A program made the position numbers and the translations under genes. DNA of 37,623 nucleotides, from positions 1 through 37,623 of IMG/VR virus record IMGVR_UViG_3300028734_000007; one strand, 5' to 3'. The notes below the pieces were generated by a model. That model was given only the letters and a program-made list of their open reading frames with translations. It was not told the DNA's origin and did no database searches. Each line of letters opens with the position of its first letter. The stretch's first letter is position 1. This document shows positions 1 to 37,623 of the stretch, one piece after another. Origin of the DNA: a virus.

Positions 1-127
1 ATGGAGCAAAGAAAAAATGACCGGGAAAACAACTATTTCGGAATACATTTGCAGTTTTTTAAATGGTGAGTGCAAAAAGAATGCAGATGCTCACAAATCA
101 AATTTAGGACGAGAAATGCAATTAGGA
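1..127. repeat. 127-bp terminal direct repeat, left copy (circular closure)
   Basis: Bases 1-127 are identical to 37497-37623. The repeat lies inside the helicase reading frame, which continues in phase across it. This is therefore best read as the k-mer overlap of a circular or circularly permuted assembly rather than a physical genome end. Confidence 0.95.
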
Positions 128-784
128 CGATTTGATATACCCACTGCTATAAATTCACGGTGTACGATTTTGGATGAGGCTGGCTTCCACGATATGACGA
201 AGGTATATGATAAATTTAAGTCTATGATAACCTCTAATACGTGCGAAGTTGAATACAAATATAAGAGTTCTCACCGCCCGAAAAAATGTCATAGAAACTA
301 TTTAATGACCAGTAATTTTGATCCGATTATATTTGTTAAGGATGAGGAAGAGCGAAGAATTTTAAGCATTCATTTCACTAAACCGGAGCAAACAAGTTTT
401 GAAGAATTGGAGAAAATTTGGCATGAATTTGTTTTTGAATGCAATTTTTCAAAATTAAAGTTAGAATCAATTTATCAAGAATCAATTTTGCCTAATAGCC
501 AGGCAGGCGACATAAAATATGTAATGATGGAATTAAAGGATATTTTGTCAAAGGATCGAATCACAGCATGCACCCCATCGGGTTATTTTTCCGTATCAAA
601 CATTATGTTATTCCCTGAAATTATAACGCAAAAAACACCCCGGAATGTGGTAAAAGAGGTATTAATGAGGTTATATGGTGAACCTGATAAATGTCAGCGA
701 TTTTATAAGGGCCGGAGGGAAATACAGGGGGATGTTGAAGATATTTTGAGTGAAGAAAATAAGAAAATTGAACTGCCTTTTTAA
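2..784 (+). CDS. VirE/primase-type P-loop helicase, C-terminal part (wraps the circle)
   Basis: This is the 3' part of the gene that begins at 36910; joined across the 127-bp overlap the protein is 456 aa. The ATP-binding loop is seen as MTGKTT (full-length residues 202-207) and is atypical, because the first glycine of GxxxxGKT is a lysine. Walker B is TILDEAG with Asp254/Glu255. A later stretch ending TSNFDP, followed by an EERRIL arginine motif, matches the sensor and arginine-finger order of VirE/VapE-like and SF3-type phage helicases that unwind DNA for replication. No primase catalytic domain is obvious in the N-terminal half. The protein ends in KIELPF, which resembles the acidic tip of SSB proteins. 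The next gene starts 13 bases downstream. Family assignment is fairly sure; the exact role (primase-helicase or helicase alone) is inferred. Confidence 0.8.
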   Translation, partial: WSKEKMTGKTTISEYICSFLNGECKKNADAHKSNLGREMQLGRFDIPTAINSRCTILDEAGFHDMTKVYDKFKSMITSNTCEVEYKYKSSHRPKKCHRNYLMTSNFDPIIFVKDEEERRILSIHFTKPEQTSFEELEKIWHEFVFECNFSKLKLESIYQESILPNSQAGDIKYVMMELKDILSKDRITACTPSGYFSVSNIMLFPEIITQKTPRNVVKEVLMRLYGEPDKCQRFYKGRREIQGDVEDILSEENKKIELPF

Positions 785-797
785 AATACAAACCATC

Positions 798-1289
798 ATG
801 ATCCAACTAAAACAAACAAAGCCCATTTTAAAGCCCGTTAAGGAAGAAGCACCCCTCATTAAATCAAACATACCATTTCAAACAATGGATTCAACAGAGG
901 TGGATTTTATACGGCAGAAAATAGAAGCAAATAAGGCTTATCTATCCAAATGCACGAATCAGGGACAATACAGGAAAGTTGAAAAAGATACCTTGTTTAT
1001 GGAAAATCAGATTTTACCGGTACTACTATCAAAAACAAATCTATTTTATAACGAACTAACAAAAAAATTCATTCACTATTTGGACTGTGCAATTCAGAAT
1101 AAATGCAATTCTTTAGTAGTTTATTTGCCTATTGATGATAATTATATGGGTAATCCAAAAGCTGGAATCGCAAATTGTCGACAAAATAAAGAATTTGGAA
1201 GCATGGGAGCGGTTGATATTAACCTTGAATTAATCAATATGGACGGGAACGAAGCCCTATTTACAACTATTTTGCTTGATAATATATAA
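798..1289 (+). CDS. Hypothetical protein, 163 aa
   Basis: I do not recognise this protein. I chose ATG 798 (MIQLKQTK) because the longer reading from 750 would overlap the helicase end by 35 bases, whereas 798 lies just after it. The middle (from about residue 25) is helical and charged. The C-terminal third, with LVVYLPIDDNYMGNPKAGIA, looks like a small globular domain. Its position directly after the helicase in the same direction suggests a replication-associated role, by inference only. No signal peptide or membrane segment is visible. Confidence 0.7.
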   Translation: MIQLKQTKPILKPVKEEAPLIKSNIPFQTMDSTEVDFIRQKIEANKAYLSKCTNQGQYRKVEKDTLFMENQILPVLLSKTNLFYNELTKKFIHYLDCAIQNKCNSLVVYLPIDDNYMGNPKAGIANCRQNKEFGSMGAVDINLELINMDGNEALFTTILLDNI

Positions 1290-1321
1290 AGTTTGTTATT
1301 TTATTGCAGAAAGTAGATAAT

Positions 1322-1329
1322 ATATTTGC
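1322..1329 (+). promoter_or_regulatory. Bacteroidota -7 promoter element TATATTTG
   Basis: TATATTTG followed by C matches the TAnnTTTG -7 element of Bacteroidota sigma factors. TTTG lies upstream at 1293-1296, but its spacing to the -7 (25 bases) is longer than usual. The 110 bases that follow hold only 13- and 14-codon ORFs and an inverted repeat (AATTGAA 1333-1339 / TTCAATT 1362-1368), so this is probably the leader of the small-gene cluster starting at 1448. Confidence 0.5.
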
Positions 1330-1447
1330 ATAATTGAAATGAATGTATTACTTTTGGGTATTCAATTAAACAACTACTAAATATAACGATCATGACAATC
1401 ACAAGAGAATCTTTAAATGAAATACAAACAATTTAAATATAAACAGT

Positions 1448-1597
1448 ATGAAAAAGTACAAAATTGAAGCAATGACAATTGAAGCTAAAAACAAAAAAGA
1501 AGCTGTTAAACTTTATCTTATTCAGCATTTTGAAACTTATATGTGTGTATGTGAAAAGAGCTCTAATACTCTTTATAAATTGGCAAAAGAAGTATGA
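1448..1597 (+). CDS. Small hypothetical protein, 49 aa
   Basis: The ORF starts MKKYKIEAMTIEAKNKKEA and ends with a TGA that overlaps the next ATG (ATGA). That overlap is the same translational-coupling pattern used repeatedly in this genome, and it is the main reason to believe the gene. The sequence is lysine-rich and looks like a short beta-alpha unit, with two cysteines near the middle (MCVCEK). No function can be assigned. Confidence 0.55.
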   Translation: MKKYKIEAMTIEAKNKKEAVKLYLIQHFETYMCVCEKSSNTLYKLAKEV

Positions 1598-1740
1598 AAG
1601 ACAAAACACCCGATAAGCAGTTCAATAACCACTTAAATACTAATCACATGAAAAAATTCAATTCACGCAACTTGCAAAATCTCATCGCCTTATTGGCTCT
1701 TATCTTATCAATGTTATTAATTATTCACTTTAACAAATAA
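1594..1740 (+). CDS. Small membrane protein, 48 aa
   Basis: The first ATG overlaps the preceding stop (ATGA). An internal ATG at 1648 would give a 30-aa version, MKKFNSRN followed by the hydrophobic stretch. The C-terminal half, LIALLALILSMLLIIHF, is one clear transmembrane helix, so the product should sit in the inner membrane whichever start is used. The gene ends 9 bases before the next start. Single-helix phage peptides in early regions often act on host envelope functions, but nothing here shows which. Confidence 0.5.
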   Translation: MKDKTPDKQFNNHLNTNHMKKFNSRNLQNLIALLALILSMLLIIHFNK

Positions 1741-1749
1741 ACAAATCTT

Positions 1750-2334
1750 ATGAAACATTTCAAATTAACATCAGAGACAAAGGTAAATTTTTTAGGCAAA
1801 ACGCTATTTAGAATCGAATTAATCACTGATTGCAAATGGGGTAAAATTGGAGACAAGGGAGGATTTTTAGAAAAAGAAGAAAATCTGTTCGGTGATGCAT
1901 GGGTGTCCGGTAATGCAAGGGTGTTCGGTGATGCAAGGGTGTCCGGTGATGCAGAGGTGTTCGGTGATGCAAGGGTGTTCGGTGATGCAGAGGTGTTCGG
2001 TAATGCAAGGGTGTTCGGTGATGCAAGGGTGTTCGGTAATGCAAGGGTGTTCGGTGATGCAAGGGTGTCCGGTGATGCAGAGGTGTTCGGTAATGCAAGG
2101 GTGTTCGGTGATGCAGAGGTGACTAAAAAAGTTTTTATTTTAAATTTCTGCTATAATCTCACATTAACAGATTACCATATCATATTTGGCTGCGAAATAA
2201 AAACGGTTCAAGAATGGGAGGATTGGTTGAAATCAGGTCAAATAATTAATACTCCAAGGTCGGATAAAAAATTTAAGATTATTGAAATGAGTTTGAATCT
2301 TGCAATCGAGCAGTGGAAACAATTAAATAGCTAA
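1750..2334 (+). CDS. Hexapeptide-repeat (left-handed beta-helix-like) protein, 194 aa
   Basis: Residues 1-47 form a small N-terminal domain containing CKWGKIGDKGGFLEKEENL. They are followed by 13 uninterrupted six-residue units of the type G-[DN]-A-[RE]-V-[FS] at about residues 48-125, and then by a 70-residue non-repetitive C-terminal domain. Six-residue periodicity with small and aliphatic residues in fixed positions is the signature of a left-handed parallel beta-helix. Similar GDARV-type proteins are common in phage accessory regions without known function. The repeats are nearly identical at DNA level (18-bp units, 1891-2124), pointing to recent expansion. No catalytic residues of hexapeptide acyltransferases are visible. 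Confidence 0.8.
   Translation: MKHFKLTSETKVNFLGKTLFRIELITDCKWGKIGDKGGFLEKEENLFGDAWVSGNARVFGDARVSGDAEVFGDARVFGDAEVFGNARVFGDARVFGNARVFGDARVSGDAEVFGNARVFGDAEVTKKVFILNFCYNLTLTDYHIIFGCEIKTVQEWEDWLKSGQIINTPRSDKKFKIIEMSLNLAIEQWKQLNS
1891..2124 (+). repeat. 13 tandem 18-bp coding repeats
   Basis: There are thirteen consecutive 18-bp units, based on GGTGATGCAAGGGTGTTC, within the hexapeptide-repeat gene. Variation is almost confined to GAT/AAT, AGG/GAG and TTC/TCC choices, so units are 80-100 percent alike. Because the unit is a multiple of three, unequal crossing-over changes length without frameshift. The same tract keeps long false ORFs open on both strands. Confidence 0.95.
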
Positions 2335-2358
2335 TCATTCACTTTAACCCTTAAAACC

Positions 2359-2469
2359 ATGTTTAAAAATGATATTTTAATTATTCCGTTAATAACGGTT
2401 ATCGCATTTTATTTTTTCGAAAAAGATTCAAATAATGTTTTATCGACAAATATATTAATCTTGAATTAA
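2359..2469 (+). CDS. Small membrane peptide, 36 aa (tentative)
   Basis: MFKNDILIIPLITVIAFYFF is a single hydrophobic helix followed by a polar tail. The ORF stops 2 bases before the start of the next gene and fills the gap between two credible genes. Evidence is only position plus hydrophobicity. Confidence 0.35.
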   Translation: MFKNDILIIPLITVIAFYFFEKDSNNVLSTNILILN

Positions 2470-2471
2470 CT

Positions 2472-2717
2472 ATGAACAAAACTAAAAAACGAATCTACAT
2501 TGCACCAGGTACAACGTCCCGTATTTTTGGGGGTGTTATCATTGCCAAAGAAATCATTTTAAAAAATGACACATTGCTTAATCCCTGTTATTTTTGCTGC
2601 TTAGAACGCCTTAAAATATGCGAGAATAAATTCAGTGATACCCGCCCGGCTTGTTTTGGTAACGATCCGGAAAATTTAAGTAAGAAACCATTATTTTATA
2701 AAAGCTATGAAAAATAA
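2472..2717 (+). CDS. Cysteine-rich small protein, 81 aa
   Basis: The protein has a basic N-terminus (MNKTKKRIYIAPG), a short hydrophobic stretch, then a cysteine cluster: PCYFCC, a cysteine about nine residues later (KICEN) and a fourth position in RPACFG. The spacing suggests metal binding or disulfides rather than a classic zinc finger. It is the first of five genes (2472 to 3609) whose starts overlap the preceding stops. The function is unknown. Confidence 0.65.
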   Translation: MNKTKKRIYIAPGTTSRIFGGVIIAKEIILKNDTLLNPCYFCCLERLKICENKFSDTRPACFGNDPENLSKKPLFYKSYEK

Positions 2718-2862
2718 AACATACACTGGTACATTTGAAATAATGACACCAAAAGGATCAATAAATTATACTGAAACAATCACAGCCAAATTTAAATTTA
2801 TTGCCAAAATTCAACTAAAAATCAGAAACTCAGCTAAATTAATATCCATCGAATCAATATGA
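2707..2862 (+). CDS. Small hypothetical protein, 51 aa
   Basis: The ATG lies 11 bases inside the end of the cysteine-rich gene, and its TGA overlaps the next ATG. The sequence begins MKNKTYTGTFEIMTPKGS and is a basic, beta-strand-like peptide with no cysteine and no membrane segment. Overlap on both sides supports it as a real coupled gene; its function is unknown. Confidence 0.5.
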   Translation: MKNKTYTGTFEIMTPKGSINYTETITAKFKFIAKIQLKIRNSAKLISIESI

Positions 2863-2981
2863 AAAAAATAAAATTTATTTTACTCATTATTTCAATTTTA
2901 TTATTAACAAGTTGCTCAACCATTAATCATCACGGATTGCATAGTTCAAAATATGTAATTCACAACAATCAAATCAAATGA
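2859..2981 (+). CDS. Small lipoprotein, 40 aa
   Basis: The protein has a lysine-containing N-terminus (MKKIKF), a hydrophobic core (ILLIISILLLTSC) and a lipobox LTSC with the acylated Cys at residue 19. After predicted signal peptidase II cleavage only about 22 residues remain, beginning CSTINHHG. It starts and stops with ATGA overlaps. A phage lipoprotein this small could act in superinfection exclusion at the envelope or in lysis; the early-region location favours the former, by inference. Confidence 0.65.
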   Translation: MKKIKFILLIISILLLTSCSTINHHGLHSSKYVIHNNQIK

Positions 2982-3121
2982 AAAATAAACTCTACAAACT
3001 CGACATCTTTTTTACCTCATTTTTTCAAAGCAAAAAATCTGATCGGATCACAAACGCAATCCTTTGGATTATCGGAGTGTATTTATTAATATTGACTATC
3101 ATCGTAATAGCAACAAAATGA
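2978..3121 (+). CDS. Small membrane protein, 47 aa
   Basis: The ATG overlaps the lipoprotein stop, and its own TGA overlaps the next gene's ATG. A basic, aromatic N-terminal half (KLDIFFTSFFQSKKSDR) precedes one transmembrane helix, AILWIIGVYLLILTIIVIAT. It may be a partner of the adjacent lipoprotein, since they are translationally coupled. No family was recognised. Confidence 0.55.
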   Translation: MKNKLYKLDIFFTSFFQSKKSDRITNAILWIIGVYLLILTIIVIATK

Positions 3122-3609
3122 AAACAAAAATTGAAATTAAATCAGTATTTGGATCATTACTTTTTGAATTAAAATGTGAAAATAATACTCTTAAAAATAC
3201 CGTTTTAGAAGCCATTAAAAGACATGCCAACCTGAGCGGTGCCAACCTGAGCGGTGCAGACTATAATGAAAATACAGGATTCTTACTTTCTCAATGTCCC
3301 GATGATTCTTTTATAGCATATAAAAAAGCGCAAGGCAAGATCGTAAAAATTGAAATTTGTGAGGATGCTAAACGAAGCTCCGCAACATCTTTAAAATGTC
3401 GATGCTCAAAGGCTAAATGTTTGGAAATCCAAAATATTGACGGCTCAATCTCTGAATTAAAAGAAATTCGAAGCAATCATGATTCTGATTTCATCTATAA
3501 AGTAGGCAAAATCAACGAAGTACTTGATTTTGACGAAGAAAGATTTAACGAATGCTCATCGGGTATTCATTTTTTTATTTCACGTGAAATGGCGATAAAA
3601 TATAATTAA
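3118..3609 (+). CDS. Pentapeptide-repeat protein with DUF5758-like C-terminal domain, 163 aa
   Basis: I chose ATG 3118 (MKTKIEIKS) because it overlaps the upstream stop; the longer reading from 3064 would run through the previous gene. Residues about 37-46 (ANLSGANLSGAD) are a minimal pentapeptide-repeat segment of two to three units. The rest resembles the phage domain usually annotated DUF5758: a CPDDSFIAYKK motif, EDAKRSSAT, CRCSKAKCLEI, and near the end SGIHFFISREMA. Function is unknown in the family. The repeat tract is much shorter than usual (relatives often have ten or more units), so this copy may have contracted. Confidence 0.75.
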   Translation: MKTKIEIKSVFGSLLFELKCENNTLKNTVLEAIKRHANLSGANLSGADYNENTGFLLSQCPDDSFIAYKKAQGKIVKIEICEDAKRSSATSLKCRCSKAKCLEIQNIDGSISELKEIRSNHDSDFIYKVGKINEVLDFDEERFNECSSGIHFFISREMAIKYN

Positions 3610-3631
3610 TTAAATAAAACAACAATACAAA

Positions 3632-3859
3632 ATGAAAGAACTAAAACAAAATTGGTACTTATCAATTACCGAAAAGGCCTATAAAATGTATCCTGGTATT
3701 CGTTTGACCGACGCCCAACTTTCCGGCATTATCACAAAAGAGTTTGGAGGTGAAACGGCTATGCACATGGCTAATATCAGACGATCCCGGTGTAATGATA
3801 AAATTCAACCTTGGGTTGATGCAATGTTTATGGATGGGAAATGGGTTAAAAATAAATAG
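3632..3859 (+). CDS. Hypothetical protein, 75 aa
   Basis: This is a small, basic, mostly helical protein starting MKELKQNWYLSITEKAYK. The central part (LTDAQLSGIITKEFGGETAMHMANIRRSR) could form a helix-turn-helix, but I would not assign one with confidence. It lies 17 bases before the methyltransferase and may be co-expressed with it. Confidence 0.6.
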   Translation: MKELKQNWYLSITEKAYKMYPGIRLTDAQLSGIITKEFGGETAMHMANIRRSRCNDKIQPWVDAMFMDGKWVKNK

Positions 3860-3876
3860 GTCTAAAAATAAATAAT

Positions 3877-4677
3877 ATGCCACTATATAACGATCACTTC
3901 CAAAATTATAAACAATACAACATTCCAAAAGCACAGTTAATAATAGCAGACATTCCATATAATTTAGGAATAAACGCTTATGCATCAAATCCTTCATGGT
4001 ATGAGGATGGAGACAACAAAAACGGTGAATCAAAACTTGCAGGAACCGAGTTTTTTGATACCGATAAAGATTTTAAAATATCAGAGTTTTTACACTTCTG
4101 TACTAAAATGCTTAGACCAGAGCCAAAAGAAACAGGTAAATCACCTTGTATGATTGTATTTTGTGCGTTCGATCAACAGTTTGAAATTATTGAAAAGGCT
4201 AAAAAATACGGTCTAAATAAATATATAAATTTGGTTTTTCGCAAAAACTTTTCTGCTCAAGTTTTAAAGGCGAATATGAAAGTAGTAGGTAATTGCGAAT
4301 ATGCCGTGCTGCTTTATCGGGACAAACTTCCTAAATTTAATAATAAAGGCAAAATGATAATGAATTGCATGGATTGGGCAAAGGACACAAAAACAGAAAA
4401 AATCCACCCAACACAAAAACCGGTTGAATTATTAGAACGACTGATTAAAATTTTTACCGATGATGGTGAAGTGGTAATTGATCCATGTGCCGGAAGCGGA
4501 TCAACGCTTTTGGCTGCTGAAAATTGTAATCGAAAAGCGTTTGGATTTGAAATTAAAAAAGGGTTTTTTAAAGATGCCACCAGATTGATAAATCAAAATA
4601 AATTAAATTCTGATGAAATAAAAGAATTTGGATATGCAAAAACCGAAGTACAAAAAACAAGCCCTATTTTATTTTAA
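3877..4677 (+). CDS. DNA methyltransferase (beta-class N6-adenine/N4-cytosine type), 266 aa
   Basis: This enzyme should transfer a methyl group from S-adenosylmethionine to an exocyclic amine of DNA. Catalytic motif IV is DIPYN at residues 25-29, a variant of the usual DPPY. HPTQKP lies at 177-182, and the SAM-binding motif I, DPCAGSGST, is at 202-210. The order motif IV, target recognition region, motif I is that of the beta class. There is no restriction endonuclease nearby, so it is an orphan, probably protecting phage DNA from host restriction. The Ile in place of the first Pro of motif IV is unusual and could affect activity. It is distinct from the second methyltransferase at 36255. Confidence 0.88.
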   Translation: MPLYNDHFQNYKQYNIPKAQLIIADIPYNLGINAYASNPSWYEDGDNKNGESKLAGTEFFDTDKDFKISEFLHFCTKMLRPEPKETGKSPCMIVFCAFDQQFEIIEKAKKYGLNKYINLVFRKNFSAQVLKANMKVVGNCEYAVLLYRDKLPKFNNKGKMIMNCMDWAKDTKTEKIHPTQKPVELLERLIKIFTDDGEVVIDPCAGSGSTLLAAENCNRKAFGFEIKKGFFKDATRLINQNKLNSDEIKEFGYAKTEVQKTSPILF

Positions 4678-4743
4678 AACGCCCCTCCCCTCAAAATCAA
4701 CCCCTTCCAAACTAAATGAAAATATATTATTTATTTAACATAA

Positions 4744-4751
4744 TATATTTG
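4744..4751 (+). promoter_or_regulatory. Bacteroidota -7 promoter element TATATTTG
   Basis: TATATTTGC sits in the 141-base gap between the methyltransferase and the next gene. No TTG is seen at the expected -33 position. The leader that would follow (about 4757-4818) contains short complementary segments (AGGTT/AACCT and TCTTA/TAAGA) too short to assert a fold. Confidence 0.5.
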
Positions 4752-4818
4752 CAGGATTGAAAAAGGTTTTGTATTTTTACATCGTCTTAAGGAAATAACC
4801 TGAGATATTAAGAAATTA

Positions 4819-5109
4819 ATGGAATATGTACCAATCAAAATAAATGTAACTTTCAAAAACTTTAATCTTATGAGCAAATCAATTGACGAATACATGGATA
4901 TTAACGAATCCTTTACGCTTAAAAATGTAAGGCTTCAAATAATAGTTATTTATATTGAAAAGGCTATAAATAGGCTGTGTGATGCACGAATTAGAGCTTT
5001 TAATCCTGTTGATATGGGTTTCAATTATGAAAAAAACCGTACTGAACAAATCAAAGAAATGGCAGTGCAAAGGTGGATTCTACGCTATGAAAATGAACTT
5101 AAAAAATAA
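4819..5109 (+). CDS. Hypothetical protein, 96 aa
   Basis: This is the first gene after the 4744 promoter element. The start at 4819 has an A-rich upstream (AAGAAATTA); ATG 4870 (MSKSIDEYMD) is a plausible alternative giving 79 aa. The protein is charged and helical, with a hydrophobic centre (LQIIVIYIEKAINRL). No family was recognised. Confidence 0.6.
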   Translation: MEYVPIKINVTFKNFNLMSKSIDEYMDINESFTLKNVRLQIIVIYIEKAINRLCDARIRAFNPVDMGFNYEKNRTEQIKEMAVQRWILRYENELKK

Positions 5110-5114
5110 ATAAA

Positions 5115-5342
5115 ATGAGCACTAAAAAAATAAATTTAGCAAATAAACCCCTTGAAAAGTTTTTAAGAGAAAAGAGATCGTTAAGTAAGTTTGTAAAATC
5201 CGCTTTAAATGAAAAATCATTATCCCTTGAAGATTTGGAAAATGATCCCGAATACACTATTAAAAATTCATTTCTATGGACATGGGAAGAGTTAGATTTT
5301 TGGAATGAATTACATGAAGAATTTACGCACCTAAAGAAATAA
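5115..5342 (+). CDS. Hypothetical protein, 75 aa
   Basis: The basic N-terminal 30 residues (MSTKKINLANKPLEKFLREK) are followed by an acidic C-terminal half rich in Glu and Trp/Phe. The first part is reminiscent of a ribbon-helix-helix DNA-binding segment, but this is a weak impression. It lies 5 bases after the previous gene and 28 before the large ATPase. Confidence 0.6.
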   Translation: MSTKKINLANKPLEKFLREKRSLSKFVKSALNEKSLSLEDLENDPEYTIKNSFLWTWEELDFWNELHEEFTHLKK

Positions 5343-5370
5343 ACGATACTAATCAATAAAAATAATCCAA

Positions 5371-7326
5371 ATGAAACTATTTATTAAAAAATTCAAATCA
5401 CTTGAAGATTTAGGCTTTGCAATCCCCACACAAATCACAGGAGGGAACGGTTTAGGAAAATCAACAATCTTAGAAGCTATCAGTTTTGTATTAACAGGAA
5501 AAGACCTATCCGGGAACGAATTTAAACAGGTCTATGACAACCGGGTTGACCTGCACGATGCAATTGCCGATGTGTCATATTTCGACAATTATGGGAATGA
5601 ATGGCAAAGGATTGTACAACCATTATTTCAAACTAACCGGGCCGGTATTGAAGAAATAAAAATTAAACGTTCCACCGAATGCCGAAAGAACGGAATTGTC
5701 GTTAATGATTTTAGCGATGAGTTTCAGGACTTTTACAAATTTGGTACAGACTATTTTTTCAATCAGAAAGAGGATTTACAACGTTCAATTTTCATTGATA
5801 TTCTAAAAAGTAAACTACCGGATTACGATGTGAACACTTCATCGCTAAAATTAAAAGAGCTGAAGAAATCGAAAAAAATTGAAGTTGATTTGGTCAAAGG
5901 ATTACAGGATGCCAACAAAAATATAAAGGATGTGCCGGTGCCTGAAATTCCAACCGATATCGAAAAATTGAATGCTGAATTTTTAGCGTTGTCCGGATCA
6001 ACGAACACCGATTCAATTTCCGAAATTAATAAGACGAATAATGAAGCATCATCCGTTTATTTGAAAAAGAAAAGCGAACTATCCCAGTCAATTTCTGATA
6101 CTGAAATTTCAATCAGTAAAATAAAAAGTCAGATTGAATCTGAAACCGAACAACTCGAAACCCTAAAAAACTCAACTTTTACACCTAAACAAACCGAACC
6201 GACCGACCAACTCGAAAAAGAGTTAAGTGATTTACAAAAAAAGCTGCTTATCATGGAATACTTTACTGATCTTAATTTTTATGCTTCAAAGTATTTTGGT
6301 AATAACTACGTTTTAGTCAAAAACGCTGCGAAAATAAAGGAAATTTCAGAACGTGTTTTTATTTTTAGTGGACAAGAGAGCGGATGCCCACTGAATAAAC
6401 AGGAGTGTCCAACCGCAAAATCGAACGCTGAAAAAACAGAAAAATTGGTTTTTGATTCTGAAAATGAAATTGAAATTAAGCAATATAAAGCCGAAAATAG
6501 GCGCATACTCGAAAAAGAGATGTCTGCTATCAATTCCGAATACATCACAGCAAAATACGCATTAAAAGAAGCTGAGCAAAAATTAAACTTATTGATTGAG
6601 TCGAACAAACACGTAACAGATGACAATTTAGTTACTGAAACATTTTTTGACGTTGAAAAAGAAAGAAAAATCACTGAGTCAAATGAAAAAATACGTGGGT
6701 TAAATTATGATTTAGAAAAACTTTCAACCCAACTAACCGAAAAGCAAACCGAATTATCAAATCTTATCGAACCAACACCCGAAAAACTGCCTGAATCGGT
6801 GGGAATATCAATTGAATTAAAAAACGCTCATTTAGAATTTGAAAGAATCAAAGAACTAATAATCGGAGCAAAAGCAATTAATGAGTATAATAAACAAATG
6901 ATTGTGAACCGATCCGTACAAATCAAAGAAAAACAGGCGAATCTTTTACAAATTATCGAACAGATCACAACCTTAACAACTGAAATTTCTGATTATTTCA
7001 GTAACTTAACCAACATTGTTAAACAAGAGTTCGCCGGGGATATTTTGATAGATGTTGAATTACTGGAATACGTAATTAGTAGGGACGAATATAAAGGCAC
7101 TTTTAAAATCACTGCAAACGGGAAAACGTTCCCATACGAGTGTAATGGCTCACTTCAAAACAATACAAAACTTCAAATTTTATTCAATTTGCAACGATTA
7201 AAAGGCTACACAGGTGTAACCATTATGGATAATTGCGAAAGCAGTACGACCGATCCTATTAACTCTTTAGGACTGAATTGTGTGTTAGCTTATGCGACAT
7301 ATGATAAAGAGTTAATAATAAAATAG
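5371..7326 (+). CDS. SbcC/RecF-like SMC-family ATPase, 651 aa
   Basis: The N-terminal Walker A is GGNGLGKST (residues 24-32) after a MKLFIKKFKSL start typical of RecF/SbcC/Rad50 proteins that bind DNA ends. Residues about 150-540 are long coiled-coil segments. They are interrupted at the apex by a Cys-x6-Cys pair (Cys339, Cys346 in GCPLNKQECP), comparable to a Rad50 zinc hook though longer than CxxC. The C-terminal lobe has a NGSLQNNTKLQ signature-like stretch and Walker B GVTIMDNCES (Asp620), where the usual DE is DN. The RecT-like annealer and MBL-fold protein follow within 2 kb, so it probably works in recombination-dependent replication. No SbcD-type nuclease is encoded next to it. Confidence 0.82.
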   Translation: MKLFIKKFKSLEDLGFAIPTQITGGNGLGKSTILEAISFVLTGKDLSGNEFKQVYDNRVDLHDAIADVSYFDNYGNEWQRIVQPLFQTNRAGIEEIKIKRSTECRKNGIVVNDFSDEFQDFYKFGTDYFFNQKEDLQRSIFIDILKSKLPDYDVNTSSLKLKELKKSKKIEVDLVKGLQDANKNIKDVPVPEIPTDIEKLNAEFLALSGSTNTDSISEINKTNNEASSVYLKKKSELSQSISDTEISISKIKSQIESETEQLETLKNSTFTPKQTEPTDQLEKELSDLQKKLLIMEYFTDLNFYASKYFGNNYVLVKNAAKIKEISERVFIFSGQESGCPLNKQECPTAKSNAEKTEKLVFDSENEIEIKQYKAENRRILEKEMSAINSEYITAKYALKEAEQKLNLLIESNKHVTDDNLVTETFFDVEKERKITESNEKIRGLNYDLEKLSTQLTEKQTELSNLIEPTPEKLPESVGISIELKNAHLEFERIKELIIGAKAINEYNKQMIVNRSVQIKEKQANLLQIIEQITTLTTEISDYFSNLTNIVKQEFAGDILIDVELLEYVISRDEYKGTFKITANGKTFPYECNGSLQNNTKLQILFNLQRLKGYTGVTIMDNCESSTTDPINSLGLNCVLAYATYDKELIIK

Positions 7327-7382
7327 ACCGCAATACTAACAAATGTTATATTTTTACCATCCCTCAAAAATAGTTGTATATA

Positions 7383-7416
7383 TTGTATATTATATAATAT
7401 AATTTATATATATTTG
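7383..7416 (+). promoter_or_regulatory. Promoter of the recombination genes
   Basis: TATATTTG at 7409-7416 is followed by CATC. A TTG lies at 7383-7385, 23 bases upstream, at the upper limit of Bacteroidota -33/-7 spacing. The 7327-7454 gap is extremely AT-rich. The leader to the ATG at 7455 is short and shows no hairpin. Confidence 0.6.
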
Positions 7417-7454
7417 CATCCTAAACAGTATTAAAACAACTAAATTAAAGCATT

Positions 7455-7619
7455 ATGAGGGAACAAATCAAACAAAAAGTAGAGAGGGAACAAATTTCTC
7501 TCTACTCAATTTCGAAGGCCACACAGTTGGCATGGATCACCGTAAAGAATTATATTCAAACCGATTTACCATTCAACCCAACGACTGAAACATTAATTAA
7601 AAATTATTTAAAGCTATAA
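7455..7619 (+). CDS. Small HTH-like protein, 54 aa
   Basis: The ORF begins MREQIKQKVEREQISLYS and stops 4 bases before the RecT-like gene. The segment ISLYSISKATQLAWITVKNY reads as a helix-turn-helix of the XRE/MerR type, with a turn around ATQLA. The position directly behind a promoter and before the recombination genes suggests an autoregulator. The fold call is by eye. Confidence 0.6.
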   Translation: MREQIKQKVEREQISLYSISKATQLAWITVKNYIQTDLPFNPTTETLIKNYLKL

Positions 7620-7623
7620 ATCT

Positions 7624-8544
7624 ATGACAACAGAAACAACAACCCAAGTAACAACAATCGCATTACAGGACGAATTCACCCCACTATCCGAACAGTACCT
7701 TAAAATGAGAGGTTCAAACGCTCCTGAATTTAAAGTACAATTCTTAAAAACATTTTCCGATTTGCTTTTTTCGCAAAATGATGAAATGTTGGAAAAATTG
7801 AGCAAAACAAAATCAGCCTCATTAATGAATGCAGTATTCCGGGCGACCGAATCAGGCGCATCATTCGCCAAAAAAGAAATTTCATTTATCCCGTTTGAAA
7901 TTTTTAAGAAAGAAAAAAAAGGTGGTGCCGAGGTCAAAACTGCAACTGGTGAATATGAAGCCCTTGTTATTTTCGACATCAATTTTCAGAAACAACAGAT
8001 TTTGAAACTTGCCAATTGCAAGCGTTTTTATACCTGCGAAATTCATGATGGTGTACAGATTATTAGTGATATGACTACCGGGAATTATTCTTTTGATGGA
8101 CAAAACGATGTCTTTAAACCAACAGTAGGTTACTATGCTGTGTTTATTACTACTGACGATCAAATTTATGACATCTTCATGAGTTGTGCCGAAATCATAG
8201 AACGTGCCAAATTTAGTCAGGGATTCAAGGCAGCAAACTATACAAAAACAAACAATTCAATTCACTTTGAAAAAATTGTTGTTCGTAACCTTATGAAAAT
8301 TATTCCTAAAATTTCAGAGGAATTGAAAAGTGTACTGGCTTATGATGAAAGTTCTGAATACACACATTATGAGCTTGTTGATGACAACAAAAACACATTG
8401 GAAGCCGCAAAAAAAGAATTGGCAGAAAAGAAAGAACCGGTAAAAACTACTGAAAAAGTAACTGCAAAAGTTGAAAAAGAACCGGAGGTTATACCAACTG
8501 AAATGACCGATTCAAAACAATCCGAAATTCAATCATTTTTCTAA
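7624..8544 (+). CDS. recT: RecT-like single-strand annealing protein, 306 aa
   Basis: The N-terminal half matches the RecT plan: a segment SASLMNAVFRATESGASFAK corresponds to the conserved leucine/alanine helix before the KEISFIPF strand. A core with LANCKRFYTCEIHDGV and YYAVFITTDDQIYD follows, and then NSIHFEKIVVRNLMKIIPK at the position of the mA-KTvlR-l helix. Residues about 250-306 are a Lys/Glu-rich linker ending in QSEIQSFF, which may be a protein-interaction tail. RecT proteins anneal complementary ssDNA, usually with a partner exonuclease. The adjacent MBL-fold protein starts within its stop codon (TAATG). Confidence 0.8.
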   Translation: MTTETTTQVTTIALQDEFTPLSEQYLKMRGSNAPEFKVQFLKTFSDLLFSQNDEMLEKLSKTKSASLMNAVFRATESGASFAKKEISFIPFEIFKKEKKGGAEVKTATGEYEALVIFDINFQKQQILKLANCKRFYTCEIHDGVQIISDMTTGNYSFDGQNDVFKPTVGYYAVFITTDDQIYDIFMSCAEIIERAKFSQGFKAANYTKTNNSIHFEKIVVRNLMKIIPKISEELKSVLAYDESSEYTHYELVDDNKNTLEAAKKELAEKKEPVKTTEKVTAKVEKEPEVIPTEMTDSKQSEIQSFF

Positions 8545-9230
8545 TGCGCATAAATGTAATTGCCACCGGTTCATCCGGAAACTTGTACGAACTGTTAGAT
8601 AAGGATGGAAATTCTATCCTTATCGAAGCAGGGATGCCCCGACAAACATATGTTAAACATCGGATCGGGAAATTACCCCCTGAAATGTGTATTATTTCGC
8701 ATTCACATATGGATCATGCACAATACAAGGGGGAATTTGAAGCGGTCATGCCTACATATTTAGCACAGGAAAAAAATGTTAGTGAACATTTCAAGGCGTT
8801 TGGATTCTTGGAAAAACATGGAGATGTACAAACAATGTGCTTTATAATCAAATCTTTAGTCGAGGATAAATTTTTATTCTTTGGAACTGATTTTGAATAT
8901 AGCGAAAACAGTCCATTGTTAACGTGGATCAGGATGATGAAAGTTGAAAATTTCCTAATCGAATGCAATTATAATGACTGTTTAATTCATTTAAAGGATG
9001 TTACTGATGATATGCGAAAACAATGCAAACGGCATTTATCCGATAATGATGTGATAAATTTCATAAAAAAAACAGGAGCCAAAAACCCGAAAATCATCAC
9101 TATTCACGGGTCGAACAGACTAAGTGCTGATACACACACAAAGAAGTACTTGAGCAGTAAATTAATAACTTCTACCGTATTTGTGGCGGTGGGGGTTAAG
9201 GATGGGATAAAAAATATATTTATAATTTGA
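8544..9230 (+). CDS. MBL-fold metallo-hydrolase (YycJ/WalJ-like), 228 aa
   Basis: The metal-binding motif HSHMDH is seen at residues 53-58 (His53, His55, Asp57, His58), after the usual GSSGN loop at about 9-13. ECNYN (around residue 140) and a later RHLSDND stretch recall the YycJ/WalJ-type MBL phosphoesterases, many of which are nucleases. The start overlaps the RecT stop by one base, so translation is coupled. A nuclease role that supplies ssDNA for the RecT-like protein is a reasonable inference. Alternatives are a generic phosphodiesterase or an anti-defence enzyme that cleaves a signalling nucleotide. Confidence 0.8.
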   Translation: MRINVIATGSSGNLYELLDKDGNSILIEAGMPRQTYVKHRIGKLPPEMCIISHSHMDHAQYKGEFEAVMPTYLAQEKNVSEHFKAFGFLEKHGDVQTMCFIIKSLVEDKFLFFGTDFEYSENSPLLTWIRMMKVENFLIECNYNDCLIHLKDVTDDMRKQCKRHLSDNDVINFIKKTGAKNPKIITIHGSNRLSADTHTKKYLSSKLITSTVFVAVGVKDGIKNIFII

Positions 9231-9265
9231 TTTAAAATAAACAACTCACTTAAAAACAAAATATT

Positions 9266-9703
9266 ATGTTAAATTGGTTTGAAACAAAAATTAAATACGA
9301 AAAAACCGCTGAAGAAGGTAAAATCGTAAAAGTATCAGAATCTTATCTGGTAGATGCATTAACATTTACAGAAGCAGAAAAACGTATCAATGAAGAAATG
9401 GAACCATTTATTAGTGGTAAATTTATTGTTGATTCTATTCGCCGGGCGCGCATCAATGAACTATTCGCGAATGAAAACGGTGATAAATGGTATAAATGTA
9501 AGGTGTATTTCATTTCCTTAGATGAAGAGAAAGGGATCGAAAAGAAAACGTCTACCACGATGTATGTGCAGGCAAATGACACAAAAGAAGCTGAAATAAA
9601 TTTGAAAGAAGGGATGAAAGGATCAATGGCAGATTATGATATTGCCTCAATTATTGAAACAAAAATTCTTGATGTATTTCCGTTTATTGCACCAAAAGAT
9701 TAA
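9266..9703 (+). CDS. DUF4494-like protein, 145 aa
   Basis: The pattern WFETKIKYEKTAEEGKIVKV, then YLVDALTFTEAEKRI, then EEMEPFISGKF matches the DUF4494 family, which is almost confined to Bacteroidota and their phages. The second half has an SSB- or OB-like rhythm of beta strands. Function is unknown in the family. It is a useful marker of the host phylum. Confidence 0.78.
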   Translation: MLNWFETKIKYEKTAEEGKIVKVSESYLVDALTFTEAEKRINEEMEPFISGKFIVDSIRRARINELFANENGDKWYKCKVYFISLDEEKGIEKKTSTTMYVQANDTKEAEINLKEGMKGSMADYDIASIIETKILDVFPFIAPKD

Positions 9704-9844
9704 TTTTATATAATGTGATTTTTGGGTTATTCACTAACATCAACCCTTTGACGATGGAAAGACATACTTTGAGAGCGACTCAATGACTGATAGGAAAGAC
9801 TATCATTTTTTAATAAATTAAACCATTAAAATAAAATCAATAAC
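9704..9844 (+). promoter_or_regulatory. Leader/attenuator-like gap before the putative SSB gene
   Basis: This 141-base gap contains a GGGTT (9724-9728) / AACCC (9742-9746) hairpin, a 10-codon ORF (9754-9786), then a terminator hairpin ending at 9811, 33 bases before the next start. Hairpin, short ORF, terminator and gene in that order resemble an attenuator, but no promoter element is clear. Confidence 0.35.
9788..9811 (+). terminator. Intrinsic terminator
   Basis: The stem TGATAG (9788-9793) / CTATCA (9800-9805) has a six-base loop GAAAGA and is followed by six T (9806-9811). It lies between two same-direction genes, so it either ends the 7.4-9.7 kb transcript or reduces read-through into the SSB-like gene. 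Confidence 0.65.
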
Positions 9845-10354
9845 ATGAAAGCAAAAATAATAAAGAAAAGTATCAAAGAGGGGGATAACTATTGCATCAA
9901 ATCCTTATTCTGTTCAGTAGACAACAAAGAAGATGCAAATAAGTTAGCGATGGCAGCTATTGAGTCAGGTGCAACAAAAGAACAAGTAGGCTCATTAATC
10001 AAAGCCGGGACATACGAAGAAAAAGTAACTTATGCTTTTGGACTGAATTGTTCTAATTTCACTTTTGACCGTGTTGAACGTTTTGGAATTTTGGATGCTG
10101 ACATAATTTTCATTAAAACTGAAAAAAACGGAAATACCTATTTCAATGCAAAAATTCAAATCATTGACAAAAAGGAGCAAATTCACGCATACGAAGCACC
10201 GGCACCAAGAGAGGATGAAGCGGACGGATGGGCGACAACATCCCCCGAAATTAAAGAGGTGCAACCGATGGGAGATGGAAGTCATGCGGAACCGTTTCCG
10301 ATATTTGATTCAAACACACTTGATCCAAACAAAGTTAACGACCTCCCCTTTTGA
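9845..10354 (+). CDS. Putative single-stranded DNA-binding protein, 169 aa
   Basis: The C-terminus is disordered, acidic and Pro-rich from about residue 118, and ends DPNKVNDLPF, which matches the DxxPF/DLPF protein-interaction tip of SSB proteins. The N-terminal 110 residues alternate short strands and helices, as expected for an OB-like or divergent fold, but no standard SSB motif can be recognised. Its place in the replication/recombination cluster fits. The assignment rests mostly on the tail and context. Confidence 0.6.
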   Translation: MKAKIIKKSIKEGDNYCIKSLFCSVDNKEDANKLAMAAIESGATKEQVGSLIKAGTYEEKVTYAFGLNCSNFTFDRVERFGILDADIIFIKTEKNGNTYFNAKIQIIDKKEQIHAYEAPAPREDEADGWATTSPEIKEVQPMGDGSHAEPFPIFDSNTLDPNKVNDLPF

Positions 10355-10376
10355 TAAGTAACTAATAATCAATACC

Positions 10377-10631
10377 ATGCAAATACACGTATCCTCCAAA
10401 TTCAATCACTCACAAAATAAATTTCACGATTCATTTAATATAAATGCAACCGAACAGCAAATTTTAGATAATAAAAACAAGGTTGTAAATATGTCCATTG
10501 AATCACTAAAGAAAAAATGTGAAACTTATTTTAAGGTTGAATTTGGCGGGATGGTGTTTTTTGAGGTGTATTATTTTAATAGCGAAGGAAAAGAAATCGA
10601 AATTTTTAAAAAAAAAAAAGAACTATGCTAA
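10377..10631 (+). CDS. Hypothetical protein, 84 aa
   Basis: This is a small protein with an Asn/His-rich start (MQIHVSSKFNHSQNKFHDS) and a beta-like second half (FGGMVFFEVYYF). It ends IFKKKKELC. The lysines are encoded within a run of 12 A (10608-10619), immediately before the next gene, which starts inside its last codons. A -1 slip on that run would fuse it to the following coiled-coil protein. The function is unknown. Confidence 0.55.
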   Translation: MQIHVSSKFNHSQNKFHDSFNINATEQQILDNKNKVVNMSIESLKKKCETYFKVEFGGMVFFEVYYFNSEGKEIEIFKKKKELC

Positions 10632-10912
10632 AATCACATAAAGAAATATTCAATAAAATGGATGCTTTATTTTCTATTGAGAAACCAATACTACGCACCC
10701 ACAAGGGACGTTACGCCTCCGAATTACAGTTTCTACGAGACGATAATAAAAGACTCTTAAATGAACTTGAATTGGAAAGAAGAAAATCACCGGCATGGAG
10801 GGAAATTAGAAAATATAATGTAATGTTAGATTTTCTAAAGGATCAAACTAAAAATCAAAAAGATATTATTGCTCAACTAAAATCAACAATTCAAAAAATT
10901 AAAGAAAGATAG
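10625..10912 (+). CDS. Coiled-coil hypothetical protein, 95 aa
   Basis: The ATG overlaps the end of the preceding ORF by 7 bases. From about residue 30 the protein is a continuous heptad-rich helix (LQFLRDDNKRLLNELELERR and onward to the end) and is strongly basic. It was not recognised as a named family. The frame is also open upstream through the A12 tract, so it could be the downstream half of a slippage product. Confidence 0.6.
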   Translation: MLKSHKEIFNKMDALFSIEKPILRTHKGRYASELQFLRDDNKRLLNELELERRKSPAWREIRKYNVMLDFLKDQTKNQKDIIAQLKSTIQKIKER

Positions 10913-10913
10913 T

Positions 10914-11078
10914 ATGGAAAAAATAAAAGACATTATCGATTCAATAGATATAGAACCTAAATAAGAAGATTTTGAATGTATAAATGATAATCCATTATCA
11001 CATCAATCATGCGGAGAGCGTCAAGGATGTATTCAAAATTGTGGTGAATGTGATTATTATCAATTAATCGAAAAATAA
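10914..11078 (+). pseudogene. Cys-rich small gene interrupted by an in-frame TAA
   Basis: ATG 10914 opens MEKIKDIIDSIDIEPK, then TAA at 10962-10964. The same frame then continues for 37 more codons with six cysteines' worth of pattern (FECIND, QSCGERQGC, QNCGECDYY) to TAA 11076-11078, 4 bases before the next gene. The cysteine spacing and fit between neighbours suggest that a roughly 54-aa protein has been broken by a single change such as CAA to TAA. Alternatively only the 16-aa peptide is made, or the stop is an assembly error. Confidence 0.4.
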
Positions 11079-11082
11079 AATT

Positions 11083-11412
11083 ATGATCAATAAACAACTT
11101 TACAACCAAATGATCTCTAAAGGCTTCAATCAACAGGAAGTATTCAAATACGAAGGTGCAATCTTCATCCTACACACCATTGCCCGAACCCTTCAAAAAG
11201 ATATGCAGGAGTATTTAAATTCATTTGGGGTTAAAGGCGACCTTTCAAAATTGAATTTTAAGTTAGATAAGGCATATCAGGATTATATGAGTTATATGTC
11301 TCCACGTGTGCCCGAAGAACAAACATTAAATTTCTTTGCGGATGTTGAAGCGTTTGAATCCGATGTTCGCAAGTTTGCAGGACTAAATGAATTAAAACTT
11401 TATAAAAAATAG
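11083..11412 (+). CDS. Hypothetical protein, 109 aa
   Basis: This is a helical protein starting MINKQLYNQMISKGFNQQEV, with a mixed acidic/aromatic C-terminal half. No motif is recognisable. It stands in the same direction as its neighbours, with a 4-base gap after the interrupted Cys-rich gene and 4 bases before the next one. Confidence 0.65.
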   Translation: MINKQLYNQMISKGFNQQEVFKYEGAIFILHTIARTLQKDMQEYLNSFGVKGDLSKLNFKLDKAYQDYMSYMSPRVPEEQTLNFFADVEAFESDVRKFAGLNELKLYKK

Positions 11413-11416
11413 TATT

Positions 11417-11539
11417 ATGAAACAATTCCGCTCAATCAAAAAGAAATCCGACCATTTTAAAACCTCATTTGTTGGTTCGTTAATCGGTTCATTCATTGCC
11501 TTTATTGTTTATGTGATTTATTTATTAATTTTAAAATAG
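11417..11539 (+). CDS. Small membrane protein, 40 aa
   Basis: A basic N-terminus (MKQFRSIKKKSDHFK) is followed by one transmembrane helix with glycine and serine spacing (GSLIGSFIAFIVYVIYLLIL). It is tightly packed between genes at 11412 and 11545. The function is unknown. Confidence 0.5.
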   Translation: MKQFRSIKKKSDHFKTSFVGSLIGSFIAFIVYVIYLLILK

Positions 11540-11544
11540 TTGGA

Positions 11545-11733
11545 ATGAAAAAAGGAAGTGAACTAATTTTCATATCTCAAATTAAACGGGATGGCTCAGG
11601 GGTTACAAAACGGATTAGTAAACGGTATAAGGAAATTATGCAAGAAGAAATGTTTCATGTAACCTGTTTATCAATGACCGAAAAAACCTACATTGCAACT
11701 AATTTTAATTCGTTTGTGGTGAGGTTTAAATAA
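11545..11733 (+). CDS. Hypothetical protein, 62 aa
   Basis: This is the last gene of the plus-strand arm. It is a small basic protein beginning MKKGSELIFISQIKRDGSG, with a beta-rich look. It ends 28 bases before the bidirectional terminator. It was not recognised. Confidence 0.55.
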   Translation: MKKGSELIFISQIKRDGSGVTKRISKRYKEIMQEEMFHVTCLSMTEKTYIATNFNSFVVRFK

Positions 11734-11761
11734 AACATGTTTTAAAACATATACATAAAGC

Positions 11762-11797
11762 AAAAAAGGCGACCTTCGCAGGCTGCCTTTTCTTTTG
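11762..11797. terminator. Bidirectional intrinsic terminator between convergent arms
   Basis: AAAAGGC (11764-11770) pairs with GCCTTTT (11785-11791). The stem continues inward through a wobble and one mismatch to CCT/AGG around a TCGC loop. A T-rich run follows on the plus side and a six-base A run precedes it (T run for the minus strand). It sits between the plus-strand early arm and the minus-strand virion/lysis arm. Confidence 0.85.
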
Positions 11798-11845
11798 TAA
11801 TAAAATAAACAATACTAATACTATGAAGTAAACAATCCAATGAGT

Positions 11846-12418
11846 TTAAAACTTATAATGTAATCCTATTTCTAAGCCCTTATTTGAGAAGTTAGTCAGA
11901 TATGATACACCAACACCCACATTATGATAATAAAGACCACCACCGGCACCAAAATAACCCATGGTATTATAAGAAGCATTTATAAAAGGTATCAATGTAC
12001 GTGTTTTGGTGATTACTTTCGTTATCGGTGTAAATTCATAACCATAACTTTGTAATTCATTATACTGAACTATCGGGGTTAAGGTTAATTTTCCGTTATT
12101 ATCATCAAATGCAACCGTTTTATAAGTATGTTTTATAACATAGTTTGCGATAATTTGAGCTGTATCAACTTTTAAATAAGTAAATACAGGCTTTCCATCT
12201 TTAAAAATAGTATCGGTTTTGGTTGGTAAAATAGGTATTTTGGGAATTTCAGACTTAACCAGTATAATTTTTTCTTTATAAATTGTATCGGTTACTGTTT
12301 CACCTTTTACATATTTAATACTTTCAGTCGTATTTGAGCGACCTATTAAAAGTCCAATAAACCCGGCAATTACAAATACTACTAAGTAGATCCAATATTT
12401 TAAAAATAATGTTTTCAT
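11846..12418 (-). CDS. Membrane-anchored protein with outer-membrane-like C-terminus; spanin candidate, 190 aa
   Basis: An N-terminal inner-membrane helix (YWIYLVVFVIAGFIGLLIG, about residues 9-27) is followed by a periplasmic region rich in Thr, Lys and Pro (TVTDTIYKEKIILVKSEIPK, then KTDTIFKDGKPVF). Alternating amphipathic strands end in GLEIGLHYKF; a terminal Phe is typical of outer-membrane beta strands. It is the last gene after the endopeptidase in the lysis segment. A protein tethered to the inner membrane with an outer-membrane-like end is what a one-component spanin needs, but no known spanin family is recognised. Lysis context supports it; the function is an inference. Confidence 0.6.
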   Translation of the reverse strand: MKTLFLKYWIYLVVFVIAGFIGLLIGRSNTTESIKYVKGETVTDTIYKEKIILVKSEIPKIPILPTKTDTIFKDGKPVFTYLKVDTAQIIANYVIKHTYKTVAFDDNNGKLTLTPIVQYNELQSYGYEFTPITKVITKTRTLIPFINASYNTMGYFGAGGGLYYHNVGVGVSYLTNFSNKGLEIGLHYKF

Positions 12419-12462
12419 AATTGAGTTAGTATAAATTTATCGTTAAAACAAGTATCACAATA

Positions 12463-12525
12463 TCAACCAAAGTCCACAAATTGCGTACTGTCTACTTTTT
12501 TACATTGTGAGCATTGAGTTTTCAT
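12463..12525 (-). CDS. 20-aa CxxC mini-protein (tentative)
   Basis: The ATG overlaps the endopeptidase stop (ATGA), as in other coupled genes here. The product MKTQCSQCKKVDSTQFVDFG carries one CxxC knuckle. It is followed by a 44-base gap to the next start. It is far below normal annotation length; support is only the overlap and the CxxC. Com-type phage zinc knuckles are a distant analogy. Confidence 0.3.
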   Translation of the reverse strand: MKTQCSQCKKVDSTQFVDFG

Positions 12526-12917
12526 AGCTTCAGTAACATTTTTCTATTCCCTGTTTTCTTATACGAAACATGAATCCAGGCAAAATCTGACTCGTTGATT
12601 AATTGGTCAAATTCGAAATGTTTCAAAATTAAATTGTAGAGGATTATATTTTCAGAACGTCCATTGTCCAAGTCGGCCGCTTGCCCCTTCATGTGTTGAG
12701 AAGGTTTAATCTTACCTTTATTTGCTTCCTGATTAACTTTTGCACTCCTAAACCCCGAATTGACCGTTATATGTTTTCCATATAAATCCCGTAAAGGTTG
12801 CAGTACATGAATACATAAATCAGTCAATGCGTTTATTTGTTCCTGATTTGGTCGGTTTGCGAGTCCTGAATTAGTGACGCAAAGCTCGTCAAGCGAAAAG
12901 TTTTTAGATAGTTGCAT
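12522..12917 (-). CDS. M15A-type peptidoglycan endopeptidase (endolysin), 131 aa
   Basis: This is a zinc peptidase predicted to cut peptide cross-links of the cell wall at lysis. SGFRS (54-58) precedes the zinc motif SQHMKGQAADLD (His75, Asp82). The third ligand is His116 in FAWIHVSYK. Length and motif order fit the single-domain Peptidase_M15_3 family found in Bacteroidota phages. There is no signal peptide, so access to the wall would need the neighbouring holin. It starts 3 bases after the upstream gene ends, and its stop overlaps a 20-codon ORF. Confidence 0.88.
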   Translation of the reverse strand: MQLSKNFSLDELCVTNSGLANRPNQEQINALTDLCIHVLQPLRDLYGKHITVNSGFRSAKVNQEANKGKIKPSQHMKGQAADLDNGRSENIILYNLILKHFEFDQLINESDFAWIHVSYKKTGNRKMLLKL

Positions 12918-12920
12918 AAT

Positions 12921-13229
12921 TTATACTGTTTGATTTTTAAGAAATACTCTTGTTGCGTTCATAACCTGTTCGCCTACCTTATCAAATTTATCAAATAGTT
13001 TCCCGTGATCCTGCCGGTTATTTTTTTCAGTTTCGGAAAACATATTTTTTAATTCATTAAACGAATCCTTGTTATCATCCTTATGCTCTGATACCTCTTT
13101 TTGTAGTGCGATGTACCTTTCGTTTATCTCTGCAATTTTCACATTCATATTTAAAAAAAATGCAAATAAAAAACCCCCATTAACAAGAAAAACGCTAACA
13201 ATTGCTATCCATTCATTTGCCCCCATCAT
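12921..13229 (-). CDS. N-anchored coiled-coil membrane protein of the lysis region, 102 aa
   Basis: A transmembrane helix at residues about 7-27 (WIAIVSVFLVNGGFLFAFFL) is followed by a charged coiled coil (KIAEINERYIALQKEVSEHK and onward). The architecture resembles phage lysis-accessory or antiholin proteins. The start could be the first or second Met (13229 or 13226). It lies between the holin-like gene and the endopeptidase. The role is inferred from position. Confidence 0.65.
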   Translation of the reverse strand: MMGANEWIAIVSVFLVNGGFLFAFFLNMNVKIAEINERYIALQKEVSEHKDDNKDSFNELKNMFSETEKNNRQDHGKLFDKFDKVGEQVMNATRVFLKNQTV

Positions 13230-13271
13230 TATTTTTTTTTTATTTTATCCTCTTATCGAGGTAGTTTAATT

Positions 13272-13478
13272 CTATTGTTTAATTGTTCCGCCCGTAACGT
13301 TACTATCTTTTGTAAAAAATGTTGCAACACTTAAAATTATAGGTGTTGAAATTGGTAAATACATAGATACATCGCTAATCTGTACTATTTTCAGATAGAC
13401 CAAAAATAAACAGACAAAAACGTTAACTAAACAGATAATCCCTATAAGGGTTGTTTTCCAAGATTTAAGATTTTTCAT
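13272..13478 (-). CDS. Holin-like protein, 68 aa
   Basis: Two predicted transmembrane helices (TLIGIICLVNVFVCLFLVYL and about residues 42-55, PISTPIILSVATFF) are joined by a short loop, with a basic N-terminus (MKNLKSWK) and a polar tail. Size and topology fit a class II holin, which would open the inner membrane for the M15 endopeptidase 350 bases downstream. A perfect 9-bp hairpin lies 16 bases before the start codon and may tune its translation. Confidence 0.65.
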   Translation of the reverse strand: MKNLKSWKTTLIGIICLVNVFVCLFLVYLKIVQISDVSMYLPISTPIILSVATFFTKDSNVTGGTIKQ

Positions 13479-13493
13479 ATATTTGTTTTTTTT

Positions 13494-13519
13494 GGTAGTG
13501 AGTTGTTGTACTCACTACC
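13494..13519 (-). promoter_or_regulatory. Perfect hairpin upstream of the holin-like gene
   Basis: GGTAGTGAG (13494-13502) and CTCACTACC (13511-13519) form a perfect 9-bp stem with an 8-base loop. On the sense (minus) strand it is followed by an A run, not a T run, so it is not an intrinsic terminator. It ends 16 bases before the ATG at 13478. Confidence 0.7.
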
Positions 13520-13532
13520 TATTGATTTGAAG

Positions 13533-16500
13533 TTACTGCAACAATTTCAAAAATAGCGGATACGTTCCATCTCCCATTTGATTATAACCACTCGTTCCCG
13601 GATGAACGCTATTTGTATGAACTTTTTCGAGCGTGGTATATCTGGCAGAAATGGCAGCATCATCTAAATTATAACCGTAATATCTGTCAATAACAAGCCC
13701 GGCAATTCCTATGTATAGATTCGGGAACAGGGGATTATTGTCGTAATTAGCCAATATATACTCACGGATTTGAAATACATTATAATAGTAAGTTTGCGTT
13801 TCCCAGGTTGCACCATAATTTGCACCTGATCCCCCTTTAGTATTGCCACCTGTAGAAGGCAATTGAACTACCATTTTTGCACTTGAATTGTGAGCAATTA
13901 ATTTGTTATATAAAGTTTCAATGTACTGTTTTAAAAGCAGTTTTCCGGCAGCATCAGCCCCCAAATCGTTGTCGTTGATACCACATTGGATGCTTAGTAA
14001 ATTCACGACTGAGATAGCTCTTTGTGTGCAATAATAAATAAAATCAACCTGGGATATTGCTGGGTTCCAAAATGGATTGGTACTTTCCAAAACGGCTCCC
14101 GTGTAATTAATTGTTGCATCTCCTGCTCCGGATGATTTTGTTAATGTTCCGTTTGGTAATGTCAAATCTCCGGAAGGTGTACTCTTTGAAATTGCTATGT
14201 TACCGGTTCCACCTGTTATATTAATTTCATCAATACTAAATTTATATCCACCTTGAGTATATAAAGATGATAATGCCAACGATGTCACTCCCGTTACCTG
14301 AAGTCTGTATCTTTGTCTTCCTTGTGTGGCAAAATCGCTAAATTTCCATCCTCCATTGCTTTCGTGTTGGTTTGGTGATGTTCCTTTAGAACCAATAAAT
14401 GACGGGACTGTGCCTCCTAAATTTACAAAATTAAGACGTGTTGGAGTAGTTATTTGTGCGCTTGAATTTAAACTATCCCCTGCCATTACAACATTTTGTG
14501 AAACGGATGGAGCAATATTTGCAACAACAATCAGACTGACTATTTTTGTAACTAAAAGAATGTTTCCTTCACCGTATACATATACAGTTAATGATGTCGT
14601 TCCAACATCAACCAATACCGGAGTAAATCTGAATCCTCTCTCAAATATTTTTCCTTTTGAGCAATACCAATGAATTTGATATTCCAATGGTGATGCTAAA
14701 CCTCTGTCGGTTCCAAGTACTATCCCATCATTCCATAGGTTAAGCTCTACACCAACGGCACAATATATTTTAGCTGGTAGTGTCAGATGTGGGTTTAAAG
14801 CTAAATTACTTCCAACTTGTTGAGAAATTCCAGGTATATCGGATGGTTTTAAAAATTGGACATCCATCAATAGTCTAACAGGAACTCCTGCATAGCTAGG
14901 TATTCCACCATGACTAATAGTTGTATTTTCGGCTATTCCGTTAGTTGTGGATAAAAATATCTCGTAACTATTTAAGTAAGTTCTCCCAACTTCAACATGT
15001 TGTGCTATTTTTGGAATGCCTGAAGAAAATACGGCAACTAAAATACTTTCATTTTGCTTTAATGAAAAAGTATCAGGAAGCAAGAAATAGTTTATATCAA
15101 CTACTTGAATGTCTGTTGTCAATATAGTTTCATACAATTTAGTACATGCCGTTAAATTTGAAGTCCCCAGCATCCCTGTTATAGGATTATAGGTATTTGT
15201 TCTATAAATCCGTATCGTATCATTTTTATATGCTGTAAATTGGATACCAATTTTATTAAAATTTGATGTTAACGTTTTTCTGTTTGTGTATGTTTGTACT
15301 AATATGTTCTTATTAGAGTAATAACCCGTATAAGGGAACATGGTTTCAAAAGTTCCCTCAATCGGTAATTCTAATATTGGATATTTATTTAAATCGGTTT
15401 TATTTACATATCCTGATTCGATGACATTAATTCGATTTCTGTTATAAAATTCACCAATATTTGATACATTATCAAACAGGTATTCTTGGTTGAAATACCA
15501 ACCATATTCAGGTGTAAAATAAGTATGAGATAAATTACTTGCACCTTTTAGGGCATTCCAAAAAATAAGCACTCTGGCTCCCGTTACTGTTGCTTGCGAT
15601 GTACCATAAGTTGTTAGTTCAATTTCTTGTATTTCTTCAAAATCCGTGGGAGTATTTAAATTTGCATTGAATATAATAGTACCAATATTATTTGAATCGA
15701 ATTTTGAAACACCTACATAATAATTATGTATAACTCCGGGGGCTGATCCATAATTAATAACTGATAAACCGTAAGTAAATCCAGGTTCAGGTGTTCCGGT
15801 AAGTTTAATATCCAACAAAAAATTACCAAATTGAATTGCACTTATAGGAACTCTATAAGAATCAACCCAGCCTGTTTCTCTGTTTATTTTTGGATTTAAT
15901 AGCGTTGATTTTTTATCAATATATGTAAGTTTACCAGCAATATAGGCAGAGTTAATTTCAATTTGCCTTAACGAATTAAATGATCCACCGGTTTCGGGTA
16001 ATTGTTTCCAATAGGATGAGTGCCCTCCATCCGTCCAATATCCTCCAATTACAGTTGTACCGATAAATTGTTCTGATATCCATTTTGGATCACTTCCTGC
16101 TGTAGTTGCTAAATTTGTCGCCGTTACTCCGGTTGTTACTCCGTTAAATTTGGGTGATGAACAAACACCAATTACAGACTTTGTAAAATCAACGTATGCA
16201 TTACCAGCTGTATATGTTACTGTCCATCCCGTAAATACAACACTTGCTATTTTTGCAGCCACTAAAGCATTAGTTGTTTCCGTTACTGTTGAAATTGCGA
16301 TGGTGAAATCAACCCCATTTAGAGTCACAACGACATTACCTGACAGAGTGGGTATATGCATAATCGTTAGTCTGTCAACCTCCTTTAAAGCGGTAAGATA
16401 CGTGATAACCTTTCCTATTGATCGATTTGCCAAAGGAACTTCCGTATGTGCGGTTAATGGAGTATAATAATTACCTGCTGATAGTGGAATATTTACAGTT

Positions 16501-17447
16501 ACATTATAGTAATCATCGTTTTGATTAGCCATATAGACACCACCATCTGTCCAAGTAGAATTTTTATATGAGTACCAATGACCATCGGATTTGACCAAAT
16601 ATATTCCTGTTGCCCCTGTTGGGAAAGCTGCCTGTAATGCTGCTAAAGTTAAGTAGCTATCTTTTGGACTACCTCCTGCATTTGCGGCTGCATTTGCGGC
16701 ATCACGTGCTGCGTTAGCTTGTGTAGTTGCTGTAATTGCGTTACTGATAGCTGTTGCAGTAGCCGCTACAGCGTTATTATACCAACTAACAGCCGTATTA
16801 TACCATGATACACGGGTATTTTCTGAATCTATCCTTATATTTTCAGAATTAATTCTTATTGCTTCTTGCGAAACTACTTCTGCATTTGTGCCAGTAATAG
16901 TTGAAAGTGCCGAACTTATCGCATTTATAGCGACATTATACCATGAAATGCGTTCATTTTCGTTACTTATTCGAGTTTGTTCCTGATTTGGAAAGCCGGA
17001 CATCATTACATTAAATTCTGATTCAGTACCCGAATAACCGCCTAAAACTGCATTTTCATAAGCGTTTTGCCCTCTAAAGTAATCAAACAAAACACTATCT
17101 ACCAATATTTCAGTTTGATTAATATTTAAATTTACAATTACATCAAATCCGCTATTTATTGATCCGTTATGAACCGGATTTGCATAACTAAAATCAATAT
17201 CTCCGGCATTAAAATTTTTAACCCCAAAAACAGTATCATCAATCCAAAAAAATATTGGTTTAATTCCAAGTAAATTTGCTGTTAAGTCAGAGCTTAATTC
17301 ACATCGAACTACGCTACCATCAATTGTATGAGGGTATAAAATCGATCCTAAATATATCTTAAGATCCTGAATCCTTGCAACATCATAACCTATCAGATTA
17401 AATCCAATAGTTACAGAATCTCCCTGAAAGACTGTTTTTAGTGTCAT
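13533..17447 (-). CDS. Tail fibre / receptor-binding protein with C-terminal SGNH esterase domain, 1304 aa
   Basis: The N-terminal ~110 residues (VFQGDSVTIGFNLIGYD and following) look like the BppU-type baseplate-attachment beta domain. Residues about 150-260 are repetitive helical coiled coil (RISNENERISWYN, RIDSENTRVSWYN) ending in an Ala-rich stretch, as expected for a trimeric shaft. Beta-rich carbohydrate-binding-like modules follow. The C-terminal ~320 residues are an SGNH/GDSL hydrolase with block I GDSL (Gly990-Asp991-Ser992), block III GIND (1156-1159) and block V NSVHPG (His1282). It probably de-acetylates a surface polysaccharide during adsorption. The usual DxxH of block V reads NxxH here. 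A terminator-like hairpin precedes the start. Confidence 0.82.
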   Translation of the reverse strand: MTLKTVFQGDSVTIGFNLIGYDVARIQDLKIYLGSILYPHTIDGSVVRCELSSDLTANLLGIKPIFFWIDDTVFGVKNFNAGDIDFSYANPVHNGSINSGFDVIVNLNINQTEILVDSVLFDYFRGQNAYENAVLGGYSGTESEFNVMMSGFPNQEQTRISNENERISWYNVAINAISSALSTITGTNAEVVSQEAIRINSENIRIDSENTRVSWYNTAVSWYNNAVAATATAISNAITATTQANAARDAANAAANAGGSPKDSYLTLAALQAAFPTGATGIYLVKSDGHWYSYKNSTWTDGGVYMANQNDDYYNVTVNIPLSAGNYYTPLTAHTEVPLANRSIGKVITYLTALKEVDRLTIMHIPTLSGNVVVTLNGVDFTIAISTVTETTNALVAAKIASVVFTGWTVTYTAGNAYVDFTKSVIGVCSSPKFNGVTTGVTATNLATTAGSDPKWISEQFIGTTVIGGYWTDGGHSSYWKQLPETGGSFNSLRQIEINSAYIAGKLTYIDKKSTLLNPKINRETGWVDSYRVPISAIQFGNFLLDIKLTGTPEPGFTYGLSVINYGSAPGVIHNYYVGVSKFDSNNIGTIIFNANLNTPTDFEEIQEIELTTYGTSQATVTGARVLIFWNALKGASNLSHTYFTPEYGWYFNQEYLFDNVSNIGEFYNRNRINVIESGYVNKTDLNKYPILELPIEGTFETMFPYTGYYSNKNILVQTYTNRKTLTSNFNKIGIQFTAYKNDTIRIYRTNTYNPITGMLGTSNLTACTKLYETILTTDIQVVDINYFLLPDTFSLKQNESILVAVFSSGIPKIAQHVEVGRTYLNSYEIFLSTTNGIAENTTISHGGIPSYAGVPVRLLMDVQFLKPSDIPGISQQVGSNLALNPHLTLPAKIYCAVGVELNLWNDGIVLGTDRGLASPLEYQIHWYCSKGKIFERGFRFTPVLVDVGTTSLTVYVYGEGNILLVTKIVSLIVVANIAPSVSQNVVMAGDSLNSSAQITTPTRLNFVNLGGTVPSFIGSKGTSPNQHESNGGWKFSDFATQGRQRYRLQVTGVTSLALSSLYTQGGYKFSIDEINITGGTGNIAISKSTPSGDLTLPNGTLTKSSGAGDATINYTGAVLESTNPFWNPAISQVDFIYYCTQRAISVVNLLSIQCGINDNDLGADAAGKLLLKQYIETLYNKLIAHNSSAKMVVQLPSTGGNTKGGSGANYGATWETQTYYYNVFQIREYILANYDNNPLFPNLYIGIAGLVIDRYYGYNLDDAAISARYTTLEKVHTNSVHPGTSGYNQMGDGTYPLFLKLLQ

Positions 17448-17459
17448 ATTTTTATTATT

Positions 17460-17498
17460 AAAAAAGTCCTACCCATTTTTAAAGATAGATAGGACTTT
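17460..17498 (-). terminator. Intrinsic terminator between tail protein and fibre genes
   Basis: On the sense (minus) strand, AAAGTCCTA and TAGGACTTT (plus coordinates 17490-17498 and 17463-17471) form a 9-bp stem, followed by a T run given by the A run at 17460-17465. It lies after the LRR tail gene and 13 bases before the fibre ATG. Some read-through or a separate promoter would be needed for the fibre; TATCTTTA inside the loop region is only a near match to -7. Confidence 0.75.
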
Positions 17499-17526
17499 GA
17501 TTTTTTGTTGAAATATTATTGTTAAT

Positions 17527-18609
17527 TTAAACGGTGCTTTTTGTTATTGTCCAACCCCGACTTATTAAAATATCGTAATATTTTTTCGTTTTTGCTGTCC
17601 ATAAAATATATGAGTAGTTACCTACTAAAATTAATGTTCCGGAATAATTACCATAAAAAACTATCTCAAGCAAAATTGATTCAATTAATGAAGCACTTAA
17701 TCCGCAATTTTCAAAATCTCCATAAGTTATAGATGGTAGGTGTACTTTTGTTAATCCGGTACAACCATTTCCGCCAAAATAAGAAACATTTTCGCCATAT
17801 ACGCTCGTAATACCAACACACCCATCAATTGATAAGTTGCCCGAAAAATCAACTTTTAAAGATCCTGTAACATTTGAAAAACCATCATTATAATTTGTAT
17901 CTCCTAAATTTAAAATAGAAGTTCTTTTGTCGTATTTTATAGTTATAACCTCAATAGTTCCAAGGTCTAACATCGCATTAATTAAGCCTAAACTCGACTC
18001 AAAATAATTGGTGTTTCCCTTTACGGTTATTTTTGTAGTTGGATCAACTTGTGCAACAAATACACCTGTATTCCCAATTGTAAGACCATGCACAAACTCA
18101 TAATTAATCAGGTCATAAATTGCATTAGTGGTAAAAATCATAGGAACATTCACGTTTAATTCCTCCATAACCACAACAATACCACCGTGCGTATCGGTTG
18201 AATTAAATTCTTGTGAACTCGATTTAAATTTTAATCCGGATTCTAATCCAAAAACTAAATTTTGTTCGTTGTTATCTTTAAATACTAATACCCAACTATC
18301 GTTTTGAAGTTGTAAAATTTGTTTTTGGGTTAACGCTGTATTTTCAAGAAAGAAAAATTCAACAGTCTTATCATATTTAACAATTCCACGAGGTAAATTT
18401 TTACCCGAAGATGTTGGTTTATATGGCAAATCCCCCGGAACAAATACAGAAATCAAATTATCAATTATATCAAAAATACATTCGACATCTGTCAAATATT
18501 TATTTTGAATGCTTTTTCTTGGGATTATGTACGCATTTTCATGAACTCCAACAATTTGAGGACACAAATTTGTTATGTTAGTGTTGAGTGATGCATTGAA
18601 ATCAATCAT
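17527..18609 (-). CDS. Tail-protein paralogue with BspA-like leucine-rich C-terminal domain, 360 aa
   Basis: Residues 1-160 are clearly paralogous to the 193-aa protein at 18896. Shared landmarks are a CxQ/NQ-(I/V)VG start, GD(L/M)PYK (59-64), FLEN followed by QILQL (87-101), and GL-x2-GL-(K/Q)F (121-128). Residues about 230-360 are different: SIDGCVGITSVYG, GCTGLTKVHLPS and a final RGWTI, as in BspA/LRR_5 repeat proteins and their C-terminal caps, which commonly mediate adhesion. It starts on the previous stop (ATGA) and ends at a terminator. I read it as a virion protein carrying an adhesin module; the domain boundary is approximate. Confidence 0.68.
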   Translation of the reverse strand: MIDFNASLNTNITNLCPQIVGVHENAYIIPRKSIQNKYLTDVECIFDIIDNLISVFVPGDLPYKPTSSGKNLPRGIVKYDKTVEFFFLENTALTQKQILQLQNDSWVLVFKDNNEQNLVFGLESGLKFKSSSQEFNSTDTHGGIVVVMEELNVNVPMIFTTNAIYDLINYEFVHGLTIGNTGVFVAQVDPTTKITVKGNTNYFESSLGLINAMLDLGTIEVITIKYDKRTSILNLGDTNYNDGFSNVTGSLKVDFSGNLSIDGCVGITSVYGENVSYFGGNGCTGLTKVHLPSITYGDFENCGLSASLIESILLEIVFYGNYSGTLILVGNYSYILWTAKTKKYYDILISRGWTITKSTV

Positions 18610-18896
18610 AGTTTTATCATTTTATCTTTGTGAAGTTCGATAAGTTCAGGGGGTAACGTTTCGGAATGTCTTGTATAAATTACGCCTTCGTGTACGATAA
18701 CAACCCCTGAAAGTAATTGATAACCTTTTTTATCAGAATTGATCAGCTCCAAAAGCGCATCGTTATAACAGGACCGACATTTAGTATTAACGTTCAATTC
18801 CTTTTTGAAAACGGTTCGATAAGCGTTTTGTATTTCCTGCTTATCGGATGCGCTCAATGACTTTGCATTAAACGCATCTCGATAACTAAAAGCCAT
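18606..18896 (-). CDS. Hypothetical protein, 96 aa, between the two paralogous tail genes
   Basis: I chose ATG 18896 (MAFSYRDAFNAK) because it overlaps the upstream stop by one base (TAATG); the longer reading to 18956 lies inside the upstream gene. It contains TKCRSCYNDALLELI, a CxxC in a helix, and a short beta C-terminal half (VVIVHEGVIYTRH). Its stop overlaps the next start. It may be an assembly or joining factor for the flanking tail proteins, by context only. Confidence 0.65.
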   Translation of the reverse strand: MAFSYRDAFNAKSLSASDKQEIQNAYRTVFKKELNVNTKCRSCYNDALLELINSDKKGYQLLSGVVIVHEGVIYTRHSETLPPELIELHKDKMIKL

Positions 18897-19477
18897 TATA
18901 CAAGTAATGAAGCAAACCAAGCGTCGGCGGCCGCTTCTGTATTTGCGGTTGGCCAATAAAAGAATAATGGAACAAGTCCCTCTGTTTCTTTAAGTGTTAC
19001 CTTATATCCAAAATTTTCTTGAGTATCAAATGCCAGGTTTGCGGTTTCAAATTGAAGTCCACGGTTCAATCCGATAATCCCGTATTTGTTTTTCTTTGCA
19101 GGATCATAGCCTTTGAATTGTACAACTGCCAAATATTTGTCTTGTCCTAATTGCAGAATCTGACGAGCGGATGCCGGAGAATTTTCCAAAATTGGAAATC
19201 CAAAAGAAGAATCAAAAAGCTGAATATAGGTACCCATCTTACCATCAACCTTAGTGTCCTTATAAGGCATGTCACCGCTAACAGTAACCTTTTGACCATG
19301 TCCGGAAGTTAATGCAAGGGTATTGCATACAACAGAATCGGCATCAAAAGCCAATGTTGCTTTATTGATTAATTTCCTTGAGATAAGAATTGCATCGGTT
19401 TCGATACCGACTACCTGATTTATGCAACCTGAATTGATAGGTGCATCCAAAGTTGAAGAAATACAAGGTCTTGACAT
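18896..19477 (-). CDS. Probable major tail-type structural protein, 193 aa
   Basis: The protein begins MSRPCISSTLDAPINSGC. It has no signal peptide, membrane segment or enzymatic motif. It has its own well-formed promoter (19510-19541), as expected for a high-copy virion protein, and lies immediately after the tape measure gene. The N-terminal ~170 residues are paralogous to the first 160 of the 17527-18609 product (GDMPYK at 69-73, ILEN then QILQL at 96-110, GLNRGLQF at 136-143). Tail tube identity is plausible from size, promoter and neighbourhood, but I do not recognise the family. Confidence 0.6.
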   Translation of the reverse strand: MSRPCISSTLDAPINSGCINQVVGIETDAILISRKLINKATLAFDADSVVCNTLALTSGHGQKVTVSGDMPYKDTKVDGKMGTYIQLFDSSFGFPILENSPASARQILQLGQDKYLAVVQFKGYDPAKKNKYGIIGLNRGLQFETANLAFDTQENFGYKVTLKETEGLVPLFFYWPTANTEAAADAWFASLLV

Positions 19478-19509
19478 ATTTTTATTTTTTAAATTGTTTT
19501 AATTTTTTG

Positions 19510-19541
19510 CAAATATATATTTTTATTATTTTATAGTACAA
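19510..19541 (-). promoter_or_regulatory. Promoter for the tail-protein pair
   Basis: On the minus strand, TTG (19541-19539), a 21-base spacer and TATATTTG (19517-19510) match the Bacteroidota -33/-7 consensus. The ATG lies 33 bases downstream of the -7. This would let the 193-aa protein be expressed independently of the long upstream operon. Confidence 0.72.
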
Positions 19542-19562
19542 AATATGAATTTTGTAATGCAA

Positions 19563-22232
19563 TTACGCCTTTACACTTGAAATATTATCAATAAAATTGA
19601 CCTGGTCTTGTCGTCTTTTTAATTCGACTAAGGATAATTCTACAACCGGTTTTACAATTACAGGCGTTTGGTTTGATATATTCGTCGATGTTGCAGCTCC
19701 TGAAGTGATCACATTTGCACCTCCATAACTTGAAATTCCACTTACTGAACCAGATAAAGGAGAAGCCATTTTTGATGCGGTGTCGGGTGGTAAAGTTGGA
19801 GTTGATGCGGATGAACCACCCGAAATACCTGTTGTACCCGTGTCACTTACCGCCCATACATCTTTAATTGATTGTATTCCCGTTGCTATAACTCCGGCTG
19901 CTGCGATTCCACCTAAAACAGGACCTACAACAGGAATAGAAGCCATGGAGTTAAAAGCCTTTATAGCCCCTGCAATTGAGTCTATCGCAATTCCTGCCGA
20001 TGCCGCTGCCTTACCCGCCTTTGTTGTTTTCCCGAAAATTGCAGCTAAACTATTAGCGGTTTGTAAGGCAATTTGTAATTTAAAATCGAGGGATGCCCGG
20101 TCTAAATTTCTTGCAAGTGTTTCATATTTTTTTATTATGTTTAATCGTTGCGATTCTGTTAAATTCGTATTTCTTAATTCGTCCTGCATTTGAGAATTAA
20201 GAGCATCCTTTTTTAATTGTGTTTCAAGGTCAATTCCCGTGTGCGCCGTCTCTAACTGATTGTTAATGTCATTTAGTTGTAATTGTTTCTTGCTTTCAGA
20301 TATATTATTGTTTAAATTAGCCTTATCGGTACTATATTGCTGATCGATTAACAAGGATTGATCAACATACTCCTTATCGTTTGCCAATTTCAAAGCATTT
20401 GAAGCCATCGAAGCATTATAATTTCGCAATAAATCATCCTTTTGCATTTGGTATGATTTTCCGCTTATAACTGTTTTTTCGTCCTCCGCCAACTGAATAA
20501 TTTTTAAATCAGTCTGCATTTGTTCAATGATAAGATTTGTTCGAATAGTTGCAATTGACTGAAGTCGTTTTTCTTCCTTATCTTTTGCAACCTCTTTTGC
20601 TGTATCGATTTTGTCAATTGACCATTTCTCAAACGAAGCCTGTTTATTGATTAATGAAATTTCATCATTGTAAAGTGTTTTAATTTTTTCGGCACGCCTA
20701 TTGTAAATTGTTTCAGAAAGTAATTCAATTTTATTTTCATTATCTAAAACTTTTGCACGTTCATTTATAAGTGTTTGAGTGCTTTTTATTTCTCTTGCCT
20801 CTTTTGTGTCCGCTGCTTTTGCAAGAGTATTATTAACACGTCCAACCCTATTTTTAACCGATTGTTCAAATCGGTTATCTTCTGCTATGACTGATTGTAC
20901 TCTATTTTTAGCGTCCGCAATTGCCTGTAAATCTTTTTTAGATTTAACGGATTGTTCGAGTTGCGTAATCCTTAAATTTTCATTTGCAAAAAACATTTCT
21001 TTTTTATGCAATTCGTTATCAATTCGCATAGTTTCATCGGCTGCCTTTTTTCTTTGCGCAGGAGTAGTATCCGATTGTCTAATTTTAAGAGCTAATACAT
21101 CAATTATACCCTGTTGCCGTATCTTTTCTGTCGAAAACTCCCTTTCTGCTTTTGTGAGTTTTTGACGCTGATCGGCTATTTTATTACCTAATTCGTAATT
21201 TTCCTTTATATTTCCGCTTGCGTTTTTCCAATTATCACCAATTGCTTTAATATCTGAACCTAATTCTTTTACGTTCCCGGTCAATACATCAACAATTAAT
21301 TTACCCAAAGAACCCATAAATTTTACACCCTCCTGAATAACGGCATTAACCCCGGACATAACCCGTTGGAATTGTTTTGCACCCTCATTTGTGGAAGTAA
21401 AATAAGTTACTAAAGCACCAACAGCGACTAATAAAATGCCTATTCCCGTACTTGCCAAAGCTATTTTAAATACTTTCATTGCGACGCTTCCCGCTTCTGT
21501 TGCAACTGTTGCGGCTGATGTTGCCGTTGCCCTTGCTGTCTCTGCTGCTGCTGCTTGTGATGCCGTTGCTGTCCCTGCTAATTCACTTGCTGCAAGTTCT
21601 GCCTCTGCGGTTGATGCCGCAACTGCCGCAACTGCTGCCTCTTCATGTGCAACCTTTGAAACTGATAGCGATTCAGAGAACATCATCGTTGCATCTTTAA
21701 CGCTTTCAAATCGGGTCCTTAATGCCACTAAAATACTTTGCCCTTTTTCTGCCATTTCGCCAAAAATACCAGGCAATCCACGTAATACTAAACCATAATC
21801 GCCAACTGAACGCTGATTTTGTCCAACCGACTTATCAACTGCCTTTAACTTTTCGCTTAAATCAAATGCTTTTTGAGATGCTTTGTTGAATGCACCTGTT
21901 AGCGATGTATCACCTTGAGCAACTGCCGCCCCTAAATTTTTAGCCTCTGCCGCTGCTTTACTATACTGATTTTGTAATTTTTGATAAACACCTAATGCCT
22001 GATTGCTCGACTGAATTTCTTTTGCGACCTCATTTGTTAACTGCCTTTTTTGATTTGCATAATCTTTAATGACTATTTTGTTAGCCTCGTATTGTTGCCT
22101 ATCTTTTTCAGTTGATTGAGTATTGGAATCCTGAATAGCTTTTAACTTTGCCATTTCAGATGTTAAAGCAGTAATCTGTGCAATAGCATCCCCAATTGGG
22201 ACGGTTACCTTAATTATTTTTTCTTCATTCAT
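19563..22232 (-). CDS. Tail tape measure protein, 889 aa
   Basis: This long, mostly helical protein starts MNEEKIIKVTVPIGDAIAQI. Residues 20-140 are coiled coil, followed by an Ala-rich low-complexity stretch (about 197-250), a hydrophobic helix (about 254-278, FKIALASTGIGILLVAVGAL), a long central coiled coil (about 340-720) and a second hydrophobic Gly/Ala segment (about 735-790). This is the usual tape measure layout: the protein sets tail length and enters the envelope on injection. At about 0.15 nm per residue it predicts a tail of very roughly 130 nm, consistent with a siphovirus. Start is 4 bases after the preceding gene. Confidence 0.85.
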   Translation of the reverse strand: MNEEKIIKVTVPIGDAIAQITALTSEMAKLKAIQDSNTQSTEKDRQQYEANKIVIKDYANQKRQLTNEVAKEIQSSNQALGVYQKLQNQYSKAAAEAKNLGAAVAQGDTSLTGAFNKASQKAFDLSEKLKAVDKSVGQNQRSVGDYGLVLRGLPGIFGEMAEKGQSILVALRTRFESVKDATMMFSESLSVSKVAHEEAAVAAVAASTAEAELAASELAGTATASQAAAAETARATATSAATVATEAGSVAMKVFKIALASTGIGILLVAVGALVTYFTSTNEGAKQFQRVMSGVNAVIQEGVKFMGSLGKLIVDVLTGNVKELGSDIKAIGDNWKNASGNIKENYELGNKIADQRQKLTKAEREFSTEKIRQQGIIDVLALKIRQSDTTPAQRKKAADETMRIDNELHKKEMFFANENLRITQLEQSVKSKKDLQAIADAKNRVQSVIAEDNRFEQSVKNRVGRVNNTLAKAADTKEAREIKSTQTLINERAKVLDNENKIELLSETIYNRRAEKIKTLYNDEISLINKQASFEKWSIDKIDTAKEVAKDKEEKRLQSIATIRTNLIIEQMQTDLKIIQLAEDEKTVISGKSYQMQKDDLLRNYNASMASNALKLANDKEYVDQSLLIDQQYSTDKANLNNNISESKKQLQLNDINNQLETAHTGIDLETQLKKDALNSQMQDELRNTNLTESQRLNIIKKYETLARNLDRASLDFKLQIALQTANSLAAIFGKTTKAGKAAASAGIAIDSIAGAIKAFNSMASIPVVGPVLGGIAAAGVIATGIQSIKDVWAVSDTGTTGISGGSSASTPTLPPDTASKMASPLSGSVSGISSYGGANVITSGAATSTNISNQTPVIVKPVVELSLVELKRRQDQVNFIDNISSVKA

Positions 22233-22236
22233 AGGA

Positions 22237-24141
22237 TTAGATATTTTTTACTTCCAAAAGTTCAACAACTGAGGTTAATTCACTGTAATTTAAATTCATA
22301 ATTGCATAATATTTGCCATATTGTTTCAAGTAAATAGGTATTTTCAAGTCAATTCCTTGAATATCCTGTGGTTTTAAGTAGAAATTTTCCTTCAGGTAAC
22401 GAGGTTTTTCAACTATTTTTTGATAAGATGCGTAATTATCTGATAAAACAATGCCAGCAAATTGTAAATTAGACGTCCAAAATAGTTTATTTATCCCTCC
22501 GATATTCATAACCCTTGCGATAATATCATCACTTTGATTTTTTTCAGTGGTGGTTAATACTCCATCAGTAATTTTGATATCATAAAGCGGGTAATCAATA
22601 GTATTATCCAAATCAGAAAATCGTTTACCGGCTGCGAATTTAAGTTCAACAAGTTTCGCCTCATCTTCTAAATTATCGTTATCAACATTTATTGATCCGA
22701 CCAATTGAGTACTTACATCACCATTTTTATAAGTTAAAGTGTTTTTCTTTGCATAACTTCCAACCGTAAAAACCACATCTTCCAACTCTGAAAGCCTATC
22801 CTTTTTCTTAATCAACTTATCAGACCAATCGACTGCATTTGGTATATTATCGTAAATAGTTTGTGCTGAATAGAAATCTATAATTGATGGATTGTCATTT
22901 TCATTCTGTGGAAATACCCCGGCAATTTGCGAACACTGCAAAATGAAATCTGCACACGTCATGTCCGTCAGGTTTGGAATGATTGGGAAAAATCCAATTC
23001 CAACATATCCAGGGAACACATGCAATAAATCTATAATAGGACTATATATTGCAGAATTACAACTGCAATCAAATGTCAATGTTTGTGCTCCAACCCCACC
23101 ACTTGAATACCCTGATAATTTAAAATAAAAGCTATCAAATTCTTTATCTAAAATAAAAGAGTAGTTAGTTAAGGTATAATGATTTGTTAATCCTGTAGAT
23201 GGGGTTTTATCGAGTGTTTTAATTACTATTTCATTATTGCTTGAATCTTTAGTACATATTTGAATCTCAACATCAGATATGTGGTCCGGTGTAATAAATT
23301 GAGAATAGTTCATGTTTGCAATATTCATTGAAACACCCTTATATATTTTAGTAAAATATATTGCACTATCCAAAACAAAGTAAGTAAGTGATGATGTATG
23401 AAAATCCATTCGAGTTATATCATCCATATGCTGTTCTGATGCTGAACATGATTTTAATACATTTATTGCACTTATTCCATTTTTTGATTTTAAAGGAGAT
23501 CCAATATAATACCCAGTAGCACCTGTTGAATAATTAAAATAGTTTATCAAACTATCCAAATTCAAACTAAATTCAGTTGCAATCTTTGTAAGTATCCACC
23601 AAAACATAACAGTAGGATGAGTAACTTGTGAGGGTATATCAGGATTTCCAGTTATCGGATTGTAACTTCGATCTTCATTCGTGAAATCAAACCAATTACA
23701 CCATCCGAAACCGCTTGATATGTCGTTATATTTAATATATCTATTCCAAGTTAAATACTCAGTTGACAATTCTGTTAGTTCAGTTAGTTTCTTTGTTCCT
23801 AAAAGTTTAATCTGATCCAAAATCAACCCGAACGTAAAACAAAACTCTATCCTATCAGAAATACGGATTAAAACAGCGTTCCCATTATTGATAAGCCGAA
23901 ATCCATTTTCATAATAGGTAACTGAATATTTTCGATAAGGGAATATTGAATCTGAATCAGAACTTTGAATGTTTTCAATTGCCTTTAAATTAGTTGATGA
24001 TTTTGGGAGTGATACAGTCCATGTCCTATTCCCTTGCACGGTTGAAATAGTACTAAATAAAAAAGACTTGAATTGAAGATCCATTTTAGTTGAATCATCT
24101 AATTCAACCTTTAACCCATTTATGAATAGTTCTTTTGTCAT
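22237..24141 (-). CDS. Probable tail or baseplate protein, 634 aa
   Basis: The N-terminus MTKELFINGLKVELDDSTKM, followed by GNRTWTVSLPKSSTN, recalls a protein type repeatedly found next to tape measure genes in Bacteroidota phages. The rest is aromatic- and Asn-rich beta sequence with no transmembrane segment or enzymatic motif. It lies upstream of the tape measure gene in transcription order, whereas baseplate hub proteins usually follow it. Virion association is likely from size and place; the precise role is unknown. Confidence 0.6.
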   Translation of the reverse strand: MTKELFINGLKVELDDSTKMDLQFKSFLFSTISTVQGNRTWTVSLPKSSTNLKAIENIQSSDSDSIFPYRKYSVTYYENGFRLINNGNAVLIRISDRIEFCFTFGLILDQIKLLGTKKLTELTELSTEYLTWNRYIKYNDISSGFGWCNWFDFTNEDRSYNPITGNPDIPSQVTHPTVMFWWILTKIATEFSLNLDSLINYFNYSTGATGYYIGSPLKSKNGISAINVLKSCSASEQHMDDITRMDFHTSSLTYFVLDSAIYFTKIYKGVSMNIANMNYSQFITPDHISDVEIQICTKDSSNNEIVIKTLDKTPSTGLTNHYTLTNYSFILDKEFDSFYFKLSGYSSGGVGAQTLTFDCSCNSAIYSPIIDLLHVFPGYVGIGFFPIIPNLTDMTCADFILQCSQIAGVFPQNENDNPSIIDFYSAQTIYDNIPNAVDWSDKLIKKKDRLSELEDVVFTVGSYAKKNTLTYKNGDVSTQLVGSINVDNDNLEDEAKLVELKFAAGKRFSDLDNTIDYPLYDIKITDGVLTTTEKNQSDDIIARVMNIGGINKLFWTSNLQFAGIVLSDNYASYQKIVEKPRYLKENFYLKPQDIQGIDLKIPIYLKQYGKYYAIMNLNYSELTSVVELLEVKNI

Positions 24142-24151
24142 TGTTTATTTA

Positions 24152-25087
24152 TTATCTCGATTGAATAAAATCTTTTGGCATTTCTATTGTAAATTCCATA
24201 TCAATTAAGTAAGCATTTTTAGGCTGTACCTTCATATCTGAAATCTTTACACCAACCCATTTATTATTCACATACATTGCAACTATCAAAGAAGATGCAA
24301 TACTTTCAACATACGGATATATATCGCTGTCACAGCTCGTAAATGCTGAAAAGGTACGTTGTACTGATTTACTAATTATTTTTGAACGTCCTCCCTCTGA
24401 ATCGGTTAAAGATGATGGGTAAACGGGAATTTCAATGGATGTTTTAATATCCTTTTGATAAAGTGTATCCCTATTTTTATAAAACATATAGTGAAATAGT
24501 TTACCATGAGCATCGGCCCATCGCAAATAGTGACCGCTAATGTTTGTTTCAGGGTAAAATGTGAGGGTTTGTTCGTGTGCTGAATCAGTCCAAAAATCAA
24601 AAGAAAATGCAACCGTACTTGTAAAAGGGATCATTTTTCCTGTAATACCCGATAAACCTCCACCAATTTGATTAAACAGGTTATAACTCTTATCACAATT
24701 AAATGCAAAAGGTAAGCCCGGCCAATACGGAAATTTAATACTTTCAATTTCTGCCTCGTCAAATTGGTACGCTCCCCATCTTAATGAAAAATGTTGATCC
24801 GTGATAGTTGTTTCGTCTGGTGCTGAAATTGTGATAAAGCAATCATTGTAAAATGGATCTGCGTATGGCTCTGAATAATCAATTTTAAAATCTGATCCCG
24901 AAAAATAACTTTCAAAGATTACCGATAAATCGAAATAGGCAACCGATGCAATACAATTTCTTTTAAGGGTTATCTCATTGCTTGTTAGTGTAATTTCCTT
25001 TGTTGAATTAGTTGTATCGGAGCACGTTACCTTAATGATATTTGGATTGAAAATATATCGGTATTCGGGTAAAAAAGCTACTATCAT
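24152..25087 (-). CDS. Probable tail structural protein, 311 aa
   Basis: This beta-rich protein starts MIVAFLPEYRYIFNPNIIKV, with many aromatic and Ser/Thr residues and no membrane or enzyme motif. Its ATG overlaps the upstream stop (ATGA), and the 634-aa gene starts 10 bases after it, so the two are probably made together. The composition fits a tail or baseplate component. No family was recognised. Confidence 0.55.
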   Translation of the reverse strand: MIVAFLPEYRYIFNPNIIKVTCSDTTNSTKEITLTSNEITLKRNCIASVAYFDLSVIFESYFSGSDFKIDYSEPYADPFYNDCFITISAPDETTITDQHFSLRWGAYQFDEAEIESIKFPYWPGLPFAFNCDKSYNLFNQIGGGLSGITGKMIPFTSTVAFSFDFWTDSAHEQTLTFYPETNISGHYLRWADAHGKLFHYMFYKNRDTLYQKDIKTSIEIPVYPSSLTDSEGGRSKIISKSVQRTFSAFTSCDSDIYPYVESIASSLIVAMYVNNKWVGVKISDMKVQPKNAYLIDMEFTIEMPKDFIQSR

Positions 25088-25575
25088 AATATTTGTGTGT
25101 TAACGATTATTTGACCTACTTTATCGGAAATGTTTTTTAAGAGTGCTTCTTCTTCATTTGAATAAATATCTTTTCGACCTCCTTGTTGGAATAGTAAAGA
25201 GCCTTTTTCACCTATATTTCTTACTACGTTTGAAGCAAACATAAATCTTTCTTTAACGTTTACAAATTCTAAAGGTAAGTATTTACTCCATGCAGCTATA
25301 TTGCTTCTAACTGATAAATAACTTAGTGTTGATATTGAGGCTTTCATCTCTTGAGGACTTATCCCCGTTTCCATGTTGTGGAAATTTTCACGACCCCAAA
25401 CAATTAAATCCTGATTTTGAGTATCAACCCGAATGCTTCGAACCGTTTCTCCGCTTCGATTTTTCTTTGCCTTAAGGATATTTGATACAACTTTTAGTTT
25501 GTAAATATTGCCCTCGAATGCTAAAACGTCCGTTACTTTTTGACCGATTAATTGAGGCATAAGCTGTAAGTACAT
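25084..25575 (-). CDS. Head-tail joining or tail protein, 163 aa
   Basis: It begins MYLQLMPQLIGQKVTDVLAF and contains a basic stretch (KAKKNRSGETVRSIRV) and a helical C-terminal third. It overlaps the upstream gene by 28 bases and the downstream gene by 4. By position between the capsid block and the tail block it may be a neck or tail-completion protein. No motif settles this. Confidence 0.5.
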   Translation of the reverse strand: MYLQLMPQLIGQKVTDVLAFEGNIYKLKVVSNILKAKKNRSGETVRSIRVDTQNQDLIVWGRENFHNMETGISPQEMKASISTLSYLSVRSNIAAWSKYLPLEFVNVKERFMFASNVVRNIGEKGSLLFQQGGRKDIYSNEEEALLKNISDKVGQIIVNTQIL

Positions 25576-25967
25576 GTAATATTAAAGACATATCCGTATT
25601 CATCACAATCTAAATTCTGCCAATTCGGGAAAGGCTTTTGAGTAAGAGTGCATTCAATACCTTTACTCCTTAATAGGTTGCGAAAATCCATAAATGAGAA
25701 CATTATTTGTTCTAAATTTGCGTTAATATCCTCGGATGATACCTGTTTGAATCCTACATGAATAATGTAAAGACTCAAGTCCCGGGACACTCTTCTTTGT
25801 GGATCAAATAAAGGCTGTAATGGTTCATTAAAGGTTCGTAAAATGCAGGGATAGTCGGTAATATTTCGGTCTGTTAGAATATTTTTATCCTTTTGACCAT
25901 AAGCAAAAACCCACGAAAAACCGCTTTTTCGGGCACAATCTTGAAATATCGTATCGAATGTTGTCAT
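25548..25967 (-). CDS. Possible tail terminator/completion protein, 139 aa
   Basis: The pattern is a helix, the strand YPCILRTFNEP, a DLSLYIIHVGF strand, a long helix (LEQIMFSFMDFRNLLRSKGI) and a final strand pair. The size and alpha/beta order are those of tail terminator-like proteins that cap the tail tube. It has a 4-base ATGA overlap with the upstream gene. Only the fold pattern and position support this. Confidence 0.5.
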   Translation of the reverse strand: MTTFDTIFQDCARKSGFSWVFAYGQKDKNILTDRNITDYPCILRTFNEPLQPLFDPQRRVSRDLSLYIIHVGFKQVSSEDINANLEQIMFSFMDFRNLLRSKGIECTLTQKPFPNWQNLDCDEYGYVFNITCTYSLCLN

Positions 25968-26575
25968 TTATTTTGCTTTTTACTGATTATTTCGTTGTAC
26001 TTTCTTTGTCTGTTTGCTTCTTCAATATCAACACGGAAAACAAATCTGTAAATAGTCCATGAATAATTCCCTGCATCCTCCAATGAGCTTATCCCCTGCC
26101 TACGTGCAAAACTATCTTTCATTTTTGCAATTGAATCTTTATCAGGCTGTCCGTAACCGGCTGCTTTTTCATCTTTCGATAAATCCAATTTCATTTTACT
26201 AAACTCTTCTGCCTCTTGTTTGATTCGGGTTGATACCTCGTTTGCAAAATTATAGAAATCAATTAAGGGGGCATTAAATAGCCAACGTGCTGCCCATTTT
26301 TCAGAGTCTTTATGAATCCACTTTTTAAACCGGTTCAATTTTGAGTAAAAGAATATTTCTACAATAGCAGTCATTAACTCGTTAGGTTGTTTAATATCCC
26401 ACAACCACCCTAAATTATTAAATGACATATCATAAAATTTGAGGGGTGTAATTCCTCTTATTTTATCCGGCATAGTAAATTTTGAACATTCTTTTAATAT
26501 GTCGGTATTGGTAAGATTTAGGATCGGTGAAATCCTTGTCATTTCCTTGAGTTTGGTTTTACCTGTGATTATCAT
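25964..26575 (-). CDS. Virion-module hypothetical protein, 203 aa
   Basis: This is a helical, basic protein with several tryptophans (NNLGWLWDI, KWAARWLF) and a charged C-terminal tail ending SKKQNK. It starts on the stop of the connector-like gene and ends on the start of the tail-terminator-like gene. A head-completion or assembly role is possible, but I do not recognise it. Confidence 0.5.
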   Translation of the reverse strand: MIITGKTKLKEMTRISPILNLTNTDILKECSKFTMPDKIRGITPLKFYDMSFNNLGWLWDIKQPNELMTAIVEIFFYSKLNRFKKWIHKDSEKWAARWLFNAPLIDFYNFANEVSTRIKQEAEEFSKMKLDLSKDEKAAGYGQPDKDSIAKMKDSFARRQGISSLEDAGNYSWTIYRFVFRVDIEEANRQRKYNEIISKKQNK

Positions 26576-27072
26576 ATGAAGTATTGTTTACTGAAGAAAT
26601 CCCTCTTGTATTCCGTACCTTCAAAATAAATGCTGATAGGGTAAGTATCCGTTAAATTTAACTCGTCAATCTTTGACCTGATAATTAAATTCATTTCTAC
26701 CATCTCATTCCACGCATCTGAATATTTTGATTGAGATAAAACAACCTGACTAACTTCTGTTTGTTTAACTGTTACCCCTGAAGCCGTTGCAGTGCTCTGA
26801 TTATTGGGAAGTATCTTACAAAATACGTAGTTTGCAAGTGGTGAAATAAATGATGCAGTGTCCGTTAAATAACCAGTAACCTCCGCCGGTACAACTTCAC
26901 TTCCAAATAAATTAATAAGAAATTCCTTTTGGTACCTGGCAATATTCCTGTTCAACTCCATTATTTCATTAGATGCAATTTGAGATGAGGGGGTGTCTTT
27001 AAATGGCGAAATATTTAAATAGGGTAGTTTAAGTTTTCCCCAAAAATATTGATAATCAATTATGTTGTCCAT
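26572..27072 (-). CDS. Probable head-tail connector (adaptor), 166 aa
   Basis: The protein is directly downstream of the capsid gene, where HK97-like phages place their adaptor. The predicted pattern is largely helical (SNEIMELNRNIARYQKEFLI and WNEMVEMNLIIRSKIDELN) with a short beta C-terminus, consistent with gp6-type adaptors that bind the portal. It is separated from the capsid gene by a strong terminator hairpin, so its level is probably lower than that of capsid. Confidence 0.55.
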   Translation of the reverse strand: MDNIIDYQYFWGKLKLPYLNISPFKDTPSSQIASNEIMELNRNIARYQKEFLINLFGSEVVPAEVTGYLTDTASFISPLANYVFCKILPNNQSTATASGVTVKQTEVSQVVLSQSKYSDAWNEMVEMNLIIRSKIDELNLTDTYPISIYFEGTEYKRDFFSKQYFI

Positions 27073-27087
27073 TGGAAAGTTAATATT

Positions 27088-27119
27088 AAAAAAGGGTTAG
27101 TCGATTTGACCAACCCTTT
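27088..27119 (-). terminator. Intrinsic terminator after the capsid gene
   Basis: On the minus strand AAAGGGTTGGTC and GACTAACCCTTT (plus 27108-27119 and 27091-27102) form a 12-bp stem with one G-T wobble and a 5-base loop, running directly into six T. It separates the capsid gene from the connector, 16 bases before the connector ATG, a common way to keep capsid mRNA high. Confidence 0.85.
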
Positions 27120-27143
27120 ATAGTTAAGATTAAATTACTCTGA

Positions 27144-28394
27144 TTACACTGTTGCAACACCAGTAGCCATTGCAGTTAATGCGTTGTTTACATTTGGAAC
27201 ATAAACAAATGCCTGTGCATCTACAGTTTGAACACGTAAATTTTCACGGGTATAAGCTAAAATAGTAGTCATGCCTGTTTTTTTATCGTCCTCGATTTGT
27301 GCAATTTCAATAACAAGGTCATCCCATACGTACAGAGTGGCAAGAGAGAAATCACCTGCTAAAAATGTATTTGCAGTAACTAAAGGATTTTCAACAGCTG
27401 AAACACCCGCCATTGTATTCATTCCTGTACCCATTGCGAACTGAGGAAAAACGTAAGCTCCTTGTGATGTTTTGGCAAATCGCAATTTGTCCGTATCAAC
27501 GCGATTAACGATGCAATAATTAGGATTTGCGGCACCCATTTGACCATTTACAATCTGAGTAACAATTTTACCTGTCATGTCCACGATGTTTGGATTAGTT
27601 ATGTTTCCGCCTCCCAATGTTACCAATGGCTGAGCATATGAAATAATACCTTTGATGTTATTTCCGGTTCCATCGCCGTTTAACAATTGGTCATTTTCTT
27701 TTAAACGCATATTACGTTCAACTAAACGCTGAATTTCGCCAAGTACGAAATCAACATCCTTCAAAGAGTCCATTCCAATTTTTAACCAATCAACAATACG
27801 TTTTCCGCTGATATTTTTTTCAACCCAAGTCAAGTTGGATGCTGTGCCTACTGAACGAGGATCTCCGGCGGTTGTGCTTGCGTTGTTAGTTACCGATAAT
27901 TGTTCGTACCATTTTACTGATCCGTGAGTATTTCCGCCCAAATTTACAACCTGAAATAAGTTGCGTAAATAAGGAACTCCCCTGTGAATTTCACCTGGTA
28001 AACCTGCTATGCGATAAGCGTTCGTATCAGATGTTACACTTGCACCTGAAATCGCCTTTGTAGTGGTTTTAATTTCAATACGCCCGGCTCCACCTTCTTC
28101 AATCATTTTATCAATTGCTTCTTTGTTTTCGGTAAGCAACTGTTTCAGTGTTTTTTCGGGTGCGTTTCCGCCTTGTAATTTCAATGCTGCTAATGCTTCA
28201 CCTTGTTTGATGATTGCTTTTTCAAGAGTTTCAAATGCTTTTGCATCGACACTGCCTTCAAGTTTCTTTTCCATGTCGGCTTTAAATTCTGCTAACGCCT
28301 TATTCATATCCTCTTTTGAGGAAAAATCCTTTAAGGATTCTTTGAACGCTTTTGTTTCTTCCGCCAATATGGCTTTCATTTCTTCTGGAGTCAT
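27144..28394 (-). CDS. Major capsid protein, HK97 fold, 416 aa
   Basis: The N-terminal ~105 residues are a charged coiled coil (MTPEEMKAILAEETKAFKES onward), matching the scaffolding delta domain that is removed by the prohead protease. A Thr/Ser linker follows near residue 115, and then the HK97-type body: VPYLRNLFQVV, the long helix around VLGEIQRLVERNMRLKENDQ, and the C-terminal strands TLYVWDDLVIEIAQIEDDKK. It sits directly downstream of the protease and before a strong terminator, as expected for the most abundant virion protein. The cleavage site is not determinable by eye. Confidence 0.88.
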   Translation of the reverse strand: MTPEEMKAILAEETKAFKESLKDFSSKEDMNKALAEFKADMEKKLEGSVDAKAFETLEKAIIKQGEALAALKLQGGNAPEKTLKQLLTENKEAIDKMIEEGGAGRIEIKTTTKAISGASVTSDTNAYRIAGLPGEIHRGVPYLRNLFQVVNLGGNTHGSVKWYEQLSVTNNASTTAGDPRSVGTASNLTWVEKNISGKRIVDWLKIGMDSLKDVDFVLGEIQRLVERNMRLKENDQLLNGDGTGNNIKGIISYAQPLVTLGGGNITNPNIVDMTGKIVTQIVNGQMGAANPNYCIVNRVDTDKLRFAKTSQGAYVFPQFAMGTGMNTMAGVSAVENPLVTANTFLAGDFSLATLYVWDDLVIEIAQIEDDKKTGMTTILAYTRENLRVQTVDAQAFVYVPNVNNALTAMATGVATV

Positions 28395-28406
28395 GAGTTT
28401 TAGTTT

Positions 28407-29228
28407 TTAAATTTTTAATAATTGTTTTAATTCTTTTTTAAATTCGTCGGCAGTGAATATTTCGGCTGTCTTATCCTTATTTTGTGTGTCATCTGACGGC
28501 ACAAATTCGTTTACTTGTAAAGTTGGGGTTGCACTGTTTGATCCAAGTACTACGGCTGAACCTTCTACTAATTTAGCTTCAGTAACCGCCCAAAAATACC
28601 CCTGTTCTGTTGCCTGTTCAACGTTTGCAACTTGCGTAATATATTTATCCCAATTATCTTTTTCGCCTGAATAATAAGCATCCATGGAGTTGATACAAAG
28701 AAATAATGAAACATATCGCATCCCTACTGAGTGTTGTTTAACATATCCTTTCAAATACTGTTCAAACATGAACTCGTTACGATCTTCACTAACTACCGAA
28801 TCAAAAATTAAGGCTTCTGTTTTTCCGGTGAACGATTCGCCAAGTTCTGACCATAACATCGATTGAGCCGTTGCGATGACATCATCGCTTATTACATTTT
28901 CAAATTTCAAACAATGTTCCTGAATGTGATAAATTAACTTTTGTTCTTTTAAGGTTTTATTCCAAAGTCCTGGGATATGTACGTCACCGTGCGAGTCAAG
29001 TAAATTAGTAGTATTGATTACAATTTTAACTTTTAGTTTATCAAGTTCGGGTGCTTCAATTTCTGCAATTGCTTTATTAATTCCCGATTTTGTTATGCCT
29101 GAAGTTGATAAAGAACCATAAGAAAGAGCATCGGCGCATTTTAATGCTGCTTTTTTCTCTGCCATTAAAAGACTTTTATTGTCCTTTAAATATTTAAAAA
29201 GTTGATCCTTTGTTGCAAACTCTTTCAT
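28407..29228 (-). CDS. HK97-family prohead protease, 273 aa
   Basis: The family core is seen: a TTNLLDSHGDVHIPG motif (about 73-87), a His in YHIQEH (101-105), a central strand with LGESFTGKTEALIF, and KQHSVGMRY with candidate nucleophile Ser167. VEGSAVVLGSN further on resembles the conserved A-V-P strand. The enzyme processes the capsid delta domain during maturation. The gene order portal, protease, capsid is the standard HK97 arrangement. The N-terminal 60 residues and the C-terminal 50 residues are extra compared with minimal family members; the tail (TADEFKKELKQLLKI) could be the scaffolding-like part. Confidence 0.75.
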   Translation of the reverse strand: MKEFATKDQLFKYLKDNKSLLMAEKKAALKCADALSYGSLSTSGITKSGINKAIAEIEAPELDKLKVKIVINTTNLLDSHGDVHIPGLWNKTLKEQKLIYHIQEHCLKFENVISDDVIATAQSMLWSELGESFTGKTEALIFDSVVSEDRNEFMFEQYLKGYVKQHSVGMRYVSLFLCINSMDAYYSGEKDNWDKYITQVANVEQATEQGYFWAVTEAKLVEGSAVVLGSNSATPTLQVNEFVPSDDTQNKDKTAEIFTADEFKKELKQLLKI

Positions 29229-29323
29229 TTATTGATTATTTGATTTGAATCAATTTGTTTTTTCTTTTGTTCGACAATTTTTTTAATGTCCTTGTCGGTT
29301 AATTTTTTGTCCTGTGGTATCAT
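29225..29323 (-). CDS. 32-aa ORF between portal and protease
   Basis: The ATG overlaps the portal stop (ATGA), and its TGA overlaps the protease ATG (ATGA), so it exactly fills the gap. The product is highly charged and lysine-rich, beginning MIPQDKKLTDKDIKKIVEQK. Exact coupling on both sides suggests it is translated, perhaps mainly to carry ribosomes from portal to protease. Confidence 0.5.
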   Translation of the reverse strand: MIPQDKKLTDKDIKKIVEQKKKQIDSNQIINK

Positions 29324-30603
29324 TTTATAAAATCGTTAATTACGGTTGTTGCATCCTCCACCTTCATCATTCCATTAGTTACAGCCAATACACATCCGTC
29401 AACCATCGTTTTGAATCCCATTGCCGAATCTTTTGTTGACTTCTGCATACATTCTAAATGAGAATAGTCATAATAAAATTTATATCCATATTTTTCAGAA
29501 TCAAAAAGAACATCGTATGCCTGGCTTATTACTTCTGAGTCCGGTATGATAGTATCCTCATAAAATTCTGTTTTGGCTTCTAAATAGGTATTAAATTTTG
29601 TTGTATCTGGTAATCCGATTAAAGGAATAGGAACACCAAATGCCTGAGATATTGCCCTATGATCTGCATTTTCGCCATCAAATAAACCTAATTGCCTGAC
29701 ATCCATTCCAATTTTGGAAGCGGTTGTAGGATACTTAGAAATCATTGTGCTGAATTGATTGTTTAGCAATCCATAACGCTCATAATCTCGCTGAATTTCT
29801 AATTTTTGCTCAGTAGTAAACTCATTGCCCATTCCTAATTCGCCTTTGCCTGCTTGAGGACTTAACAACACATCGGCACCACGCCTTTTAATCAAATGGT
29901 TTCGGCTTTCCAAAGATCCAATAATATTTTGTATTGGTTTTCTTAATGCATCAATCCTGCTTTTTGGTTGCATTTCAAACCCTTGTGTAAGGTTGCAGCT
30001 TGTATCCTGAATTTCATAAATCAAATCGGTATCATCGCCGCTTAACATAAATGTCATTCCGAAAATGGTAATCGAATAATACCGGATCAATTTTGCTTGG
30101 TTGCTTAAAATATTTGAAGGCTTATTGTAGGATATTGTGATACAATTGTTAGGAATAATTATCAGTCCTGTGATTTTATCATAGCCTACCGGCTTCACCT
30201 TGTAAACATAGGCAGCACCATAGACATTGATAAACGTTTCAAGTGTTCGCTCAAATTGGTTTTTTGTTTGGTATGCGTTTGGCTTCCTGAGTATTTTCAT
30301 TGCCTCATCAAACGCCTTTGATGTGATTACATTTTCTTCACTGTCAACACAAATCAATTTACCCTTTGTAATCGCCTGAGCCTTTTTGTTAATTATTGAT
30401 TGTAAAGGGGGGCAATTGTCATATGCTGCTGTTTGAAAAGATGTGCCTATTTGATTGAAAATATATTTACTATCTGAATTATACGATCCTGTAAATGCAG
30501 AAAATTGGTCATCTGTCATTTTATCCATGTTTGAAAGAGTTAAATTCTCTTTCAATACAGCAAACGCAATTTTCGAAGCATTAACAATGTCTTTTATTTT
30601 CAC
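29320..30603 (-). CDS. Portal protein, 427 aa
   Basis: Length and pattern match HK97-type (Phage_portal) proteins: an N-terminal helix, CPPLQSIINKKAQAI, the strand VYGAAYVYKVKPVG, the stem helices around GSLESRNHLIKRRGA, and the C-terminal crown region with FGVPIPLIGLPDTTKF followed by an EFYEDTIIPD helix. It forms the dodecameric DNA channel at the capsid vertex. It is the first gene of the virion operon; a -7 promoter element lies 22 bases before the start. Confidence 0.85.
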   Translation of the reverse strand: MKIKDIVNASKIAFAVLKENLTLSNMDKMTDDQFSAFTGSYNSDSKYIFNQIGTSFQTAAYDNCPPLQSIINKKAQAITKGKLICVDSEENVITSKAFDEAMKILRKPNAYQTKNQFERTLETFINVYGAAYVYKVKPVGYDKITGLIIIPNNCITISYNKPSNILSNQAKLIRYYSITIFGMTFMLSGDDTDLIYEIQDTSCNLTQGFEMQPKSRIDALRKPIQNIIGSLESRNHLIKRRGADVLLSPQAGKGELGMGNEFTTEQKLEIQRDYERYGLLNNQFSTMISKYPTTASKIGMDVRQLGLFDGENADHRAISQAFGVPIPLIGLPDTTKFNTYLEAKTEFYEDTIIPDSEVISQAYDVLFDSEKYGYKFYYDYSHLECMQKSTKDSAMGFKTMVDGCVLAVTNGMMKVEDATTVINDFIK

Positions 30604-30624
30604 AATTTTCTAATAATTTTTTGG

Positions 30625-30632
30625 CAAATATA
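30625..30632 (-). promoter_or_regulatory. -7 promoter element of the virion operon
   Basis: Minus-strand TATATTTG at 30632-30625 lies 22 bases before the portal ATG. No TTG is found at normal -33 spacing, which may mean that an activator is needed, fitting late expression. Confidence 0.55.
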
Positions 30633-30655
30633 ATATTTTAATGAAAAAATACATT

Positions 30656-30663
30656 TATCTTTG
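30656..30663 (+). promoter_or_regulatory. -7 promoter element of the regulator/exonuclease island
   Basis: Plus-strand TATCTTTGC matches TAnnTTTG and is back to back with the portal promoter, 24 bases apart. It excludes the TTG at 30661 as a start codon and supports ATG 30691 or 30697 for the next gene. Confidence 0.55.
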
Positions 30664-30690
30664 CATTACAAAATTCATTTTAAATCTAAT

Positions 30691-31014
30691 ATGTATATGA
30701 ATCAATACACTATCGCTGAATATAGACGAGAATTTAAGATTGAAAAGAGCAACAGTACAGTGATTCGAATGTGTAAAGGTGGTCGACTCCCAAAGGGACA
30801 CGTTCCAAAATTGAGAGGGAAAACATATTTGATTAGTGTAGTTGATAATATTGAAAATGATGTGGATCTTGAACCGTATTTGTTGGCTATTCGGGAATAT
30901 GTGAGTGTGTTGGGTATTCCGTGTAATTTGGAATTGACTACGGAGATCGGGATTAAATTTAACGTTCCAAGGCAACGATTATTGAATGAGATATTAGGAT
31001 TTAAACAAATATAA
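30691..31014 (+). CDS. HTH-like putative regulator, 107 aa
   Basis: The start is ATG 30691 (MYMNQYTIAEYRREFKI); ATG 30697 is equally possible, and the upstream TTG lies inside the promoter. YTIAEYRREFKIEKSNSTVIRM followed by GGRLPKGHVPKLRGKTYLI resembles the excisionase/MerR-type winged helix-turn-helix used by small phage regulators. The remaining C-terminal half is acidic, then mixed. Its place at the divergent promoter pair between the early and virion modules suggests control of late transcription; this is inference. Confidence 0.6.
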   Translation: MYMNQYTIAEYRREFKIEKSNSTVIRMCKGGRLPKGHVPKLRGKTYLISVVDNIENDVDLEPYLLAIREYVSVLGIPCNLELTTEIGIKFNVPRQRLLNEILGFKQI

Positions 31015-31026
31015 ATAAATAATAAT

Positions 31027-31533
31027 ATGTATGCAATTTTAGACATTGAGACGGGTGGTTTTTCAATCACTAAAAATGGGATTTGTGAAATTGGAATGAT
31101 CGCAATCGATGAATCATTCAATGAAATTGATAGGCTTCAATTCTATATTAAGCCTTATTTGAGGGATGATTTATCTGAATTGGTATCTTATAAGGAAGAT
31201 GCTATGTTAGTGAATGGTATAACCATTGATCAGCTTGAAAATGGCATTGATATTGAGTTAGCATGTGAAAAGATAGTTTCGTTTTTAAATGATAACAAAA
31301 TTGAACGGTTAATCGGGCATAACTCAGATGTATTTGATATTCCGAGAATCGAATACATTTTAAACCGTTTCAAAGGATTGTCAATTTCTACATTCACTAA
31401 ACATGATACTATGAAAATGTCAAAGTCTGCATATAATTTAACTTCCTATTCACTTGAAAATTTGTGTAGTGAATTTATGATTACAAATAAAAATTCTCAT
31501 TCTGCTACCGGGGATTGTGAAGTAACATTATAG
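31027..31533 (+). CDS. DnaQ-like DEDDh 3'-5' exonuclease, 168 aa
   Basis: All three exonuclease motifs are present: ILDIETGG with Asp6 and Glu8, GHNSDVFD with Asp104, and HSATGD with His158 and Asp163. The family includes the proofreading subunit of DNA polymerase III and RNase T-like enzymes. The reading frame ends with TAG only five codons after the last catalytic residue. In frame behind it are seven further codons (IFKKLIN) that look like the normal C-terminal helix of the family, so this copy may be slightly truncated. It should still be able to fold with a complete active site. Proofreading for the host polymerase or RNA/DNA trimming are possible roles. Confidence 0.85.
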   Translation: MYAILDIETGGFSITKNGICEIGMIAIDESFNEIDRLQFYIKPYLRDDLSELVSYKEDAMLVNGITIDQLENGIDIELACEKIVSFLNDNKIERLIGHNSDVFDIPRIEYILNRFKGLSISTFTKHDTMKMSKSAYNLTSYSLENLCSEFMITNKNSHSATGDCEVTL

Positions 31534-31562
31534 ATATTTAAAAAATTAATAAACTAAATACT

Positions 31563-31805
31563 ATGGGACTAATTAAAGACTTATTTTTGAAGGTAGTTAA
31601 GAAGTATTGCAGGCATAAAGAACAATCTATTATTCATTCGGTTCAACCTAAAAAAGTACACGTAAAAGGATATCCGATTAAACTATTAAGGTATGACATT
31701 TATGAAATTAAACGCTGTACTTTTTGCAAGAAGGATGTTAAGGAAAGGATTATCAAACACGGATTAACCGAAAAACAAGCGATTGAGTTTGTTGATGGGA
31801 AATAA
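31563..31805 (+). CDS. Zinc-ribbon-like small protein, 80 aa
   Basis: The protein is basic and starts MGLIKDLFLKVVKKYCRHKE. A single Cys/His pair near residue 16 and a CTFCKK knuckle near residue 56 could bind one zinc ion. It is the last gene of the plus-strand island, facing the terminase genes. No family was recognised. Confidence 0.55.
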   Translation: MGLIKDLFLKVVKKYCRHKEQSIIHSVQPKKVHVKGYPIKLLRYDIYEIKRCTFCKKDVKERIIKHGLTEKQAIEFVDGK

Positions 31806-31908
31806 AATATTCACGATTGAACCAGCCACAGGGTGATTGATACAATAGTTTGTACAGACGATTTGTATAAGTGGTACTAAGGATTATTATTAATTTAATA
31901 GCCCTTTT

Positions 31909-33297
31909 TTATGTGCTATACAACATAGTTTTGTACTTTACTTTCAAAATGTGAGCCGCCGAACATAATACATCAATAGCATCCTTCTTGTGCTTGTTAT
32001 CCCCTTCTTTCGAATAACTTACTAAATCGCTGATAAATGATTTATATTCCGGATTTTGTTCGTAATTAGAATCAAAAACAAAATATTTTTGAACGAATTC
32101 ATAATGGGAAAGTATGCGAACCTCTTTATTTATGGTAGAGGCGAACCCACGGAGACGTTGATGTTCGTTCAACCTATTTTTTATTAGTAGAATTGCGGCT
32201 ATCCCAACCCCGTTTGATTCATAATAAAGCTCTTGTAAGCCTTGTTCTTTTGTTTTATCTATAATGCGTTCGGTATTGGCTTCAATGCCATAGGTCGAAT
32301 GTATAACGTCCTTAACGTAACACACAATTGAATTTTCATAAATAGCAACGTGCAAAAATGGAAATGAAAATTTGTCGCCCCCGGTATCAGCTGGATCGCC
32401 CACCCCAAATTTAAAGACGATGTTTTCTTCGGGGATGTTGGATAGGTCGGCAAATTTAAGTAATTCAATAGGGAGTAATAGACCCTCAACACTTAACGGC
32501 TCCTGCATATACTCTGCATTCCATGTTGATTTACTAATGCGTTCTTTGATCTGTAAGTATTCCGCTGTTGATTTTACATCACTGCAAAATGTTTCATTGT
32601 TGATAAGTGCCTGAATAATTGTACTACTAAATAAATGTTTCTTTTCGATTGCATCCCCGATTATGTCGTCCTTTGTCCACCTTGTTCCAATAAGTATTTC
32701 AGGACAATTTTTTTCTTTACGTGAATCATGTGCTGACTCTTTCCATAACTTTACAAATGCGTTGGTAGTGGTTGACATTGCATCCTGCATTGACTTATAA
32801 AGGTCATCAGTAATAGCAAGGTTTGCACCAAATCCAATAATAGTACCACCAACCCCGGCACCGAAATACCCTACTTGTTTACTCTTTGTTAATGACCACC
32901 CATCCAAATTTTGTTTGTCAGGTTGCAATTCAATTTCCGGGAATACCTCACTAAATTTTGTTGACCGGATGATGTTGCGGGTGTCATAACTGAATTTTTG
33001 GTAAAGGGTTGCTGTACATGTATTACGCATAACGGATAGTTCAGGGAACCGGGCAAGCCAATACGCTGCAAAAAGTGAAGTAACGTAGGACTTCCCGGAT
33101 CGAGGAGGCATTGAAACACTGATAGAAATTGCATTTCCTTTGACATACTCATTTATAACGGTTTGAAATAATAGGGCAACTGGTTTAAAAAATCTTCTTT
33201 TATGCCTAAAAAAATCCTCATCATAGTAACAACAAAAAGCCCAGAAGTTAATCCTGGCTAAAGGTATAGAAATTATATTTTCTTTAAAGGCTTTCAA
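31909..33297 (-). CDS. terL: Terminase large subunit, 462 aa
   Basis: The DNA-packaging motor. The ATPase has Walker A MPPRSGKS (Pro64-Ser70) and Walker B LAITDD (Asp164, Asp165). The RNase H-like nuclease has GVGDPADTGGD (Asp301), a mid Glu in YYESNGVG (Glu360) and the final HKKDAIDVL (Asp439, Asp442). Length is typical of the family. It overlaps the small subunit by 14 bases. Motif spacing is complete, so the enzyme should be active. I did not try to infer cos or pac packaging; the circular permutation of the contig is compatible with headful packaging. Confidence 0.93.
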   Translation of the reverse strand: MKAFKENIISIPLARINFWAFCCYYDEDFFRHKRRFFKPVALLFQTVINEYVKGNAISISVSMPPRSGKSYVTSLFAAYWLARFPELSVMRNTCTATLYQKFSYDTRNIIRSTKFSEVFPEIELQPDKQNLDGWSLTKSKQVGYFGAGVGGTIIGFGANLAITDDLYKSMQDAMSTTTNAFVKLWKESAHDSRKEKNCPEILIGTRWTKDDIIGDAIEKKHLFSSTIIQALINNETFCSDVKSTAEYLQIKERISKSTWNAEYMQEPLSVEGLLLPIELLKFADLSNIPEENIVFKFGVGDPADTGGDKFSFPFLHVAIYENSIVCYVKDVIHSTYGIEANTERIIDKTKEQGLQELYYESNGVGIAAILLIKNRLNEHQRLRGFASTINKEVRILSHYEFVQKYFVFDSNYEQNPEYKSFISDLVSYSKEGDNKHKKDAIDVLCSAAHILKVKYKTMLYST

Positions 33298-33862
33298 CCG
33301 CCTGTGTTATTTGTTCGGGTGTTAGTTCGGGATATTGTATCATTGTTGTTTTTACTTCCATTTTAACCGGTGCATCATAGCCCAATATTTTGGAAAGGCT
33401 ATCCAGGGATTTTTGTTTGTCCCAAAGTTTAATTTTAACCCACTCTTCTAATATAATACCATCCCCACCATCTGCCCTCCGGGATTCTTTTGTCTGAATT
33501 TCAGATATACATGCACGCTCAGCATCTGTTAAATTATCAAAATCTTTCAATAACATCCAGCCATCTTTCATATTTGCAAAAGAAGAAAAGGCAATTTTTG
33601 AATGTTCATTGATGATTTTAAGTGCTGATATTCCGGCTGTTTCTGCCAAATTATCACGCATATATTTGATACGATCCTTAATGTAAAGTTTTGTTAAGTT
33701 TTGACAACCAATTACTTTTGCCGTTTTTTCATTATAGCCCGCCACTTTTGCCGCCCTTGTTGCATTAAAATCAATACAATATTCATAGCAGAATATTTCC
33801 TGTTTAGGGGTGAGTTTGATTATTTTGGTTTCAGTGGTAGGTATGGGGGTGTCCATATACAA
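33284..33862 (-). CDS. terS: Terminase small subunit, 192 aa
   Basis: LTPKQEIFCYEYCIDFNATRAA and GYNEKTAKVIGCQNLTKLYI match the Terminase_2 N-terminal helix-turn-helix that recognises the packaging site. A helical oligomerisation region and a C-terminal tail (YPELTPEQITQAVESL) that docks on the large subunit follow. The start is ATG 33862, or 33856 for a two-residue shorter form. It has its own promoter at 33885-33915. Confidence 0.85.
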   Translation of the reverse strand: MYMDTPIPTTETKIIKLTPKQEIFCYEYCIDFNATRAAKVAGYNEKTAKVIGCQNLTKLYIKDRIKYMRDNLAETAGISALKIINEHSKIAFSSFANMKDGWMLLKDFDNLTDAERACISEIQTKESRRADGGDGIILEEWVKIKLWDKQKSLDSLSKILGYDAPVKMEVKTTMIQYPELTPEQITQAVESL

Positions 33863-33884
33863 AAGTTGTTAATAAATTAATTAG

Positions 33885-33915
33885 CAAAGTAAATAAAAGA
33901 TTTTGGAATATGCAA
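33885..33915 (-). promoter_or_regulatory. Promoter of the terminase operon
   Basis: On the minus strand TTG (33915-33913), a 20-base spacer and TTACTTTG (33892-33885, seven of eight matches to TAnnTTTG) precede the terS ATG by 22 bases. Confidence 0.65.
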
Positions 33916-33948
33916 CAAAAAAGGTGTAAAGTTGTGAATATTTTGGTA

Positions 33949-33978
33949 GGGTGGGGATGATTGGGGGATGATTTAGGG
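33949..33978 (+). other. G-quadruplex-forming motif
   Basis: Four guanine runs (GGG 33949, GGGG 33953, GGGGG 33963, GGG 33976) are separated by 1, 6 and 8 bases. It stands out in an AT-rich region, 30-60 bases upstream of the terminase promoter. Confidence 0.6.
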
Positions 33979-33988
33979 TAATTAGAGG

Positions 33989-34024
33989 TATGCAAGAAAT
34001 GAATTATCTATGCAAGAAATGAAT
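33989..34024 (+). repeat. Two tandem copies of TATGCAAGAAATGAAT
   Basis: Identical 16-base copies lie at 33989-34004 and 34009-34024, with a 20-base period. They include the ATGCAA hexamer that recurs through the region. Confidence 0.85.
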
Positions 34025-34158
34025 GTTAATTTTCCATTTATTGCATAATTGTTAAAAAAACAGGGATGTTTTGCAATGATTGCAATTTTAAAAGAAGAAA
34101 ATTAAGTGAAAATAATTAAGTAAAGAATGTTAATGAGGTAAGAAAATGGGTCAAAAAA

Positions 34159-34453
34159 TTAACTACCATGCAATAAATTGGAGTTGAAAAAAATTTCCTA
34201 CATAGCAAAAGGGTGTTTTTACATAGTTTTTTAACTACCATGCAAGTTTTAAAATGGCTTTTTACATAAAGTTTAAAATATGTAAATTTGTAATTGACTA
34301 ATATATAGGTATATAATACTTTTGATATACTGTTTTTTAACTAATATGTAATAAATAGGGATAATTGAAATAGCTAATGGGATTATGTTAATCGTTATTA
34401 ACATATAGGCTTTTATAGAGTTTTCAAACTACTTGCATTTGCATATTAGTTAA
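34159..34453. repeat. Iteron-like repeats, consensus TTAACTAnnATGcAA
   Basis: Copies are at 34159-34173 and 34231-34245 (TTAACTACCATGCAA, identical), 34337-34351 (TTAACTAATATGTAA) and, inverted, 34439-34453 (TTGCATATTAGTTAA). A degenerate copy lies at 34294-34308. A T run or A/T-rich run precedes most copies. Confidence 0.75.
34384..34405. repeat. Perfect 9-bp inverted repeat
   Basis: TATGTTAAT (34384-34392), a four-base loop CGTT and ATTAACATA (34397-34405) lie midway between the third and the inverted iteron copies. It may be a protein-binding dyad or an unwinding element. Confidence 0.8.
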
Positions 34454-34614
34454 AAAAAATATTACAAAGTAGCTATATCAGGTAGTTAGCTTTTTATTTA
34501 ACGTTTGTTAATGCAAGAATGGCTTTTTCGGTATGTAAAAGTTGCATGAGCATGGAAATAACTTGCATGGGGTATAATTCTACATTTTTATTTTATTTTT
34601 AAAATAATATTTTG

Positions 34615-34622
34615 TATCTTTG
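34615..34622 (+). promoter_or_regulatory. -7 promoter element TATCTTTG
   Basis: TATCTTTGC matches TAnnTTTG. Transcription would start near 34628, exactly before the first hairpin of the leader. No TTG is found at -33. Confidence 0.6.
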
Positions 34623-34629
34623 CTTTTAA

Positions 34630-34706
34630 TAATTGCGATCTCACAAAGCAATTAAAAAATTTAAAAGCACCTTTTCATTTATCGGGTAGTGAGATCCTCG
34701 ATTTTT
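34630..34706 (+). ncRNA. Structured leader RNA with hairpin-terminator loop complementarity (candidate)
   Basis: Hairpin 1 is TAATTGC (34630-34636) / GCAATTA (34648-34654) with loop GATCTCACAAA. Hairpin 2 is AAAAG / CTTTT (34663-34675). Hairpin 3 is ATCGGG / CCTCGAT (34681-34702, one bulge) with loop TAGTGAGAT, followed by five T. The loop of hairpin 1 (GATCTCAC, 34637-34644) is the exact complement of GTGAGATC at 34689-34696, in the loop and closing edge of hairpin 3. A separate AGCACC (34666-34671) / GGTGCT (34712-34717) pairing reaches towards the HNH start codon. It is either an attenuating leader or a small terminated RNA of about 80 nt. Confidence 0.5.
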
Positions 34707-34729
34707 GGGTTGGTGCTATTTTTATTATT

Positions 34730-35062
34730 ATGAATACAAGAAAAATTTACGGTTTTATTTTATGGGAAAAGTGGAAAATAATACCAACGTTTGAAAACGA
34801 CTATAAATGTAGTACGCTTGGCAATGTAAAATCTATCAAAAAGTATGGTAATAGATTAGAAAGAGTTTATAAAAAATCAATAGGGTGGGGAGGATATAGG
34901 ATATCTCTTAATAAGGATGGAATATATGGGACATATACTATACATTTATTAGTCGCATTAACTTTTTTAAATTACTCTTCCTTTTACCAAAAATCGTATA
35001 TAAAACACAAAGATGGTAATAAACTAAAAAACTATTTAAGTAATTTAGAAATAGTATTTTAA
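34730..35062 (+). CDS. NUMOD4/HNH homing endonuclease, 110 aa
   Basis: WKIIPTFENDYKCSTLGNVKSI is the NUMOD4 DNA-binding motif. GYRISLNKDGIYGTYTIHLLVALTFL followed by IKHKDGNKLKNYLSNLE is the HNH_3 nuclease core, with His in IKHKDG and Asn in the NYLSNLE helix. Relatives usually continue with NLEWVT and a further DNA-binding tail; this one stops right after NLEIVF, so it is a minimal or clipped copy. Homing endonucleases of this kind spread themselves between phage genomes. It is preceded by the structured leader and ends 67 bases before the next promoter. Confidence 0.85.
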   Translation: MNTRKIYGFILWEKWKIIPTFENDYKCSTLGNVKSIKKYGNRLERVYKKSIGWGGYRISLNKDGIYGTYTIHLLVALTFLNYSSFYQKSYIKHKDGNKLKNYLSNLEIVF

Positions 35063-35128
35063 AGTGTTTATATTATTTAGAATTACAATAAACAATAAAA
35101 TAATAGAAACTTTTTTTGTAAAATATTA

Positions 35129-35157
35129 TTTTGTGTAGTTCTTTTTATGTATGTTTG
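35129..35157 (+). promoter_or_regulatory. Promoter of the radical SAM / methyltransferase / helicase operon
   Basis: TTTTG (35129-35133), a 16-base spacer and TATGTTTGC (35150-35158) fit the Bacteroidota consensus closely. Transcription would begin around 35163, at the first hairpin of the leader. Confidence 0.68.
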
Positions 35158-35163
35158 CATCGC

Positions 35164-35219
35164 TTTAGGATCAAGCCTAAATACCCATATAATAAGCCGA
35201 ATGAATGATTCGGTTTTTT
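35164..35219 (+). ncRNA. Short leader with hairpin plus terminator (candidate attenuator)
   Basis: The first hairpin is TTTAGG (35164-35169) / CCTAAA (35176-35181). The second is CCGAAT (35197-35202) / ATTCGG (35208-35213), followed by six T (35214-35219), a canonical intrinsic terminator. It lies between the promoter and the radical SAM start codon at 35247, so full-length transcription requires read-through or antitermination; otherwise a ~57-nt RNA is released. Confidence 0.6.
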
Positions 35220-35246
35220 ACCCACTTAATTTTAACATATTGTAAA

Positions 35247-36092
35247 ATGAATATAGGATTAATTGATGTTGATGGTCACGGATTCCCGAATATAGCATTA
35301 ATGAAAATATCAACATATCATAAGTCAATAGGCGATCAAGTTGAACACGCAACCATCGGACAGTATGATAAGCTATATGCATCCAAATTATTCAAATTTA
35401 GTGAAGATATAAATAGTTCAATGATTACATCAAATGAATTAATAAAAGGTGGATCAGGATATGATTTAAAAACACAATTGCCTTTAGAAATAGATTGCTG
35501 CGAACCTGACTACTCAATTTATCCCATGTATGACTTTTCATTGCAATTTTATTCAAGGGGTTGTATTAGAAATTGTCCGTTTTGTATTGTCAGGCAAAAG
35601 GAAGGGAATATACAAACTGTTAAACCTATGAAATTAAATCCGAACGGAAACAGAATCGAAGTTTTAGATAATAATTTCTTTGCAAATTCTGATTGGAAAT
35701 TTGCAATAGAAGATTTAATACACGAAATGCAACCCGTAAATTTTCACGGTGTAGACGTTCGAATTATGAATGAAGAACAAGCATTTTATTTAAACAAGCT
35801 AAAACATCACAAACAAATACATATAGCGTGGGATAATCCGAAAGATGACATAATACCCCACATTAAAGAAATGATTAAGCATATCAAGCCGTATAGAATA
35901 ATGTGTTATGTTTTAATCGGATATTGGAGTACCCCCGAACAAGATTTATACAGAATTGAAAAGTTGAGAGAATTAAATATTGATCCATTTGTAATGGCAT
36001 TTGATAAATCAAATGAATATCAAAAACGATTTGCAAGATGGGTTAATCATAAGGCGGTTTTTAAAACAGTAAAATGGGAAAATTATAAATAA
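35247..36092 (+). CDS. Radical SAM enzyme, 281 aa
   Basis: I chose ATG 35247 (MNIGLIDVDGHGFPN); the longer reading from 35205 would start inside the terminator. The iron-sulfur motif is Cys106-x3-Cys110-x2-Cys113 in GCIRNCPFC. The N-terminal ~90 residues (IGLIDVDGHGFPNIALMKIS) recall the B12-binding-type Rossmann domain of MiaB- and methylthiotransferase-like enzymes, without a clear cobalamin motif. The remaining barrel shows FHGVDVRIMNEEQA and MCYVLIGYWSTPEQDL. The substrate is unknown. Co-transcription with a DNA methyltransferase and a helicase allows a role in nucleic acid modification, but that is only context. It is shorter than two-domain radical SAM methylases. Confidence 0.8.
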   Translation: MNIGLIDVDGHGFPNIALMKISTYHKSIGDQVEHATIGQYDKLYASKLFKFSEDINSSMITSNELIKGGSGYDLKTQLPLEIDCCEPDYSIYPMYDFSLQFYSRGCIRNCPFCIVRQKEGNIQTVKPMKLNPNGNRIEVLDNNFFANSDWKFAIEDLIHEMQPVNFHGVDVRIMNEEQAFYLNKLKHHKQIHIAWDNPKDDIIPHIKEMIKHIKPYRIMCYVLIGYWSTPEQDLYRIEKLRELNIDPFVMAFDKSNEYQKRFARWVNHKAVFKTVKWENYK

Positions 36093-36099
36093 TTAATAT

Positions 36100-36252
36100 A
36101 TGAAACGAATAACAATCAGAACAGATTTAATGTCAAAATCAAACTATGCTAAAAAATATATGATTAGCAGACCAACCATTGACACGAAAATAAGAAACGG
36201 TGAACTGGCTATTGAAAGAATTGACGGAGTTGATTACATTAAAATTCATTAA
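36100..36252 (+). CDS. Small HTH (excisionase-like) protein, 50 aa
   Basis: This short gene fills the gap between the radical SAM and methyltransferase genes. SKSNYAKKYMISRPTIDTKI followed by NGELAIERIDGVDYI matches the pattern of small phage helix-turn-helix proteins (helix, turn at ISRPT, recognition helix, then a wing). It ends 2 bases before the methyltransferase start. Regulation of this operon or of the neighbouring promoters is an inference. Confidence 0.6.
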   Translation: MKRITIRTDLMSKSNYAKKYMISRPTIDTKIRNGELAIERIDGVDYIKIH

Positions 36253-36254
36253 CC

Positions 36255-36905
36255 ATGATAAAAATTAGCGATACCGAATACTTTTCAAATGATAGGAGTA
36301 TTCGATTCTTAAATATGGATTGTAATGAGTTTATGGCAGGATTGAAAGATAATGAGTTTGATTTGATACATAACGATCCTCCGTATGGATTGGGTAAAAG
36401 TGTTGTAAATAGTGGAGGTCGATTCAAAAGATATAAAAACAAAAATGGTAATTGGGATATGAATACTCCCGACACGAATCATTTTAATTTATGTTTTAAA
36501 GTTTCAAATAATCAAATAATTTGGGGAGGTAACTATTTTAGTTTACCAACAAACAAGCATTTTATTATTTGGGATAAAATTCAACCACAAGGGATAAGTT
36601 TTGCAATGTGTGAGTATGCATGGTCAAGTCTTGACAAAGTTGCTCAAATCTATTCAGAAAGAACTCAAGGACAGGAGCAGCGTTTTCACCCGACTCAAAA
36701 ACCAATCGACCTTTACCGATGGATTTTACAAAACTATACCAAGCCAACAGATACCATCCTCGATTGTTTCGGAGGAAGCATGAGTCATGCAATCGCAGCC
36801 CACATGGAACGCAGAAACTTAACGATAATAGAATTGGATAAAGATTACTTTAAAAGGTCCTTGGAACGCTTTAGAATTTATGAATCTCAATTAACCTTAT
36901 TTTAA
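36255..36905 (+). CDS. DNA methyltransferase (beta class), 216 aa
   Basis: Motif IV is NDPPY (residues 40-44), HPTQKP lies at 145-150 and motif I is DCFGGS (170-175), followed by an ELD acidic strand end at about 193-195. The order is that of the beta class of adenine-N6 or cytosine-N4 methyltransferases. Its target region (about 50-140) is short, so the recognition site is probably small. No restriction enzyme is nearby. It belongs to the radical SAM / helicase operon and ends 4 bases before the helicase gene. Confidence 0.88.
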   Translation: MIKISDTEYFSNDRSIRFLNMDCNEFMAGLKDNEFDLIHNDPPYGLGKSVVNSGGRFKRYKNKNGNWDMNTPDTNHFNLCFKVSNNQIIWGGNYFSLPTNKHFIIWDKIQPQGISFAMCEYAWSSLDKVAQIYSERTQGQEQRFHPTQKPIDLYRWILQNYTKPTDTILDCFGGSMSHAIAAHMERRNLTIIELDKDYFKRSLERFRIYESQLTLF

Positions 36906-36909
36906 AATC

Positions 36910-37623
36910 ATGGAATACGAAACCTTAAAGGAATTAGATAGGGAAAACGCTATACGAAAAGTTACCCCGGAAGGTACAAAACTAAATTCAACAATTGTCA
37001 ACCAATTTCCTGAATATCCTGATGTCATCGTATTTGGTGGCAATTATTGGAAGTCAAACGAACTTATCAGTGATTTTATAGACCGGTATATTGATCCAAA
37101 ATCTGAAAATGATATTTCAAGTTTTTTACAGGAAATAGCCTACCGGATAGTTTCTGATCCGGGATTGGCAGAACAAGAAACCCGCAAGAATAAAAATATA
37201 GATTACCAATTAATTTATAGACAACATTATTCATTATACAGAAGCCCGGATATGCTATTTGATTGGTCAGAGAGTAAAGGAACGTTTATTTGGTTTGAGC
37301 ATATTTTACCGAAACGAAGGCAAAAACAATTTGCTAAAATAATTAAGGATCAGGATAATGAAAAGTTAACCGAAATTTCGGAAAGGATCAAAAAGATATA
37401 CAATTTTTCCGACCTTGAAATTATTTACCTACAATATTTTTGCAGTCAAACAAAATTAGATGATTTGGATCCATCATTAAACACCGTTCTTTATTTATGG
37501 AGCAAAGAAAAAATGACCGGGAAAACAACTATTTCGGAATACATTTGCAGTTTTTTAAATGGTGAGTGCAAAAAGAATGCAGATGCTCACAAATCAAATT
37601 TAGGACGAGAAATGCAATTAGGA
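36910..37623 (+). CDS. VirE/primase-type helicase, N-terminal part (continues at base 128)
   Basis: ATG 36910 (MEYETLKELDRENAIRKVTP) opens 238 codons that run to the end of the window and, through the 127-bp overlap, continue in frame at position 128 to the stop at 784. The N-terminal ~190 residues lack recognisable primase motifs and resemble the variable front domain of VirE-like proteins. The ATP-binding loop lies at the very end of this part (residues 199-207). It starts 4 bases after the methyltransferase. Confidence 0.8.
   Translation, partial: MEYETLKELDRENAIRKVTPEGTKLNSTIVNQFPEYPDVIVFGGNYWKSNELISDFIDRYIDPKSENDISSFLQEIAYRIVSDPGLAEQETRKNKNIDYQLIYRQHYSLYRSPDMLFDWSESKGTFIWFEHILPKRRQKQFAKIIKDQDNEKLTEISERIKKIYNFSDLEIIYLQYFCSQTKLDDLDPSLNTVLYLWSKEKMTGKTTISEYICSFLNGECKKNADAHKSNLGREMQLG
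37497..37623. repeat. 127-bp terminal direct repeat, right copy
   Basis: Identical to 1-127; this is the second copy of the circular-closure overlap. Confidence 0.95.

What the first reader, a model, noticed from the sequence alone, without database searches (positions are those of the whole stretch)
34615..34735. Leader RNA upstream of an HNH gene with loop-to-terminator-loop complementarity
A TATCTTTG promoter is followed by three hairpins ending in a T run. The apical loop of the first hairpin (GATCTCAC, 34637-34644) is the exact 8-base complement of GTGAGATC (34689-34696), which occupies the loop and first closing base of the terminator-like hairpin. An additional 6-bp pairing, AGCACC/GGTGCT, extends to within 13 bases of the HNH ATG. 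An 8-base perfect match between two loops is unlikely by chance in this AT-rich setting. It suggests a kissing-loop or pseudoknot switch that controls termination, or a self-contained ~80-nt RNA linked to the homing endonuclease. RNA structures that restrain homing endonuclease expression are known in T4-like phages, but I do not recognise this one.
Basis: partly seen in the sequence, partly recalled or inferred. Interest (0 to 1): 0.75.

Follow-up and report, generated by a model that had tools for sequence, protein, structure and literature searches.

The report
Self-kissing terminator leader before phage nucleases
A short RNA in front of a phage DNA-cutting enzyme gene folds so that two of its loops pair with each other inside a built-in stop signal; the same design, with different but always matching loops, precedes homing endonuclease and DNA-replication genes in many phages of Flavobacterium-type bacteria, and no catalogue or paper searched here describes it.

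Summary
The window leader has a TATCTTTG promoter-like box, hairpin P1, and a terminator-like hairpin P2 enclosing hairpin P3. An exact 8-bp pairing joins the P1 and P3 loops. The U-run ends 6 nt before the HNH ATG. In the nearest relative with different loops (L005, flanks ~92% identical) six of the eight loop bases changed on each side, all compensated. Unrelated-gene searches found the same layout in dozens of Bacteroidota-phage loci, including cultured Flavobacterium phages hattifnatt9-1 and FCL-2: more than 20 different loop sequences, all perfectly complementary, strong covariation of all four helices, no Rfam match. Downstream genes are mostly homing endonucleases of several unrelated families, plus helicases, a RecT-like and a replication-initiation protein. 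It is nearly absent from Flavobacterium chromosomes. Best reading: a phage cis-acting leader, a promoter plus an intrinsic terminator stapled by an intramolecular kissing loop, that holds down expression of the next gene. Structure and covariation are shown by comparison; transcription, termination and regulation are inferred. The window copy matches by architecture but not by the sequence-based model, so descent from the main group is not shown.

The parts
34615..34622 (+). promoter-like box TATCTTTG (Bacteroidota -7 type, TAnnTTTG)
   Evidence: the same box (mostly TATATTTG) stands about 12 nt upstream of P1 in the relatives, but TATATTTG or TATCTTTG was part of the search patterns; promoter activity not tested
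34630..34654 (+). P1 hairpin TAATTGC-GATCTCACAAA-GCAATTA, predicted at the 5' end of the RNA
   Evidence: AATTGC stem kept in L005; P1 covaries in the wider group
34637..34644 (+). kissing partner 1, GATCTCAC (GAGTCGAA in L005)
34655..34665 (+). unpaired A/U-rich linker (11 nt here and in L005; mostly 17-21 nt in the relatives)
34666..34717 (+). P2 terminator-like hairpin, arms AGCACC 34666-34671 and GGTGCT 34712-34717 (GCCC/GGGC in L005)
34681..34702 (+). P3 hairpin nested in P2, ATCGGG-TAGTGAGATC-CTCGAT
   Evidence: P3 covaries in the wider group
34689..34696 (+). kissing partner 2, GTGAGATC (TTCGACTC in L005)
34719..34723 (+). U-run after P2, predicted 3' end of the short RNA
   Evidence: U-run follows P2 in the relatives
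34730..35062 (+). 110-aa NUMOD4/HNH endonuclease gene, ATG 6 nt after the U-run
   Evidence: Pfam NUMOD4 E=1.1e-6; PHROG phrog_59 HNH endonuclease E=1.7e-19

Best explanation
The element is a phage-borne cis-acting leader. Transcription starts just after the TAnnTTTG box. The first ~25 nt fold into P1, an A/U-rich linker follows, and then P2, an intrinsic terminator whose large loop holds the weak hairpin P3. The P1 and P3 loops form a 7-8 bp intramolecular kissing helix. P3 alone is barely stable, so I infer that the kiss staples P3 shut, brings the arms of P2 together and makes termination efficient, releasing a compact ~80-95 nt RNA with paired ends. Only read-through transcripts reach the gene, whose ATG lies directly behind the terminator, so the endonuclease (or replication protein) is made at a low, possibly adjustable, level; upstream read-through would be stopped as well. 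Only complementarity is selected, so the loop sequence drifts in compensated steps. Shown by comparison: the four helices, the kissing pair, the U-run and the position before start codons. Inferred: promoter activity, termination, the stapling role, low expression, and whether anything regulates it.
For: (1) Window versus L005: loops GATCTCAC/GTGAGATC and GAGTCGAA/TTCGACTC in otherwise ~92% identical DNA; P2 and P3 also changed with pairing kept. (2) 21 distinct relatives: 97% of cells paired against 75% in column shuffles (0/500) and 45% or less when slid; kissing helix 100% paired, with double changes in 3 of 7 pairs. These members had mostly been picked by pattern, a few by a loop-match scan upstream of HNH genes. 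(3) The covariance model R2 holds no kissing information, yet all 15 of its hits inspected, weak ones included, carry 6-9 nt loop or tail complementarity. (4) A sequence-independent architecture scan of 3.66 Mb gave 50 distinct hits, none in the unrelated pattern-match loci. (5) L413 and L452 differ at 3 positions, two of which are one compensated pair of the kiss. (6) Kissing segments are 61% GC against 29% in flanks; P3 alone has median -0.9 kcal/mol, P2 -8.6, kissing duplex -9.9. (7) U-run to ATG mostly 4-15 nt.
Against: No transcript, terminator or expression data. The window and L005 are not found by R2 even at E=5 and have a longer P1 loop and shorter linker, so they could be convergent. 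In several members P1 is weak or absent and a 5' tail pairs with the terminator loop instead (L496, L498). The element also precedes non-nuclease genes, so holding down a toxic nuclease cannot be the whole reason. No alternative (antiterminated) fold is evident, so a switch is not indicated by structure. Kissing-loop energies are duplex approximations.
Confidence: 0.6

Rival explanations
1. Trans-acting barcoded RNA: the terminated ~90-nt RNA accumulates and its loops kiss the matching leader on other transcripts or on a co-infecting phage, as in antisense copy control or phage immunity RNAs; loops diversify to change specificity.
For: Loops change while flanks stay the same; most contigs with several copies carry different loops.
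Against: Both partners lie in one molecule, favouring the intramolecular pair. Linker length is clustered (17-21 nt in most), as expected for a tether. My rough count of same-contig pairs shows no clear avoidance or sharing of loops. No separate targets were sought.
Confidence: 0.15
2. Translational or stability leader: P2 next to the start codon limits ribosome access and the kissed structure protects the mRNA 5' end; the U-run is incidental.
For: ATG lies 4-15 nt after the U-run. RNA hairpins restrain homing endonuclease translation in T4-like phages (PMC2988022).
Against: U-runs directly behind a GC-rich P2 are kept although P2 sequence varies (CCCGCAA/TTGCGGG, CCACCAA/TTGGTGG, AGCACC/GGTGCT). 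A leader acting only on translation would not need them.
Confidence: 0.15
3. DNA-level operator: the two loop segments are an inverted repeat bound by a phage or nuclease protein, and the hairpins are incidental.
For: GATCTCAC and GTGAGATC also form a spaced inverted repeat in DNA; T4 intron endonucleases repress their own promoters from operators (PMC2988022).
Against: P1, P2 and P3 covary independently of the repeat and a U-run follows; the same layout precedes genes for unrelated proteins.
Confidence: 0.05
4. The window's pairing is a chance match and unrelated to the other leaders.
For: Loose loop matches are common in this window; R2 misses it.
Against: Compensated change in L005; full architecture at 1 per 300 shuffled windows and at a lower score.
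Confidence: 0.03

Closest known systems
RNA hairpins upstream of T4-like homing endonuclease genes (I-TevI/II/III, segB, mobE; PMC2988022)
   Same: structured RNA directly before a phage homing endonuclease gene, thought to keep expression low or late
   Different: those sequester a Shine-Dalgarno site; here a terminator-like hairpin ends 12 nt before the ATG, and the hallmark is a covarying loop-loop pair
Intrinsic terminators inside T4 mobE and segF (PMC2988022)
   Same: intrinsic termination reduces endonuclease transcripts
   Different: those lie within the coding region and no kissing partner is described
pT181-type transcription attenuators (PMC4878617, abstract only; details from own knowledge)
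   Same: loop-loop pairing linked to formation of a terminator in a leader
   Different: pT181 uses a separate antisense RNA; here both loops are in one leader
Intramolecular kissing-loop RNAs such as purine riboswitches and phi29 pRNA (own knowledge)
   Same: loop-loop helices shape the RNA
   Different: different topology; no ligand core; here the kiss links a 5' hairpin to the inside of a terminator and its sequence is hypervariable
Candidate structured RNAs of Bacteroidetes phages in human microbiomes, e.g. HMP_4078 (PMC8040213)
   Same: phage-linked RNA candidate in Bacteroidetes
   Different: palindromic, near D5 and integrase domains, not predicted to hold a terminator; that paper's text mentions no kissing loop or pseudoknot

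Membership tests
Kissing-loop terminator leaders of Bacteroidota phages (defined here) | TAnnTTTG box shortly before P1 | tested here: met
   TATCTTTG 34615, P1 at 34630
Kissing-loop terminator leaders of Bacteroidota phages (defined here) | 7 nt or more exact complementarity between P1 loop and P3 loop, kept by compensatory change | tested here: met
   8 nt; fully compensated in L005
Kissing-loop terminator leaders of Bacteroidota phages (defined here) | P3 nested in a GC-containing P2 followed by a U-run | tested here: met
Kissing-loop terminator leaders of Bacteroidota phages (defined here) | start codon of a phage gene directly behind the U-run | tested here: met
   6 nt to the HNH ATG; in relatives mostly 4-15 nt
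Kissing-loop terminator leaders of Bacteroidota phages (defined here) | match to the covariance model R2 (shared descent by sequence) | tested here: not met
   window and L005 absent at E<=5
Any Rfam 15 family | score at or above the gathering threshold | tested here: not met
   none in the window or 19 related loci; permissive searches give only weak sub-threshold hits
T4-type RBS-sequestering endonuclease hairpin | ribosome binding site buried in the hairpin stem | tested here: not met
   P2 ends 12 nt before the ATG and no Shine-Dalgarno-like sequence lies between
IscB/OMEGA (HEARO) RNA-guided nucleases | large HNH/RuvC nuclease with a long guide RNA | tested here: not met
   110-aa protein with only a NUMOD4 Pfam match
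Antisense-controlled attenuator (pT181-like) | antisense RNA encoded opposite the leader | not tested
   no transcript data; opposite strand not examined for promoters

The most novel reading that the evidence does not exclude
A previously unrecognised regulatory RNA class in which each copy carries its own self-matching loop pair and acts in trans as well, so that phages of one host group hold sets of mutually insulated RNA-controlled genes, and homing endonucleases of unrelated folds travel as RNA-plus-nuclease cassettes.
Probability: 0.15. Interest if true: 0.9.

Novelty: new variant of a known kind. Interest (0 to 1): 0.74.

Why it matters
It gives phages of Bacteroidota, whose gene regulation is little studied, a recurrent leader RNA with an unusually clear covariation signal. 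It links one RNA design to homing endonucleases of several unrelated families and to replication genes, which makes a general question testable: how free-standing homing endonucleases are kept from harming their phage. Two carriers, hattifnatt9-1 and FCL-2, have cultured hosts. The natural set of matching loop pairs could also inform the design of orthogonal RNA parts.

Tried and rejected
Short blastn matches in Chryseobacterium phage MA9V-2 and Flavobacterium phage MaF61 lay in other contexts. Terminase relatives at 44-71% identity showed no leader of this layout upstream. Model R1 was built on a misplaced structure and dropped; R2 replaced it. Genome searches in Flavobacterium found one pattern hit in 300 genomes, which by its matched sequence looks spurious, and one R2 hit in 150; that hit (L503) has lost the loop match. 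Some weak R2 hits are opposite-strand echoes of strong ones and were ignored. Loop sharing among copies on one contig was counted by hand only and was inconclusive. Literature searches found no description of this RNA; preprints and most subscription journals are not in that library.

Full report
The observation. The sequence at 34615-34730 is as described, with two corrections. The hairpins are P1 (34630-34654) and P2 (arms 34666-34671 and 34712-34717), with P3 (34681-34702) nested inside P2. P1 loop GATCTCAC and P3 loop GTGAGATC are exact complements. The U-run that matters follows P2 (34719-34723), six bases before the ATG of a 110-aa NUMOD4/HNH gene. A loose scan shows that 7-8 nt loop matches alone are common in this AT-rich window (27 found). 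The complete layout is not: one hit in the real window at score 37, one hit at 27.5 in 300 dinucleotide shuffles.

Nearest relatives. Four IMG/VR contigs are identical over this region. L005 differs: its flanks are about 92% identical, but the leader block is diverged, and its loops read GAGTCGAA and TTCGACTC, again an exact 8-base match at the same places. P2 becomes GCCC/GGGC and P3 also changes with pairing kept.

Wider group. Reading upstream of 80 NUMOD4-HNH loci showed the same layout in several. A pattern with a TATATTTG box and a TCCCG...CGGGTTTT terminator, with no requirement on loops, gave 63 IMG/VR loci; of the 64 pattern matches in them about 55 have a 6-8 nt match between a 5' segment and the terminator loop, in many different sequences. 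A TATCTTTG version gave 30 loci, about ten of them members. Among 49 aligned segments there are 20 distinct kissing sequences, all perfect.

Statistical tests. On 21 distinct members, 97.0% of cells pair against 75.4% in column shuffles (0 of 500 as high), covariation score 0.569 against 0.158, and slid controls stay at or below 0.091. The kissing helix is 100% paired with two-sided changes at three of its seven pairs. That set was chosen mainly by patterns that demand the promoter box and the terminator arms, and a few members came from a scan that did look for loop matches, so two further tests matter more. Model R2 contains P1, P2 and P3 but no kissing information; all 15 hits inspected, several of them weak, have 6-9 nt complementarity, although in L496 and L498 a 5' tail rather than a clear P1 loop is the partner. 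A scan for architecture alone over all 3.66 Mb then held gave 50 distinct hits, every one of this layout, with none in unrelated pattern-match loci, and the window ranked first. L413 and L452 differ at three positions, two of them a compensated pair of the kiss.

Distribution and genes. Cultured carriers are Flavobacterium phage hattifnatt9-1, with a copy before helicase gp034 and one before the NUMOD4 endonuclease gp041, its relatives, and the unrelated phage FCL-2, before a replication-initiation protein. Some contigs carry up to four copies. Of 59 distinct downstream reading frames I count 38 as homing endonucleases by motif or family: NUMOD4-HNH, GIY-YIG, HNH of other PHROG families, and one endonuclease VII-like. 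Part of that set came from HNH-anchored searching, so the fraction is not an unbiased estimate. The rest include helicases, a RecT-like protein, a hexapeptide-repeat protein and small unknown proteins. The element is nearly absent from Flavobacterium chromosomes.

Mechanism. The kissing segments are 61% GC where flanks are 29%; by nearest-neighbour estimates P3 alone is near zero (median -0.9 kcal/mol), P2 alone -8.6 and the kissing duplex -9.9; the linker is 17-21 nt in most members. I infer that the kiss holds P3 closed and so helps the large-loop terminator P2 to form. This would give a short stable RNA and little read-through into the gene whose ATG follows at once. No transcription data support this yet. 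No alternative antiterminator fold is evident, so a regulated switch is possible but not indicated.

Known systems. No Rfam 15 family matches the window or 19 related loci. T4-like phages restrain homing endonucleases with RBS-sequestering hairpins and with terminators inside the genes (PMC2988022); this leader differs in place and in its self-kissing loops. Fremin and Bhatt's microbiome RNA survey mentions no kissing loops in its text (PMC8040213). I file the window element as the same architecture as the new group; shared descent was tested with R2 and not shown.

Noticed in passing
window 35146-35240: A second TAnnTTTG-like box, hairpin (TTTAGG-ATCAAG-CCTAAA) and terminator (CCGAAT...ATTCGG-TTTTTT) stand before the radical SAM gene; this stretch is conserved in L005 although the radical SAM gene itself was not found there. 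No loop-loop match seen.
   Followed up: partly
window 34848-34946 (HNH residues 40-72): Between the window and L005 the middle of the HNH protein is strongly diverged while both ends are 100% identical in amino acids; a second diverged block next to the diverged leader.
   Followed up: no
L323, L350, L330, L392, L314 upstream of HNH genes: A possible second design: the loop of a hairpin inside the terminator-like hairpin is complementary to sequence after the U-run, just before the ATG (e.g. GCAGTTA with two downstream copies of TAACTGC in L392).
   Followed up: no
L496, L498, L508: Variants with weak or no P1, where the 5' tail itself (CCTCTTAC; 11 nt in L508) matches the terminator loop.
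   Followed up: partly
L503 (Flavobacterium genome G171): A chromosomal R2 hit whose promoter box and loop match look decayed, perhaps a prophage remnant.
   Followed up: partly
window 33863-34614: About 750 bp without long ORFs between divergent terminase and HNH genes, with repeated ATGCAAGAAATGAAT-like and TTGCAT-containing motifs; function unknown.
   Followed up: no
window 1750-2334: ORF with many tandem FGDARVFGDAEV-type repeats, resembling a hexapeptide-repeat protein.
   Followed up: no
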